From the NCBI GenBank assembly GCA_025965115.1, contig JAOPXO010000053.1:1-55090 (forward strand): 55,090 bases of DNA, written 5' to 3'. This DNA comes from Aeromicrobium sp. Its GTDB lineage: Bacteria; Actinomycetota; Actinomycetes; Propionibacteriales; Nocardioidaceae. The stretch's first letter is position 1. Every line of letters starts with the position of its first letter. The notes beneath the pieces were generated by a model. It was not told the origin of the DNA and did no database searches. It saw only the letters and a program-made list of their open reading frames with translations. This document shows, piece by piece, positions 1 through 55,090 of this stretch. The position numbers and the translations under genes were made by a program.

Positions 1-95
1 GTTCGCCCAGGCGGCGCCGAAGGGGCAATTCCTCCCCGGAACCTCTCAGGCACCAAGGACCACGCGACCGAGGCAATTCTGAAGCTCGATGACGG
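1..95 (+). promoter_or_regulatory. Glycine riboswitch (5' end cut off by window)
   Basis: The leader of gcvP carries the conserved glycine-aptamer blocks in order: GCCGAAGGGGCAA (about 16-28), CCTCTCAGGCACC (about 42-54), GGACC and then GAGGCAATTCTGAAGC. Glycine riboswitches commonly sit upstream of glycine cleavage genes and switch them on with glycine. Only one aptamer is seen; a first aptamer of a tandem pair would lie left of the window. Downstream, a hairpin AGGGGC/GCCTCT (121-140) sits just before the AGGAG ribosome binding site (147-151) and may be part of the expression platform; that part is inference. Confidence 0.85.
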
Positions 96-158
96 CTTGT
101 CCGGCAGGTGACAGAAGGGGAGGGGCAGTTCGACGCCTCTACCCTCAGGAGTTCGCTC

Positions 159-2978
159 GTGTCATCCTTCGCCAGTCGCCACATCGGTCCGAGCCCCACC
201 GACCAGGACGCCATGGTGCGTCGAGTCGGATTCGACTCACTCGATGACTTGATGGCCGCAGCTGTCCCGTCGGGCATTCGCAGCGCGTCAGCACTCGGAC
301 TCCCGGCGGCGCTGAGCGAGACCGAGTCGCTCGCGACACTGCGCGAGCTCTCCGAACGCAACAATCCTGGCGTGGCGATGATCGGCCTCGGCTACCACCC
401 GACGGTCACTCCCGCGGTGATCCGCCGCAATGTGCTCGAGGACCCGTCGTGGTACACCGCCTACACGCCCTATCAGCCGGAGATCTCCCAGGGACGTCTC
501 GAGGCGCTGATCAACTTCCAGACGCTGATCTCGGACCTGACCGGCCTGCCGACCGCCAACTCCTCGCTGCTTGACGAGGGCACCGCCGTCGCGGAGGCGA
601 TGACCCTGATCCGACGGGCGACCAAGGGCAAGGACGAGTTGCCGATCGTCATCGACGCCGGACTCCTCCCGCAGACCCTCGCAGTCGTGCACACCCGCGC
701 TGAGGCGCTGGGCATCGAGCTGCACGAGGTCGATCTCGCGGCCGGTGTGCCCGACATCGATTCGGCCGGTGTGATCATCTCCTACCCTCGCGCCGACGGC
801 CAGATCTTTGATCCCCGACCCGCCATAGAGTCCGCCCACGCTTCCGGTGGCCTCGCGGTCGTCGCGGCAGATCCCTTGGCTCTGGTGCTGTTGGCTTCTC
901 CGGGCTCCCTTGGCGCCGATGTCGTGGTCGGATCGAGCCAGCGCCTTGGCGTGCCAATGTTCTACGGCGGCCCCCACGCCGGTTTCATGGCCGTGCGCGA
1001 AGGCCTCGAGCGGCACCTGCCCGGACGCCTGGTCGGCGTGTCGATCGACAGCGCAGGGCGCCCCGCATACCGATTGGCTCTGCAGACCCGTGAGCAGCAC
1101 ATTCGCCGCGAGAAGGCCACGTCCAACATCTGCACTGCCCAGGTGCTGCTGGCGGTTGCCGCATCGATGTATGCGGTCTATCACGGCCCGGACGGGCTCC
1201 GCGAGATCGCCGAGGGCGTCAATTCATCCGCGCGCACCCTTGCTGCCGGGCTGCGGGCCGGGGGAGTCACGGTGCCCGAGAGCGGCTTCTTCGACACCGT
1301 GATCGCCGAGGTCCCCGGAGCGGCGACGGGAATCGTCGCCAAGGCACGCGAAGCCGGCATCCACCTGCGTCTGGTCGATGCCGATCACGTGGGCATCACG
1401 ACGTCGGAGATCACGACCCGAGATCATCTCGACGCGGTGTGGAATGCCTTCGGAGTTGCGGGTGCCGAGGACGCGCCGGTCTCACTTCCGGAGTCGCTGC
1501 TGCGTACGACCGAGATCCTGACCCATCCGGTGTTCCACGAGCACCACAGCGAGACGCAGATGCTGCGCTATTTGCGTCGGCTCAGCGACCGCGACTATGC
1601 ACTTGACCGCGGCATGATCCCGCTCGGTTCGTGCACGATGAAGCTCAACGCCACCGCCGAGATGGAGCCGATCAGCTGGCCCGGGTTCGCGGACCTGCAT
1701 CCCTTCGTGCCGGCCGAGGACGCCGCCGGGATGATCGAGCTCGTCGAGACGCTCGAGTCCTGGCTGGCGGAGGTCACCGGTTATGCCGCGGTGTCGATCC
1801 AGCCGAATGCCGGCTCGCAAGGTGAATTCGCCGGGCTGCTGGCGATTCGCGCCTGGCACCTCAGCCGCGGTGACGACCATCGCAATGTCTGCCTCATCCC
1901 GAGCTCCGCGCACGGCACCAACGCCGCATCCGCCGTCATGGCAGGTATGCGGGTCGCGCTGGTGAAGTCGACCGACCAGGGCGAAGTCGATCTCGAAGAC
2001 CTGCGCGCGCAGTGTGACAAGCATTCGGCCGATCTCGCGGCGATCATGGTGACCTATCCGTCGACCCACGGTGTGTATGAACACGGCATCACCGAGCTCT
2101 GCGAGATCGTGCACAGCCACGGCGGCCAGGTCTACGTCGACGGCGCGAACCTCAATGCGCTGCTGGGCCACGCGGCGCCAGGGGAGTTCGGCGGCGATGT
2201 GTCGCACCTCAACCTGCACAAGACGTTCTGCATCCCGCACGGCGGCGGTGGGCCCGGTGTCGGTCCGGTCGCGGTCGCCGAACACCTCGTACCCTTCCTG
2301 CCGACGCATCCGCTGCACCCGGTGGAGAGCAAGCGGAAGGGCATCGGCGCGATCAGCGCGGCACCATACGGATCCGCCGGCATCTTGCCGATCCCCTACG
2401 CATACATCGCGATGATGGGTGGCGACGGCCTGACGGATGCGACGTCCGTCGCCGTGCTCTCGGCCAACTACATCGCCAAGCGGCTCGAGGGAGCCTTCCC
2501 TGTGCTTTACAGCGGCGATCACGGGCTCGTGGCGCATGAGTGCATCCTCGACCTCCGACCGCTGACCAAGGCATCAGGGCTGAGCATCGACGATGTCGCC
2601 AAGCGATTGATCGATTACGGCTTCCACGCCCCGACGATGAGCTTCCCGGTCGCCGGCACGCTGATGGTCGAGCCGACGGAGTCTGAGGATCTGGCCGAGC
2701 TGGACCGGTTCTGTGAGGCGATGCTGGCGATCCGTGCCGAGATCGACGCGGTGATCGCGGGCAAGTACGCCGACGGCGACAACCCGCTCGCGCACGCGCC
2801 GCACACCATGCGAGAGCTGGTCGACTGGAAGCACGCCTACTCAGTCGCTGAAGGCGCCTTCCCGAGCGGCAGCACCGAGGACAAGTACTGGCCGCCGGTC
2901 GGGCGCATCGACCAGGCCTACGGCGACCGCCACCTGGCCTGCTCCTGCCCGCCTGTCGAGGCATTCGCGGAGGTCTAG
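159..2978 (+). CDS. gcvP: Glycine dehydrogenase (decarboxylating), P-protein of the glycine cleavage system
   Basis: PLP-dependent P-protein that decarboxylates glycine and passes the aminomethyl group to lipoylated GcvH. It is a single-chain (fused P1+P2) form of 939 residues, the usual length. The N-terminal FASRHIGPS motif and the PLP-lysine region [18 protein letters not shown] (Lys about 688) are intact. I chose GTG at 159 because AGGAG ends seven bases upstream; the ORF-track start at 108 has no ribosome binding site and falls between the riboswitch and a putative hairpin. gcvT and gcvH are not in the window. The stop shares CTAG with the convergent hydrolase gene. Confidence 0.97.
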
Positions 2979-3718
2979 AGCGAGTCCCACCAGTCGACAA
3001 CCTTGTCGACGACTGGGCCGGGAGTCTTGCCCCACAGGACGTGATGGGTGTTACCGCCCTCGGGCGCTGCGTCCTTGGTGTAGATCCACCGCGTGGTCTT
3101 CGCGGGGTCGAGGAACTTCGTGACGAACAATTGGTTGGCCTTGTCGACCGAGTAGGAGTCGCCCTCAAGCTTGATCACGAGTGATGGCGTCGTGATGAGG
3201 TGAGGCACCGTGAACGGCGGCTTGCCGGTGCGCACGAAGCGAGCCCATTCGCGCATCAGAGTGCGAGGACCGGGACCGCCGAACATCGGCTTGGGCACGA
3301 ACCCTCGTATGCGGGCGGCGACGGGAACGGTCAGGCCGACCAACAGCACTGGCAGGCCGCCGCGCGGATAGCTGCGGAAATACGGGACGCTGGCGCCGAT
3401 TGCGACGAAGCCGTCGGCCGGCGGGCGGTGCAACTGGTGACCTGCACAGATCTGCGAGCCGAGGCTGTGACCAAGCAGGATCACCGGTCGGTCAGGCGCC
3501 TCCGCACGAGCCTTGGCCACCGCATCCGCGACACGGGTCATCTCGTCGGCATAGCTCCAGTCGTTGGCACGCGAAGCCACGGGCTCGCCTCGCTCGAACC
3601 CGGCGTGAGGCAGTGCTCGGGAGTCCCAGCCGTGTGCCTCGAACGCGGCGACCACCGGACGGTAGAACGACGACGGCACGGCCATCGCCGATGAGATCAG
3701 GACGAGTGGCGCAGGCAT
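2975..3718 (-). CDS. Alpha/beta hydrolase
   Basis: Protein of 247 residues with an alpha/beta-hydrolase fold. The nucleophile elbow GHSLGS is near residue 100, a DSYS/acid region follows, and a late HH near the C-terminus ([10 protein letters not shown]) can supply the catalytic histidine. The substrate is unknown; lipase/esterase-like. ATG at 3718 was chosen because a -10-like CATAAT lies six bases upstream, the leaderless spacing seen at many genes here; GTG at 3724 is the alternative. A perfect 17-bp palindrome abuts this -10. The stop overlaps that of gcvP by three bases (convergent). Confidence 0.8.
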
Positions 3719-3728
3719 GGCCACATTA

Positions 3729-3745
3729 TGACAGCATCGCTGTCA
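3729..3745. promoter_or_regulatory. Perfect palindrome TGACAGCatcGCTGTCA, candidate operator
   Basis: Seven-base arms with a three-base centre, lying between the rskA stop and the hydrolase start and overlapping the inner edge of the hydrolase -10 (CATAAT on the minus strand, 3725-3730). There is no T-run after it, so an operator is more likely than a terminator. The regulator is unknown. Confidence 0.55.
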
Positions 3746-3760
3746 CGGTTGTGTCAGCGG

Positions 3761-4462
3761 TTAAACCGCGATCGTGCTGATCGGCGCCGTGGTCGGCTGC
3801 CTGGAGCCGCCCTTGGGCTCGACCGTGATCGCCACGTGATCGACTCCGACCAGGCCCTTCATGATCATTGCTCCGGAAGAGGCGAACGTGCCTTGGGACG
3901 TGGGGGAGTCGTCCTTGACCAGCCACACCTGATAGACCTTGCTGTTCTTCAGGGTCGGGAGATCACTTGCGACAATCACCGCCGAATTCTTCGAAGCGGA
4001 CGAGATCAGCTGGACCTTGCCGCCACCGCCGAATGTCTTGATCGATGTCTTCGCATCGGCCGCCGCCAGCACCGACGTGATGGTCTGGCTGTCGGCGCGG
4101 TAGTTGTCAGCCTGGTTCCGCTCCGCGACGTACCCGCCGACGCCAACGGTGCCGACCAGGAAGGCGGCAGCCATCGCGAGGCGGGGGAGCGTACGCCGAA
4201 GTCCTCTGCGTTGGGCGAGAGCCGTGACAACCGGGCGCTCCTGGGGAGTCGTCGCGGCTGCGGCGAGCAGTCGATCGCGCAGCTCTGCCGGAGGGGCCTG
4301 CTTCGCGGCTTCGCCGAGTCGTGCGGCGGTGGCGACGAAGCCGGCCAACTCGGCCCGGCAGTCGTCGCACTGCTCGAGGTGCGCCTCGAACGTCTCGCGT
4401 TCCCACGAGTCGAGCGCATTGAGCGCGTAGGGAGCCATGAGGGAATGCAGGTCGGTGGTCAT
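3761..4462 (-). CDS. rskA: Anti-sigma-K factor RskA
   Basis: Membrane anti-sigma factor predicted to hold SigK inactive. The cytoplasmic N-terminus contains the zinc anti-sigma motif HLEQCDDC (residues about 28-35), followed by one membrane segment (LPRLAMAAAFLVGTVGVGGYV, about 88-108) and an extracytoplasmic RskA C-terminal domain (233 residues in total). Its ATG overlaps the sigK stop (ATGA), so the pair is translationally coupled. In mycobacteria RskA is cleaved by regulated proteolysis; a site-2 protease is encoded at 49.9 kb but nothing here proves it acts on RskA. Confidence 0.9.
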   Translation of the reverse strand: MTTDLHSLMAPYALNALDSWERETFEAHLEQCDDCRAELAGFVATAARLGEAAKQAPPAELRDRLLAAAATTPQERPVVTALAQRRGLRRTLPRLAMAAAFLVGTVGVGGYVAERNQADNYRADSQTITSVLAAADAKTSIKTFGGGGKVQLISSASKNSAVIVASDLPTLKNSKVYQVWLVKDDSPTSQGTFASSGAMIMKGLVGVDHVAITVEPKGGSRQPTTAPISTIAV

Positions 4463-5070
4463 GCTCCAACTCCCATGCAGTCGCGCAGACGGACGATTCC
4501 GTCGCGCATCCGCGTCTTGACGGTGGCGGTGTTCGCTCCGAGGCTTTCGGCGACTTCGGCGTACGTGAAGCCCTTGTAGTAGGCCAGGTTGACGGCCTCG
4601 CGTTGGAGTTCGGTCAGGCCGTCGAGACAGCGACGCACCTGCTCGTGCTCAAGGCTGATCGTCACGGTTTCCTCGACCTCGTCGAAGTCGGGACCGTTGG
4701 ACCAGTCGTACTTGTTCTCGCGGTTGGTCGCCGCCTGGTCGTGCCTCACGGCATCAACAGCTCGGCGGTGCGCCAGGGTCAGGATCCAGCTCTTGGCGTT
4801 GCCTCGAGCTGGGTCGAACCGGGCAGCGGACTTCCACACCTGGATGAAGACCTCCTGGGAGATCTCCTCGGCCCGTGACGGATCGCGAACGACTCGACGT
4901 GCCAATCCATAGACCGAAGCGCCTAGGGCGTCGTAAATGGCTGCGAAGGCCTGCTCATCGCCGCGTGCGACCAGCAGGAGCAGATCGCCGAGATCGAGGG
5001 GGCCGCCGGCTTCCGGAGAATCTGCGAGCCGCAGGTGGGTCACAGCTGACTGAGACGCAGTGGGTGCCAC
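4459..5070 (-). CDS. sigK: ECF RNA polymerase sigma factor SigK
   Basis: ECF sigma factor of about 203 residues with region 2 (LLLLVARGDEQAFAAIYDAL...VDAVRHDQ) and region 4 (LTELQREAVNLAYYKGFTYAEVAESLG...VKTRMRDGI). The family call rests on the adjacent RskA. I chose GTG at 5070: AAGGAGA lies six bases upstream and a SigK-type promoter (5105-5131) sits upstream of it. The longer track start at 5157 would place the promoter inside the coding region and is rejected. Probably autoregulated, as in mycobacteria. Confidence 0.92.
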   Translation of the reverse strand: MAPTASQSAVTHLRLADSPEAGGPLDLGDLLLLVARGDEQAFAAIYDALGASVYGLARRVVRDPSRAEEISQEVFIQVWKSAARFDPARGNAKSWILTLAHRRAVDAVRHDQAATNRENKYDWSNGPDFDEVEETVTISLEHEQVRRCLDGLTELQREAVNLAYYKGFTYAEVAESLGANTATVKTRMRDGIVRLRDCMGVGA

Positions 5071-5104
5071 GGGATTCTCCTTTCCACGGTCCTTGTTACG
5101 AGTC

Positions 5105-5131
5105 ATTCGGTGCGAACCGCCGTCGGGATGG
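5105..5131 (-). promoter_or_regulatory. SigK-type promoter of sigK-rskA
   Basis: On the minus strand: CCATCC, 15 bases, CCGAAT. These match the -35 and -10 hexamers reported for mycobacterial SigK. The spacer is a little shorter than usual. It would start transcription about 30 bases before the sigK GTG at 5070. Confidence 0.7.
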
Positions 5132-5135
5132 GTGG

Positions 5136-5154
5136 ATTCCTCAGGAATTTGAGG
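5136..5154. promoter_or_regulatory. Overlapping inverted repeats between sigK and gcdH
   Basis: ATTCCTcAGGAAT (5136-5148) and CCTCAggaattTGAGG (5139-5154) share bases and could form alternative operators. They lie just upstream of the sigK -35 and about 30 bases before the gcdH -10, so a bound protein could affect either gene. Confidence 0.45.
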
Positions 5155-5194
5155 CATGTCCTGAGTTGCATCCTAGGTTGGATAGCGTGGGGTC

Positions 5195-6382
5195 ATGGCG
5201 AAGACGACCTTTGACCCTATGGATCCACTCTCTCTCGACGATTTGCTGTCGCCCGAGGAGATCGCCGTGCGCGAGAGCGTACGCACGATGCTGGCGAAGC
5301 GGGTGCAGCCTCATATCGCCGAGTGGTTCGAAGCTGGGGGAGTGGAGAAGCCACGGGAGCTCTTCCGCGAGTTCGGCGCACTCGGTCTGCTGGGCATGCA
5401 CCTCGAAGGCTATGAACTGCCAGGTCTGTCCGCCGTCGACTACGGACTCGCGTGCGTAGAGCTCGAGGCCTGCGACTCGGGCATCCGATCGATGGTGTCG
5501 GTGCAGGGTTCTCTGGCGATGTACGCGATCTGGAAATTTGCCTCCGAGGAGGAGAAGCAGCGCTGGCTCCCGTCGATGGGCACGGGCGAGACCGTTGGCT
5601 GCTTCGGACTCACCGAGGCCGACTTCGGCTCCGATCCCGGCAGTATGCGCACCCGCGCGAAGCGTGACGGTGACGACTGGGTGCTCGACGGCTCCAAGAT
5701 GTGGATCAGCAATGGCACCTTCGCCGATGTGGCGGTCATCTGGGCGCAGACCGACGACGGCATTCGCGGCTTCGCCGTGCCGACCGATCTGCCTGGGTTC
5801 ACAGCCAAGGAGATCAAGCACAAGATGTCGCTGCGGGCCTCCGCGACCGCAGAGCTGGTGCTCGAGGGCGTGCGCGTGCCGTCCGGGGCGATGTTCCCTG
5901 AGGTTCGTGGGCTCCGCGGGCCGCTGTCGTGCCTCACCGAGGCGCGCTACGGCATCGTGTGGGGCTCGATGGGCGCCGCCCGATCGTCATTCGAGGCAGC
6001 GCTGGACTACTCCAAGACGCGCGAGCAGTTCGGCCGCCCGATCGGTGGATTCCAGCTGACCCAGGCCAAGCTCGCCGACATGTGTCTTGAGCTGCACAAG
6101 GGGCTTCTGCTCGCGCTGCACCTCGGTCGCCGCAAGGACTCGGTTGGCCTCAGCACTGAGCAGGTCAGCTTCGGCAAGCTCAACAATGTCCGCGAAGCCC
6201 TCGACATCTGTCGCACTGCGCGCACGATCCTGGGCGCCAACGGGATCTCACTCGAGTACCCCGTGATCCGCCACATGAACAACCTCGAGTCCGTGTTGAC
6301 GTACGAGGGCACGGTCGAGATGCACACCTTGGTGCTCGGCCAGGCCCTCACCGGCGAGAACGCCTTCGGCGCACGTGACTGA
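5195..6382 (+). CDS. gcdH: Acyl-CoA dehydrogenase, glutaryl-CoA dehydrogenase type
   Basis: FAD-dependent acyl-CoA dehydrogenase of 395 residues. SGIRSMVSVQGSLAM matches the substrate-arginine region characteristic of glutaryl-CoA dehydrogenases, and TYEGTVEMHTLVLGQALTG carries the catalytic glutamate. FGLTEADFGSDPGSM and KMWISNG are family signatures. It would oxidise and decarboxylate glutaryl-CoA in lysine/tryptophan catabolism; other short-chain acyl-CoA substrates are possible. TAGCGT lies exactly six bases before the ATG, predicting a leaderless message. The next gene overlaps its 3' end by eight bases. Confidence 0.88.
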   Translation: MAKTTFDPMDPLSLDDLLSPEEIAVRESVRTMLAKRVQPHIAEWFEAGGVEKPRELFREFGALGLLGMHLEGYELPGLSAVDYGLACVELEACDSGIRSMVSVQGSLAMYAIWKFASEEEKQRWLPSMGTGETVGCFGLTEADFGSDPGSMRTRAKRDGDDWVLDGSKMWISNGTFADVAVIWAQTDDGIRGFAVPTDLPGFTAKEIKHKMSLRASATAELVLEGVRVPSGAMFPEVRGLRGPLSCLTEARYGIVWGSMGAARSSFEAALDYSKTREQFGRPIGGFQLTQAKLADMCLELHKGLLLALHLGRRKDSVGLSTEQVSFGKLNNVREALDICRTARTILGANGISLEYPVIRHMNNLESVLTYEGTVEMHTLVLGQALTGENAFGARD

Positions 6383-6740
6383 ATCTGTCGCCTATGGCCT
6401 TGCCATTGCGGCATTGGTTGCCGCGGCCTTCGCCGGGTGGCACACGCTGACCCAGCGCCCGTTCGGTAATCCGCTGTTCTACGTCATCGGCGTGCTCGAG
6501 ATTGCGCTGATCGCGCTGTTGGTCGGCGGGGTGGCGGCCCTGAGCATGACGTCGCGCGATGTCGACGGAGTGCTGTTCGTGTCCTACCTCGTGACAGTTG
6601 TGGTGATCCCGCCGGCCGCCGTCCTGTGGGGCATCGCCGAGAAGTCCCGATGGGGCACGGGGGTCGTCGTCGTGGCGATGCTGACGGTCGCCGTACTGTG
6701 TGTGCGACTCCTCGACATCTGGAAGGGCCCTCATGTCTGA
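6375..6740 (+). CDS. Small integral membrane protein, unknown function
   Basis: 121 residues with four likely membrane segments (about 5-22, 34-55, 68-86, 94-112). No catalytic motif is visible and I do not recognise the family. GTG start inside the end of gcdH, so translation is probably coupled to it. It overlaps the following, similarly sized membrane protein at its own stop (ATGTCTGA), suggesting a co-transcribed pair. Confidence 0.75.
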   Translation: MTESVAYGLAIAALVAAAFAGWHTLTQRPFGNPLFYVIGVLEIALIALLVGGVAALSMTSRDVDGVLFVSYLVTVVVIPPAAVLWGIAEKSRWGTGVVVVAMLTVAVLCVRLLDIWKGPHV

Positions 6741-7128
6741 CACCTCGCACGGGTTCGGCCGAGTGCTGGTTGCGGTCTATGCCGTGTTCGCACTGGCGGC
6801 TTCCGCGCGATCGATCGTGCAGCTGCTGACCAAGGCGAGTGACGCGCCCTTCGCGTACTCCCTGTCGGCCGTGGCGGGCGTGATCTACATCGTGGCAACC
6901 GTCGCGCTGGCACGCAGCTGGCGGCAGCTGGCACTGATCACGATCAGTGTCGAACTGCTCGGAGTCTTGACGACCGGCCTGCTCTCGGTGTTAGACGACA
7001 GCCTTTTCCCGGATCAGACCGTGTGGTCCGGCTTCGGGGAGGGCTATGGGTTCGTGCCGCTCGTGCTGCCACTGGTGGGCTTGTGGTGGCTCCGCCGGAC
7101 CGCATCAGGCGCCGATGGGCAGAGTTAA
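6733..7128 (+). CDS. Small integral membrane protein, unknown function
   Basis: 131 residues with four hydrophobic segments: VLVAVYAVFALAASARSIVQ, then two central helices, then FVPLVLPLVGLWWLRR. I chose ATG at 6733, which overlaps the previous stop; the ORF track begins further upstream in the preceding gene. Probably translated together with the 6375 protein, and possibly one functional unit with it. A strong hairpin follows directly (7128-7158). Confidence 0.72.
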   Translation: MSDTSHGFGRVLVAVYAVFALAASARSIVQLLTKASDAPFAYSLSAVAGVIYIVATVALARSWRQLALITISVELLGVLTTGLLSVLDDSLFPDQTVWSGFGEGYGFVPLVLPLVGLWWLRRTASGADGQS

Positions 7129-7158
7129 GGCCCCACGCACTCATACCGCGCGGGGCCT
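7128..7158 (+). terminator. Hairpin terminator after gcdH-membrane protein operon
   Basis: AGGCCCC-a-CGC pairs with GCG-c-GGGGCCT around a nine-base loop: seven plus three pairs with one mismatch. No long U-tract follows, as is usual in high-GC actinobacteria. Confidence 0.7.
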
Positions 7159-7215
7159 CAACCATTCAAACCCACCAGCACCACCAGACCCGGTAGCGAC
7201 ACGGACAGGGGCCGG

Positions 7216-7665
7216 ATGAATTCCGACTATGAGTTCCACTCCCGCTGGCTGATCGGCCGCAGTCGGGAGTCGCTCTGGGATGCGCTCGAGCTGCTCCTTG
7301 CGAGTGACGACCCGATGCCGTGGTGGCCATCAGTGCAGGTCACGGCCTATGACGGAAGTTCGCTGGATCTCCAGGCCAGGAGCCGGCTCGGGTATGCGTT
7401 GACGTTTCGGTTGTCGCACCTGCGGTCGGTGCGCCCGACCCGGCTGACGTTCGACTCGGACGGCGAGCTCCGGGGCAATGGTCTGGTGAAATTCGAGGAC
7501 TTGGGGGCGCGCGAATCAGCGATGGACATCGACTGGCTGGTGTCGACCGACAGGGCCTGGATGCGACGTACATCCTGGCTGCTACGCCCGGTCTTCGTCC
7601 TCGGTCACAACCTCGTCATGCGACAGGGCGAGAAGCATCTCAACGAGTGGCTTCGGGTGCACTGA
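7216..7665 (+). CDS. SRPBCC-family (START/polyketide cyclase-like) protein
   Basis: 149 residues with the pattern of a helix-grip (SRPBCC) fold: an N-terminal strand (YEFHSRWLIGRSRESLWDAL), a central run of beta strands, a W-rich region, and a long C-terminal helix containing RQGEKHLNEWL. Such proteins bind hydrophobic ligands or catalyse cyclisation; the ligand cannot be inferred. Monocistronic, behind the 7128 terminator, with a GGGGCCGG stretch before the ATG. It ends 14 bases from the convergent cysG stop. Confidence 0.7.
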   Translation: MNSDYEFHSRWLIGRSRESLWDALELLLASDDPMPWWPSVQVTAYDGSSLDLQARSRLGYALTFRLSHLRSVRPTRLTFDSDGELRGNGLVKFEDLGARESAMDIDWLVSTDRAWMRRTSWLLRPVFVLGHNLVMRQGEKHLNEWLRVH

Positions 7666-7679
7666 CCTGCGGTGATGGC

Positions 7680-8885
7680 TCAGTCGGCTTGCGGCCAGGC
7701 GGGGGAGAGTGTGACGACATCCCCGACGATCGTGACCGCGGGCGGCTGGGCATCGACCTCGCCAGCGCGATCGGCAATTGTGTCGAGCGTGCCGACCGTG
7801 ACGCGCTGGTCAGGGGTGCAGCCGCTCTCGACGATGGCGACCGGAGTCAAGCGATCGTGACCTGAATCCACGAGCTGGAGGGCCACCTCTCGGAGCCGCC
7901 GGACGCCCATCAACAGCACCAGCGTGTGCGCCCGGTCGTGTGGGAGGTCGCTCAGCTCCACGTGGCCGGTCACGACGGAGAATCCCCGGGCAATGCCGCG
8001 ATGGGTCACGGGAATGCCCGCCGCCGCGGCGACGGCGATCGCGCTGGTGACACCGGGCACGACCTCGACCGGAATGCCGGCTTCGCGGCAGGCGATCAGC
8101 TCCTCGCCACCACGGCCGAAGACGTAGGGGTCGCCGCCCTTGAGGCGTACGACGATCTTGCCCTGCTTCGCCCGGTCGATCAGGATCTCGTTGATCTCGT
8201 GCTGGGGGATCGGGTGGTGATCGGGCATCTTGCCGACGTCGATCACCTCGACGTCAGGTGCGAGCTCAGACAGCACTCCGTGCGGGGCCAATCGATCGAT
8301 CACGACGACGTCGGCCTCGGCGAGCAGGCGTCGCCCGCGGGTGGTCAGCAGTCCCGGATCTCCGGGGCCTCCGCCGACCAGCGCCACGAATCCCTCGGGG
8401 TGATGAGTGCGATGCCGCAGGGGGAGATCGCCCGACTGCAGTGCGGCAGCGACTCCGTCACGCAGCGACGACGCACGTCCGGCATCGCCTCCGCCGCTGA
8501 TCGCAACCGTCACGTCATCGATCCGTGCAACGGCGGGAACCCACGCAGTCGCATGGTCTGGGTCGCCGCCCTTCAGGCACCACGTCGACTGAGCCGCTGC
8601 GTCATCTGCCACCTGGCCGTCAACGTCCGGATCACCCGTGGCTGTTTGTACGAGCCAGGCGCCCTCAAGGTCTCCCGTGCGATAGACGCGCTGAATCCAC
8701 TCGACGTCGCCCCGGCCGATTGACGAAGCCAACGATGCCGACACGTCGGGTGAGACAACCACGAGGTCTGCTCCGGCATCCAGCAGGCTGAGCGTTCTCC
8801 GGGTGGCCACGTGTCCACCGCCGACGACAACCACCTTGCGACCGGCGATGCGCAGGGTCAGCGGAAAGTTTCCGCCGCTCACCAT
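7680..8885 (-). CDS. cysG: Siroheme synthase / uroporphyrinogen-III C-methyltransferase
   Basis: 401 residues. The N-terminal Rossmann domain (VVVVGGGHVATRRTLSLLDAGADLVVV) is the precorrin-2 dehydrogenase/ferrochelatase part; the C-terminal SUMT domain starts at VALVGGGPGDPGLLT and contains RLKGGDPYVFGRGGEE and the TP-methylase signature. It makes siroheme, the cofactor of sulfite and nitrite reductases, from uroporphyrinogen III. Shorter than the 457-residue E. coli enzyme. Last gene of the cysH-cysD-cysN-cysG run, about 30 bases after cysN; a possible six-codon leader ORF lies between them. Confidence 0.93.
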   Translation of the reverse strand: MVSGGNFPLTLRIAGRKVVVVGGGHVATRRTLSLLDAGADLVVVSPDVSASLASSIGRGDVEWIQRVYRTGDLEGAWLVQTATGDPDVDGQVADDAAAQSTWCLKGGDPDHATAWVPAVARIDDVTVAISGGGDAGRASSLRDGVAAALQSGDLPLRHRTHHPEGFVALVGGGPGDPGLLTTRGRRLLAEADVVVIDRLAPHGVLSELAPDVEVIDVGKMPDHHPIPQHEINEILIDRAKQGKIVVRLKGGDPYVFGRGGEELIACREAGIPVEVVPGVTSAIAVAAAAGIPVTHRGIARGFSVVTGHVELSDLPHDRAHTLVLLMGVRRLREVALQLVDSGHDRLTPVAIVESGCTPDQRVTVGTLDTIADRAGEVDAQPPAVTIVGDVVTLSPAWPQAD

Positions 8886-8915
8886 CTCGCCATCACTGGG
8901 ACCCCGAAATCATGG

Positions 8916-10220
8916 TCAGATCGTAGCGGCTGCAGCGTCGATAACGCTGGCCCGAGCGTCGAGCAAGGCGTCGCCGACCATGCCGGCCGCGAGTGTGCCG
9001 CCGTCCTGCGCGTCGATCAGCAGGAATGCTCCGGTGCTCCGGGAGTGGAGGTACTCCTCGGCGGGGATCGGGGATGCGAGGCGCAGGTTGACGTGGCCGA
9101 TGTCGTTGAGCTCGAGCGAGTCGGCGGGCAGGAGCCGGGCGTTGTCGAGGTCGAGCTTCCCGCTGATGGCCTTGACGATCGCCTGCACGGTCTTGGTGCC
9201 GTGCTTGAGCAGCACCTTGGTGCCGGGCTGGAGGGCATGGTCGGCGAGCCACGCGATCGTCCCGTCGACATCCTGGGTGACAGGCGGGACGCTGCGCGAT
9301 GTCACGATGAGATCACCGCGCGCGATGTCGATGTCGTCCTCGAGGCGAAGCGTCACGGACTGGGGCGCGAACGCCTTGGAGAGCTCGCCGGAGGCGGTGT
9401 CGATCCCGGATACCTTGCTCGTACGCCCGCTGGGCTGGACCGTGACCGGATCGCCGACGCGGACAAGTCCGGAGGCGATCTGGCCGGCATAGCCGCGGTA
9501 GTCGCGGAACTCCTCGCCGGCGGCCGACTGCGGCCGGATGACGAGCTGCACGGGGAATCGCAGAGGCTCGGAGTGCGGGTCACCGATGGGGGAGATCTGC
9601 TCCAGATAGCTCAGCAGGCTCGGCCCGTCGTACCACGGAGTGCGCTCCGACCGTTCGACGACATTGTCACCCTCGAGAGCCGAGACCGGGATCGTCGCAA
9701 CGTCGTAGAGACCGAGGCCACGGGCCGACTCGAGCACCTCTTGGGAGACGCGCTCGTAGGTGTCCTCGTCGAAGTCGACGAGGTCGATCTTGTTGACGAC
9801 GACGATGACGTGCGGGACGCGCAGCAGCGATGCGACAGCAAGGTGTCGACGCGTCTGCTCCTGGATGCCGTGTCGCACGTCGACGAGGAGCACGACGCAA
9901 TCCGCCGTGCTGGCACCCGTGACGGTGTTGCGGGTGTACTGCACGTGGCCCGGGCAGTCGGCGAGGATGAACGACCGCTCGGCGGTCGCGAAGTAGCGGT
10001 ACGCGACGTCAATCGTGATGCCTTGTTCGCGCTCGGAGCGCAGGCCGTCCGTCAGCAGGGCGAGATCCGCGGAGGCGAGTCCGCGGTCGCGGCTGACGCG
10101 TTCGACCGCGTCGAACTGATCGGCGAGCACGGACTTCGAGTCGTACAGCAGGCGTCCGACGAGGGTCGACTTGCCGTCGTCGACCGAGCCTGCGGTTGCC
10201 AGACGAAGGAGAGTGCGCAT
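8916..10220 (-). CDS. cysN: Sulfate adenylyltransferase subunit 1 (GTPase)
   Basis: GTPase subunit of ATP sulfurylase, 434 residues. It shows the P-loop AGSVDDGKST near the N-terminus, DCPGHVQYTRN (G3) and NKIDLVD (G4), followed by EF-Tu-like beta-barrel domains. GTP hydrolysis drives APS formation by CysD. There is no C-terminal APS kinase (CysC) domain, which agrees with the APS-type CysH encoded upstream. Its ATG overlaps the cysD stop by one base (TGATG), so translation is coupled. Confidence 0.96.
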   Translation of the reverse strand: MRTLLRLATAGSVDDGKSTLVGRLLYDSKSVLADQFDAVERVSRDRGLASADLALLTDGLRSEREQGITIDVAYRYFATAERSFILADCPGHVQYTRNTVTGASTADCVVLLVDVRHGIQEQTRRHLAVASLLRVPHVIVVVNKIDLVDFDEDTYERVSQEVLESARGLGLYDVATIPVSALEGDNVVERSERTPWYDGPSLLSYLEQISPIGDPHSEPLRFPVQLVIRPQSAAGEEFRDYRGYAGQIASGLVRVGDPVTVQPSGRTSKVSGIDTASGELSKAFAPQSVTLRLEDDIDIARGDLIVTSRSVPPVTQDVDGTIAWLADHALQPGTKVLLKHGTKTVQAIVKAISGKLDLDNARLLPADSLELNDIGHVNLRLASPIPAEEYLHSRSTGAFLLIDAQDGGTLAAGMVGDALLDARASVIDAAAATI

Positions 10221-11131
10221 CAGAAGTAGCCCTCCTTCTTGCGGTCTTCCATCGCGGCTTCTGACGCCCGGTCATCGGCCCGCGTTGCCCCCCGCTCGGT
10301 GACGCGAGTGGCAGCGACCTCGGCAATCACGTCCTGGACGGTGATCGCATCGCTCGGGACCGCGCCTGTGCAGGACATGTCACCAACCGTGCGGTAGCGA
10401 ACCTGGCGCTTCTCGATGACCTCGCCGTCGCGAGGCTGGGAGAACTCGCCGATGCCGAGCAGCATGCCGTCGCGCTCGAAGACCTCGCGCTGGTGGGCGT
10501 AGTAGAGCTCGGGGAGTGGGATGTCCTCGGCACCGATGTACTGCCAGACGTCCAGCTCGGTCCAGTTGCTGAGCGGGAAGACGCGTACGTGCTCGCCGGG
10601 GCGATGACGTCCGTTGTAGAGATTCCAGAGCTCGGGACGCTGGTTGCGGGGATCCCATTGGCCGAATTCGTCGCGCAACGAGAAGACGCGCTCCTTGGCG
10701 CGAGCCTTCTCTTCATCGCGGCGGCCGCCGCCAAAGACTGCGTCGAACTTCAGATCGCTGATCGCATCGAGCAGCGGCTGAGTCTGGAGCTGATTGCGCG
10801 TGCCGTCGCTGCGTTCGCGGAGGCGTCCGTCGTCGATGTAGTCCTGGACGTATGCCACCTCGAGCCGCAGGCCAAGACGCTCGACCGTGGCGTCGCGATA
10901 GGCCAGCACCTCGGGAAAGTTGTGACCGGTGTCCACGTGGAGCACCGGGAACGGCACGGGTGACGGCCAGAACGCCTTGGCGGCGAGATGCAGCATCACC
11001 ACCGAGTCCTTGCCGCCCGAGAACAGCAGCACCGGCTTCTCGAACTCGGCGACGACCTCGCGAATGATGTGAATCGACTCGGATTCCAGCCACTCAAGCT
11101 GGGTCAGGCGGTGTTGGTCACTCAGGGTCAT
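10220..11131 (-). CDS. cysD: Sulfate adenylyltransferase subunit 2
   Basis: Adenylyl-transferring subunit of ATP sulfurylase, 303 residues. The PP-loop motif LLFSGGKDSVVMLHLA is near residue 40, and the C-terminus carries RKKEGYF, typical of CysD. Forms APS from ATP and sulfate together with CysN. Located between cysH (30-base gap) and cysN (one-base overlap). Confidence 0.96.
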   Translation of the reverse strand: MTLSDQHRLTQLEWLESESIHIIREVVAEFEKPVLLFSGGKDSVVMLHLAAKAFWPSPVPFPVLHVDTGHNFPEVLAYRDATVERLGLRLEVAYVQDYIDDGRLRERSDGTRNQLQTQPLLDAISDLKFDAVFGGGRRDEEKARAKERVFSLRDEFGQWDPRNQRPELWNLYNGRHRPGEHVRVFPLSNWTELDVWQYIGAEDIPLPELYYAHQREVFERDGMLLGIGEFSQPRDGEVIEKRQVRYRTVGDMSCTGAVPSDAITVQDVIAEVAATRVTERGATRADDRASEAAMEDRKKEGYF

Positions 11132-11161
11132 CGGTGCCTTGTCGAATCGGGTTGGCGAGGC

Positions 11162-11959
11162 TCAAGCGTGCAGGCCGCACTCAGTCTTGTCGAGTCCGGT
11201 CCACCGCCCAGCGCGGGGGTCCTCGCCGGGAGCGACGCGGCGGGTGCAGGTGGCGCAGCCGATCGACGGGTATCCGTCGTTGACGAGCGGGTTGATGATG
11301 ACGTCATTTGCGTCGGCATAGTCGAGCAGCTCATCGAATGACCAGTCAGCGAGGGGGTTCACCTTCACGAGACCGTTCTTCTCGTCCCACGCGACGAATG
11401 GTGTGTTGGCGCGGGTCGGGCCCTCGTCCCGGCGTACGCCGGTGATCCAGACCTCGTAGCCCTGCAACGTCTCGCGCAGCGGCTGGACCTTACGCATGTC
11501 GCAGCACAGGGCGGGATCGCGCTCATAGAGTCTTTCGCCGAACTCGGCGTCCTGCTCTGCGACGCTTCGACGGGGCTTGACGTCGACGATCGTGAGCTGC
11601 ATCGAGGCCTCGACAGCGTCACGCGTGCCGATCGTCTCGGCGAAGTGATAGCCGGTCTCGAGGAACAGCGTGTCGACCCACGGCAGTTGCTTGGCAACGA
11701 CGTCTGGGAGCACCGCGTCGGCCATCGAGCACGCGACGGCGGTGCGGTAGCCGAACTCCTTGGCGACCCAGGCCAGGACTGTCTCGGTGTCTGCGTCGGC
11801 GAGCTCCACCGCGGCCGTCTCGGCCAGCGCGCGGAGCTCGTCGTTGGAGCGGCGCGGTGCGAGTAGAGCCTCGCGCTCGGCCAGGTGAGCGATGCGCTCG
11901 TCATCGTGCTCAATCTGACGCTCGCGACGTTCGGAGAGACTCAGGACTGCTTCTGGCAT
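11162..11959 (-). CDS. cysH: Adenylylsulfate (APS) reductase, Fe-S type
   Basis: 265 residues. The CC...C..C pattern (ALCCDMRK and GCATCTRR) marks the [4Fe-4S] APS-reductase branch rather than PAPS reductase, and the C-terminal ECGLH carries the catalytic cysteine. It reduces APS to sulfite using thioredoxin-type electrons. I chose ATG at 11959 because GGAGGAGG precedes it at good spacing; the track start at 11986 has none. First gene of the leftward operon; an inverted repeat lies in its promoter region. Confidence 0.95.
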   Translation of the reverse strand: MPEAVLSLSERRERQIEHDDERIAHLAEREALLAPRRSNDELRALAETAAVELADADTETVLAWVAKEFGYRTAVACSMADAVLPDVVAKQLPWVDTLFLETGYHFAETIGTRDAVEASMQLTIVDVKPRRSVAEQDAEFGERLYERDPALCCDMRKVQPLRETLQGYEVWITGVRRDEGPTRANTPFVAWDEKNGLVKVNPLADWSFDELLDYADANDVIINPLVNDGYPSIGCATCTRRVAPGEDPRAGRWTGLDKTECGLHA

Positions 11960-11988
11960 GGCTAACCTCCTCCGAACACAACTCACGC

Positions 11989-12012
11989 AATCTTCGATCT
12001 ATGCCCAAGATT
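11989..12012. promoter_or_regulatory. Inverted repeat AATCTT-N12-AAGATT upstream of cysH
   Basis: Six-base arms, extended by an outer GC/GC pair after one mismatch. One arm overlaps a -10-like TAATCT (minus strand, about 12008-12013) and the other would lie just after the start of transcription. Candidate operator for the cys operon; the regulator is not in the window. Confidence 0.4.
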
Positions 12013-12139
12013 AGCCGTGCGTCCCAGCATGTGGAGAACCGTCCATATGGCGGAATCATCGCGTGCGCGTTAGAGCTGGCCGAAACGGGGTAGACAACCC
12101 GCGTGGCGACCGGCCACCAACTTGAGGGAGGACCAAACC

Positions 12140-12286
12140 ATGTGGGACACCATCTTGTGGATTGCCGCGGTGATCATCGGAATCTTCGGCGTGCTGCGAA
12201 TCATCCAGCGTGACTTCATCTATGGCGCAGTGTTGATCGTCATCGCCCTGCTGGTCGGTCCGGGAGGCGTGAGCATCTTCAGCTGA
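12140..12286 (+). CDS. GPGG-motif small membrane protein
   Basis: A 48-residue protein too short for the ORF track. It begins MWDTILWIAAVIIGIFGVLR, crosses the membrane twice and ends with ALLVGPGGVSIFS, the hallmark of a small conserved actinobacterial membrane family. Function unknown. GAGGGAGGA lies about eight bases before the ATG, a strong ribosome binding site. The stop codon overlaps a perfect hairpin terminator. Confidence 0.8.
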   Translation: MWDTILWIAAVIIGIFGVLRIIQRDFIYGAVLIVIALLVGPGGVSIFS

Positions 12287-12303
12287 CCCGCCCGTTGCGG
12301 GTC
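12285..12303 (+). terminator. Hairpin overlapping the GPGG gene stop
   Basis: GACCCGC-ccgtt-GCGGGTC: seven perfect pairs with a five-base loop. No U-tract. It separates the mini-protein gene from yciO, whose own -10 starts ten bases later. Confidence 0.6.
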
Positions 12304-12324
12304 GTGAGGTCGTACGCTCCACGT

Positions 12325-12948
12325 ATGGCGCGGTTCATCGACATTCACCCCGACAATCCGCAACAACGCAATGTCGATCAGGCCGCCGCGATCCTCCAGG
12401 AAGGCGGCCTGATCGCCTATCCGACTGACTCGGGCTATGCCCTTGGAGCCCAGCTCGGCAACAAGGACGCACTCGACCGAATCCGTACGATCAGGCGGCT
12501 CGACGCCAAGCACCACTTCACGTTGGTCTGCAAGGACTTTGCCCAGCTCGGCCAGTTCGTGCACGTGGACAACTCGATCTTTCGGGCGATCAAGGCATCG
12601 ACGCCCGGTCCCTACACGTTCATCCTGCCAGCGACGTCTGAGGTTCCGCGCCGGCTCCTGCACCCCAAGAAGAAGACGGTGGGCGTACGCATCCCGGACC
12701 ACCGCGTCGTGCAGGCACTCCTGGCCGCACTTGGGGAGCCGCTGCTGTCGACCACGTTGATCCTGCCCGACACCGAGGCACCCATGACGACCGCGTGGGA
12801 GATCTCGGAGGCGCTGGATGGCCAGATCGACGCGGTGATCGACTCCGGCGAAGACATCCTGGCCGAGCCGACCACCGTGGTCGACTTCTCCGACGGTTTC
12901 GCGGAGGTCCTCCGGGTGGGTGCCGGCGACCCATCGAGGTTCGAGTGA
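12325..12948 (+). CDS. yciO: YciO/Sua5-family protein (threonylcarbamoyl-AMP synthase-like)
   Basis: 207 residues, starting MARFIDIHPDNPQQRNVDQA and containing YPTDSGYALG and STPGPYTFILPAT, close to E. coli YciO along its length. Sua5/TsaC proteins make the threonylcarbamoyl adenylate used for the t6A tRNA modification; YciO itself is a paralogue with uncertain in vivo role, so a separate TsaC probably exists elsewhere. ATG at 12325 lies six bases after TACGCT, predicting a leaderless message. The last codon overlaps the GTG of the next gene. Confidence 0.88.
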   Translation: MARFIDIHPDNPQQRNVDQAAAILQEGGLIAYPTDSGYALGAQLGNKDALDRIRTIRRLDAKHHFTLVCKDFAQLGQFVHVDNSIFRAIKASTPGPYTFILPATSEVPRRLLHPKKKTVGVRIPDHRVVQALLAALGEPLLSTTLILPDTEAPMTTAWEISEALDGQIDAVIDSGEDILAEPTTVVDFSDGFAEVLRVGAGDPSRFE

Positions 12949-13619
12949 GCACACCGACCGTCGTGCTCGTGCCCGGCGCCGGGGGAGTGGCGGCCTTCTG
13001 GCACCTGGTTCAGGCGGGCTTGACCAGTCGGGGACTCGAAAGCATTGCGGTCGACCTCCCGGGTGATGACCCAGAGGCCGGACTACCTGCATACGTCGAT
13101 CTGATCACCGATGCGGCAGCCGGGCTCGACGAGGTGGTGATGGTCGCCCAGTCTCTGGGCGGGTTCAGTGCCTCGTGGGCGGCTGATCGGTTGCCGACGT
13201 CGGCACTCGTGCTGCTCAACGCGATGATTCCGCTGCCCGGCGAGACGGCAGGGGAGTGGTGGGGTGCCACGGGCTCGCAGGAGGCTCTGCGTGCCCTTGC
13301 ACTTCGTGAGGGCCGCGAGCCTGATCCGTTCGATGCGGACACGTACTTCCTCCATGACGTGCCGCCTGACGCGCTCGCTCCGGTCGGTGAGCGTGCCGAG
13401 AACGACGCGGTGTTCGTCACGCCGTGGGGTCTGACCGCCTGGCCGCCCGTGCCGACGAGAGTCCTGGCCGGCCGCGACGATCGGTTCTTCCCGTACGACT
13501 TCCAGCAGCGTGTGGCGCTCGAGCGACTCGGCCTCGACGTCGAGCCAGTTCCCGGCGGGCACCTCGCGGCACTCAGCAACCCCGATGCGGTCGTCGAGGC
13601 GATCGGCTCCAACATCTGA
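12945..13619 (+). CDS. Alpha/beta hydrolase
   Basis: 224 residues. VVLVPGAGGVAAFWHL gives the oxyanion region, AQSLGGFSA is the nucleophile elbow, and GGHLAALSNPDAV holds the late histidine. This resembles small esterase-like hydrolases (methylesterase/salicylate-esterase type); the substrate is unknown. I chose the GTG at 12945 because it overlaps the yciO stop (GTGA), giving translational coupling; the track start lies inside yciO. Confidence 0.8.
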   Translation: MSTPTVVLVPGAGGVAAFWHLVQAGLTSRGLESIAVDLPGDDPEAGLPAYVDLITDAAAGLDEVVMVAQSLGGFSASWAADRLPTSALVLLNAMIPLPGETAGEWWGATGSQEALRALALREGREPDPFDADTYFLHDVPPDALAPVGERAENDAVFVTPWGLTAWPPVPTRVLAGRDDRFFPYDFQQRVALERLGLDVEPVPGGHLAALSNPDAVVEAIGSNI

Positions 13620-13646
13620 TCCATCCATCACCACGAGAGGCACATC

Positions 13647-14018
13647 ATGGTCAGCTATCACCGCCCGTTCAGCGGATTCTCGGTCAGCGACATCGCCGCC
13701 GCGAAGGACTTCTACAGCAATGTCCTCGGCCTGGACTTCACTGAGTCAAACGGGATGCTCCAGCTCGATGTCGGCGACGGCCACACGGTGCTGGTCTACC
13801 CGAAGGGGGACGCCCACGTCCCGGCGACATTCACGGTGTTGAATCTGCCGGTCGACGATGTCACCGGCGCCGTGCGCGAGCTGGCCGGCAAGGGAGTGAC
13901 GTTCGCCCGCTATGACGGTATGACTCAGGACGAGGACGGCGTCATGAAGGGCAATGGACCCGATATCGCGTGGTTCACCGACCCGGCCGGCAATGTCATG
14001 TCGATTGTGGCGTCCTGA
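13647..14018 (+). CDS. VOC (glyoxalase/dioxygenase) superfamily protein
   Basis: 123 residues with paired beta-alpha-beta-beta-beta modules: SGFSVSDIAAAKDFYSNVLGLDF at the start and DPAGNVMSIV at the end, the usual vicinal-oxygen-chelate signatures. Members bind metal or antibiotics; no specific substrate can be assigned. Follows the hydrolase by 27 bases with GAGAGG before the ATG, so probably co-transcribed. Its 3' end overlaps the convergent GNAT gene by 23 bases. Confidence 0.8.
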   Translation: MVSYHRPFSGFSVSDIAAAKDFYSNVLGLDFTESNGMLQLDVGDGHTVLVYPKGDAHVPATFTVLNLPVDDVTGAVRELAGKGVTFARYDGMTQDEDGVMKGNGPDIAWFTDPAGNVMSIVAS

Positions 14019-14544
14019 GGTCGAGACCGTACAGCGCCTTGGTGCCGTCGATCTCCGGAGCGATGATCTGCCACCCGCGACCGGTGTAGAGGCGGGCGGC
14101 CGCGCCGCCATCGGGCTCGGTGGCCAGCAGCGCACGATCCTGCGGAAGCCCCGTGACGAGCTCGTCGTGCAGCAGGCCGGCGATGCCCTGGCCCCGGTGC
14201 GCGGGATCGACCACGATGTCCACGAGCTCGAAGTGGTTGCCGACCCACGCATCGACGATGTCGGCGGGCGCGGCGCCCGCGAGCCAGTCGCTCCAGAACT
14301 GACCGCGCTTGCCGGTGAAGCCATAGCCATACCCCGAGATCTCGTCGCCAGTCGTGGCGAGCACGAGCTTGAAGCCATCGCGCCGGGCGTGCCGCGGGAT
14401 CGTCGAGTTGGCGAAGTTCTGCGCGTCCAGCCGACTCTCGGGGAGGCCTGGGTCGCCGTACGCCGCAAGGTAGACGTCCGAGAGAGACTCCTGAACTGTC
14501 CGATTGACCTGCCTGCGGCCGAGCACCTTCACCGTGGTCGTCAT
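13996..14544 (-). CDS. GNAT-family N-acetyltransferase
   Basis: 182 residues. ELVDIVVDPAHRGQGIAGLLHDEL is the acetyl-CoA binding motif A and ARLYTGRGWQII is motif B. The acceptor is unknown. The start is uncertain: ATG at 14544 (MTTTVKVLG) is used here, while ATG at 14577 overlaps the stop of the upstream DUF1992 gene (ATGA) but has GGAGGG directly against the start codon, which is too close to be a normal ribosome binding site. Confidence 0.78.
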   Translation of the reverse strand: MTTTVKVLGRRQVNRTVQESLSDVYLAAYGDPGLPESRLDAQNFANSTIPRHARRDGFKLVLATTGDEISGYGYGFTGKRGQFWSDWLAGAAPADIVDAWVGNHFELVDIVVDPAHRGQGIAGLLHDELVTGLPQDRALLATEPDGGAAARLYTGRGWQIIAPEIDGTKALYGLDLRTPQST

Positions 14545-14573
14545 GACAGGTTCAAGCCGTTCGGGGCCCACAA

Positions 14574-15203
14574 TCATCCCTCCGAGGGTGTGAAGCGATC
14601 GACCAGGCGCCGGAACCACGACGTACGTGCGTCGCCGGCGGCCTGGCTGCGCTGTTGCGCGAGCACGTCCTGCTGGTGAGCGCGGCGGGTCGCTCGGCGT
14701 GACGACCACTCCGCGATCTCGTGATCGATATCGCGCAGGGGGGTGACGACCGGAGGACCACCGGTGAGCTGTCGGCGGGCGTCGATGATCCGAGCGTTGA
14801 AGTCTTCGAGCGTGCGACGGACGCCGTCCTCGGTCGCCTCGTTGTCGAGCACCTCGTTGAGCACATCGTTCTCCTTGCGTAGGGCAAGAGCGGGTGGGAG
14901 GACACCGGTGATGCGTTCACGTTCGATCAGGCGCTTGAGCCACCAGTCCGGATCGTGCGGTCCGTCAATGCCCGGAATCGGCTTGCCAGCCCCGGGGAGG
15001 TTGTCGAACTCGCCTCGGGCGATGGCCTCACGAATCTGTGCGTCGACCCAGAGCGTCTGATTTTCGACCCGTCGGGCGCGCTGGACTGCCGCATCAGCCT
15101 CTGGGGCAATGTCGTCAGGCGTTTCCGTGGCGGCTGAGGTCTCGGCGGCCTCTTCTTCGAGGCGCTGCTGGTATTCGAAGCGCTTGCGGTCGGCTGCGCT
15201 CAT
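14574..15203 (-). CDS. DUF1992 (DnaJ homologue subfamily C28-like) protein
   Basis: 209 residues. The central block LWVDAQIREAIARGEFDNLPGAGKPI defines DUF1992, found in bacteria and in eukaryotic DNAJC28; there is no J-domain. Function unknown. ATG at 15203 lies nine bases after AGGAGG, and a -10 TAGGCT (minus strand, 15232-15237) gives a short leader. The last codon overlaps the alternative start of the GNAT gene, so the two are likely co-transcribed. Confidence 0.85.
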   Translation of the reverse strand: MSAADRKRFEYQQRLEEEAAETSAATETPDDIAPEADAAVQRARRVENQTLWVDAQIREAIARGEFDNLPGAGKPIPGIDGPHDPDWWLKRLIERERITGVLPPALALRKENDVLNEVLDNEATEDGVRRTLEDFNARIIDARRQLTGGPPVVTPLRDIDHEIAEWSSRRATRRAHQQDVLAQQRSQAAGDARTSWFRRLVDRFTPSEG

Positions 15204-15234
15204 CAGGATCACCCTCCTGGTCGTGTCTTCGAGC

Positions 15235-15867
15235 CTAGTCGCAGCGCCGCAAGCGGACCACCGCGTCGATCAGATCGGTCATCTCGCCGTGGTGCATTGC
15301 CGTACGTTCTCGGGTCTCCGCCACCTCGGTGACCCAGTCATCGGTCGAAAAGAGAGCAGTGATCTCGTTTGGTGTGTAGAACCGGCCGGCAAGCGTCGGT
15401 GTCATCGAGGGTGTCAGGCAATGGCCAACGATCAGGAGCTGGCCGCCCGGCTTGACGGCGTCTCCGAGGCCGCGCATGAAGATGCTGCGCTCCGGATCGG
15501 CAAGTTGAAAGAACTGAGCCGACACCAGGTCGTACGAGGCGGGGGACGGGGGAGCGGAGATCAGGTCGCGGACCTCGAAGGTCACGGAGACGCCGGCATC
15601 CGCGGCGTGCGCGCGGGCCCGGTCGAGTGCCAGCGGTGAGATGTCGACCGCTGTGACATCCCATCCGCACTGGGCGAGCCACACGGCATCGGCTCCTTCG
15701 CCGCAGCCGACATCGAGCGCGGAGCCGGGGGAGAGGTCCGTGACCTCGGCGAGGAGTTGGGCATTGGGCTGACCGCTCCAGATGGTCTGGCGCTCGGCGT
15801 ATGTCGCATCCCAGAATTCGCTGCCCATCTCCTCGATCGACGGTTCGTGGTGATCGTGGTGGGTCAT
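15235..15867 (-). CDS. Class I SAM-dependent methyltransferase
   Basis: 210 residues. ALDVGCGEGADAVWLAQCGWDVTAVDIS is motif I plus the acidic end of beta-2 of a Rossmann methyltransferase; the N-terminal FWDATYAERQTIWSGQPN is typical of a small-molecule methyltransferase group. The substrate is unknown. The histidine-rich start (MTHHDHHEP) is noticeable. GACAAT lies six bases before the ATG, consistent with leaderless transcription. Divergent from the isochorismatase gene. Confidence 0.85.
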   Translation of the reverse strand: MTHHDHHEPSIEEMGSEFWDATYAERQTIWSGQPNAQLLAEVTDLSPGSALDVGCGEGADAVWLAQCGWDVTAVDISPLALDRARAHAADAGVSVTFEVRDLISAPPSPASYDLVSAQFFQLADPERSIFMRGLGDAVKPGGQLLIVGHCLTPSMTPTLAGRFYTPNEITALFSTDDWVTEVAETRERTAMHHGEMTDLIDAVVRLRRCD

Positions 15868-15935
15868 GCAGTCATTGTCAGTGGCTCGGCCTAGCGTGGG
15901 CAATGGATGGCGACCAACCAGCAGAGGAGATTGTC

Positions 15936-16490
15936 ATGACGAACCTGACCGATCGACCGACCACCGCCCTGATGGTGATCGACGTCCAGAACGGAGTCGT
16001 CGCCGAGGCACACCAGCGCGACGCGGTCGTTGCCAATATTCGAAGTCTCGTCGACAAGGCTCGTGACGAAGGCATTCCGGTCGTCTGGGTGCAGCACTCC
16101 GATGACGGGTTGGTGAAGGGGAGCGATGACTGGGCCTACGTCCCAGAGCTCCCGCGGCTCGACTCGGAGCCCTTGGTGCACAAGTCGTACGGCGACTCAT
16201 TTGAGGGCACTGATCTGGAGGACGTGCTGGCCAAGGCCGGGGTTGGTCGCCTGGTGGTGGCCGGAGCGGAGACGGATGCCTGCATACGCTCGACGATCCA
16301 TGGCGCGTTCACGCGCGGTTACGACGTGACGCTGGTGGGCGACGCGCATACGACCAATGACAACAGCGAATGGGGCGCGCCGCCGCCCGATCAGGTCATC
16401 GCGCACACCAACCTCTACTGGCAATATCACTCGGCGCCCGGCCGCACGGCCGGAGTATCAACGACCACGGACGTGAGCTTCAGCGTCTAG
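15936..16490 (+). CDS. Isochorismatase-like cysteine hydrolase
   Basis: 184 residues. TALMVIDVQNGVV supplies the catalytic aspartate, the middle region the lysine, and VAGAETDACIRSTIHGAFTRGYDVTLV the nucleophilic cysteine of the cysteine-hydrolase family. Members hydrolyse isochorismate, nicotinamide or other amides; nothing nearby fixes the substrate. ATG at 15936 has GAGGAGA upstream; a TAGCGT -10 (about 15892) would start the transcript near 15903, giving a leader of about 30 bases. Confidence 0.83.
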   Translation: MTNLTDRPTTALMVIDVQNGVVAEAHQRDAVVANIRSLVDKARDEGIPVVWVQHSDDGLVKGSDDWAYVPELPRLDSEPLVHKSYGDSFEGTDLEDVLAKAGVGRLVVAGAETDACIRSTIHGAFTRGYDVTLVGDAHTTNDNSEWGAPPPDQVIAHTNLYWQYHSAPGRTAGVSTTTDVSFSV

Positions 16491-16543
16491 GTGGAGAGGG
16501 GATCCGAATCGCGGTCGATCGGCCAATACCTACGTTAGTTGAC

Positions 16544-16557
16544 ATAATGTGCATTAT
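16544..16557. promoter_or_regulatory. Inverted repeat ATAATG-tg-CATTAT
   Basis: Perfect six-base arms in the 113-base gap before the lipoprotein gene, sharing its first base with a TTGACA hexamer (16539-16544). It is clearly AT-richer than its surroundings. Candidate operator; I could not place a convincing -10 for the TTGACA, so its promoter role is uncertain. Confidence 0.4.
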
Positions 16558-16603
16558 CGGACAAAGGGCGTTCGCGGGACGCCGGGCCTATGGTCCGGGT
16601 TCA

Positions 16604-17056
16604 ATGAGAGCCATGTGGCGACCCTCCCTAGCAATTTTCCTGCTTTCGATCGGAATCGCTGCGGTGCTTGTGGGATGCGGTGGATCGGACAAGGCGCCGT
16701 CGCCGCTGAACCCACTGAAATCGCTACAGGACCCGAGTTCCTCGGTGTTCGTCGACAAAAATCTCCACGCGGTGCTGAACAAACAGGGCGTCGGGCCGGC
16801 AACATTCACCTTTGCAAAACCCACGAGTCCAGACGTTCAGTTCTGGGTGAACTGCACCCCTGACAGCAAGTTCACGGTGACGATGGGCAGCTTTTTCAAG
16901 GCAGGATGCGAACGGGTGAACGGCGCATCTGGCGGGATTCCCGTGAAGGCCGAGTTGTCGCCTGACGGACGACTCACCGCAAAACTGGAGATTCCGCACG
17001 GCGTGCACTACTGGATCGTCGGAATCCCCTTTGATCCTGACAATCCTGACCAATAG
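16604..17056 (+). CDS. Putative secreted lipoprotein, unknown function
   Basis: 150 residues with a lipoprotein signal peptide: a hydrophobic stretch SLAIFLLSIGIAAV and the lipobox LVGC (Cys about residue 25), followed by a GGSDKAPS linker. The mature part is about 125 residues with two further cysteines (VNCTP, AGCERV) that could form a disulphide. No known domain recognised. ATG at 16604 chosen; the longer track ORF runs back into the previous gene. A near-leaderless -10 (TATGGT) precedes it. Confidence 0.7.
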   Translation: MRAMWRPSLAIFLLSIGIAAVLVGCGGSDKAPSPLNPLKSLQDPSSSVFVDKNLHAVLNKQGVGPATFTFAKPTSPDVQFWVNCTPDSKFTVTMGSFFKAGCERVNGASGGIPVKAELSPDGRLTAKLEIPHGVHYWIVGIPFDPDNPDQ

Positions 17057-17116
17057 GCATCCGGCTGGAAGTCGCCCCATCTGTCACGTTCTGCCCGGCT
17101 ACCTCGTTTGTGGGGT

Positions 17117-17518
17117 ATGACCACACGCATTCATCAGGCGATTCTGCTGATTTTGGCCGGCACTGGCGCAATTGTCGGTGTCTGGGCGACCGGATGGCCC
17201 AAGGGTTTCTACGATGCATTTCCCGGCTTCGGCCGTCACTGGGTCAGCATGGACGGCCCGTACAACGAGCATCTTGTCCGCGACGTCGGGGCGGCCTATC
17301 TGGCGCTGACAGTCCTGGCCTTCTACGCGCTGCGCAAGGCGCTTCCCGAGCTCGTTCGTGCCGCCGGAGCTGCCTGGCTGGTCTTCGGCGTCCTACATCT
17401 CGCGTACCACGTGGGCCACCTGGGGATGTGTGGGACGACCGACAAGATCCTCAACGTGGTGGCGCTCGGCGGATCGGTCGTGCTCGCTGCGGCGCTTCTC
17501 GTCCGTGCGTGCGATTGA
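17117..17518 (+). CDS. Conserved membrane protein, unknown function
   Basis: 133 residues with four membrane segments. The loop GFGRHWVSMDGPYNEHLVRDVGA and the later LAYHVGHLGMC give a conserved look with several histidines that could bind metal. I do not recognise the family. ATG at 17117 preferred over the upstream codon at 17108. Convergent with the tetR gene; the 33 bases between them show no clear terminator. Confidence 0.68.
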   Translation: MTTRIHQAILLILAGTGAIVGVWATGWPKGFYDAFPGFGRHWVSMDGPYNEHLVRDVGAAYLALTVLAFYALRKALPELVRAAGAAWLVFGVLHLAYHVGHLGMCGTTDKILNVVALGGSVVLAAALLVRACD

Positions 17519-17551
17519 TCGCGAGCAGGACGCGAGCGTTGTTGGTGGGGT

Positions 17552-18184
17552 TCAGGCGCCGGGAGTGACCGGACCGAGATAGCTGAGTGTCATCTCGACC
17601 ATCTCGTCGATGAACTTCTCGCGCGGGATCGCCGGCTGCTCGAGCACGTATTGGATGGTCAGGTGCTCCACCATCCGCACCAGAATCCATGCTGACGTCG
17701 CGGGTTCATCCACCCGCGTCTGAGACTTGTTGATCGACAGATAGGCGGTCACCAGATCGCTGATGCGCTGCTCGAGGGCTGTGGTCCAGCTGCCGAACTG
17801 CGCGCGCGGCAGCACCTCCACGACGAGCCGCAGGTACTCGATGTTCTCGCTCAAGACATCGAGAAGTCCGGTGAATGCAGCGCGTACGAGCTCAGGCCCG
17901 GGCTCGTCAAGCCGGTCGGCGAGCACGGCGGTCAGTTCGGTCGACAGATCCGCGGCATACCGATCGATCACCGCGGCCAGGATCGTCTCTTTGTCGGGAA
18001 AATATTGATACAACGAGCCCGGGCTGATGTCGGCCTCATCGGCCACCCGGTTGGTGGTGGTCCGCTCATACCCGTCACGCAGAAGCACTCGCTGACCTGC
18101 AGCGATGATGCGTTCGACCATTTCGCGCGAACGTTCCTGCTGAGGTGTGCGGCGCAGATCGCGCGCTGTTGGAGGGCGTGGCAT
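17552..18184 (-). CDS. TetR-family transcriptional regulator
   Basis: 210 residues. The N-terminal DNA-binding domain contains GYERTTTNRVADEADISPGSLYQYFPDKETILAAVI; the C-terminal ligand domain is of the AcrR/TetR type. Divergent from the MpaB-family gene, with a perfect palindrome in the shared promoter region, so it most likely represses itself and that gene. On the minus strand GTGACA, 16 bases, TACAAT, six bases, ATG describe a leaderless promoter whose spacer is almost filled by the palindrome. Confidence 0.93.
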   Translation of the reverse strand: MPRPPTARDLRRTPQQERSREMVERIIAAGQRVLLRDGYERTTTNRVADEADISPGSLYQYFPDKETILAAVIDRYAADLSTELTAVLADRLDEPGPELVRAAFTGLLDVLSENIEYLRLVVEVLPRAQFGSWTTALEQRISDLVTAYLSINKSQTRVDEPATSAWILVRMVEHLTIQYVLEQPAIPREKFIDEMVEMTLSYLGPVTPGA

Positions 18185-18198
18185 ATGCGAATTGTATG

Positions 18199-18212
18199 CG
18201 AGCAATTGCTCG
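18199..18212. promoter_or_regulatory. TetR operator, perfect palindrome CGAGCAATTGCTCG
   Basis: This 14-bp palindrome lies in the -35/-10 spacer of both divergent promoters: minus strand GTGACA (18218-18213) to TACAAT (18196-18191), and plus strand TTGTAT (18192-18197) to CACGAT (18216-18221). One bound dimer would block both genes. Confidence 0.75.
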
Positions 18213-18227
18213 TGTCACGATCTAACG

Positions 18228-19445
18228 GTGACTACAGACACCAGCATGGCCCTGCCGACCCGGTTCCGCTCCGGCGAAGAACGTGGCGCACGACTCGGGC
18301 GGGTGCTCAAGACCGTCGGCCGGGTGAAGTCGGTCAACGAGGAACAGATGGCTCGGATCGGCACGCGATTCCTGGAGCGGGACGAGATCGGTGCAACTCT
18401 CGCCCTGGCGATGCGCTCCACCGGGGAGGACAAGGTCTCGATGGCGCAGTTCCATCAGGCGCTCGTCCATGGAATCGGCACGGTTGAGTCCGCTCCCCCG
18501 GCGCTCCGCGATTTCTTCGCGGCCGTTGACGCCGTGCCGGAGTGGCTGGACTTCGATCTGGTCAACGAGGGTGCACGCGTCTATCGACGGTCCGGCAAGA
18601 CCGGCGCGGACGTCCTGCTGCAGCTGTCATTGCTCGGGGGCTACCGATTCGGCGGTCCGACCGACTTGCTGGTCGCGACTGGTGGCCTCACCGGCGACAC
18701 GACGATGCGCCGCCTTGGCGAGACCCAGAAATGGGGCGTCGCGGTGTCCGAGCACGATGCGATGCGTCGGGACGGTGAAGGTTTCCAGCTCACGGTCCAC
18801 GTACGCCTGATGCATGCCCTGGTCAACCACCGGTTCGAAGGCGGGGATCGGTGGGACACCGCAACCTGGGGCCTGCCGATCAACCAATCGGATCAGGCCG
18901 CGACATTGGGGCTGTTCAACGGCGTCTTCTTGCTCGGTGTGCGCTCGCTGGGCGTGCGGATCACCGCCGCGGAGTCACGAGCCGTCATGCACCTGTGGAA
19001 ATACGTGGGTTGGCTGATGGGCGTCAACGATGACTGGTTGTTCGACGCCGAGCGCGATCAGCACGCGTTCAACTACCACGTACTTCTTGCGCAATCGGAC
19101 ATCACCGAGGCCGGTCCGCAGCTCGCGAACGGGATCCTCGACGCCCAGTCCCAGCTGCACTTCGCACGCTTCGAGCGTGTCGGTCGCGCGTACACGCGCG
19201 CTCGGCTGCTGAGCATGTTGCGGCCGTTCCTGGGCAAGGAGAGCATGCGCGAGCTCAGGCTGCCGGTCCGGTTGCCGTGGGCGACCTTCGTGGTGCTGGT
19301 GCCGAATCTGGTCAACCATCACCTGTTGGGACGGACGGCATGGGGCGAGCGACGACTGCAGGCCAGGGCGACGAAGGCGCGCAACACGATCATGTTTCGC
19401 CACTTCGGACCCGACGCTCCCGAGATCGGCAAGATCGCGGCCTGA
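18228..19445 (+). CDS. Oxygenase MpaB family (DUF2236, rubber-oxygenase-like) protein
   Basis: 405 residues. The region from LVNHRFEGGDRWDTATWG to VMHLWKYVGWLMGV is typical of the MpaB/latex-clearing-protein-like DUF2236 domain, whose characterised members are b-type heme oxygenases acting on polyisoprene or prenyl chains. The substrate here is unknown. A C-terminal hydrophobic stretch (WATFVVLVPNLVNHHLL) may associate with membrane. GTG at 18228 chosen: CACGAT lies six bases upstream; the track start is inside tetR's promoter. Controlled by the divergent TetR. Confidence 0.85.
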   Translation: MTTDTSMALPTRFRSGEERGARLGRVLKTVGRVKSVNEEQMARIGTRFLERDEIGATLALAMRSTGEDKVSMAQFHQALVHGIGTVESAPPALRDFFAAVDAVPEWLDFDLVNEGARVYRRSGKTGADVLLQLSLLGGYRFGGPTDLLVATGGLTGDTTMRRLGETQKWGVAVSEHDAMRRDGEGFQLTVHVRLMHALVNHRFEGGDRWDTATWGLPINQSDQAATLGLFNGVFLLGVRSLGVRITAAESRAVMHLWKYVGWLMGVNDDWLFDAERDQHAFNYHVLLAQSDITEAGPQLANGILDAQSQLHFARFERVGRAYTRARLLSMLRPFLGKESMRELRLPVRLPWATFVVLVPNLVNHHLLGRTAWGERRLQARATKARNTIMFRHFGPDAPEIGKIAA

Positions 19446-19477
19446 GCCGTCGGGCACCGCGGTCGTACACTCGCTGC

Positions 19478-19726
19478 ATGGCTACCGATCAATCGATTCA
19501 CGAGCACATCACCGCACTGGTTGACGAAGAGAAGAAGCTGCGCGAGCAGCTCGGTCATGGCGAGGTCACCCAGGGCGAAGAGCACGCGCGTCTTGCCAGC
19601 ATCGAGGTCGAGCTCGACCGTGCATGGGACCTGCTGCGCCAGCGCAAGGCACTCCGAGAGACTGGCGGTTCGCCCGACGACGCCGCCGAGCGATCGGCCG
19701 ACATCGTCGAGAAGTACCTGGGCTGA
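19478..19726 (+). CDS. DUF2630 family protein
   Basis: 82 residues, almost entirely charged alpha helix: HITALVDEEKKLREQL, then HARLASIEVELDRAWDLLRQRKALRE, then a short C-terminal tail. It matches the small actinobacterial DUF2630 family; function unknown, probably a coiled-coil dimer. TACACT lies exactly six bases before the ATG (leaderless). The next gene starts three bases after its stop. Confidence 0.85.
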   Translation: MATDQSIHEHITALVDEEKKLREQLGHGEVTQGEEHARLASIEVELDRAWDLLRQRKALRETGGSPDDAAERSADIVEKYLG

Positions 19727-19729
19727 CCC

Positions 19730-20380
19730 GTGCAGATCACCCGTTTCGGCCACGCGGCCGTGCTCGTGGAGGTCGCCGACACCCGGATCCTGGTCGACCC
19801 CGGTGTGTTCAGTCCTGACGAGACCTTTGCCCTGGAAGGGCTCGACGCGATCGTCGTCACGCACCAGCACGCCGATCACATCGATCCGGCTCGCGGCGCG
19901 GGTCTCCTCGCGCTCAATCCGGACGCGACGTTGATCTGCGACCCGGAGACCGCAGCCACGTTGACGTTCGGCAGTTGGACGCCCAACTCAGACGGTGTCG
20001 CAACCCAGGTGAAGGGCGCCACGATCACCGGTGTGGGCGCGCAGCACGCCGTCATCGTGCCCGCACTCCCCCGCGTCGCCAATGTCGGCGTCCTCATCAC
20101 AGCGCCCGACGAGCCCGTACTTTTCCTCGCCGGGGACACGTATGAGTACGTGCCGAGCGGCGTCGACGTACTCGGCGTACCGCTGGCGGCGCCATGGGCC
20201 AAGATCAGCGAAACCGTCGAATTCGTGCAGCGCGTGGCGCCGCGGGTGATGTTCCCGGTGCACGATCGGACGATCGCCGATCTCGCGTACGGCATGTACT
20301 GGGGGCACCTCACGAATTTCGGGGGCGTCGAGGATGGCCGCATGTTGGGCCAGGGCGAGTCAACGACAGTCCCTGCCTGA
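19730..20380 (+). CDS. MBL-fold metallo-hydrolase (UlaG-like)
   Basis: 216 residues. FGHAAVLVEVADTRILVDPG and VTHQHADHID give the metallo-beta-lactamase fold with the HxHxDH metal site; a later FPVHD supplies a further ligand. The layout resembles the small UlaG-type hydrolases of actinobacteria. The substrate is unknown. GTG start, translated directly after DUF2630 in the same transcript. Confidence 0.82.
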   Translation: MQITRFGHAAVLVEVADTRILVDPGVFSPDETFALEGLDAIVVTHQHADHIDPARGAGLLALNPDATLICDPETAATLTFGSWTPNSDGVATQVKGATITGVGAQHAVIVPALPRVANVGVLITAPDEPVLFLAGDTYEYVPSGVDVLGVPLAAPWAKISETVEFVQRVAPRVMFPVHDRTIADLAYGMYWGHLTNFGGVEDGRMLGQGESTTVPA

Positions 20381-20381
20381 C

Positions 20382-21368
20382 GTGGATTCCGCGTCGTCAC
20401 GGCTCCGCGCCGCGTCCGTTCCCCTGATGTTGCTGGGTGGGGCCCTGGTGGCGTGCCAATCGCAGATCAACAGCCGTCTGGCGCACGGTCTCGGAACCGG
20501 TCTGCGGTCGGGTGCGCTCGCGGCGGTCATCAGCTTTGGCAGTGGTCTGGTGATCCTCAGCATCGTCATTGCGATCCTGCCGGCAGGACGCCGCGGAGTT
20601 CGCCAGTTGCGCGACGGTGTCGTGACTCACCGCCTGCGGCCGATCGAGTTCCTCGGCGGGCTGTGTGGAGCATTCTTCGTCGCGTGCCAGGGCATCACGG
20701 TCGGCACGATCGGCGTGGCGCTGTTCATCGTCGCGTTCACGGCGGGCCAGTCGGCGAGCTCGCTCGCGGTTGATCACCTTGGGCTCTCACCCCGTGGGAA
20801 GCAGCCGATCACCGCCCCGCGGGTCGTTGCGGCGGCCTTCGCGGTTGGTGCAGTTCTCCTGACGGCTGCGGCCCGGTTGGCCAGCGACACGAGTGCGCTG
20901 GTGGCCTTCTTCGCAGCGCTGGCGCTTCTGGCCGGCACCCTCTCGGCGGTGCAGCAGGCGCTCAACGGTCGGGTGGCCGCCGTCGGTGGACCTTTGGCCA
21001 CGACCTGGAACAACTTTGTGGTCGGAACGTCCGCCCTGCTCGTCTTCCTCGCGATCAGCTTCACCGTGCATGGCCACGTCGTGGGACTCCCCCACACCTG
21101 GTGGCTCTATCTCGGTGGTCTGTTCGGGATGACGTTCATCTGGATCGCTGCGTGGACCGTACGCATCCACGGCGTGCTCGTCCTCGGCCTGTGTACGATT
21201 GCCGGACAGGTTGTCACGGCCGAATTGATCGATGCGCTGAGTGCGAATTCGCACGTGGGAGTCGCCGGCATCCTGGGCGGCGCCTTGACGATTGTCGGCG
21301 TACTGATCGCCCTCTCCATCCGCCCAAAAGTGCGTGACGAACGTTCCGTTGAATTATCTCACAACTGA
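20382..21368 (+). CDS. DMT-superfamily transporter (DUF606/YdcZ type, duplicated)
   Basis: 328 residues with about ten membrane segments in two similar halves (each with a SRLAHGLG- or NGRVAAVGG-like start), the pattern of fused DUF606 (YdcZ-like) transporters. The cargo is unknown. GTG at 20382 is one base past the MBL-gene stop; the track start at 20334 lies inside that gene. Its stop codon overlaps the palindrome that controls the HTH-MurA gene. Confidence 0.78.
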   Translation: MDSASSRLRAASVPLMLLGGALVACQSQINSRLAHGLGTGLRSGALAAVISFGSGLVILSIVIAILPAGRRGVRQLRDGVVTHRLRPIEFLGGLCGAFFVACQGITVGTIGVALFIVAFTAGQSASSLAVDHLGLSPRGKQPITAPRVVAAAFAVGAVLLTAAARLASDTSALVAFFAALALLAGTLSAVQQALNGRVAAVGGPLATTWNNFVVGTSALLVFLAISFTVHGHVVGLPHTWWLYLGGLFGMTFIWIAAWTVRIHGVLVLGLCTIAGQVVTAELIDALSANSHVGVAGILGGALTIVGVLIALSIRPKVRDERSVELSHN

Positions 21369-21372
21369 GATA
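21355..21372. promoter_or_regulatory. Operator-like palindrome TATCTCA-caac-TGAGATA in the murA-HTH promoter
   Basis: Perfect seven-base arms. It sits between TTGAAT (21349-21354) and TATGGT (21371-21376), that is in the -35/-10 spacer of the downstream gene and over the DMT stop codon. The obvious candidate binder is the XRE-type HTH domain encoded by that gene. Confidence 0.65.
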
Positions 21373-21383
21373 TGGTGGTGGAC

Positions 21384-22919
21384 ATGACCGTACGCGATGA
21401 CTATCTTTCTCGTATCGGTGTCCTGATCCGGGACGCCCGCCAGCACAGCGGCTGGACCCAATCCGAACTTGCCTCGGAGCTGAAGACCAGCCAGAGTGCC
21501 GTGAACCGCATCGAGAAGGGCCAGCAGAACTTGACGCTCGACATGCTCGCTCGCATCGGCGCAGCGCTCGACTCCGAGCTGGTCAGCGTTGGCGCCTCGG
21601 GCCCCAGCCACCTGCGTGTCGTGGGTGGGACGACCTTGTCGGGCTCGATCGACGTGAAGTCGAGCAAGAACGCCGGCGTCGCGCTGCTTTGCGCATCGCT
21701 GCTCAACGCGGGCACGACAGTACTGCGCAAAGTTGCCCGCATCGAGGAGGTCAATCGCCTGCTCGAGGTGTTGGAGTCGATCGGCGTCAAGACCACCTGG
21801 CTCAACGATGACAATGACCTCCAGCTGGTCGTCCCGGCAGAGCTCAACCTCGCCGCGATGGATGCTGACGCCGCGCGACGTACGCGAAGCATCATCATGT
21901 TCCTCGGTCCGCTGATGCACCGCTACGACGATTTCGAGCTGCCGTACGCCGGAGGTTGCGATCTCGGCACCCGCACGGTCGAGCCGCACATGACAGCGCT
22001 GCGTCCGTTCGGGCTCAAGGTCGTGGCAACGGAGGGCAGCTATCACGCGACGGCCGCCGCGGGCGTCGGCCCCGAGCGACCGATTGTGCTGACCGAGCGT
22101 GGCGACACCGTCACAGAGAACGCCCTGCTGGCCGCCGCGCGCGTCGACGGGGTCACCGTGATCCGCAATGCGAGCCCCAACTACATGGTCCAGGATCTGT
22201 GCTTCTTCCTGGTCAAGCTCGGGGTCGGCATCGAGGGCATCGGCACGACGACGCTGCGGGTCACCGGCAAGCCGGTCATCAACTGTGATGTCGACTATGC
22301 GCCGAGCGAGGATCCGATCGAGGCGATGAGCCTGGTCGCGGCGGCGATCGTGACGAAGTCCAACATCACTATCCGGCGTGTGCCGATCGAGTTCATGGAG
22401 ATCGAACTGGCGCTGCTGGAGGAGATGGGATTTCACTACGACCGGACGGACGAATACCCCGCCGAGAATGGTGAGACCCGACTGGTCGACATCACGACCC
22501 ATCCGTCTGCACTGCACGCCCCGATCGACAAGATCCACCCGATGCCGTTCCCCGGGCTCAACATCGACAATCTGCCCTTCTTCGCCGTCATCGCGGCGAC
22601 CGCAGAGGGCCAGACGATGTTGCACGACTGGGTCTATGAGAACCGCGCGATCTATCTCACCGAACTGAACAAGCTCGGTGCCTCGGTCAAGTTGCTCGAT
22701 CCGCACCGCGTGCTGATCGAAGGCCCGACTCACTGGAGCGGTGCGGAGTTGATCTGCCCGCCGGCCCTCCGGCCTGCCGTTGTGATTCTGCTCGCGATGC
22801 TCGCTGCCAAGGGCACCTCGGTGCTGCGTAGCGTTTATGTGATCAACCGCGGCTACGAAGACCTGGCCGAGCGGCTCAATGACCTCGGCGCGCAGATCGA
22901 GACCTTCCGCGACATATAG
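21384..22919 (+). CDS. murA: XRE helix-turn-helix fused to UDP-GlcNAc 1-carboxyvinyltransferase (MurA-like)
   Basis: 511 residues. Residues about 5-65 are a Cro/CI-type HTH (GVLIRDARQHSGWTQSELASELKTSQSAVNRIEKG); the rest is an EPSP-synthase-fold MurA domain. MurA landmarks are present: SSKNAGVALL (Lys-Asn pair), GGCDLGTRTVEPH (the PEP/fosfomycin Cys and the Arg five residues later) and ENRAIYLTELNKLGA. So it may be catalytically competent and also bind DNA. I recall the same architecture in a second MurA of streptomycetes. Start 21384 fits a leaderless promoter (TATGGT plus seven bases) better than 21372. Confidence 0.9.
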   Translation: MTVRDDYLSRIGVLIRDARQHSGWTQSELASELKTSQSAVNRIEKGQQNLTLDMLARIGAALDSELVSVGASGPSHLRVVGGTTLSGSIDVKSSKNAGVALLCASLLNAGTTVLRKVARIEEVNRLLEVLESIGVKTTWLNDDNDLQLVVPAELNLAAMDADAARRTRSIIMFLGPLMHRYDDFELPYAGGCDLGTRTVEPHMTALRPFGLKVVATEGSYHATAAAGVGPERPIVLTERGDTVTENALLAAARVDGVTVIRNASPNYMVQDLCFFLVKLGVGIEGIGTTTLRVTGKPVINCDVDYAPSEDPIEAMSLVAAAIVTKSNITIRRVPIEFMEIELALLEEMGFHYDRTDEYPAENGETRLVDITTHPSALHAPIDKIHPMPFPGLNIDNLPFFAVIAATAEGQTMLHDWVYENRAIYLTELNKLGASVKLLDPHRVLIEGPTHWSGAELICPPALRPAVVILLAMLAAKGTSVLRSVYVINRGYEDLAERLNDLGAQIETFRDI

Positions 22920-22954
22920 CAGGGCTGCACCTGACAGGGCATAGCGTGTGGCCT

Positions 22955-23731
22955 GTGTCCGGCAGCTACCTCGACTCCCCCACTCCCCTGGCATTCGCGC
23001 ATCGTGGCGGTTCGGGGGTCAAGGACAACCTCGGCATCGAGAACTCGCTGGCCGCGTTCACCCACGCGTATGCCCTGGGCTATCGCTACCTCGAGACGGA
23101 TGTGCGTTGCACCTCTGACGGCGTGGTCCATGTCTTCCACGATGAAACGCTCGAACGGATGACCGGCAGCTCCGACAGCTTCGTCTCGCTGACCTCAGCG
23201 CAGGTCGAGGCCGAGCGCCTGGGCGGGCGCGAATCCATTCCGACACTCAGCTCGCTCTACGACGCGTTCCCGGACGCTCGCTTCAATATCGATGTGAAGT
23301 CCGACGACGCGGTGGATGCGACCTGCGCGGTGATCGAAGCGCATGGAGCAGTGGAGCGTACGTGCCTGGCGTCCTTCTCGCACTCCCGCCTGAGTCGCAT
23401 TCGCCGACGACTCCCCGCGGTGGCGACCTCGGCATCGACTCGCGAGGTCACCTTGGTCAAGCTCCTGCCGACGTTCCTGCTGCGGGCCTGGGGCGTGCCG
23501 AAGAGCGTATGTCTGCAGGTCCCGGCGAGACACAACGGCATCACGGTCGTCACCCGGCGCTTCGTCACGCGCGCGCACTCGCTGCACCAACAGGTTCACG
23601 TGTGGACCATCGACGACGCAGCCGAGATGACTCGGCTGCTCGATCTTGGCGTCGACGGCATCATCACCGACCGCACGGACATCCTGAAGGACACGCTCGT
23701 CGCCCGTGGCAGCTGGAGGGATCCCGCATGA
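22955..23731 (+). CDS. Glycerophosphodiester phosphodiesterase
   Basis: 258 residues. FAHRGG, ENSLAAF and ETDVRCTSDGVVHVFHDETLERMTG are the GDPD metal and catalytic motifs. It hydrolyses glycerophosphodiesters to glycerol-3-phosphate and an alcohol; no signal peptide is visible, so probably cytoplasmic. The start is uncertain between GTG at 22955 and at 22946. Its stop overlaps the ATG of the MFS gene (ATGA), so the two are coupled and may form an uptake-plus-hydrolysis pair. Confidence 0.88.
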   Translation: MSGSYLDSPTPLAFAHRGGSGVKDNLGIENSLAAFTHAYALGYRYLETDVRCTSDGVVHVFHDETLERMTGSSDSFVSLTSAQVEAERLGGRESIPTLSSLYDAFPDARFNIDVKSDDAVDATCAVIEAHGAVERTCLASFSHSRLSRIRRRLPAVATSASTREVTLVKLLPTFLLRAWGVPKSVCLQVPARHNGITVVTRRFVTRAHSLHQQVHVWTIDDAAEMTRLLDLGVDGIITDRTDILKDTLVARGSWRDPA

Positions 23732-25080
23732 ACAAGACGGCCAATGCCGAGCAGAAATCGTGGTTCTACTACGACTGGGCCAACTCGGCCTACATCACCA
23801 CGATCGGCACCGTGCTCTACGCGCCGTACCTCACGAGTGTGGCCGAGAAGTCGGCGTGCGGCTTCGCCGGCACCGACGACCACAAGTGCACGACCAATCT
23901 GCACGTCCTGGGGCTGTCGGTGTCCGCCGGCTCGCTGGTCTTCTACATCGTCACGGTCTCGACGATCATCTCGGCATTTGTGCTGCCGATCGTGGGCGCG
24001 ATCGCCGACCGGGTCGAGTCCAAGAAGACGATGATGGCCCGCCTGGCCTGGGCCGGCTCGTTCTTCGCCGCATTGATGTTCTTCGTCACCGGCAGCAACT
24101 GGCAGTTCGGCGCCGCCCTCCTGCTGGTTGCCAATTTGTTCTACGCATCGTCGTTGGTGGTCTATGACGCGATCCTGATCGACGTCGCGCCGCCCGACGA
24201 CCGCGACCGCATCTCGTCGCAGGGCTGGGCCTTCGGTTACCTCGGTGGTGGGTTGCTGCTCGCGCTCAATCTGGCGCTCGTGACAGTGAAGCCGTTCGGG
24301 CTCTCCACAGAGTTCGCCGTGCGCATCAGCCTGCTCTCGGCGGCGATTTGGTGGGCATACTTCACGCTCGTTCCATATCGCGGCATCAGGGACCGGGCGC
24401 CCACCGGCGTCGTGCCGGCCGAAGGCGCGACGTTGCTGCAGCGCAGCTTCGGACAGCTTTATCGAACCCTCAAGGAGCTGCGTCGCTATCCGCAGACGCT
24501 GCTGTTCCTGGTCGCCTACCTGTTCTACAACGACGGCATCCAGACGGTGATCTACTCGGCGTCCGTCTATGGCGACAAACAGCTCGGCTTCGGCACCAGC
24601 GTGTTGATCGCGGTGATCTTGATCGTGCAGTTCGTGGCCTTCGCCGGAGCATTGATCTTTGGCCGACTCGCGGCCAGGATCGGCAGCCACCGTACGATCC
24701 TCGGCGGCCTCGCCGTATGGGTCCTGGTGGTGTGTCTCGCGTACTTCCTGCCGGTCAAGCAGATCGCGCCCTTCCTGGTGCTGGCGGTGGCGATCGGACT
24801 CGTGCTGGGCGGCACCCAGGCGCTCTCGCGGTCGTTCTTCTCCCAGCTCATCCCGCGCGGGCGTGAGGCCGAGTACTTCAGCCTCTATCAGGCCTGCGAG
24901 CGTGGCACGAGCTGGCTGGGCACCCTGGTCTTCGGCGTCGTGCACCAGCTCACCGACTCGTACCGTCCCGCGATTCTGGCCCTGATCGCCTTCTTCGTGA
25001 TCGGTGGAGCCTTGCTCTGGAAGCTCGACCCCGACCGAGGAATCGTGGAGGCGGGCAACAAACCACCCTCGCTGGTGTGA
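23728..25080 (+). CDS. MFS transporter, UMF1/Atg22-like
   Basis: 450 residues with about twelve membrane segments. The start KSWFYYDWANSAYITTIGTVLYAPYLT and VYDAILIDVAPPDDRDRISSQGWAFGY are signatures of the UMF1 family (related to fungal Atg22 vacuolar effluxers). Coupling to the phosphodiesterase suggests transport of glycerophosphodiesters or their products; this is inference. CTGGAGGG precedes the ATG. No terminator separates it from rbpA. Confidence 0.88.
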   Translation: MNKTANAEQKSWFYYDWANSAYITTIGTVLYAPYLTSVAEKSACGFAGTDDHKCTTNLHVLGLSVSAGSLVFYIVTVSTIISAFVLPIVGAIADRVESKKTMMARLAWAGSFFAALMFFVTGSNWQFGAALLLVANLFYASSLVVYDAILIDVAPPDDRDRISSQGWAFGYLGGGLLLALNLALVTVKPFGLSTEFAVRISLLSAAIWWAYFTLVPYRGIRDRAPTGVVPAEGATLLQRSFGQLYRTLKELRRYPQTLLFLVAYLFYNDGIQTVIYSASVYGDKQLGFGTSVLIAVILIVQFVAFAGALIFGRLAARIGSHRTILGGLAVWVLVVCLAYFLPVKQIAPFLVLAVAIGLVLGGTQALSRSFFSQLIPRGREAEYFSLYQACERGTSWLGTLVFGVVHQLTDSYRPAILALIAFFVIGGALLWKLDPDRGIVEAGNKPPSLV

Positions 25081-25101
25081 CCCACGCCCCGCTCACTTAG
25101 G

Positions 25102-25127
25102 GGAATCTCATGTGCGTCCCCTACGTT
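25102..25127 (+). promoter_or_regulatory. SigR/SigH-type (disulphide stress) promoter of rbpA
   Basis: GGAAT, exactly 18 bases, GTT: a perfect match to the actinobacterial SigR consensus (GGAAT-N18/19-GTT). Streptomyces rbpA is a known SigR target. Predicted transcription start is near 25133. Confidence 0.9.
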
Positions 25128-25163
25128 GAAGAGGTTGAAGGCCTATGAGAGGGGACGCACATG
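25109..25163 (+). repeat. 14-bp perfect inverted repeat flanking the rbpA start
   Basis: CATGTGCGTCCCCT (25109-25122) and AGGGGACGCACATG (25150-25163) are exact reverse complements 27 bases apart. The right arm holds the ribosome binding site and the ATG; the left arm lies in the SigR promoter spacer and so is absent from SigR-started RNA but present in read-through RNA. Confidence 0.9.
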
Positions 25164-25541
25164 GCTGAACGTGCATTGCGAGGTGCTCGACTCGGAACTC
25201 AGAGTTTCGAGGATGAGCGCGGAGTGGAGATGGCTCCCCGCCAGCAGGTCGAGTACGTCTGCGCCGATGGGCACACGTTCTCGGTGACGATGGCTGACGA
25301 GGCCGATATTCCATTCGAATGGGAAGACCCCAAGACGGGGATGGTCGGTCAGCGCGTCGAAGGTGGCGAACCGCTCATCAAGAATGAGAAGCCGGTCCGC
25401 ACCCACTGGGACATGCTGTTGGAGCGACGCTCGGTTGACGAGCTCGAAGAAATCCTCACTGAGCGGCTTGAGCTGCTCCGTGGTGGTGAGATCGGACCGC
25501 CACACCTGCACCGACCCAGCAAGAAGAAGAAATCTGCCTGA
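25161..25541 (+). CDS. rbpA: RNA polymerase-binding protein RbpA
   Basis: 126 residues. It begins MAERALRGARLGTQSFEDE and contains a central beta domain (VEYVCADGHTFSVTM) followed by RTHWDMLLERRSVDELEEILTERLELL, the sigma-interacting part. RbpA binds RNA polymerase holoenzyme and stabilises promoter opening by group 1/2 sigma factors. The SD AGGGGA lies six bases before the ATG. Expressed from a SigR-type promoter; a UUCG-loop terminator follows. Confidence 0.97.
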   Translation: MAERALRGARLGTQSFEDERGVEMAPRQQVEYVCADGHTFSVTMADEADIPFEWEDPKTGMVGQRVEGGEPLIKNEKPVRTHWDMLLERRSVDELEEILTERLELLRGGEIGPPHLHRPSKKKKSA

Positions 25542-25554
25542 CAAAGCACAGATG

Positions 25555-25580
25555 AGGACCCCGGCTTCGGCTGGGGTCCT
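25555..25580. terminator. Strong UUCG-loop terminator, probably bidirectional
   Basis: AGGACCCCGGC-TTCG-GCTGGGGTCCT: eleven pairs (one G-U) capped by a UUCG tetraloop, in the gap between convergent rbpA and ppm1. The near-perfect symmetry would work for both. Confidence 0.88.
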
Positions 25581-25597
25581 TGCCTGTTGGGCGGGCG

Positions 25598-26347
25598 TCA
25601 GGAGCCGACCGTGGCCTTGCGCCGACGCTTGCGGCGACTCGGCAGGAGCCGTTGGAATCCCCACACCGTCACCCGCCACAAGGCCTCGCGAACGATGCCG
25701 CCACTCATCTTGGACTCGCCGCGCACGCGCTCGACGAAGGTGATGGGCACCTCGACGATCGACATACCGGCGTCGAGCACGCGCCGTGCCATGTCGATCT
25801 GGAAGCAGTATCCCTGGGAGGCGACCTCGTCGAGGGGCAAGCGCTCGAGGGTGCTGCGGCGAAATGCGCGGTAGCCGCCGGTGGCGTCCTTGATCGGGAT
25901 GCCGAGCATCAGCTGGGCGTAGAACGTGCCGCCCCGCGAGATCATGCGGCGATACCAGGGCCAGTTGACGACACCACCGCCCGGGACCCAGCGTGAGCCG
26001 AGCACGAGGTCAGCACCTTGCGCGCTCGCCTCAAGAAGTCGGCCGAGATCCTCGGGTCGGTGCGACCCATCGGCATCCATCTCGACCAACACGTCAAAGC
26101 CGCGCTCGATGCCCCAGGCAAATCCGGCGCGATAGGCCGAGCCGAGACCCTGCTTTCCCGAGCGGTGCATCACGTGGACGCGAGCGTCGTCGACTGCCAG
26201 GCGATCGGCGATGTCACCGGTGCCGTCGGGCGACCCGTCATCGGCAATAAGGATCTCGACGCCAGGCTGCCGCTCGAGCACGCTGCTGACAATCCATTCG
26301 ACGTTGTCGGCCTCGTCATAGGTCGGAATGATGACCAGCGTCCGCAT
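25598..26347 (-). CDS. ppm1: Polyprenol monophosphomannose synthase (GT2)
   Basis: 249 residues, GT2 family. VIIPTYDEADNVEWI, LIADDGSPDGTG, VEMDADGSHRPEDL (DXD) and the acceptor region QGYCFQIDMARR are classic for dolichol/polyprenol-phosphate-mannose synthases. Makes the lipid-linked mannose donor for lipomannan, lipoarabinomannan-like glycans and protein O-mannosylation. It lies six bases after lnt in the same direction; in M. tuberculosis these two domains are fused as Ppm1. The basic C-terminal tail (RRKRRRK) is notable. Confidence 0.92.
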   Translation of the reverse strand: MRTLVIIPTYDEADNVEWIVSSVLERQPGVEILIADDGSPDGTGDIADRLAVDDARVHVMHRSGKQGLGSAYRAGFAWGIERGFDVLVEMDADGSHRPEDLGRLLEASAQGADLVLGSRWVPGGGVVNWPWYRRMISRGGTFYAQLMLGIPIKDATGGYRAFRRSTLERLPLDEVASQGYCFQIDMARRVLDAGMSIVEVPITFVERVRGESKMSGGIVREALWRVTVWGFQRLLPSRRKRRRKATVGS

Positions 26348-26353
26348 ACGACA

Positions 26354-27892
26354 TCACCCTTCCTTCTTGCGTGTGCCGAGGAACCATCCTCCCAGACCGA
26401 GGGCCACCAGAATGTACTCGAGGGGTGCACCGATCTTGAGCGCCGGCGTCGTCCCGGAAGCGAGCTCGACACGTGCGCTGAGAGTCGCAGGCTGGTGCAT
26501 CGGTGCGCGCTTCACGCTGTGGCCGTGCGGGTCGACGAAACCGCTGATCCCGTTGGTGGATGGAACCGCGACCCACCGTCCCGTTTCGATAGCGCGCAGC
26601 CGCGAGATGTCCCACTGTTGCTCGGGCTGCGCCGTGCCGGTGAACGCCGCATTGCTGGTCTGGACCACCAGCAGCTGCGCGCCGCCGTTGACCGCTTGGC
26701 GGGTCACATCGTCGTAGGCGATGTCGTAGCAGATCGTGTCACCGATCAGGGTGTCACCGATCTCGATGGCGCCGGGCTCGTGACCGGCAAGCATGTCGCG
26801 TGGGATGTCGCGGGCGAAGCGGTTGACGATCACGCTGGCCTCGCGTCGGAAGGGTACGTACTCACCGAACGGCACCGGCTTGCGCTTGACGTATTCAGCA
26901 CCGGGGCCATTCGCGTCCCAGACCACGCCGGCGTTGTAGGCCGTGTCGACCGTGGGCCCGTCGAAGATTCCGCCGACCAGGATCGGTGCGTCCAGGCGGG
27001 CTGAGAGCTGCTGGATGCGATCGCGTTCGACCTGGTCGTGATAGGGATCGGTGTCCGTGGAGTTCTCCGGCCACAGCACCATGTCGGGATGCGGGACAGC
27101 GCCCGACTCGATCTGGTCGGCGAGATGGTCGGTCTCCTTGGCGTGCAGCTTGAAGATCTCGCCGAGTGGCCAGGTCAGGAACACCCCGGGCACATCTCCC
27201 TGGACGAGCGCGACCTGACGTGTGCCCTCTGCGCCGGCGATACCGGTCGGCAGCAGCACCCCGATGCCGACGAGGCCGAGGATCGCGAGCACGCCCCAGA
27301 CACGCGGCCCCCACGTGGACGCAGTGGCGATCACGACGAGCAGTGCGGCAACGACGAACAGCACGGCAGTGGTGCCTGGCATCGCGATGAGCCGGGAGTA
27401 TGACTCGAATGGCGTGTCGATCGAGGTGTGCGCGAGACGGCCCCACGGGAATCCGGTGAATGGGAACCGTCCGCGTGCGTACTCACCGGCAACCCATACC
27501 CCAGCTCCCCACAGCGGCCATGCCTTGAGCCGCGCGGCAGCGCGCAGGGCAAGCATGATCGGCACGTAGAACGCGGTCTCCGCCAGCACGAGGCCGATGT
27601 ACGCACCGTGACTGACGGCGTTCATCCACCAGATGAGTGGCCCCATGAACGACAACCCGTAGAGGATGCCGGCCGTGGCGACCGTACGTTTGCGAGCGTC
27701 GCGAAGGACGCGTGCCAGCCAGATCAGCCCGGCGACGCTCACCACCATCGCGAAGGGGATGTCGACTGGTTCGAACCCCAAGGAGCTCAGCACGCCGAGG
27801 CCCGCCGCTGTGGGCCAGGCGTAGCGCGCTGTCGCCCAGCGAGATGTCACCGGCCCGGGTGCGACCGGGCTCGATGTCACCGCACCCGACAT
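26354..27892 (-). CDS. lnt: Apolipoprotein N-acyltransferase
   Basis: 512 residues: multiple N-terminal membrane segments, then a nitrilase-type domain. The catalytic triad regions are visible: LWPENSTD (Glu), VKRKPVPFGEYVPF (Lys) and GDTICYDIAYDD (Cys). It N-acylates the lipoprotein N-terminal cysteine; two lipoproteins are encoded in this window. ATG at 27892 overlaps the upstream peptidase stop (TGATG). The longer track start is rejected on that basis. Confidence 0.93.
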   Translation of the reverse strand: MSGAVTSSPVAPGPVTSRWATARYAWPTAAGLGVLSSLGFEPVDIPFAMVVSVAGLIWLARVLRDARKRTVATAGILYGLSFMGPLIWWMNAVSHGAYIGLVLAETAFYVPIMLALRAAARLKAWPLWGAGVWVAGEYARGRFPFTGFPWGRLAHTSIDTPFESYSRLIAMPGTTAVLFVVAALLVVIATASTWGPRVWGVLAILGLVGIGVLLPTGIAGAEGTRQVALVQGDVPGVFLTWPLGEIFKLHAKETDHLADQIESGAVPHPDMVLWPENSTDTDPYHDQVERDRIQQLSARLDAPILVGGIFDGPTVDTAYNAGVVWDANGPGAEYVKRKPVPFGEYVPFRREASVIVNRFARDIPRDMLAGHEPGAIEIGDTLIGDTICYDIAYDDVTRQAVNGGAQLLVVQTSNAAFTGTAQPEQQWDISRLRAIETGRWVAVPSTNGISGFVDPHGHSVKRAPMHQPATLSARVELASGTTPALKIGAPLEYILVALGLGGWFLGTRKKEG

Positions 27893-28971
27893 CACAGTGC
27901 GACGAGCCCGCGCGGCGTGTTGTTGAGCACCTCGAGCCCATCGGCGGTGCACACCACGATGTCCTCGATGCGGGCGCCGAACTGCCCTTCGAGGTAGATG
28001 CCTGGCTCGATCGAGAACGCCATGCCCTCCTCGAGCACCGTCGCATTGCCTTCGACGATGTACGGCTCCTCGTGCGTCTCCTGGCCGATGCCGTGGCCGG
28101 TGCGGTGGATGAACCGGTCACCGAACCCTGCCTCGGCGATCAGGGTGCGTCCTATCGCGTCGACCGACTCCGCGGTCACCCCGGGGCCGGCGTAGTCGAG
28201 CTGCGCGCGCTGGGCGCCCTCAAGGACGGCATAGAACTCCGCATACTCACTCGGGACAGTGCCGCCGGCGAGGTAGTTGCGGGTCGAGTCCGAGCAGTAG
28301 CCGAGCTCGGTGGTGCCGCCAATGTCGATGACAACCGGATCGCCTTCCTCGATGACCCGGTCGGACAGCTCATGATGTGGCGAGGCGCCATTGGGTCCGG
28401 AGCCGACGATCACGAAGTCGACGGTCACGTGGCCCTCGTCCACAATCGCTCGGGCGATGTCGGCGCCGACCTCGCGCTCGGTGCGACCGGGCCGGAGCCA
28501 CTCCCCCATACGCGCGTGCACGCGGTCGATTGCGAGCCCGGCGTCGCGCAGCGCGGCCACCTCGTCAGGGTCCTTGCGTATGCGCAGCTGCTGCACGAGC
28601 GATCCGGCGAGCACCTGCAGGGCACCAGGCAGTGCCTCCCGGAGCGCGAACACCCGTGATGCCCACATGTGATCGTCGATCCCGATGGTCGCGGCATCCC
28701 CCACCAGCTCGGTGACCAGCGCGAATGGGTCATCGAGCTCCCCCCAGGTGGCGATCTCGACATCAACTCCGGAGGCCGCTGCGGCGGGACCCTCAAGGGC
28801 CGGCACGATCAAGGTCGGATCACCGTCGGCGGGCAGCACGAGGCAGGTCAGGCGCTCCAGCGGCAGGGCGGCGTATCCGGTCAGATAGCGCAGATCAGCA
28901 CCCGGTGTCACCAGCAGCGTGTCGATGCCGCTCGAGGCGGCCAGTTCTTGTGCCTTGCGCCATCTGCTCAC
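27892..28971 (-). CDS. M24-family aminopeptidase P-like (Xaa-Pro peptidase)
   Basis: 359 residues with a creatinase-like N-terminal domain and a pita-bread C-terminal domain. VVIDIGGTTELGYCSDSTR (metal aspartates), HRTGHGIGQETHEEPYI (histidine) and FSIEPGIYLEGQFGARIEDIV (glutamates) are the metal ligands. Probably cleaves Xaa-Pro dipeptides. GTG at 28971 lies six bases after TATCGT (leaderless pattern). Coupled to lnt by a one-base overlap. Confidence 0.9.
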   Translation of the reverse strand: MSRWRKAQELAASSGIDTLLVTPGADLRYLTGYAALPLERLTCLVLPADGDPTLIVPALEGPAAAASGVDVEIATWGELDDPFALVTELVGDAATIGIDDHMWASRVFALREALPGALQVLAGSLVQQLRIRKDPDEVAALRDAGLAIDRVHARMGEWLRPGRTEREVGADIARAIVDEGHVTVDFVIVGSGPNGASPHHELSDRVIEEGDPVVIDIGGTTELGYCSDSTRNYLAGGTVPSEYAEFYAVLEGAQRAQLDYAGPGVTAESVDAIGRTLIAEAGFGDRFIHRTGHGIGQETHEEPYIVEGNATVLEEGMAFSIEPGIYLEGQFGARIEDIVVCTADGLEVLNNTPRGLVAL

Positions 28972-29093
28972 GGCATGACGATACCCGCGCACTGGGCGCG
29001 TACGCGCGTCGCCGTCGTCGCGCGAATCACCCGTGGCGCCCCCTCATGCATGCCATGATGTGGCCACCTAGGCGCGAGTGAATGGGGACAACG

Positions 29094-29489
29094 ATGTTGG
29101 AGCTGGACGGACTGGCCGCACTTGTCGTGCTCGGATTGTGGATCTTCTGCCTGATCGACGTCATCACGACCGATGAAGGCTCCTGCCGCAATCTCGCGAA
29201 GACGATGTGGCTGCTGCTCGTGCTGTTCCTGCCCGCGATCGGTTCGATTGCCTGGCTGGTGGCCGGGCGTCCCCAGGCGCCGAAATCCATGCCGTACAAG
29301 GGAAATCATGGCTCGGCCTTTCCCGAGTACGAGCGTCCCGGACGGGCTGTTGCGGCAAATCCCGAGGATGACGAGGCCTTCCTGCGTGGGCTGCGCGAAC
29401 GCGCCGAGGAGCAGCGGGCGATCTACCGCGCCAAGAAGCGCCAGGAGCTGGGCGAACTCGGCGAACCCGATCCCCCGCCGTCGACCTGA
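29094..29489 (+). CDS. PLDc_N (phospholipase D-nuclease N-terminal domain) membrane protein
   Basis: 131 residues with two membrane segments (LAALVVLGLWIFCLIDVI and LLLVLFLPAIGSIAWLVAGRP), the signature of the PLDc_N domain standing alone, then a charged C-terminal tail (AEEQRAIYRAKKRQ). Function unknown. ATG at 29094 has GGGGA upstream; 29082 is an alternative start. Confidence 0.75.
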   Translation: MLELDGLAALVVLGLWIFCLIDVITTDEGSCRNLAKTMWLLLVLFLPAIGSIAWLVAGRPQAPKSMPYKGNHGSAFPEYERPGRAVAANPEDDEAFLRGLRERAEEQRAIYRAKKRQELGELGEPDPPPST

Positions 29490-29497
29490 CTCGTTCG

Positions 29498-29752
29498 ATG
29501 AGCCCGGAACTCGCCGACGCGATCTTCACTGCGGTCACCACTGCCCTCTCGGTGGCCGTGGCAATCGCCAGCTTCAGGCGCAGCCGTTGTCTCAGTCGTT
29601 ATTCCATACCGAGGAGCCTGCTCATCGGGGCCGTGTCCGCGAGCTTCATGGAGTTGTGGCTCATCGTGTGGTGGGTCAACCGCAAGAGGATCGCGGACGA
29701 GTGGGATATGTGGCGGCGCGAGCGATCGGAACGCGACAAAGTCACCACGTAG
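29498..29752 (+). CDS. Small membrane protein, unknown function
   Basis: 84 residues with two hydrophobic segments (IFTAVTTALSVAVAIASF and LLIGAVSASFMELWLIVWWV) and a strongly charged C-terminus (RKRIADEWDMWRRERSERDK). I do not recognise it. It starts eight bases after the PLDc_N stop without a clear ribosome binding site, so the call is tentative; its last bases contain the -10 element of the exonuclease gene. Confidence 0.5.
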   Translation: MSPELADAIFTAVTTALSVAVAIASFRRSRCLSRYSIPRSLLIGAVSASFMELWLIVWWVNRKRIADEWDMWRRERSERDKVTT

Positions 29753-29761
29753 GGTTCTGTC

Positions 29762-30676
29762 ATGCCCACTGGTCGTCTGATCCTGCTCGACAGCGCAAGT
29801 CTCTACTTCCGTGCGTTCTTCGGCGTACCGACCACGATGACGGCGCCCGACGGCACGGTCGTCAACGCCTTGCGCGGCATGGTGGACTTCGTCGCAACGC
29901 TCAACACCAACTTCGAGCCCCAGGCGATCATTGCCTGCTGGGATGACGACTGGCGTCCGCAGTGGCGCGTTGACCTGCTCGAGTCCTACAAGACCCACCG
30001 GCTCGGCGAGGACGGCGCAGAGGGCGACACGACCGATGGGCTGCTCGGCCCGCAGGTGCCCCTCATCGCCGAGGCGCTCGGACTGCTCGGCATACCAGTC
30101 GTGGGGGCAGCGGGTGCCGAGGCCGATGACATCATCGGCACCCTGAGCGCGTCCTGGAAGGGCCCGGTGGACGTCGTCACCGGCGACCGCGACTTGTTTC
30201 AGCTCGTCGATGACGCCAAGCCCGTACGTGTGCTCTACACGTCTCGTGGTGGGGTGTCCGACCCTGATCTCGTCGACAACGCCTGGCTGCGAGCGAAGTA
30301 CGGCATCGATGCCGCGCAGTACGTCGACTTCGCGGTGATGCGAGGCGATCCGTCGGACGGCATCCCCGGAGTTGCCGGCATTGGCGACAAGACCGGTGCC
30401 GTGCTGCTCAACGAGTTCGGCGACCTCGACGGCATCCTGGCTGCCGCACAGGATCCGTCGAGCAGCATCAAGCCGCGTGTGCGCCAGTCGCTTCTGGACT
30501 CTGGCCCGTACATCACCGCCGCCCGCGTCGCGGTGAAGGTGCTCGGGGACGCCTGCGAGCCACCGGTGCTGCCCGCGAGGCCACTCACCAGCGAGCAGCA
30601 GACTGCGTTTCGTGCCTTCGGCGAGAAATGGGGCCTCGGCGGTGCCACCGATCGCGTGCTGAAGGCGCTGGGCTGA
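29762..30676 (+). CDS. 5'-3' exonuclease (FEN-like, Pol I N-terminal domain type)
   Basis: 304 residues, equal to the 5'-nuclease domain of DNA polymerase I without polymerase. LILLDSASLYFRAFF, GAEADDIIGTL, VVTGDRDLFQLV and AVMRGDPSDGIPGVAGIGDKT (helix-hairpin-helix) are the metal-binding and DNA-binding motifs. Would trim flaps or RNA primers. TAGGGT lies exactly six bases before the ATG (leaderless). Its stop is one base from the convergent helY stop. Confidence 0.9.
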   Translation: MPTGRLILLDSASLYFRAFFGVPTTMTAPDGTVVNALRGMVDFVATLNTNFEPQAIIACWDDDWRPQWRVDLLESYKTHRLGEDGAEGDTTDGLLGPQVPLIAEALGLLGIPVVGAAGAEADDIIGTLSASWKGPVDVVTGDRDLFQLVDDAKPVRVLYTSRGGVSDPDLVDNAWLRAKYGIDAAQYVDFAVMRGDPSDGIPGVAGIGDKTGAVLLNEFGDLDGILAAAQDPSSSIKPRVRQSLLDSGPYITAARVAVKVLGDACEPPVLPARPLTSEQQTAFRAFGEKWGLGGATDRVLKALG

Positions 30677-30677
30677 C

Positions 30678-33392
30678 TCAGCTCGTGATGCTGGTGTAGG
30701 ACACGACTCCGTGTCGCAGCAGGTCGAGCGCCTCGCGGGCTGTGTCGCGAAGCGGTGAGGCGCCCGCAGCGTCAGCGATCTGCGCAGTGACATCGATCAG
30801 CTGCTTCATGGCGCGGACGAAGTCTCCGGCCGCGAGCTCCATCTCGCCCAGCACGTCGTCGAGTGACGCGTCGTTGCACCATTGCCAGACGGCCTGCGAG
30901 AAGCCGAAGTCGGGTTTGTGCAGGAACCTCAATCGATGTTCGCGCTCGAGCCGCTCGAGATCGGCGCCAAGGTCGGTCATCCTGTCAGCCACGACGCGCA
31001 CCTGCTTCGTGGGATAGCGCGGTGCGGGGGCATCGTCGGAGTTACGGGTCTCGAACGTCAACGCGCTCACGGCGGCTGCGAGCTCAGCTGCGTCAAGGCC
31101 GTCCCATACGCCCGTGCGTATGCACTCACTGACCAACAGGTCGAGCTCGCTGTAGAGGCGCTGGAGCTTCTTGCCATCTGGAGTGACCTCGTCGCCGTCG
31201 AGGTAGCCAAGCACATCGAGCACCTCGCACACGCGGTCGAACTGGCGGGCGACAGTGTTGGTGCGCCCTTCGATCCGGTTGCGCTGCTGCTGGGTGTCGC
31301 GCTCCAGCTTGACGTAGCGCTCGGCCCAGCGGGCGTGGGACTCGCGGTCCGGGCAGGCGTGGCACGGGTGAGCACGCAACTTCTCGCGTAGTGCGTCGAT
31401 GCGTGGATCCTGGCGTGGATTGTGCTCCCGGTAGGGCTTGTCCTGCTTCCAGGCGACACCCTGTGCATGGTTGCGCAGGCTCGACGCCAGATCGCGACGT
31501 GACTGTGGGTTGCGGGCATTGAACGACTTCGGGATGCGGATGCGGGTGATGGCCTGGATCGGCGTCGGGAAGTCGACCATCGCCAGTCGACGCGCGTGCC
31601 GGTTGGCCGTGAGCACCATCGGACGCGGTCCCTCGCTGTCGGTCCTCCGTCCGGGATCGAGTACGACGGCAATGCCGGCCCAACGGCCGACTGGGACGTT
31701 GATGACGTCGCCGGGCTGGAGCGCGACCAACGAATCGATCACGACCTCGCGGTCGGCGGACCGGCGCTCTCTCGATCCGGAGGCCTCGATATCGCTCAGC
31801 TCGCGACGCAACCCGGCGTACTCGATGAAGTCGCCACGATCGCACTGGGCCGACTCGCGATAGCCCTCCAGCGCTTCCTCGGCCTTGCGAACCTGTGTCG
31901 CCATGCCGACCACACCACGATCGGCCTGGAACTGGGCGAAGGACTGTTCCAGCAGCTCGCGGGCGATCGTACGACCGACTTGCCCGACCAGGTTGACCGC
32001 CATGTTGTACGAGGGCTGGAACGAGGAGTTGAGTGGATACGTACGTGTGGAGGCGAGTCCGGCTACCTGCTTGGGGTCGAGACCGGGCTGCCACAGCACG
32101 ACGCCATGTCCTTCGACGTCGATGCCACGGCGTCCGGCGCGGCCGGTCAGCTGGGTGTATTCGCCGGGCGTGATGTTGGCGTGCGTCTCGCCGTTCCATT
32201 TCGACAGTTTCTCGATGACGACTGAGCGGGCCGGCATGTTGATCCCGAGCGCGAGGGTCTCCGTGGCGAAGATGATCTTGACGAAGCCCTGGCTGAACAG
32301 GTCTTCGACGCATTCCTTGAACGTCGGTAGCATGCCGGCGTGGTGGGCGGCGATGCCCCGCACGAGCGCTTCGCGGAACTCGTAGAAGCCCAGCACGTGT
32401 AGGTCCTCCTCGGGCAGGTGCGAGCACCTGGCGTCGACGACCGCGCCGATCTCGGCCTGCTCCTCCGGGGTCGTGAGGTTGAGCCGCGCATCGAGGCACT
32501 GCTGCACCGCTGCGGCGCATCCGGCCCGGCTGAACACGAACGCGATCGCCGGCAGCAGTCCTTCGGACTCGAGCCGCTCGACCAGCTCGACCCGACCGGG
32601 TGTGCGGTGACGGCTCCGCGGGCGGTGTCCACCCTTGCCCGGTCGACCCTTGCTCATCCGTGACTGCTGCCAGTCCTCGCGGGCGATTCGTTCGAGAGCA
32701 CGGTTGACCTGGTCTCCACCGGACTCGAACAGCGGGAACAGCTTGCGTCCGACGAGTACGTGTTGGTGCAACGGGACCGGTCGCCGCTCTTCGACGATCG
32801 TGACCGTGTCGCCACGCACCTCGGTGAGCCAGTCGCCGAACTCCTCGGCATTGGAGACCGTTGCCGACAGCGAAATCACCGACACCGACTCCGGCAGGTG
32901 GATGATGACCTCCTCCCACCCGGCGCCACGCATACGGTCGGCGAGGTAGTGCACCTCGTCCATCACGACGAAGCCGAGGCCGCTGAGGGTGTGCGAGCCG
33001 GCGTAAAGCATGTTGCGGAGCACTTCGGTCGTCATGACGACGACGGGCGCCTCACCGTTGATCGTGTTGTCACCGGTCAGTAGCCCGACGTTCTCGGCGC
33101 CGTATCGCGTGACGAAGTCGGCAAACTTCTGGTTCGACAGGGCCTTGATCGGGGTCGTGTAAAAGCATTTGCGGCCGGTGGCGAGGGCCATGTGCACCGC
33201 GAACTCCCCCACCAGTGTCTTGCCCGAGCCGGTCGGGGCCGCAACGAGCACGCCGTGGCCGTCCTCGACGGCTCGACAAGCCTCGATCTGGAACTCATCG
33301 AGCGCGAAATCGTAGTGGCCGCGGAATTCTCCGAGGTGTGGGTATGCCAGATCAGCCCGGGATTTTGCGTACCGCTCAGCCGGGGATGTCAT
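30678..33392 (-). CDS. helY: Ski2/Mtr4-like DEAD/DEAH-box helicase
   Basis: 904 residues. Walker A APTGSGKTLVGE (motif I), DEVHYL (motif II), SLSATVSN (motif III) and QLTGRAGRRGID (motif VI), then a long C-terminal region ending in a DSHCT-type helical domain. Such HelY proteins are RNA/DNA helicases thought to act in RNA processing or repair. GTGGAGGTGACGAC before the ATG is a strong ribosome binding site, and TATCGT upstream is a plausible -10. The CPDRE segment with nearby cysteines could bind metal. Confidence 0.92.
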   Translation of the reverse strand: MTSPAERYAKSRADLAYPHLGEFRGHYDFALDEFQIEACRAVEDGHGVLVAAPTGSGKTLVGEFAVHMALATGRKCFYTTPIKALSNQKFADFVTRYGAENVGLLTGDNTINGEAPVVVMTTEVLRNMLYAGSHTLSGLGFVVMDEVHYLADRMRGAGWEEVIIHLPESVSVISLSATVSNAEEFGDWLTEVRGDTVTIVEERRPVPLHQHVLVGRKLFPLFESGGDQVNRALERIAREDWQQSRMSKGRPGKGGHRPRSRHRTPGRVELVERLESEGLLPAIAFVFSRAGCAAAVQQCLDARLNLTTPEEQAEIGAVVDARCSHLPEEDLHVLGFYEFREALVRGIAAHHAGMLPTFKECVEDLFSQGFVKIIFATETLALGINMPARSVVIEKLSKWNGETHANITPGEYTQLTGRAGRRGIDVEGHGVVLWQPGLDPKQVAGLASTRTYPLNSSFQPSYNMAVNLVGQVGRTIARELLEQSFAQFQADRGVVGMATQVRKAEEALEGYRESAQCDRGDFIEYAGLRRELSDIEASGSRERRSADREVVIDSLVALQPGDVINVPVGRWAGIAVVLDPGRRTDSEGPRPMVLTANRHARRLAMVDFPTPIQAITRIRIPKSFNARNPQSRRDLASSLRNHAQGVAWKQDKPYREHNPRQDPRIDALREKLRAHPCHACPDRESHARWAERYVKLERDTQQQRNRIEGRTNTVARQFDRVCEVLDVLGYLDGDEVTPDGKKLQRLYSELDLLVSECIRTGVWDGLDAAELAAAVSALTFETRNSDDAPAPRYPTKQVRVVADRMTDLGADLERLEREHRLRFLHKPDFGFSQAVWQWCNDASLDDVLGEMELAAGDFVRAMKQLIDVTAQIADAAGASPLRDTAREALDLLRHGVVSYTSITS

Positions 33393-33449
33393 GTCGTCAC
33401 CTCCACCAAAAACCCACGATACGGAGCTGACGACATGACCGACCCATGG

Positions 33450-33469
33450 TTCGCTCGCTCCGCTCGCTC
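33450..33469. repeat. Short repeat TTCGCTCGCTCCGCTCGCTC, copy 1
   Basis: Lies in the gap between the diacylglycerol-kinase-like gene and helY. Matches 18 of 20 bases with 50924-50943. Reverse complement reads GAGCGAGCGGAGCGAGCGAA, itself built of GAGCGAGC units. Confidence 0.6.
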
Positions 33470-33480
33470 ATGTCCCAAGC

Positions 33481-34362
33481 CTACGCGGGCGCAGGTGGTG
33501 CAAAGACGCGCAGCGCGCCAGGACAGACCCTTGTCGTCATCGGCAGCGCGCCGAGGCGTTCGCCATCTCCGTACGCCACGATGCCGGGCGACGAGATGGT
33601 CGCCTCCCGCACCAGGTGGCGTTCGAACTCCGGCAGGCTCACGTGCGTGCCCTTGTAGAGCTTGGGGAACACGCGGAGCAGCTTGAGCTTGCTGACCGGG
33701 TTGATGATCACGACGTCGAGCAGTCCGTCATCGAGCTTCGCGCCCTCGCACAGCCGGATGCCACCTCCGTAGGACGAGCCGTTGCCGACCGCGACCAGCA
33801 TGGCCTCACGCTCGATCGTCTCGCCATCCAAGGTCAGCGTGAATGGCAGCGGCTGGAAGGTCCTGAGCTCGGCGACGATGCCGATGTTGTAGCGCATGTT
33901 GCCTTTCGGCCACCGCATGGCATTGGCGCGCTCGTTGACCTTGGAGTCGAAGCCAGAGGCGATCACCGTGGCCACATAGGTCTCATCGGCTCGAGCGAGA
34001 TCGATCGTGCGTACGTGACCCGCGATCACCAGATCGACGGCAGCGTCCGGGTCCTTGACTGGTATGCCCAGGGACCGAGCCGTGTCGTTGCCCGTGCCGG
34101 CGGGGATCAGCCCGAAAATCAGATCGGAGTCCGCGACGTGGTCGAGCACCGCGTGCAGTGCACCGTCGCCGCCGACCACGAGCACTCCGTCGAGGCCGGT
34201 GTCGATCGCCTGCTTCAGCTGGTCGCGCGCTGCGGCAACGTCTGCGCCCTGAACGGTGATCGTGGTGTGGCCGGCCTGTGTCAGGCGCTCGGCGGCGCGG
34301 GACGCGATCGACTCACCGTGACGCTTCCCCGAGGTGGGATTGACGACGAGGGCGAAATGCAT
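33481..34362 (-). CDS. Diacylglycerol kinase-family lipid kinase
   Basis: 293 residues. VVNPTSGKRHG is the nucleotide-binding start, GGDGALHAVLDHV is the DAGK catalytic motif, and IPAGTGNDTARSLGIP follows. Probably phosphorylates diacylglycerol or a related lipid at the membrane. ATG at 34362 lies six bases after TAGGCT on the minus strand, so it has its own leaderless promoter despite following tatC by only 19 bases. The track TTG start is rejected. Confidence 0.9.
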   Translation of the reverse strand: MHFALVVNPTSGKRHGESIASRAAERLTQAGHTTITVQGADVAAARDQLKQAIDTGLDGVLVVGGDGALHAVLDHVADSDLIFGLIPAGTGNDTARSLGIPVKDPDAAVDLVIAGHVRTIDLARADETYVATVIASGFDSKVNERANAMRWPKGNMRYNIGIVAELRTFQPLPFTLTLDGETIEREAMLVAVGNGSSYGGGIRLCEGAKLDDGLLDVVIINPVSKLKLLRVFPKLYKGTHVSLPEFERHLVREATISSPGIVAYGDGERLGALPMTTRVCPGALRVFAPPAPA

Positions 34363-34381
34363 GAGCAAAGCCTAGGGGTTG

Positions 34382-35206
34382 TCAGTCGTCCAGCGGGGAC
34401 GCTTCGTCATCGTCGAGCTCATCGGGTATGCCGCGAGCCTTGCGACGGTCGGTGAACTTGGCGATGAGCTCGGACACCAGATAGAGGAAGGTCATCGGGA
34501 TCGCGAGGAACAACATCGTCAGCGGGTCGGTGCTGGGGGTGGCGACCGCGGCGAAGACGAAGATGCCGATGACGGTCCAGGGCCGCGCCTTCGCCAGCTG
34601 TCGGGCGCTCACGATGCCGAGTCGGTTGAGCAGTACGACGACCAGCGGGATCTCGGCGGCCACGCCGAAGACCAGGACGGTGCGGATCACGAAGTTGAGA
34701 TAGTCACTGAGCGACAGCAGCACATTGACCGATGACGGCGCGAAGCTGATCAGCACCTGGATGCCCTTGGGCAGCACGAGGTAGCCGACTGCGACGCCAC
34801 CCGCGAACAATGGCGCGCCGGTCGCCGTCAGCAGGAAGGCCCAACGCTTCTCGTTGCGGTGCAGAGCCGGAAGGATGAAGCCCCAGAGCTGCATGAGCCA
34901 GATCGGGCTCGAGATGACCAGACCGATCGCCAGTGAAAGCTTGAGGCGGAAGCTGAAGGCGCTGGCGACGCCACCGTTCAGGACCAGCTCGGCCTTGAAG
35001 CCCTTGCGCTCAAGGAGTGGCTGGATGCCGTCCACATACGGCTGTTTGAGGAAGTCGAAGGCCTGCGGATAGATGTACCAGCCGACGATGGTGCCGACAA
35101 AGATCGCCAGCGAGGCAATGACAAGTCGTCGACGGAGCTCACGCAGATGTTCGACGAGCGGCATTGCGCCGCCGGCTGGTGGGGGCGTGCCGCGGCGAAG
35201 CGCCAA
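34382..35206 (-). CDS. tatC: Sec-independent (Tat) translocase subunit TatC
   Basis: 274 residues with six membrane segments. MPLVEHLRELRRRL is the conserved TatC N-terminus, followed by SFRLKLSLAIGLVISSPIW and FGVAAEIPLVV. Forms the twin-arginine receptor with TatA. The start is uncertain: TTG at 35206 directly follows tatA, while ATG at 35164 (MPLVEHLREL) is the classic family start. An acidic C-terminal tail (DELDDDEASPLDD) is typical of actinobacteria. Confidence 0.95.
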   Translation of the reverse strand: MALRRGTPPPAGGAMPLVEHLRELRRRLVIASLAIFVGTIVGWYIYPQAFDFLKQPYVDGIQPLLERKGFKAELVLNGGVASAFSFRLKLSLAIGLVISSPIWLMQLWGFILPALHRNEKRWAFLLTATGAPLFAGGVAVGYLVLPKGIQVLISFAPSSVNVLLSLSDYLNFVIRTVLVFGVAAEIPLVVVLLNRLGIVSARQLAKARPWTVIGIFVFAAVATPSTDPLTMLFLAIPMTFLYLVSELIAKFTDRRKARGIPDELDDDEASPLDD

Positions 35207-35209
35207 GCG

Positions 35210-35428
35210 TCAGCCCTGTTCGGGCTTCTTGTCCGCCTCGGCGGCCTCGAGGGCCTCGGTCTTGTTGTCCGGATCGTCATCGTCCGACAGGCTCTTGACC
35301 TCGGACTTGAAGATGCGGAGCGCACGTCCTGAGCCGCGCGCGAGCTCGGGAAGCTTCTTGCCACCGAACAGGAGCAGCACGACTCCAAGCAGGACCAGGA
35401 TCTCGGGCGCGCCAATCTGACGGAACAT
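35210..35428 (-). CDS. tatA: Tat translocase subunit TatA
   Basis: 72 residues: a short N-terminus, one membrane helix (PEILVLLGVVLLLFG), the conserved GGKKLPELARGSGRALRIFKSE amphipathic helix and an acidic/charged tail. Forms the Tat pore. AAGGAG lies six bases before the ATG. Lies between pafC and tatC in the leftward operon. Confidence 0.96.
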   Translation of the reverse strand: MFRQIGAPEILVLLGVVLLLFGGKKLPELARGSGRALRIFKSEVKSLSDDDDPDNKTEALEAAEADKKPEQG

Positions 35429-35449
35429 GACTACTCCTTGTAAGAAGAA

Positions 35450-36406
35450 CTACTGGACATCGTACGCGCGAAGCGCAATAGCAGCTTGACTGGACACATC
35501 GGCGGCGAGTTCGGCGGGCTCGACCACGGAGACCGACCCGGCATTGCGCAGCACCAGCCGGCGCAGCCAGGCCCAATCGGCACCGTAGAGCCGTGCTCGC
35601 CACACACCGTCTTCGCGTTGCTCGAGCAGGTCGACCTGGTAGTACTCGGTCAGCCAATGGGCTCGCGGGTGCAGGTCGACGAGCGCGTACGGCGTCGCCT
35701 CGCCGACCGTGAAGAACCCGGCGGACAGATCGCGCGGGTCGACCTCGTGATCCTCGGCATCGAATGAGGTCAGCTCCGCCGCGAGTATGCGATCGAGTCG
35801 GAAGAATCGCAGGTCCTCGGCCTTGAGACACCACGCTTCGAGGTCGAGCTTGCCCTGCTCGGTGAACAGCCGGCGCGGGTCCACCTGCCGGTCTGTCTGC
35901 TCATCACGCGATGCCGTGGCATACGTCAGCTCGAGCCGTTTGCCCTGCGCGAGGGCGTGTACGACTGTCGAGTGGATCGTCGGGTCGACCTCATCGAGCA
36001 ACACGTCCACGGGGGCCGAGACGGTGTCGCCGACAGCACTTTCAAGTTTGGAGAGCGCGCTGTCGATGACGGTGAGCTCGGACCCGCTCGCCGAGGCCCG
36101 CAGCGTGCGCAGCGCGACGATCAGTGCGACGCCCTCGCGAGTGCTGATGCGCAGCGGGCGGGTCATGAACTCGGCGTCGTGGATGTGCACCACGCCATCG
36201 TCTTCGAGCGCGGTGAGGTCGAAGTCGATCAACTCGCCGGCGTACTCCCCCGTGCCGGTGTACATCAGCAGTCGGAGGTCGTCGCGGATCTGCTTGGGCG
36301 TGACGCCGAATTCGGCGGCCACGTCATTGACGGGAATGCCACCGTGCGCCTGGAGATACGGCACCAGAGCCAGCATGCGCACCACCTGCTGCCGGGATCT
36401 GCTCAT
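35450..36406 (-). CDS. pafC: WYL-domain transcriptional regulator PafC
   Basis: 318 residues: a winged-helix N-terminus (QVVRMLALVPYLQAHGGIPVNDVAAEFGVTPKQIRDDLRLL), then a WYL sensor domain (GKLDLEAWCLKAEDLRFFRLDRI) and a WCX extension. With PafB it forms the DNA-damage activator known from mycobacteria (LexA-independent response). Overlaps pafB by four bases, so the two are made together. Confidence 0.93.
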   Translation of the reverse strand: MSRSRQQVVRMLALVPYLQAHGGIPVNDVAAEFGVTPKQIRDDLRLLMYTGTGEYAGELIDFDLTALEDDGVVHIHDAEFMTRPLRISTREGVALIVALRTLRASASGSELTVIDSALSKLESAVGDTVSAPVDVLLDEVDPTIHSTVVHALAQGKRLELTYATASRDEQTDRQVDPRRLFTEQGKLDLEAWCLKAEDLRFFRLDRILAAELTSFDAEDHEVDPRDLSAGFFTVGEATPYALVDLHPRAHWLTEYYQVDLLEQREDGVWRARLYGADWAWLRRLVLRNAGSVSVVEPAELAADVSSQAAIALRAYDVQ

Positions 36407-37377
36407 GCGAACCCGGCCAGGCTGCCGCTGACCGCAGCCTCAAGCCGCTTGACCACCGCAGCGCGCACATTGTCGGGCGAGACGACGACCACATCGGGTC
36501 CGTAGGACGCCACTTCCGAGGCGAGCTCCCAGTGCGAGGAGTAGCGGACCTCCACCTCGTCGACGCCGTCGCCGAGCGGGGTGACGCGCTCGGCCAGCCG
36601 ACGCAACGCCTGACCGCGTCCTTCCCTGATGTGGAGGACTGCGGCCTCAGACGGGGGTGGTGGGAACAGGTCGCGAGCGACGTCCTTCATGTCCGTGCCT
36701 TCGGGAATTTCGTACGATCCCGGGGCGCCCGCGTTGTCGACGGCACCGATCACCCGGGACAGCCGGAAGATCCGCGGTTCGTCGCGGTCGAGGTCAAAGC
36801 CACCGACGTACCAACGGTCGTGCCACGAGATGATGCCCCACGGCTGGATGTGGCGCTGCATGGCCTCGGCGCCCGGGCGGCGATAGACGAACGACACGGG
36901 TATGCGGCGGGTGACCGCCTCCCACATCGCGTCGAAGGAGGGCTCGTCCGTCGAGAGCTTGGGCTCGGCCATGCGGAGGACGCTGGTGTCGACGTCGACA
37001 CCGATGGCCTTGAGCTTGACCAGCGCTGTGGTCGAGTCGTTGGCGAGTCCTGCGTGTTCCCACACCTGGGTCGCCAAGCCGATGACGGCTGCCTCCTCGC
37101 GGGTCAACGCGAGATCGGGCAGCTCGGCTTCATCACGACGGATGCGGTAGCCCGGCTCGTCGGAGAAGTATTTGTCGTTCTGACCCATCTCGACGTTGAT
37201 GCCGAGCTCGCGCAGCTCTTCCTTGTCGCGCTCGAACATCCGGTCAAATGCCTGATCGGTTGTCGAGTCACGGTAGTCGGCGATGGCCTCGCGGATCTGA
37301 TCCTTGGTGAGGTACTGCTTGCTCACCAACAGAGCGAAGATGAGGTTCATCAACCTCTCGGTCTTGCGCTCGGCCAT
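36403..37377 (-). CDS. pafB: WYL-domain transcriptional regulator PafB
   Basis: 324 residues. N-terminal winged helix, with MNLIFALLVSKQYLTKDQIREAI near the start, then a WYL domain (QPWGIISWHDRWYVGGFDLDRDEPRIFRLSRV). Partner of PafC. It lies 12 bases after the FKBP gene, in the usual pafA-downstream position. Confidence 0.93.
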   Translation of the reverse strand: MAERKTERLMNLIFALLVSKQYLTKDQIREAIADYRDSTTDQAFDRMFERDKEELRELGINVEMGQNDKYFSDEPGYRIRRDEAELPDLALTREEAAVIGLATQVWEHAGLANDSTTALVKLKAIGVDVDTSVLRMAEPKLSTDEPSFDAMWEAVTRRIPVSFVYRRPGAEAMQRHIQPWGIISWHDRWYVGGFDLDRDEPRIFRLSRVIGAVDNAGAPGSYEIPEGTDMKDVARDLFPPPPSEAAVLHIREGRGQALRRLAERVTPLGDGVDEVEVRYSSHWELASEVASYGPDVVVVSPDNVRAAVVKRLEAAVSGSLAGFA

Positions 37378-37389
37378 GTCCGGAGGATG

Positions 37390-38307
37390 TCAGAAAGCGT
37401 CGAGCAAGTCGATTGAGAAGATCAGCGTGTCGCCGCCCTTGATGTCCGGCGGGCTGCCCGCAGCCTTGTAGGCAACGCTGGCGGGACAGACGAGCACGAC
37501 GCGACTGCCGACCTTCTGGCCGACGAGCTCATCGGTCCAGCACTTGATCAACTGGCCTTCAGTGAGCTGGAACGACGACGCTGCGCCGCGCGCCCAAGAG
37601 GAGTCGAAGACCTTGCCGGCCGGGTAGATCTGTCCGACGTACTGAACGCTGAGGGTCTGGCCGGTCTTGACCGTTGCGCCGCTGCCCTGGATCACGACGT
37701 GCGCGCTCTCCTTGGTCTGCTTGGCTGCGGTCTTGCTCGTCTTGGCGAACTTGTCGGGCTGGTTCTTGGCGTCCAGCACGAGCTTGGGCAGATCACTCGG
37801 CAGGCTCTTTGCCTTGCCGGCAGCCATCGGCGGCACCTTGGCCACGATGTCGAACAGGAAGACCATCGTGTCGGTCTTCTTCATGTCGAGATCGGGCTGG
37901 GCCTTGCCGAAGCCATCCTTTGGCGGAATCGCGACGAGCACCCTGCTGCCGACGGTCTGGTTGGTCAGGCCCTTGACGAAGCCGGGCAGAATCGTCGTCG
38001 GCGACAGTGTGATGGTCAGCGGCTTGTTACTCGTGAATGAGTTGTCGAACTGCTTGCCGGTGCGGCCGTTGACGGCGACGTAGTTGACCTTCACCGAATC
38101 GCCTGCGACCACCTTGACGCCGCCACCCTTGTTGAGCACGCGAGTCGTGGTCTTGGTGGCCTTGAAGCCCTTGCCGACCTTGACCTTCGGGCTGGCCGCC
38201 TTGCTCACGGTGACCTTGTCGAGGCTGCCGCCGGACGAGTCACTTCCGCCACAGCCCGCGAGGACAAGACTGGCAGCGGCAAGTGTTGCCAGGAGAGTAC
38301 GACGCAC
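37390..38307 (-). CDS. FKBP-type peptidyl-prolyl isomerase lipoprotein
   Basis: 305 residues. Signal peptide with lipobox LAGC (Cys about 19), then two FKBP-like domains: GDSVKVNYVAVNGRTGKQFDNSF...IPPKDGFG, and GQTLSVQYVGQIYPAGKVFDSSW...VVLVCPASVAYKAAG. A lysine-rich linker joins them. Extracytoplasmic folding catalyst or chaperone. GTG start; the -10 TAGGAT (minus strand, 38343-38348) gives a leader of about 30 bases. FKBP genes commonly sit between pafA and pafB. Confidence 0.92.
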   Translation of the reverse strand: MRRTLLATLAAASLVLAGCGGSDSSGGSLDKVTVSKAASPKVKVGKGFKATKTTTRVLNKGGGVKVVAGDSVKVNYVAVNGRTGKQFDNSFTSNKPLTITLSPTTILPGFVKGLTNQTVGSRVLVAIPPKDGFGKAQPDLDMKKTDTMVFLFDIVAKVPPMAAGKAKSLPSDLPKLVLDAKNQPDKFAKTSKTAAKQTKESAHVVIQGSGATVKTGQTLSVQYVGQIYPAGKVFDSSWARGAASSFQLTEGQLIKCWTDELVGQKVGSRVVLVCPASVAYKAAGSPPDIKGGDTLIFSIDLLDAF

Positions 38308-38373
38308 GACACAACCTTTGATGGTGAGGACAGGCCGTGGTCATCCTAACGACCTCGGCCAAGATGCTGACGG

Positions 38374-39735
38374 TCACATACCGTCGATGAGGCGTTGCAC
38401 CCGCTCGTCGTGGGACCGAAATGGATCTTTGCAGAGCACGGTGCGTTGGGCCTGATCGTTGAGCTTGAGATGCACCCAGTCGACGGTGAAGTCGCGTCGG
38501 CGCTCCTGGGCGCGTTTGATGAAGTCTCCGCGTAGTCTGGCGCGCGTCGTCTGTGGCGGCACCGACTTGGCTTGGAAGACATCGAGGTCATTCGTCACCC
38601 GGGCGACAGCACCCTGCTTCTCCAGCAGGTAGAAGATTCCGCGGTCGCGACGGATGTCGTGATAGGCGAGGTCGAGCTGTGCGATGCGTGGATCGCCCCA
38701 GCTCATGCCGTGAACTGTGCGGTAGCGGTCGAGCAGCTTGTATTTGATGACCCAGTCGATCTCTCGCTCGACGAGTGAGAGATCTTCGGACTCCACGGCC
38801 TTGAGGGTCCGCTCCCACAGATCGAGGACCCGGGTGATGGTGGGCGTGTGCAGGCCGTGGCGGTCGACGAACTCAGCGGCTTTCCCGAAGTACTCGGCCT
38901 GAATCTCCAACGCAGACAGCTCGCGGCCATTCGCGAGCTGAACCTTCTTGCGGCCGGTCATGTCGTGGGCGATCTCGCGGATCGCCCGGATCGGGTTGTC
39001 GAGCGTCATGTCGCGCATCGAGACACCGCCCTCGATCATCCGCAGCACGAGGTCGGTCGTCGCCACCTTGAGCAGCGTGGTGGTTTCGCTCATGTTGGAG
39101 TCGCCGACGATGACGTGCAGACGCCGGAAGCGCTCGGCATCGGCATGCGGCTCGTCGCGGGTGTTGATGATCGGCCGTGAGCGCGTGGTGGCGCTCGAGA
39201 CGCCTTCCCAGATGTGCTCGGCGCGCTGGCTGACCGAGAAGATCGTGCCGCGCGGCGTCTGCTGGATCTTGCCGGCACCGCAGATGATCTGACGTGACAC
39301 CAGGAACGGTATGAGGACGTCGGCAAGGCGGCTGAACTCCCCGGCACGGCTCACGAGGTAGTTCTCATGGCAGCCGTATGAGTTGCCGGCGGAGTCGGTG
39401 TTGTTCTTGAACAGGTAGATGTCGCCCTCGACGCCGTCATCGGCAAGCCGTTGCTGGGCGTCGATCATCAAGCCCTCGAGGATGCGCTCCCCCGCCCGAT
39501 CGTGGGTGACCAGATCGACGAGGTCATCGCATTCGGGCGTCGCGTACTCGGGATGGCTGCCGACATCGAGGTACAGGCGTGCCCCATTGCGCAGAAACAC
39601 ATTGCTGCTGCGGCCCCACGAGACCACGCGGCGGAACAGATAGCGGGCGACCTCGTCGGGCGACAGGCGGCGCTGCCCCTTGAACGAGCACGTCACGCCG
39701 TACTCGTTCTCGATACCGAAGATTCGGCGGTCCAT
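38374..39735 (-). CDS. pafA: Pup-protein ligase PafA
   Basis: 453 residues, glutamine-synthetase-like. [15 protein letters not shown] is the N-terminal signature (ATP/Mg glutamates); [29 protein letters not shown] is the core motif shared with Dop. It joins the Pup C-terminal glutamate to substrate lysines. TAGGCT on the minus strand lies exactly six bases before the ATG (leaderless). A homologue of Dop encoded 5 kb upstream. Confidence 0.97.
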
Positions 39736-39785
39736 ACGCTCAGCCTAGTCGGGCGAACACGTGCTGGCCGCGCGGCGCGCAAACG

Positions 39786-41567
39786 TCACAGTGTTGTAGC
39801 CGGCGCATACTCGCGCAGAAGCAGCAGCATTTCCTCGTACGGACCGATCACGTACGCAAGATCACCGGAGGCGAATCTTGTGTTGCGGCGCGGCGGGTGC
39901 TCGGTCGATCCATCGGTGCGGCGCAGCGAGACGACCCGCACGCGAGCCGACAGCTCGACCATCGCGAGTCCGTCGAGCCCGCTGCGTGGCTCCACGCCGA
40001 CGCTCGCGACAACGAGCGGCTGATCGCCAACGTAGAACGTGCTCAGGATGTTGAGTCCGAGAGCGGCACCGACGAACCACGGTGCAGCCAGCGCGGCCGG
40101 CGAGCGTACGTAGCGAAAGTCGAAGCTGCTCTCGACGGTTTGTGCAAGGCGGCGGTCGAACAGTCGCAGCACGACCGGGACGTCCGACCATCGATCGGCC
40201 AACAGATCGCGCACGGCAAGACCGGTCTCGATGTTCGCGAGGTCGTCGCTGGTCATGACCGCGACCGCCCGCGCCGCACCGAGCCGTACCGCCGACAACG
40301 TCTCGGGCAGCGTTGCGTCGGCCACCAGGAGGGGAACCTTGGCCCGGGACAGCTGTGCCAGGAAGCGATTGTCCTCGTCGGACTCCACGACGACGACGTC
40401 GACACCGGCCGCCCTGAGACCGTCGACGATCGCGATGCCGATCGATCCCAGGCCCACCACGATCACGTGATCCGACAGTCCGTCGACCTTGCGACGACCG
40501 AGTGTCTGCTGGATGGTCCGACTGATCAGGGCGTTCGTGAGCAGGGCAAAGAACACTGTCGCCAGCGTCGCGCCGACCACCATCAGCAAGATTGCCCAGA
40601 GACGGAGCCACGAGTGCTGGTCACGGAAATAGAAGTCGCCGTAGCCGACCGTCCCGATCGTCTCGACCGTGAAGTACAACGCGTCGAGGGGCGACATGCG
40701 GGTGCCGTCAGGCTCTCTGTAGCCCACGATGAGGACGGCGATCGAGGTCCCAGTGAGCACGGCGAGCGCGACCAGGGCGCGCTTGAGCCGACGATCCATC
40801 CCGGAGATCACGGCCCGGAGCAGCGAGGCGCGGCCCTTTGCCTCCGTACGAGGCGCACGAGCGCCGATGAAGGCCAGAGGAGCGGCTTTGCGCTGCTGGG
40901 GCGCAATATCAGCAGCGAGCAGATCCTCGGCGGTCCCGATCATGACGGCGGTGTCTCCAGCTGCGATCAACTCGTCGCGGCCGGGGGCAATGATGACCTG
41001 CGCACTGCCGGCGGGGATGATCGCAATCGGTGCAAGATCGCCGTACACGTCGCGCAATGATCCCGACGTCGAGCACACCGTCTCGGTGACCACGAGCCGG
41101 TCGTCACCCAGCACGAGTCGCTGTACCCCCGTACGAACACAGGCTTCGACCACCGACGGAGCCGAGAGACTCGCGACGTCCAGCACAGCTACGCCGATGT
41201 CCTCGAGTGCGCGACCCACTGATGCGTTGCGCAGCTGTACGACCACGCGGACGGAAGGTCGCAGCTCTCGTACTAGAAGTGCGGTTGCGAGGGTGTGGAG
41301 GTCACTGGATTCCACACAGACGAGAGCCTGTGCCCCGCCGAGGCCGGCTGTCACCAGAGTCTCGTGTTGTCGCGAGTCACCAGCGATGTGGGGTACGCCG
41401 AGCGCTGCCAGCGCTGGAAGTAGTCGCGCGTCCGGAAGGTCGTCCACCACGACTACGGCGACGCCGGCAAGGTCGAGCTGCTCCACTATCCGGAGACCCT
41501 CGTCGTGCAGGCCGCACACGATGACGTGTCCGGTCAGAGCCTCGGTGTCAGGTGGCGAGGCGGACAT
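39786..41567 (-). CDS. Potassium channel with two RCK (TrkA-N) domains
   Basis: 593 residues. Domain order: N-terminal RCK domain (GHVIVCGLHDEGLRIVEQL), a first membrane helix (ALVALAVLTGTSIAVLIV), pore loop with selectivity filter TVETIGTVGYGDF, a second membrane helix, and a second RCK domain (DHVIVVGLGSIGIAIVDGL) with a C-terminal extension. An RCK-TM-pore-TM-RCK layout with duplicated nucleotide-binding domains. Predicted K+ channel gated by nucleotide or ions. Lies between prcA and pafA; no known link to the proteasome. Confidence 0.88.
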   Translation of the reverse strand: MSASPPDTEALTGHVIVCGLHDEGLRIVEQLDLAGVAVVVVDDLPDARLLPALAALGVPHIAGDSRQHETLVTAGLGGAQALVCVESSDLHTLATALLVRELRPSVRVVVQLRNASVGRALEDIGVAVLDVASLSAPSVVEACVRTGVQRLVLGDDRLVVTETVCSTSGSLRDVYGDLAPIAIIPAGSAQVIIAPGRDELIAAGDTAVMIGTAEDLLAADIAPQQRKAAPLAFIGARAPRTEAKGRASLLRAVISGMDRRLKRALVALAVLTGTSIAVLIVGYREPDGTRMSPLDALYFTVETIGTVGYGDFYFRDQHSWLRLWAILLMVVGATLATVFFALLTNALISRTIQQTLGRRKVDGLSDHVIVVGLGSIGIAIVDGLRAAGVDVVVVESDEDNRFLAQLSRAKVPLLVADATLPETLSAVRLGAARAVAVMTSDDLANIETGLAVRDLLADRWSDVPVVLRLFDRRLAQTVESSFDFRYVRSPAALAAPWFVGAALGLNILSTFYVGDQPLVVASVGVEPRSGLDGLAMVELSARVRVVSLRRTDGSTEHPPRRNTRFASGDLAYVIGPYEEMLLLLREYAPATTL

Positions 41568-41638
41568 CCCGCCAGCGTGGCCGCCCGATGTTGCCGGCCG
41601 GTTCCGTGCGGGTTAACCCCAGTTGCGCATGTGGGCGA

Positions 41639-42334
41639 TCACGAACCGAGTGCGGCGGTGACATCGACGTCGCTCAGCCGCCGGAACTTGCGGGGTTGCG
41701 ATCGGGTGCGGGTCAGGACTGCCACCTCGAGCGCGGACGCCTCGACCGTGCGAGCCGGCTCGACATCCTGGCCGAGCGCGGTCACGGCGATACTCATCGC
41801 CTTCCCGAGTTTCAGACCGGCCTTGTAGTGCTCACCGAGATGAGCCTCAACCTCTTCGCTCTGACCACCCATGACGCCAAAGCCCTGCACGTCGGCAACT
41901 GAGCCGTCATACATCAGCCGATAGATCTGGTCTTCCTCGCTGGTGTCGCCGACCTCGGCGACGAAGATCTCGACCTCGTAGGGCTTCTCACCGCCGGAGG
42001 AGAAGATCGTGCCGAGCGTCTGGGCGTAGGCGTTGGCCAGTCCCCGGCCGGTGACATCCCGACGGTCATAGGAATAGCCGCGCAGGTCGGCAAGGCGCAC
42101 GCCCGCAATGCGGAGGTTCTCGAACTCGTTGTAGCGACCCACCGCGGCAAAGCCGATGCGGTCGTAGATCTCGCTGATCTTGTGCAGTGCGCGCGAAGGG
42201 TTCTCCGCGACGAACAAGATGCCGTCGGCGTACTGCACGACAGCGACGCTTCGACCCCGGGAGATGCCTTTGCGCGCGAAGTCGGCGCGGTCCTTCATCA
42301 GCTGTTCGGGCGAGACGTAGAACGGTTGCGTCAT
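41639..42334 (-). CDS. prcA: 20S proteasome alpha subunit
   Basis: 231 residues. It begins [32 protein letters not shown], the actinobacterial alpha subunit N-terminus. Forms the outer gated rings docking Mpa. ATG at 42334 has GGAGG seven bases upstream; the longer track start overlaps prcB and is rejected. The gap to prcB is 28 bases. Confidence 0.97.
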
Positions 42335-42362
42335 CGTTGGCCTCCAGACATGGTGCGCATCA

Positions 42363-43184
42363 TCAGCTGAGAGGGGCGTTGGGGCCGTCGGGACGGGCCA
42401 TCCGGCCGCCAATGACGTCATCGGCGATCGCGCCGACCTCGTCATCGGAGAGTCGGCGGTAGCCCTCGGCAGTGACCACGGCGACGACCGGGAAGATGCG
42501 GCGGGTCAGATCGGGGCCGCCGGTGGCCGAATCGTCATCGGCCGCGTCGTAGAGGGCCTGGATCGTCGCCGTGACGCAATCGGCCTCGGTCAGATCGGGT
42601 CCGTAGATCTTCTTGAGCGAGCCGCGGGCGAACATCGAGCCGGAGCCGACCGAGTGGAAGCCGCTGAACTCCTCGTAGCGGCCGCCAGTGACGTCATAGG
42701 AGAAGATGCGGCCCTGCTGGGTCTCGAGGTCGAAGCCGGCGAACAGCGGCACCACGGCGAGCCCCTGCATTGCGAGACCGAGGTTGCCGCGGATCAGTGC
42801 GGCGAGGCGGTTGGCTTTGCCGTCGGCCGACAACACCATGCCTTCGATTTTTTCGTAGTGCTCGAGCTCGACCTGGAACAGCCGGACCAGCTCGATTGCC
42901 AGGCCGGCACTGCCGGCGATGCCGATGCAGGAGTATTCGTCGGCCGGGAAGACCTTCTGGATGTCGCGCTGCGCGATGACATTGCCCATCGTGGCGCGAC
43001 GGTCGCCGGCCATCACGACTCCGCCGTCGAACGTCGCTGCGACGATCGTCGTGCCATGCGGGGCGAGGTCGCCGTGCGCGCCTTCGCCGCGGGTCGCAGC
43101 GCCTGGCATCAGATCTGGCGCCTGGGAGGCGAGGTAGTCGGCGAAGGAGGATGAACCCGACAGGCGGTTGCCGTCAGGCAGCAT
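42363..43184 (-). CDS. prcB: 20S proteasome beta subunit
   Basis: 273 residues including a 44-residue propeptide. The autocleavage site is [13 protein letters not shown], exposing Thr45 as the catalytic nucleophile; DRRATMGN and the lysine region follow. ATG at 43184 overlaps the pup stop (TGATG). Forms the inner catalytic rings. Confidence 0.97.
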
Positions 43185-43378
43185 CACTGCCCGCCCTTCT
43201 GCACGAAGCTGCGCACGAACTCCTCGGCATTTTCCTCGAGCACGTCGTCGATCTCGTCGAGGATCGAGTCGACGTCGTCATCGAGCTTGACCTTCTGCTC
43301 CGTGTCGACCTCGGTCGAATCGACCTGAGCCTCGGCCTCGGTGGATTTGCGGGTGCTCTTGTGCTGCTGTTCGGACAT
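43184..43378 (-). CDS. pup: Prokaryotic ubiquitin-like protein Pup
   Basis: 64 residues, acidic and disordered, with the C-terminal [11 protein letters not shown]. The terminal Gln means Dop must deamidate it to GGE before ligation. TAGGGT on the minus strand lies exactly six bases before the ATG, so pup-prcB-prcA has its own leaderless promoter. Confidence 0.98.
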
Positions 43379-43431
43379 ACGCCAACCCTATCTCGCGCGA
43401 CTGACTTGCACGGGCCGTAGCCACCGGATTC

Positions 43432-44934
43432 TTAGCGCTTGGTGATCGCCGCGAACAGGTCTGCTGCCGTGCCGCTGGTCTCGAACAGCTCGCCGACGTG
43501 CTCGGCGGTGCCTCTCAGGGGCTCCATCGTCGGTATGCGTTGCAGCGAATCGTGGCCTGGGAGGTCGAAGATCACCGAGTCCCACGAGGCCGCGGCGATG
43601 TCCTTGGCGAACTTCGTGAGGCACATACCGCGGAAGTAGGCGCGGGTGTCCTGCGGTGGGTCAGTCACCGCTGCCGCGATCTGGGCCTCGGTGATCAATC
43701 GGTCGATCCGGCCCGTGCGTACGAGCTGGTGGTAGAGCCCTTTGTGCAGCCGGATGTCGTGGTACTGGACGTCGACGAGGTGCAGCTTCGCGTGATCCCA
43801 CTCGAGCCCGTCACGTTCGCGGTAGCGCTCAAGCAGGGCCAGCTTGGCTACCCAGTCGAGCTCGCGTACGCACTCCATCGGATCACGTGCCAGGCGGTCG
43901 AGGACGCTCTCCCAACGGCTCAGGATGTCATCGGTCTGCTCGTCCGACCCCTCGCGCTCCACGAACGCCTTGGCCTGGGTGAGGTAGTGCCCCTGAATCT
44001 CCAGCGCCGTCATCGAGCGTCCGTCGGCAAGCTGCACGGTCGTCGTCAGTGTCGGGTCGTACGAGATCTCGTGCAGGGCGGTGACCGGTGTGGCCAGCGC
44101 AAGGTTGCCGGTCAGGAAGCCGGCTTCAATCATCGCGAGCACCAGTGAGGTGGTGCCGTGCTTGAGGTAGATCGCCGTCTCGGAGCAGTTGGCATCGCCG
44201 ATGATCACGTGCAGGCGGCGGTACTTCTTCGGATCGGCATGGGGTTCGTCGCGGGTGTTGATGATTGGCCGCTTGAGCGTGGTCTCGAGCCCGACACCGA
44301 CTTCGAAGTAGTCGGCGCGCTGGCTGATCTGGAAGGCGTGGACGCTGCCGTCCTGCTTCTGGCCGACCCGTCCGGCGCCGGTGAACACCTGGCGCGAGAC
44401 GAAGAACGGCGTGAGGTGCTCGACGATTTTGTCGAACGGCACGTCACGGCGCATCAGATAGTTCTCATGCGCTCCGTAGGAGGCGCCCTTGTTGTCGATG
44501 TTGTTCTTGTAGAGCACGATCGGCGCGGTGTTGGGGATCTGCGCTGCGAGCTCGGCACCCAGCCGCATGACGTTCTCGCCGGCCTTCTCCCAGATCACCA
44601 CATCCATCGGATTGGTGACCTCGGGGCTGGAGTACTCCGGGTGTGCGTGATCGACATAGAGCCGCGCGCCGTTGGTGAGGATGATGTTGGCCAGACCCAT
44701 GTCCTCGTCGGTGAGCTGGGACGGGTCGGCGACCTCACGGCTCAGGTCGAATCCGCGCGCGTCACGCAGCGGGTTCTCCTCCTCGAAGTCCCAGCGGGCG
44801 CGGCGGGTCAGGCCGTGTGCGGCGGCGTACGCGTTGACGACGTGAGTCGACGCGACCATCGGGTTGGCGTGCGGCTGTCCTTGCACGGCGATGCCGTACT
44901 CGACCTCACTCCCCTGCACCCGTCTCACGCTCAT
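43432..44934 (-). CDS. dop: Deamidase/depupylase Dop
   Basis: 500 residues, paralogue of Paf[23 protein letters not shown] is the Dop N-terminus; [28 protein letters not shown] is the shared core. Activates Pup and also removes it from substrates. TAGGCT on the minus strand lies six bases before the ATG (leaderless). About 53 bases separate it from pup. Confidence 0.97.
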
Positions 44935-44988
44935 GCGGCCAGCCTACGGTCACGCATGTGGCGTCCGAGTCGTTGGTCACACTGGAGC

Positions 44989-45006
44989 AACGTGGCTCGT
45001 CACGTT
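44989..45006. promoter_or_regulatory. Inverted repeat AACGTG-gctcgt-CACGTT upstream of MFS exporter
   Basis: Perfect six-base arms. It overlaps the expected -35 region of a promoter with -10 TAGCAT (45020-45025) in the 127-base divergent gap to dop. Candidate repressor site for the exporter gene. Confidence 0.5.
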
Positions 45007-45029
45007 CCTGGGTCAGGGCTAGCATTCTG

Positions 45030-45044
45030 GTTGCACGCCGCAAC
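45030..45044 (+). promoter_or_regulatory. Short hairpin at the 5' end of the MFS exporter message
   Basis: GTTGC-acgcc-GCAAC, about where transcription from the TAGCAT -10 would begin. It may protect the 5' end or tune translation; the GAGGA ribosome binding site follows it. Confidence 0.35.
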
Positions 45045-45061
45045 AACAGACGAGGACAACG

Positions 45062-46810
45062 TTGAGCACACCGACCCGTACTCCCTCACGCTGGGCCGCC
45101 GACCATCCGCACTACCGCTGGATCGCCCTGTCGAACACGACCCTGGGCATGCTCATCGTGACGATCAATTCGTCGATCGTGATCATCTCGCTGCCGGCGA
45201 TCTTCCGCGGCATCTCGCTCGATCCGCTGGCCCCCGGCAATGTCAGCTATCTGCTGTGGATCCTGATGGGCTTCCTGCTGGTGTCGGCCGTACTCGTGGT
45301 GTCACTCGGCCGGCTCGGTGACATCTACGGCCGGGTGAAGATCTACAACGGCGGCTTCGTGGTGTTCTCTATCGCCTCGGTGGCGCTCGCTCTCGACCCG
45401 TTCCAGCACGGCTCGGGTGCGATGTGGCTGATCATCTGGCGGCTCGTTCAAGGCGTCGGCGGCGCGATGCTGTTCGCCAATTCGACCGCGATCCTGACCG
45501 ATGCGTTCCCGTCCAATCAGCGCGGTATGGCGCTCGGCATCAACCAGGTGGCGGCGCTTGGCGGGTCCTTCATCGGGTTGATCCTGGGCGGAGTCCTCGC
45601 CGAATGGCATTGGCGCGCGGTGTTCTGGGTGAGTGTCCCGGTTGGCATCGTCGGCACGATCTGGGCATACCGATCGCTCCACGAGCTGGGCGAACGACGT
45701 CCTGCCAAGCTCGACATCCCCGGAAACCTCGCGTTCGGCGTGGGCCTGTCGGCGCTTCTCGCTGCCATCACATACGGGATCCAGCCCTATGGCAGCCACA
45801 CGATGGGCTGGCTCAATCCCTGGGTCCTCGCAGGACTGATCGGCGGTCCGCTCCTGCTCGTGGTGTTCTGCATCATCGAGACCAAGGTCGCCGAGCCGAT
45901 GTTCGATCTGGGACTGTTCAAGATCAAGGCCTTCAGCGCCGGCAACTTCGCGGGTCTTCTCGCCTCGATGGGTCGCGGCGGCCTGCAGTTCATGCTGATC
46001 ATCTGGCTCCAGGGGATCTGGCTGCCGCTGCACGGCTATTCGTTCGAGTCCACTCCCCTGTGGGCCGGTATCTATCTGCTGCCGCTGACACTGGGCTTCC
46101 TCGTCGCCGGCCCGCTGTCGGGGTTCTATTCGGACCGGTTCGGCGCTCGTGCCTTCGCGACCGGTGGGCTCCTGCTCGTCGCGGCGTCCTTCGTCGGCCT
46201 GATGATCATCCCGACCGACTTCATCTACTGGCAGTTCGCGGCGATCATCGCGCTCGCCGGCATCGGATCCGGACTCTTCTCGGCACCCAACACGACCGCG
46301 ATCATGAACAGCGTCCCGGCCCGTCAACGCGGCGCGGCCGCCGGTATGACCGGCACCTTCTTCAACTCGGGCTCGTCGCTGTCGATCGGCATCTTCTTCT
46401 CACTGATGATCGCCGGCCTGGCCAGCGCCCTGCCGAAGACGTTGACGAACGGTCTGGCCGCTCAAGGGGTGTCGCACACGACCGCGGCACAGATCGGCAA
46501 TCTGCCTCCTGTGGGTTCCCTGTTCGCAGCATTCCTCGGCTACAACCCGGTCGAGAGCTTGCTGGGACCTTCCGGCACGCTCAAGACACTCCCGAAGGCC
46601 AATGTCGACAAGCTGACCGGCAAGGAGTTCTTCCCGCACCTGATCTCGCAGCCGTTCCACCACGGACTGGTGATCGTGTTCGGCGCAGCCGCGATCATGA
46701 TGGTGGTCGCCGCGGCAGCATCCCTGACCCGTGGCACGCGCTACATCCACGACGACTCGTCCGACCGGGGCACGGCCGAGGCGGAGATCAACGAGTCCCG
46801 GGCGCTCTAG
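45062..46810 (+). CDS. MFS drug exporter (DHA2-like, 14-TM)
   Basis: 582 residues with about 14 membrane segments. Motif A-like LGRLGDIYGRVKIY, motif C-like GGSFIGLILGGVLAEWHWRAVFWVSVPVGI and a long loop before the last segment (NPVESLLGPSGTLKTLPKANVDKL). Proton-driven export of drugs or metabolites; substrate unknown. TTG start with GAGGA upstream. It interrupts the pupylation cluster between dop and mpa and runs against it. Its stop shares CTAG with the convergent GNAT gene. Confidence 0.88.
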   Translation: MSTPTRTPSRWAADHPHYRWIALSNTTLGMLIVTINSSIVIISLPAIFRGISLDPLAPGNVSYLLWILMGFLLVSAVLVVSLGRLGDIYGRVKIYNGGFVVFSIASVALALDPFQHGSGAMWLIIWRLVQGVGGAMLFANSTAILTDAFPSNQRGMALGINQVAALGGSFIGLILGGVLAEWHWRAVFWVSVPVGIVGTIWAYRSLHELGERRPAKLDIPGNLAFGVGLSALLAAITYGIQPYGSHTMGWLNPWVLAGLIGGPLLLVVFCIIETKVAEPMFDLGLFKIKAFSAGNFAGLLASMGRGGLQFMLIIWLQGIWLPLHGYSFESTPLWAGIYLLPLTLGFLVAGPLSGFYSDRFGARAFATGGLLLVAASFVGLMIIPTDFIYWQFAAIIALAGIGSGLFSAPNTTAIMNSVPARQRGAAAGMTGTFFNSGSSLSIGIFFSLMIAGLASALPKTLTNGLAAQGVSHTTAAQIGNLPPVGSLFAAFLGYNPVESLLGPSGTLKTLPKANVDKLTGKEFFPHLISQPFHHGLVIVFGAAAIMMVVAAAASLTRGTRYIHDDSSDRGTAEAEINESRAL

Positions 46811-47268
46811 ACCAGTTTGGCGAGGTGGACGCTGATTTCCTCGTCGGCATAAAAGCCGAACGGCTCGATATCGGTGTAGCCCGACGAACGATAGAGGCCG
46901 ATTGCCTCGGGCTGCGGCTGTCCGGTCTCGAGGATCAGCCTGGTGATGCCGGCCTCCGCCGCGGAACGTTCGAGCTCCGCCAGCACGGCCCTCGCCAGGC
47001 CGAGACCGCGGAACTGATCGCGTACGTACATCCGCTTGATCTCGGCGTCAGTGCCGTGCCGTCGCCAGCCACCCATCGCCGCCGGGACACCGTCGACGTA
47101 CGCCATCACGAATCGGCCGCCAGGGCCCACGAATTCCGTGGTGTCGATCGGAGCGATGTCGTTGCCGCCGTAACGACGGACGTACTCCTGCTGCACCTCG
47201 TCAGTCAGCAACTGTGCGTCGGCGCTGTCGTAGGCAACGTCGCGAATGTCGTGCTTCAGCGTTGCCAA
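46807..47268 (-). CDS. GNAT-family N-acetyltransferase
   Basis: 153 residues. IKRMYVRDQFRGLGLARAVLAELER is motif A and EAIGLYRSSGYTDIEPFG is motif B. The acceptor is unknown. Start TTG at 47268 is the only codon that gives a full N-terminus, but no ribosome binding site is clear. It follows mpa by 12 bases, so it may be its operon partner. Confidence 0.78.
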   Translation of the reverse strand: MATLKHDIRDVAYDSADAQLLTDEVQQEYVRRYGGNDIAPIDTTEFVGPGGRFVMAYVDGVPAAMGGWRRHGTDAEIKRMYVRDQFRGLGLARAVLAELERSAAEAGITRLILETGQPQPEAIGLYRSSGYTDIEPFGFYADEEISVHLAKLV

Positions 47269-47280
47269 GAATCAATGCGG

Positions 47281-49005
47281 CTAGAGGTACTGGCCGGTGT
47301 TGGCGACCGTGTCGATCGACCGTCCGGGCTCATTGCCGCTCTTGCCGGAGATGAGGGTGCGGATGAACACGATGCGCTCACCCTTCTTGCCCGAGATCCG
47401 CGCCCAGTCATCGGGGTTGGTCGTGTTGGGCAGGTCCTCGTTCTCCTTGAACTCATCGAGGCACGCCTGCAGCATGTGCTGCACCCGCAGGCCCCGCTGG
47501 CCGGTGTCGAGAAGATCCTTGATCGCCATCTTCTTGGCCCGGTCGACGATGTTCTGGATCATGGCGCCGGAGTTGAAGTCCTTGAAGTAGAGGACTTCCT
47601 TGTCGCCGTTGGCGTAGGTGACCTCGAGGAACTGGTTGTCCTCGGACTCGGTGTACATCCGCTCGACGGTGCGCTGGATCATCCCCGTCACACAAGCCTG
47701 ACGGTCGCCCTTCCACTCGGTGAGGTCGTCGGCGTGCAATGGCAGATTGACCGTGAGGTACTTGCTGAAGATGTCGCGAGCCGACTCGGCATCGGGACGC
47801 TCGATCTTGATCTTCACGTCGAGGCGGCCGGGCCGGAGGATCGCCGGGTCGATCATGTCCTCGCGGTTGGAGGCGCCAATCACGAGGACGTTTTCGAGAC
47901 CCTCGACGCCGTCGATCTCGCTCAGCAGCTGCGGGACGATGGTGTTCTCGACATCGGAGGAGACGCCCGATCCGCGCGTGCGGAACAACGAGTCCATCTC
48001 GTCGAAGAACACGATGACCGGGGTGCCCTCGCTCGCCTTCTCACGAGCCCGCTGGAAGACCAGGCGGATGTGCCGCTCGGTCTCGCCGACGTACTTGTTG
48101 AGCAGCTCGGGACCCTTGATGTTGAGGAAGTATGAGCGGCCTTCCTCGCCGGTGCGCTCGGAGACCTTCTTGGCCAGCGAGGCCGCGACCGCCTTGGCGA
48201 TCAGCGTCTTGCCGCAGCCGGGAGGGCCGTAGAGGAGCACGCCCTTGGGCGGCTTCAGCTCGTGCTCGATGAACAGCTCCGGGTGGAGATAGGGCATCTC
48301 GACGGCGTCGCGGATCGACTCGATCTGCTGCTTGAGTCCACCGATGCTGTCGTAGTCGATGTCGGGGACCTCCTCGAGGACGAGCTCCTCGACCTCGCTC
48401 TTAGGTACGCGCTCGTAGACGTAGCCAGAGCGGCTGTCGAGCAGCAGGGAGTCACCAGGACGGATCTTGAGTCCGAGCAGTGGGTCAGCCAGGCGCACGA
48501 CGCGTTCCTCGTCGGCGTTGCCCATGACCAAGGCGCGTTGGCCGTCCGCAAGGATCTCCTTGAGCGACACGACCTCGCCGGTCTGCTCGAAGTCGAGCGC
48601 CATCACGACATTCATGGCCTCGTTGAGGATGACCTCCTGGCCCTTGCGCAGGGTGTCCTTGTCGACCGCCGGGCTCACGTTGACGCGCAGCTTGCGTCCG
48701 CCGGTGAAGACGTCGATCGAGTCATCGTCATTGCGCTGGAGGAATGTGCCGAAGCCGGTCGGCGGCTGCGCCAACCGGTCGACTTCTTCCTTCAGGGTCA
48801 CGATCTGGTCACGCGCCTCGCGCAGCGTGGACGTCAGACGTTCGTTCTGGGAGCTGGTGGCAGAGAGCTTCGCCTCGATGTCGGCAAGACGCGAATCGGT
48901 GGAGCCTTCGGATCCGAGACGGCGGCGCAGATGTTCGACCTCCGCGCGCAAGTAGGCAAGCTCCTGGTCGGAACCACTCGTGTGGATGGACTCGTTGTCG
49001 GTCAT
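47281..49005 (-). CDS. mpa: Proteasome-associated AAA ATPase Mpa/ARC
   Basis: 574 residues: an N-terminal coiled coil that binds Pup ([18 protein letters not shown]...), an OB domain, and an AAA domain with [13 protein letters not shown] (Walker A) and [12 protein letters not shown] (Walker B). The C-terminal GQYL matches the proteasome gate-opening tail. ATG at 49005 is preferred over GTG at 49011 because AGGAGG overlaps the latter. The -10 TAGGGT (49030-49035, minus strand) precedes it. Confidence 0.97.
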
Positions 49006-49101
49006 GGCCACCTCCTGCTTGTAGCCACGACCCTACCTGTCTGTGCCCACACGATGGATGTCATCTCGCACACACCGAGAATGTCGTTTAGGTGACTTTG
49101 G

Positions 49102-49992
49102 TCATTCGAGCTCGAGGCCGGCCGGCCGGGGTCCGCGGTAGTCCGGACCGTATGCACCCGGAGCGGGACGTCGGGACTTCTCCAGCGAGCGCTGTCCGGG
49201 CGCCATGCGGCGGGCCGTGACCAGGAATGCGGTGTGCCCGATCATCTTGTGATCGGGACGCACGGAGAGCCCCTCGAGGTGCCAGTCGCGCTGGATCGTC
49301 TCCCACGCATGCGGCTCGGTGAATCCGCCTTCGGCGCGGACGCTCTCGACGAACATCGACAGCTGGGTCGTCGTGGCGACGTAAGCACAGACAATGCCGC
49401 CGGGTACGAGACGCTCGGCCGCGAGCGGGATGCAGGTCCACGGATCGACCATGTCGAGGATCAGCCGGTCAATCTCGGTCTCGGTGATGACCTCGCGGAC
49501 GTCGCCAACCGTGAGCGTCCAGCCGGGCACGTCAGGGCCGGTGATCTGCTCGACATTGCGTCGGACGTCCTCGGCGAAGTCCTCGCGGATCTCATACGAG
49601 CCGAGCCGGCCCTCAGCGCCGATCGCCCGCAGCAGGTATGACGTGAGGCTTCCCGATCCGGCTCCCGCCTCCACGACGCGTGCCCCCGGGTAGATGTCGG
49701 CCATCGCGATGATCTGCGCGGCGTCCTTGGGGTAGATGATCGCCGCGCCGCGAGGCATCGAGACGACGTACTCGAACAGCAACGGACGGAACACCTGATA
49801 GTCGGCATCCATCGACGACTTGATGACGATGCCTTCGGGGTGGCCGATCATGTCGTCGTGGCTGATCTGGCCCTTCTTGGTGGAGAAGGCTGCACCGGCC
49901 TCAAGCCGCACATTGTGTTTGCGGCCCTTGGGGTCGGTCAACCGAACCCACTCCCCCGGCTGGAGTGGCCCGCTGCGCATGCTGGCGCTCAT
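49102..49992 (-). CDS. trmI: tRNA (adenine-58-N1)-methyltransferase TrmI
   Basis: 296 residues. N-terminal beta domain (GEWVRLTDPKGRKHNVRLEAGAAF), then a Rossmann fold with VVEAGAGSGSLTSYLLRAIG and LILDMVDPW. Makes m1A58 in the tRNA T-loop. ATG overlaps the site-2 protease stop (ATGA). The trmI-mpa order is conserved in actinobacteria. Confidence 0.95.
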   Translation of the reverse strand: MSASMRSGPLQPGEWVRLTDPKGRKHNVRLEAGAAFSTKKGQISHDDMIGHPEGIVIKSSMDADYQVFRPLLFEYVVSMPRGAAIIYPKDAAQIIAMADIYPGARVVEAGAGSGSLTSYLLRAIGAEGRLGSYEIREDFAEDVRRNVEQITGPDVPGWTLTVGDVREVITETEIDRLILDMVDPWTCIPLAAERLVPGGIVCAYVATTTQLSMFVESVRAEGGFTEPHAWETIQRDWHLEGLSVRPDHKMIGHTAFLVTARRMAPGQRSLEKSRRPAPGAYGPDYRGPRPAGLELE

Positions 49993-50945
49993 CGGCGGCT
50001 CGAGCGGTACGCCTCGTCGACCGCGCGGGCCGTGAGGACGCCGAAGACCGAGCCGTCGGCCTCCGTCAACGCGTAGGCCTCTGCGGGCCTGGCAGCCATG
50101 GCACGCAACAGGTCTCCTCCTCGGAGATCAACCGAGAGGTGCTCGGCGTTGGGGGGCGGTGTCGCTCCGGGGAATCCGATGTCACGGGCGACCAGCTTGT
50201 TGATCCGGGACGTCCGGTTGGCGTTCTTCAGCGCGTCTCCGGCGCCCTGCCACAGGAACCAGGCGACCAACAGGCCGATCAGGAGGTTGACGCTGGACTG
50301 GCTGTCGCTGCCACGGTCGAGCACGGCGAAGACGACCACACCGACTGCGGCGGCACGACCGATCCAGGCGGCGATACGTACGCCCGTCTCCTCGTTGCCG
50401 GTGACCTGCCAGATGATCGCTCGGAACACCCGGCCACCGTCGAGCGGGAGTCCGGGAAGCATGTTGAAGATTGCGACCAGGATGTTGACGTAGGCAATTG
50501 AGTACAAGACGTCGGAAGCTGTCCCGTCCGTCCACGAGTCGGCTTGTAGGCCGACGAGTCCGATGACCAGCGAAGCGATGGGGCCGGCAATCGATGTGGC
50601 CAGCTCCTGCCACGGGGTGCGGCTCTCGCCCTCGATCAGGGTCTCGCCGCCGAGCAGGTGCAGCGTGACCGACTGGACTCGCATACGGAAGCGTCGTGCG
50701 ACGGCGACATGGGCGAGCTCGTGCACGAGCACAGAGATGTAGAGAGCGACCACGAAGGCCGCCGACAGGACGTACGGATTGCTGTCCGATCGGCCGTCGA
50801 ACCTCGGGGCGAACACCACCACGAGCACCGCGCCCATCAAGAGCAGCGACGGCCTGATCAAGAGGTCGACCCCGGCGAAGCGGCCGATCCGCCAGGTGCC
50901 TGCAGGAGCGGCCGTCCTGTCGATTCGCTCGCTGCGCTCGTTCAC
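49989..50945 (-). CDS. Site-2 protease family (M50) membrane metalloprotease
   Basis: 318 residues with about six membrane segments. HELAH (zinc histidines) and NMLPGLPLDGGRVFR (zinc aspartate) are the M50 catalytic motifs; the C-terminal 70 residues look like a CBS-type half. Cleaves substrates within the membrane; targets unknown. GTG start; TAGGTT on the minus strand lies six bases upstream (leaderless). Its first residues NERSERID are encoded by a short repeat also found near helY. Confidence 0.9.
   Translation of the reverse strand: MNERSERIDRTAAPAGTWRIGRFAGVDLLIRPSLLLMGAVLVVVFAPRFDGRSDSNPYVLSAAFVVALYISVLVHELAHVAVARRFRMRVQSVTLHLLGGETLIEGESRTPWQELATSIAGPIASLVIGLVGLQADSWTDGTASDVLYSIAYVNILVAIFNMLPGLPLDGGRVFRAIIWQVTGNEETGVRIAAWIGRAAAVGVVVFAVLDRGSDSQSSVNLLIGLLVAWFLWQGAGDALKNANRTSRINKLVARDIGFPGATPPPNAEHLSVDLRGGDLLRAMAARPAEAYALTEADGSVFGVLTARAVDEAYRSSRR
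50924..50943. repeat. Short repeat TTCGCTCGCTGCGCTCGTTC, copy 2
   Basis: Matches the 33450-33469 copy at 18 of 20 bases; here it covers the first codons of the site-2 protease gene. Confidence 0.6.
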
Positions 50946-51012
50946 TGGCCCAACCTATCTGGTCGGCGAGTGCTCCCGGGCTTGTGTCGGTGTCGCGGTC
51001 TAGCCTGCAGAC

Positions 51013-51879
51013 ATGGACGAACCGCAGCTCGAGCTCGCTGATGACGCAGGGCCTGTCGACGTGCGCATGTCGCTGTCGCCGAGTCGCGCCGGTGACTTCC
51101 AGAACTGCCCACTGCTGTTTCGGTTCCGCGTCATCGATCGACTGCCCCAGCCGGCCGATCCGGTCATGGTGCGCGGCACTCTGGTGCACGCCGTGCTCGA
51201 GGACCTGTTCGCCGAGGCCGCGGACGGCCGCACGCTGGACCGGGCGGTGGAGCTCCTGCCGACCGAGTGGGAGCAGCTGCGCGAGGCTGAGCCACGGCTT
51301 GCTGAGCTGTTCACCGCCGAGCAGGCCGCCGATGAGACGGCATGGCTGGCCTCGTGTGTCGAGCTGCTCGGCACCTACTTCGGCATGGAAGACCCTCGAT
51401 ACCTCGAGCCGGCCTCTCGCGAGGAGCGGGTTTCCTACGAGGTGGCGTCGGGGCTGACGCTCGCCGGCATCGTCGACCGCATCGACATCGCTCCCGACGG
51501 TCGCATCCGAGTGGTGGACTACAAGACCGGCCGGTCGCCAGACCCTCGCTATGAGGACAAGGCACTGTTCCAGATGAAGTTCTACGCGTTGGTCATCTGG
51601 CGCACCCGTGGAGTCATTCCAACTCTGCTGCAGCTGATGTATCTCGCCGACGGGTCGTTCCTGACCTATGAGCCTCAGGAGCAGGACCTGTTGGCGACCG
51701 AGCGCAAGCTCATCGCCCTGTGGGACGCCATCGCGCAGGCCATCGAGCAGCGTGACTTTCCGGCTCGCAAGAGCGGGCTGTGCCGGTGGTGCGCTCACCA
51801 GGACATCTGCCCCGAGTGGGGCGGCACGCCACCTGAGATGCCGCTGCTCCAGATCGTCCCCGTCGAGGCAGTCGCCTGA
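51013..51879 (+). CDS. RecB-family (PD-(D/E)XK, Cas4-like) exonuclease
   Basis: 288 residues. MSLSPSRAGDFQNCPLLFRFR begins the nuclease, GTLVHAVLEDLF follows, and LAGIVDRIDIAPDGRIRVVDYKTGR is the D...DYKTG active site. A cysteine at QNC and the C-terminal CRWCAHQDIC look like a four-cysteine Fe-S site. Probably acts in DNA repair. TAGCCT lies six bases before the ATG (leaderless). Divergent from the site-2 protease. Confidence 0.9.
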   Translation: MDEPQLELADDAGPVDVRMSLSPSRAGDFQNCPLLFRFRVIDRLPQPADPVMVRGTLVHAVLEDLFAEAADGRTLDRAVELLPTEWEQLREAEPRLAELFTAEQAADETAWLASCVELLGTYFGMEDPRYLEPASREERVSYEVASGLTLAGIVDRIDIAPDGRIRVVDYKTGRSPDPRYEDKALFQMKFYALVIWRTRGVIPTLLQLMYLADGSFLTYEPQEQDLLATERKLIALWDAIAQAIEQRDFPARKSGLCRWCAHQDICPEWGGTPPEMPLLQIVPVEAVA

Positions 51880-51917
51880 TTCGCCCACACCCGCGGCGGT
51901 CGGCGTAGTTTGGCCCC

Positions 51918-52388
51918 ATGACCACGCCGATCGCCGAGCTTTTGGGCGCCGTTCCGTCCCTCAATGACCCGACTGAGCCGTTCACCTACGAGGTACGGGA
52001 TGGAACGATCGTCGGCAGTTGGGACATTGTCCGGGCGACGACGCTCTATCCGACCGAGATCGAGTCGATCGACAAGGACTATCACATCACCGTGACACTC
52101 GATGCGGCCAAGCACACGTACGAGTTCAACGAACGCAAGACCTCATCGGAGGGTTCGGTCAGCGGTGATGGCGCCGGCTTCAGCAAGGACTTCTTCTCGG
52201 GCAAGAGCACGAGCAAGGAGTTCAGCTTCTCGATCGGAGGTGTGAGCAAGACCGACGACGGCGTCTCGATGAAGCCGGTCGCCTACACCTTTTCGACGAG
52301 TCGCATCAAGGATCCTTTGTTCACATTCCTCCAGCAGCACGGATGGCAGCGCAAGAAGGGGCTACTGAGCGGCCTGTTCAATCGCTGA
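51918..52388 (+). CDS. Protein of unknown function
   Basis: 156 residues, soluble, with no signal or membrane segment. A central run rich in Ser, Gly, Lys and Phe (SSEGSVSGDGAGFSKDFFSGKS, then SKEFSFSIGG) looks like strand-and-loop repeats, and it ends in a basic tail (GWQRKKGLLSGLFNR). I do not recognise a family. TAGTTT lies exactly six bases before the ATG (leaderless). Six bases from the convergent HAD gene. Confidence 0.7.
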   Translation: MTTPIAELLGAVPSLNDPTEPFTYEVRDGTIVGSWDIVRATTLYPTEIESIDKDYHITVTLDAAKHTYEFNERKTSSEGSVSGDGAGFSKDFFSGKSTSKEFSFSIGGVSKTDDGVSMKPVAYTFSTSRIKDPLFTFLQQHGWQRKKGLLSGLFNR

Positions 52389-52394
52389 GATGCC

Positions 52395-53036
52395 TCAGCG
52401 GAAGAGTGCGTCGAGGTCAGCAGGCTGCAGGCCCAGGAGGCTCGCGATCTGGACGCGACGCTCCGCCTCCGGCACATTGACGAAGTGCGGCACGACGAGG
52501 ACATCGCACCCGGCTGCATTTGCCGACGCGGCGCCGGTGCCGGAGTCCTCGATTGCCAAACAGTCGGTGGCATCGACTCCCAGCAGCTCGGCGGCCAGCA
52601 GGTATGGGTCCGGGTGCGGCTTGGGACGGGACACCGCATCACCGGTCACGACCGCAGCGAATGGCAGCGAGGCGGCGACCGGCTCGGCTATCGACACGTA
52701 CGACATCGTGACGAGCGCTTGTGGGACTCCTTCGGCAGCAAGTGCGGTGATCAACTCGCGAGCCCCAGGGCGCCAGTCGATGTGGTCTCGCAGGGAGGCC
52801 GCAAGTCGCTCCACGAGGTAGTCGACAACGTCCTCCGCGGCCATCTCGATGCCGAGCTTCTCGCGGATGTACTGACCCGAGGCAATCAGCGAGTTTCCGA
52901 CCAGCGCCAGGCCGTCCTCCTCCGTCCAGATTGCGTCATGCTCGGCCGCGAGCTCATGCTCGGCGGCCATCCAGAGCGGCTCTGTGTCGACGATCGTGCC
53001 GTCGAGGTCCCACAGGACGGCTGCGTAGTCGGTCAC
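52395..53036 (-). CDS. HAD-superfamily hydrolase (phosphatase/phosphoglucomutase-like)
   Basis: 213 residues. AVLWDLDGTIVDTEP (nucleophile Asp), then the helical cap, TMSYVS (motif II), DAVSRPKPHPDPYL (motif III Lys) and AIEDSGTG (motif IV). Of the beta-phosphoglucomutase/phosphoglycolate-phosphatase type; substrate unknown. GTG start lies six bases after TACGGT (leaderless). Confidence 0.88.
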   Translation of the reverse strand: MTDYAAVLWDLDGTIVDTEPLWMAAEHELAAEHDAIWTEEDGLALVGNSLIASGQYIREKLGIEMAAEDVVDYLVERLAASLRDHIDWRPGARELITALAAEGVPQALVTMSYVSIAEPVAASLPFAAVVTGDAVSRPKPHPDPYLLAAELLGVDATDCLAIEDSGTGAASANAAGCDVLVVPHFVNVPEAERRVQIASLLGLQPADLDALFR

Positions 53037-53056
53037 CGGACCACCGTATCGACCGG

Positions 53057-53503
53057 TCAGGCGCCGACATCCTTCGCCATGTGCACCCTCTCGCCCTTGG
53101 GCAGTGGCTCACGACCCGTCTCGACGAATCCCAGCGAGGCATACCAGGTGATGTTGTCGGTCATCATCGAGTGCGTGTAGAGCCGCACGCTCCGCGCACC
53201 CCTGTCCACCGCCTGCTCGAGCGCAAAGGACATCAGCCGTCGGCCGATCCCCTGTCGCTGCGCATCGGGATGGACGGCCACATTGTCGACGCCGAGTGCG
53301 TGTGGCTCTGAGGAGAGAACCAGCACGCCGGTGATCTCCGGGACCGTCACGTGAACATGTCCGGCCCCAATCAGGCTCGAATAGTCCGCGTCCAACGGCA
53401 ACGGTCGAATGCCGATGCGCTCAGCCCACGGTTCGTACGCAGCGCGTACGACGTCCTCGACGGCCGCCGCGTCCTCCGACGTCGCGATTCGGATGCCGAT
53501 CAC
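53057..53503 (-). CDS. GNAT-family N-acetyltransferase
   Basis: 148 residues. HALGVDNVAVHPDAQRQGIGRRLMSFALEQAV is motif A and NITWYASLGFVETGREPLPKGERVHMAKDV is motif B. I chose GTG at 53503: GAGGAG precedes it at six to seven bases. The track start at 53668 runs into the metH leader and is rejected. The substrate is unknown. Confidence 0.8.
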   Translation of the reverse strand: MIGIRIATSEDAAAVEDVVRAAYEPWAERIGIRPLPLDADYSSLIGAGHVHVTVPEITGVLVLSSEPHALGVDNVAVHPDAQRQGIGRRLMSFALEQAVDRGARSVRLYTHSMMTDNITWYASLGFVETGREPLPKGERVHMAKDVGA

Positions 53504-53598
53504 CAATCGCTCCTCAGCCGTCCCATGGTGGATACGTCCACGAGTTGTCACCATCACGGCCCGCACTCCCACTCCGTGAGATACTTGTATCACCGTTC

Positions 53599-53644
53599 GG
53601 GATCTCCCGAGGCCGAGGCGAGCCCGCCGCAGGCTGGAGACCCC
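53599..53644 (+). promoter_or_regulatory. Structured leader hairpin upstream of metH
   Basis: GGGATCTCC pairs with GGAGACCCC (eight of nine pairs), enclosing a second stem AGCC/GGCT. It could be a regulatory leader, but it does not match a cobalamin, SAM or SAH riboswitch that I recognise. Confidence 0.35.
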
Positions 53645-53681
53645 CAGCATTCCTACCGATCGAACCACCTGAGGATTGCTT

Positions 53682-55090
53682 GTGTCTCAAAAGACGTCAG
53701 CCGACGCGACCCAGCTTCGTCCCGATGCAACAGATGCCCTGACGGCCATCCTGCGCGAACGCATCCTGGTCCTCGACGGTGCAATGGGCACCGCGATCCA
53801 GCGTGATCGACCCGACGAGGCCGGCTATCGCGGCGAACGATTCGTCGACTGGCCGAGTGACGTGCAGGGCAACAACGACCTCCTGACGATCACGCAGCCC
53901 GAGATCATCGCTGGCATCCACCGCGAATATCTCGAGGCCGGTGCCGACATGATCGAGACCAATACGTTCAACGCCCAGGAGATCTCCCTCGGCGACTACG
54001 GCATGGAAGAGCTTGCCTACGAGCTCAACTTTGAGTCGGCAAAACTGGCTCGACGCGAGTGTGATGCGATGACCGAGCGCACGCCCGACAAGCCGCGTTA
54101 TGTGGCTGGGGCACTCGGGCCAACGACCCGCACGGCATCGATCTCCCCTGACGTCAACGACCCGGGCGCCCGCAACATCACGTATGACCAGCTCGTCGAT
54201 GCCTACAAGACCGCGACGAAGGGTCTCCTCGACGGCGGATCCGATGTCATCTTCGTCGAGACGATCTTCGACACCCTCAACGCCAAGGCCGCGATCTTCG
54301 CGGTCGAGACGGTCTTCGAGGAGTACGGCCGCCGTTGGCCCGTCATCATCTCGGGCACGATCACCGATGCCTCCGGACGTACCCTCTCCGGACAGGTGAC
54401 CGAGGCGTTCTGGCACTCCGTACGCCATGTGAAGCCGCTGCTCGTCGGCCTCAACTGTGCTCTCGGCGCAAAGGAGATGAGGCCCTACATCGCGGAGATC
54501 TCCCGCATCGCCGACACGTTCGTGTCGTGCTATCCCAACGCCGGCCTGCCCAATGCTTTCGGCGAGTATGACGAGGAGCCCGAGCAGACCGCCGCGATCA
54601 TCGCGGAGTTCGCCGACAGCGGATTCGTGAACCTTGTCGGCGGTTGTTGTGGCACCACCCCCGCACACATCGCGGCAATCGCGAATGCAGTCGCAGGCAA
54701 GGCCCCACGTACGCCGGTCGAGACCGTGCCGGCGTTGCGCCTGTCCGGACTCGAGCCGGTGATCGTGGTCGAGGACACCTTGTTCGTCAACGTCGGCGAG
54801 CGCACCAACATCACCGGTTCGGCACGCTTCCGCAATCTGATCAAGGCCGGCGACTACACCGCGGCGCTTGCGGTGGCCCGCCAGCAGGTCGAGGCCGGCG
54901 CGCAGGTCATCGACATCAACATGGACGAGGGCATGATCGACGGCATTGCCGCGATGGACCGCTTCGCCAAGCTGATTGCGACTGAGCCGGACATCTGCCG
55001 GGTCCCGACGATGATCGACTCGTCGAAATGGGACGTCATCGAGGCCGGACTCAAGTGCGTGCAGGGCAAGCCGATCGTCAATTCGATCTC
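53682..55090 (+). CDS. metH: Cobalamin-dependent methionine synthase MetH (3' part cut off)
   Basis: 469 codons visible and open to the window end; absent from the ORF track because no stop is reached. [17 protein letters not shown] and the [16 protein letters not shown] region are the homocysteine-binding domain, [19 protein letters not shown] holds the zinc-cysteine pair, and [15 protein letters not shown] starts the pterin-binding domain. GAGGA lies six bases before the GTG. Methylates homocysteine using methyl-B12. The B12-binding and activation domains would lie beyond the end. Confidence 0.96.

Follow-up and report, generated by a model that had tools for sequence, protein, structure and literature searches.

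A predicted TetR operator shared by the overlapping divergent promoters of tetR and an MpaB-family oxygenase gene in Aeromicrobium

In the window, which is the whole 55,090-nucleotide stretch of DNA analysed here and stems from a 3.03-Mb Aeromicrobium assembly that is 88% complete, a TetR-family gene on the minus strand and an MPAB_Lcp_cat gene on the plus strand are separated by a gap of 43 bp. An earlier note on this DNA had placed a palindrome and two divergent promoters at this gap, and the positions it gave for the palindrome, for both promoters and for both start codons held to the base. The genes and sequence elements are as follows.

17552..18184, minus strand: tetR, a TetR/AcrR-family regulator of 210 aa with ATG at 18184 and the domains TetR_N and TetR_C_15.
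18228..19445, plus strand: mpaB-family gene (MPAB_Lcp_cat, PF09995) of 405 aa with GTG at 18228; the start position is conserved.
18199-18212, unstranded: perfect 14-bp palindrome CGAGCAATTGCTCG, the predicted operator core.
18196..18215, unstranded: predicted operator, a 20-bp imperfect inverted repeat ATGCGAG-CAATTG-CTCGTGT with the consensus AYGCGAG-N6-CTCGYRT.
18185-18191, plus strand: third half-site H1, ATGCGAA (consensus AYGCGAR), a direct repeat of 18196-18202 at 11 bp.
18192..18197, plus strand: predicted -35 element of mpaB, TTGTAT (TTGWAY in relatives; TTGTAT in 33, TTGAAC in 16 and TTGAAT in 16 of 72).
18216..18221, plus strand: predicted -10 element of mpaB, CACGAT (NANNNT), with A and T invariant in 72/72.
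18213..18218, minus strand: predicted -35 element of tetR, GTGACA (NTGACR in most relatives).
18191..18196, minus strand: predicted -10 element of tetR, TACAAT (TTCAAT or TTCAAC in other lineages).

Based on Pfam searches, the tetR product has an N-terminal TetR_N HTH domain above its gathering score (PF00440, 51.5 bits against 24), which places it in the TetR/AcrR family, and a C-terminal PF17918 domain (50.9 bits against 26.8). The plus-strand product matched PF09995 with an E-value of 2.4e-17 (64.2 bits against a gathering score of 23), and its closest solved relatives were structures of the Lcp rubber oxygenase (phmmer, 5o1m, E 4.5e-12). The label of MpaB-family oxygenase that this gene had been given is thus borne out by the PF09995 match, and the product is of the MpaB/Lcp type. 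A hydrophobic stretch was looked for at its N terminus (VTTDTSMALPTRFRSGEERGARLGRV) and none was seen, the top hydropathy window lying at residue 225. The genes around the pair were also inspected. Next to tetR, positions 17108-17518 encode a small predicted membrane protein without a Pfam match. On the 3' side of mpaB, a small protein without a Pfam match (19479-19727) is followed by a metallo-beta-lactamase-fold protein (19730-20380), which is also found downstream of mpaB in other Aeromicrobium and not outside the genus.

The palindrome CGAGCAATTGCTCG occurs as a single exact copy in the whole 3.03-Mb assembly. Perfect 14-bp palindromes are not rare in such DNA: the window has 12, where a first-order Markov control gives 8.4±2.8, which rules out the palindrome by itself as a feature beyond chance. 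We determined the anatomy of the operator from the conservation of each column over 72 nonredundant loci, which are phylogenetically related so that the column counts overstate their independence. Invariant or nearly invariant columns were GCGA at 18187-18190, TTG at 18192-18194, A at 18196, GCGA at 18198-18201, TCG at 18210-18212, T at 18215, A at 18217 and T at 18221. These fall on the arms of the inverted repeat, on the third half-site, on the TTG of the -35 and on the A and T of the -10 element. The six bases at the operator centre (18203-18208) vary between species. The half-site H2 is AYGCGAG at 18196-18202 and H3 is the inverse of AYRCGAG at 18215-18209, and together they form the 20-bp inverted repeat. 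The dyad pair 18202/18209 changed jointly from G:C to A:T in five nonredundant loci (permutation 0.0002, a value that ignores kinship). The earlier note had taken the 14-bp palindrome as the binding unit; its variable centre and the conserved arms that reach to 20 bp led us to reject this. In Mumia quercus the inverted repeat occurs once more upstream of the main operator, as GGCGAGCGATCGCTCGCATGG, and there lacks the third half-site.

Relatives of the MpaB protein were gathered from genome collections, the divergent TetR was placed by tblastn, and the block GCGAATTGWANGCGAGN6CTCGYRTCA was scored over 24 positions. The comparison covered 95 distinct TetR–MpaB loci, ranging from Aeromicrobium to Acinetobacter, and each of them had the block, with 20-24 matches in every complete TetR-linked locus, whereas MpaB-family loci that have no TetR relative next to them scored 14-17. 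Two loci were not counted as complete, one truncated at a contig end and one decayed. In the decayed locus, only C-terminal fragments of tetR and mpaB are left, directly adjoining each other and without the operator, as if a single deletion had taken out the middle of the module. Records fetched afterwards behaved alike: an A. baumannii locus whose divergent TetR has 24% identity scored 20/24, and four plasmid mpaB genes without a tetR scored 15-16 of 24. Outside the class, a locus from Thermoleophilaceae has a 20/24 version of the block.

In Aeromicrobium, the motif was found in 17/17 genomes that have a full-length close mpaB homologue. Searching this genus with the motif only, we recovered both genes in five further congeners and a sixth match at which mpaB runs off the contig; the four remaining pattern matches lacked both genes and seem to be due to chance. 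In a second family, a pattern-only search gave 30 sites, 29 of which had a TetR relative on one side and an MPAB gene on the other. Outside the class, about 315 further Actinomycetota genomes gave no match to the strict pattern. The recognition helix of the regulator, SPGSLYQYFP, is nearly invariant in the actinobacterial regulators linked to the operator and reads SVGSIYQYFE in Acinetobacter, and this conservation is consistent with the fixed arms of the operator.

It could be argued that an unrelated regulator uses the palindrome as its site, or that the palindrome is fortuitous, with tetR a neighbour by coincidence, as about eight perfect 14-bp palindromes are expected per window. We consider this very improbable. 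Conservation of the block extends across phyla and goes along with the presence of this TetR, the block is lacking at MpaB-family genes that have no such TetR, and searches with the pattern only return TetR neighbours. The earlier proposal of a TetR operator common to two overlapping divergent promoters accordingly gained support as a prediction. We regard the cross-species conservation as decisive for the view that the block is functional sequence. The predicted palindromic operator lies in the shared intergenic region, over both promoters, and is conserved along with the regulator, as in a divergent switch. Judged from these comparisons, the module is real, old (Actinobacteria and Acinetobacter) and conventional in kind.

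The two promoters were predicted with different ease. A promoter scan detected the minus-strand promoter alone (10/12, with 0.1 expected in shuffles); it has a 16-bp spacer (18212-18197), of which the palindrome takes 14/16 bases, and six bases from the -10 element to the ATG at 18184. The mpaB promoter has an 18-bp spacer, also with six bases from the -10 element to the GTG at 18228, and its hexamers are weak by the E. coli consensus. The ANNNT type of -10 element dominates mycobacterial promoters (PMC6448022), and the conserved TTGWAY-18-NANNNT supports the mpaB promoter, as expected for an ANNNT -10. The promoter may nevertheless be weak because the first base of its -10 element is usually C.

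Both genes had been proposed to be leaderless. The start codon of mpaB lies 14-16 nt past the CTCG arm and about 6-8 nt past the -10 element in 91/95 loci, the exceptions being one Aeromicrobium and three Acinetobacter loci with starts 39-45 nt away. With an ANNNT -10 element ending 6-8 nt before an ATG or GTG at a conserved distance, a leaderless mpaB is well supported. For tetR the proposal stood for the window and for the lineages with a TACAAT element, and did not stand as a general rule. Aeromicrobium, like some others, has the arrangement NTGACR-16-TACAAT, with the start at 6-8 nt in 24/24 assignable TACAAT loci. Other lineages have mostly TTCAAY, and with TTCAAT, TTCAAC or other -10 hexamers the start is usually elsewhere, so that a leaderless tetR is supported only for the TACAAT lineages, including Aeromicrobium. 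About 24% of the transcripts are leaderless in M. smegmatis (PMC6448022), which makes such a geometry ordinary for the group.

Drawing on the anatomy of the operator, its conservation, its linkage to TetR and the geometry of the starts, which can be read directly in the DNA, we propose that the locus is very probably controlled by an autoregulated TetR repressor, with the operator placed in both overlapping promoters so that mpaB and tetR are switched off together until a ligand releases the protein. A TetR dimer would bind the 20-bp inverted repeat at 18196-18215, and the bound operator would fill the spacers between the -35 and -10 elements of both divergent promoters. TetR would in this way repress its own gene together with that of the MpaB/Lcp-type heme oxygenase, and the ligand would release it. 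The mpaB gene (GTG 18228) and, in the Aeromicrobium lineage, tetR (ATG 18184) would be transcribed without a 5' leader. The switch is most likely of the conventional autoregulated divergent type, and otherwise appears unusually compact, at about 40 bases, and unusually well conserved.

TetR could instead repress itself from the same operator and yet activate mpaB, a remodelled 18-bp spacer being one conceivable means. With its 18-bp spacer and CANNNT -10 element, the mpaB promoter looks weak and might depend on assistance, and the A and T of the -10 and the TTG of the -35 element are fixed around the operator. However, a position in the spacers of both promoters is the classical position of a repressor, and TetR-family proteins are mostly repressors (PMC4482099). 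Activation of one promoter by a dimer bound in the spacer would also be awkward because both promoters share the same bases. We therefore consider activation improbable, and keep repression of both genes as the preferred reading.

The third half-site was an element absent from the earlier reading of the locus. It is conserved equally with the operator, the GCGA of H1 being present in 70-72 of 72 nonredundant loci in each column, and it is a direct repeat of H2 at a distance of 11 bp, which corresponds to one helical turn. Comparison of the half-sites gave no dyad partner for H1, and its role is for this reason conjecture. H1 is kept in five loci where tetR is up to about 1 kb distant, and also in Acinetobacter. 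At three of these five, a gene of about 1 kb on the strand of tetR lies between the operator and tetR and by a look at its sequence resembles a GAF-type sensor protein. The persistence of H1 with a distant tetR, with an inserted gene and in Acinetobacter means that it does not simply come with the start of tetR. Lying over the -10 and start region of tetR, H1 probably recruits a second protomer or dimer, or offers an alternative register, and its engagement would strengthen the occlusion. Were a second dimer to sit on the same face in an unchanged register, the two would collide, which makes an offset dimer, or else an alternative register, likelier. H1 might also have been conserved as part of the tetR 5' end or of an upstream promoter element rather than as a contact of TetR, a possibility that fits the missing dyad partner and the overlap of H1, in the window, with the bases between the tetR -10 element and the ATG. 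We hold this to be rather unlikely, as the AYGCGAR consensus is retained under all three of the circumstances named above, and continue with H1 as a probable TetR contact.

Additionally, we looked for partners of the switch that could point to its ligand. Across about 70 loci, TetR and MpaB were the only recurrent genes, and no further conserved neighbour that would name the substrate was found. In the genome of the window, no second operator site was found at 0 mismatches, and the matches with 1 mismatch were not clearly above a reversed-pattern control. In seven Mycobacterium and Mycolicibacterium loci a second, different MPAB_Lcp_cat gene directly follows mpaB (Pfam was run for one of them, L038). 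Two or more additional MPAB_Lcp_cat subfamilies are paired with the same TetR and operator, as in five loci of one genus (g42, family f7) where the MPAB genes belong to other subfamilies. Two loci of this genus have tandem MPAB_Lcp_cat genes of different subfamilies behind one TetR operator.

In one genome (G484) an operator of 22/24 precedes a beta-oxidation-type operon at position 102742 of contig C21. The cluster encodes a thiolase, an ECH/3HCDH fusion, an acyl-CoA dehydrogenase, a second thiolase-like protein and an NMO, a related TetR_C_15 regulator lies 13 kb downstream at the other end of the cluster, and no MpaB was found in the region read around the operator. The ligand need therefore not be the substrate of the oxygenase. 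The recurring partner appears to be an MPAB enzyme, with this one hint towards fatty-acid-like metabolism. The idea in the earlier note that the ligand relates to the oxygenase substrate is plausible, and the ligand is perhaps a lipid, a lipid-derived acid or an acyl-CoA related to the substrate of the enzyme. Tentatively, and as a possibility that we would not yet favour, a cross-phylum TetR subfamily with a three-half-site operator in two overlapping promoters could be a dedicated sensor for several MPAB/Lcp-type subfamilies, with higher-order TetR binding over H1 and a lipid- or isoprenoid-derived acid or acyl-CoA as ligand.

If true, this would give a route to the substrates of MPAB/Lcp-type oxygenases. 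For the majority of bacterial MpaB/DUF2236-type oxygenases the substrate is not known. As MpaB is accompanied across phyla by a regulator with a precise operator, the ligand can be sought and the regulon predicted in a testable way, and AYGCGAGN6CTCGYRT with the upstream AYGCGAR is a ready search motif that already points to the beta-oxidation operon.

Regulators of related enzymes have been described. LcpR-VH2 and LcpRB-A3(2) are TetR-family regulators of the rubber oxygenase, whose gene likewise belongs to PF09995 (PMC8235351). The Streptomyces LcpRB operator, TATGTTAAT-N2-AAAATCACA (PMC8235351), is unrelated to AYGCGAGN6CTCGYRT. Lcp is a secreted Tat substrate, whereas no secretion signal was seen here. 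In a single pairwise alignment limited to the catalytic region, R164, T168 and H198 of Lcp K30 (PDB 5o1l/5o1m) align to R, T and H of the product, and K167, the remaining residue in contact with the heme, is matched by Glu. The nitrile rubber oxygenase Nro1 is another MpaB-family enzyme. InbR (Rv0275c) of M. tuberculosis and BCG is a TetR-family regulator in a similar setting, with a footprint, TGCCGCTAATTATGGAAACACCTGTATCCTGATATTGGCCGG (PMC4564863), that does not contain the AYGCGAG repeat. The differing published operators rule out InbR and LcpR as the same system.

A search for the operator letters in the set of papers covered here found no match; the survey of mycobacterial TetR regulators gives its motifs as figures only (PMC4482099), and the present operator may therefore match one of them. 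The locus resembles divergently oriented, autoregulated TetR-family repressors, as in the TetR/TetA paradigm and this survey (PMC4482099), in having a divergent TetR and target with a short intergenic region, a palindromic predicted operator over both promoters and a non-efflux enzyme as target. In contrast to these switches, it has a third conserved half-site in direct repeat, its promoters overlap almost fully, and mpaB, as well as tetR in the Aeromicrobium lineage, is apparently leaderless.
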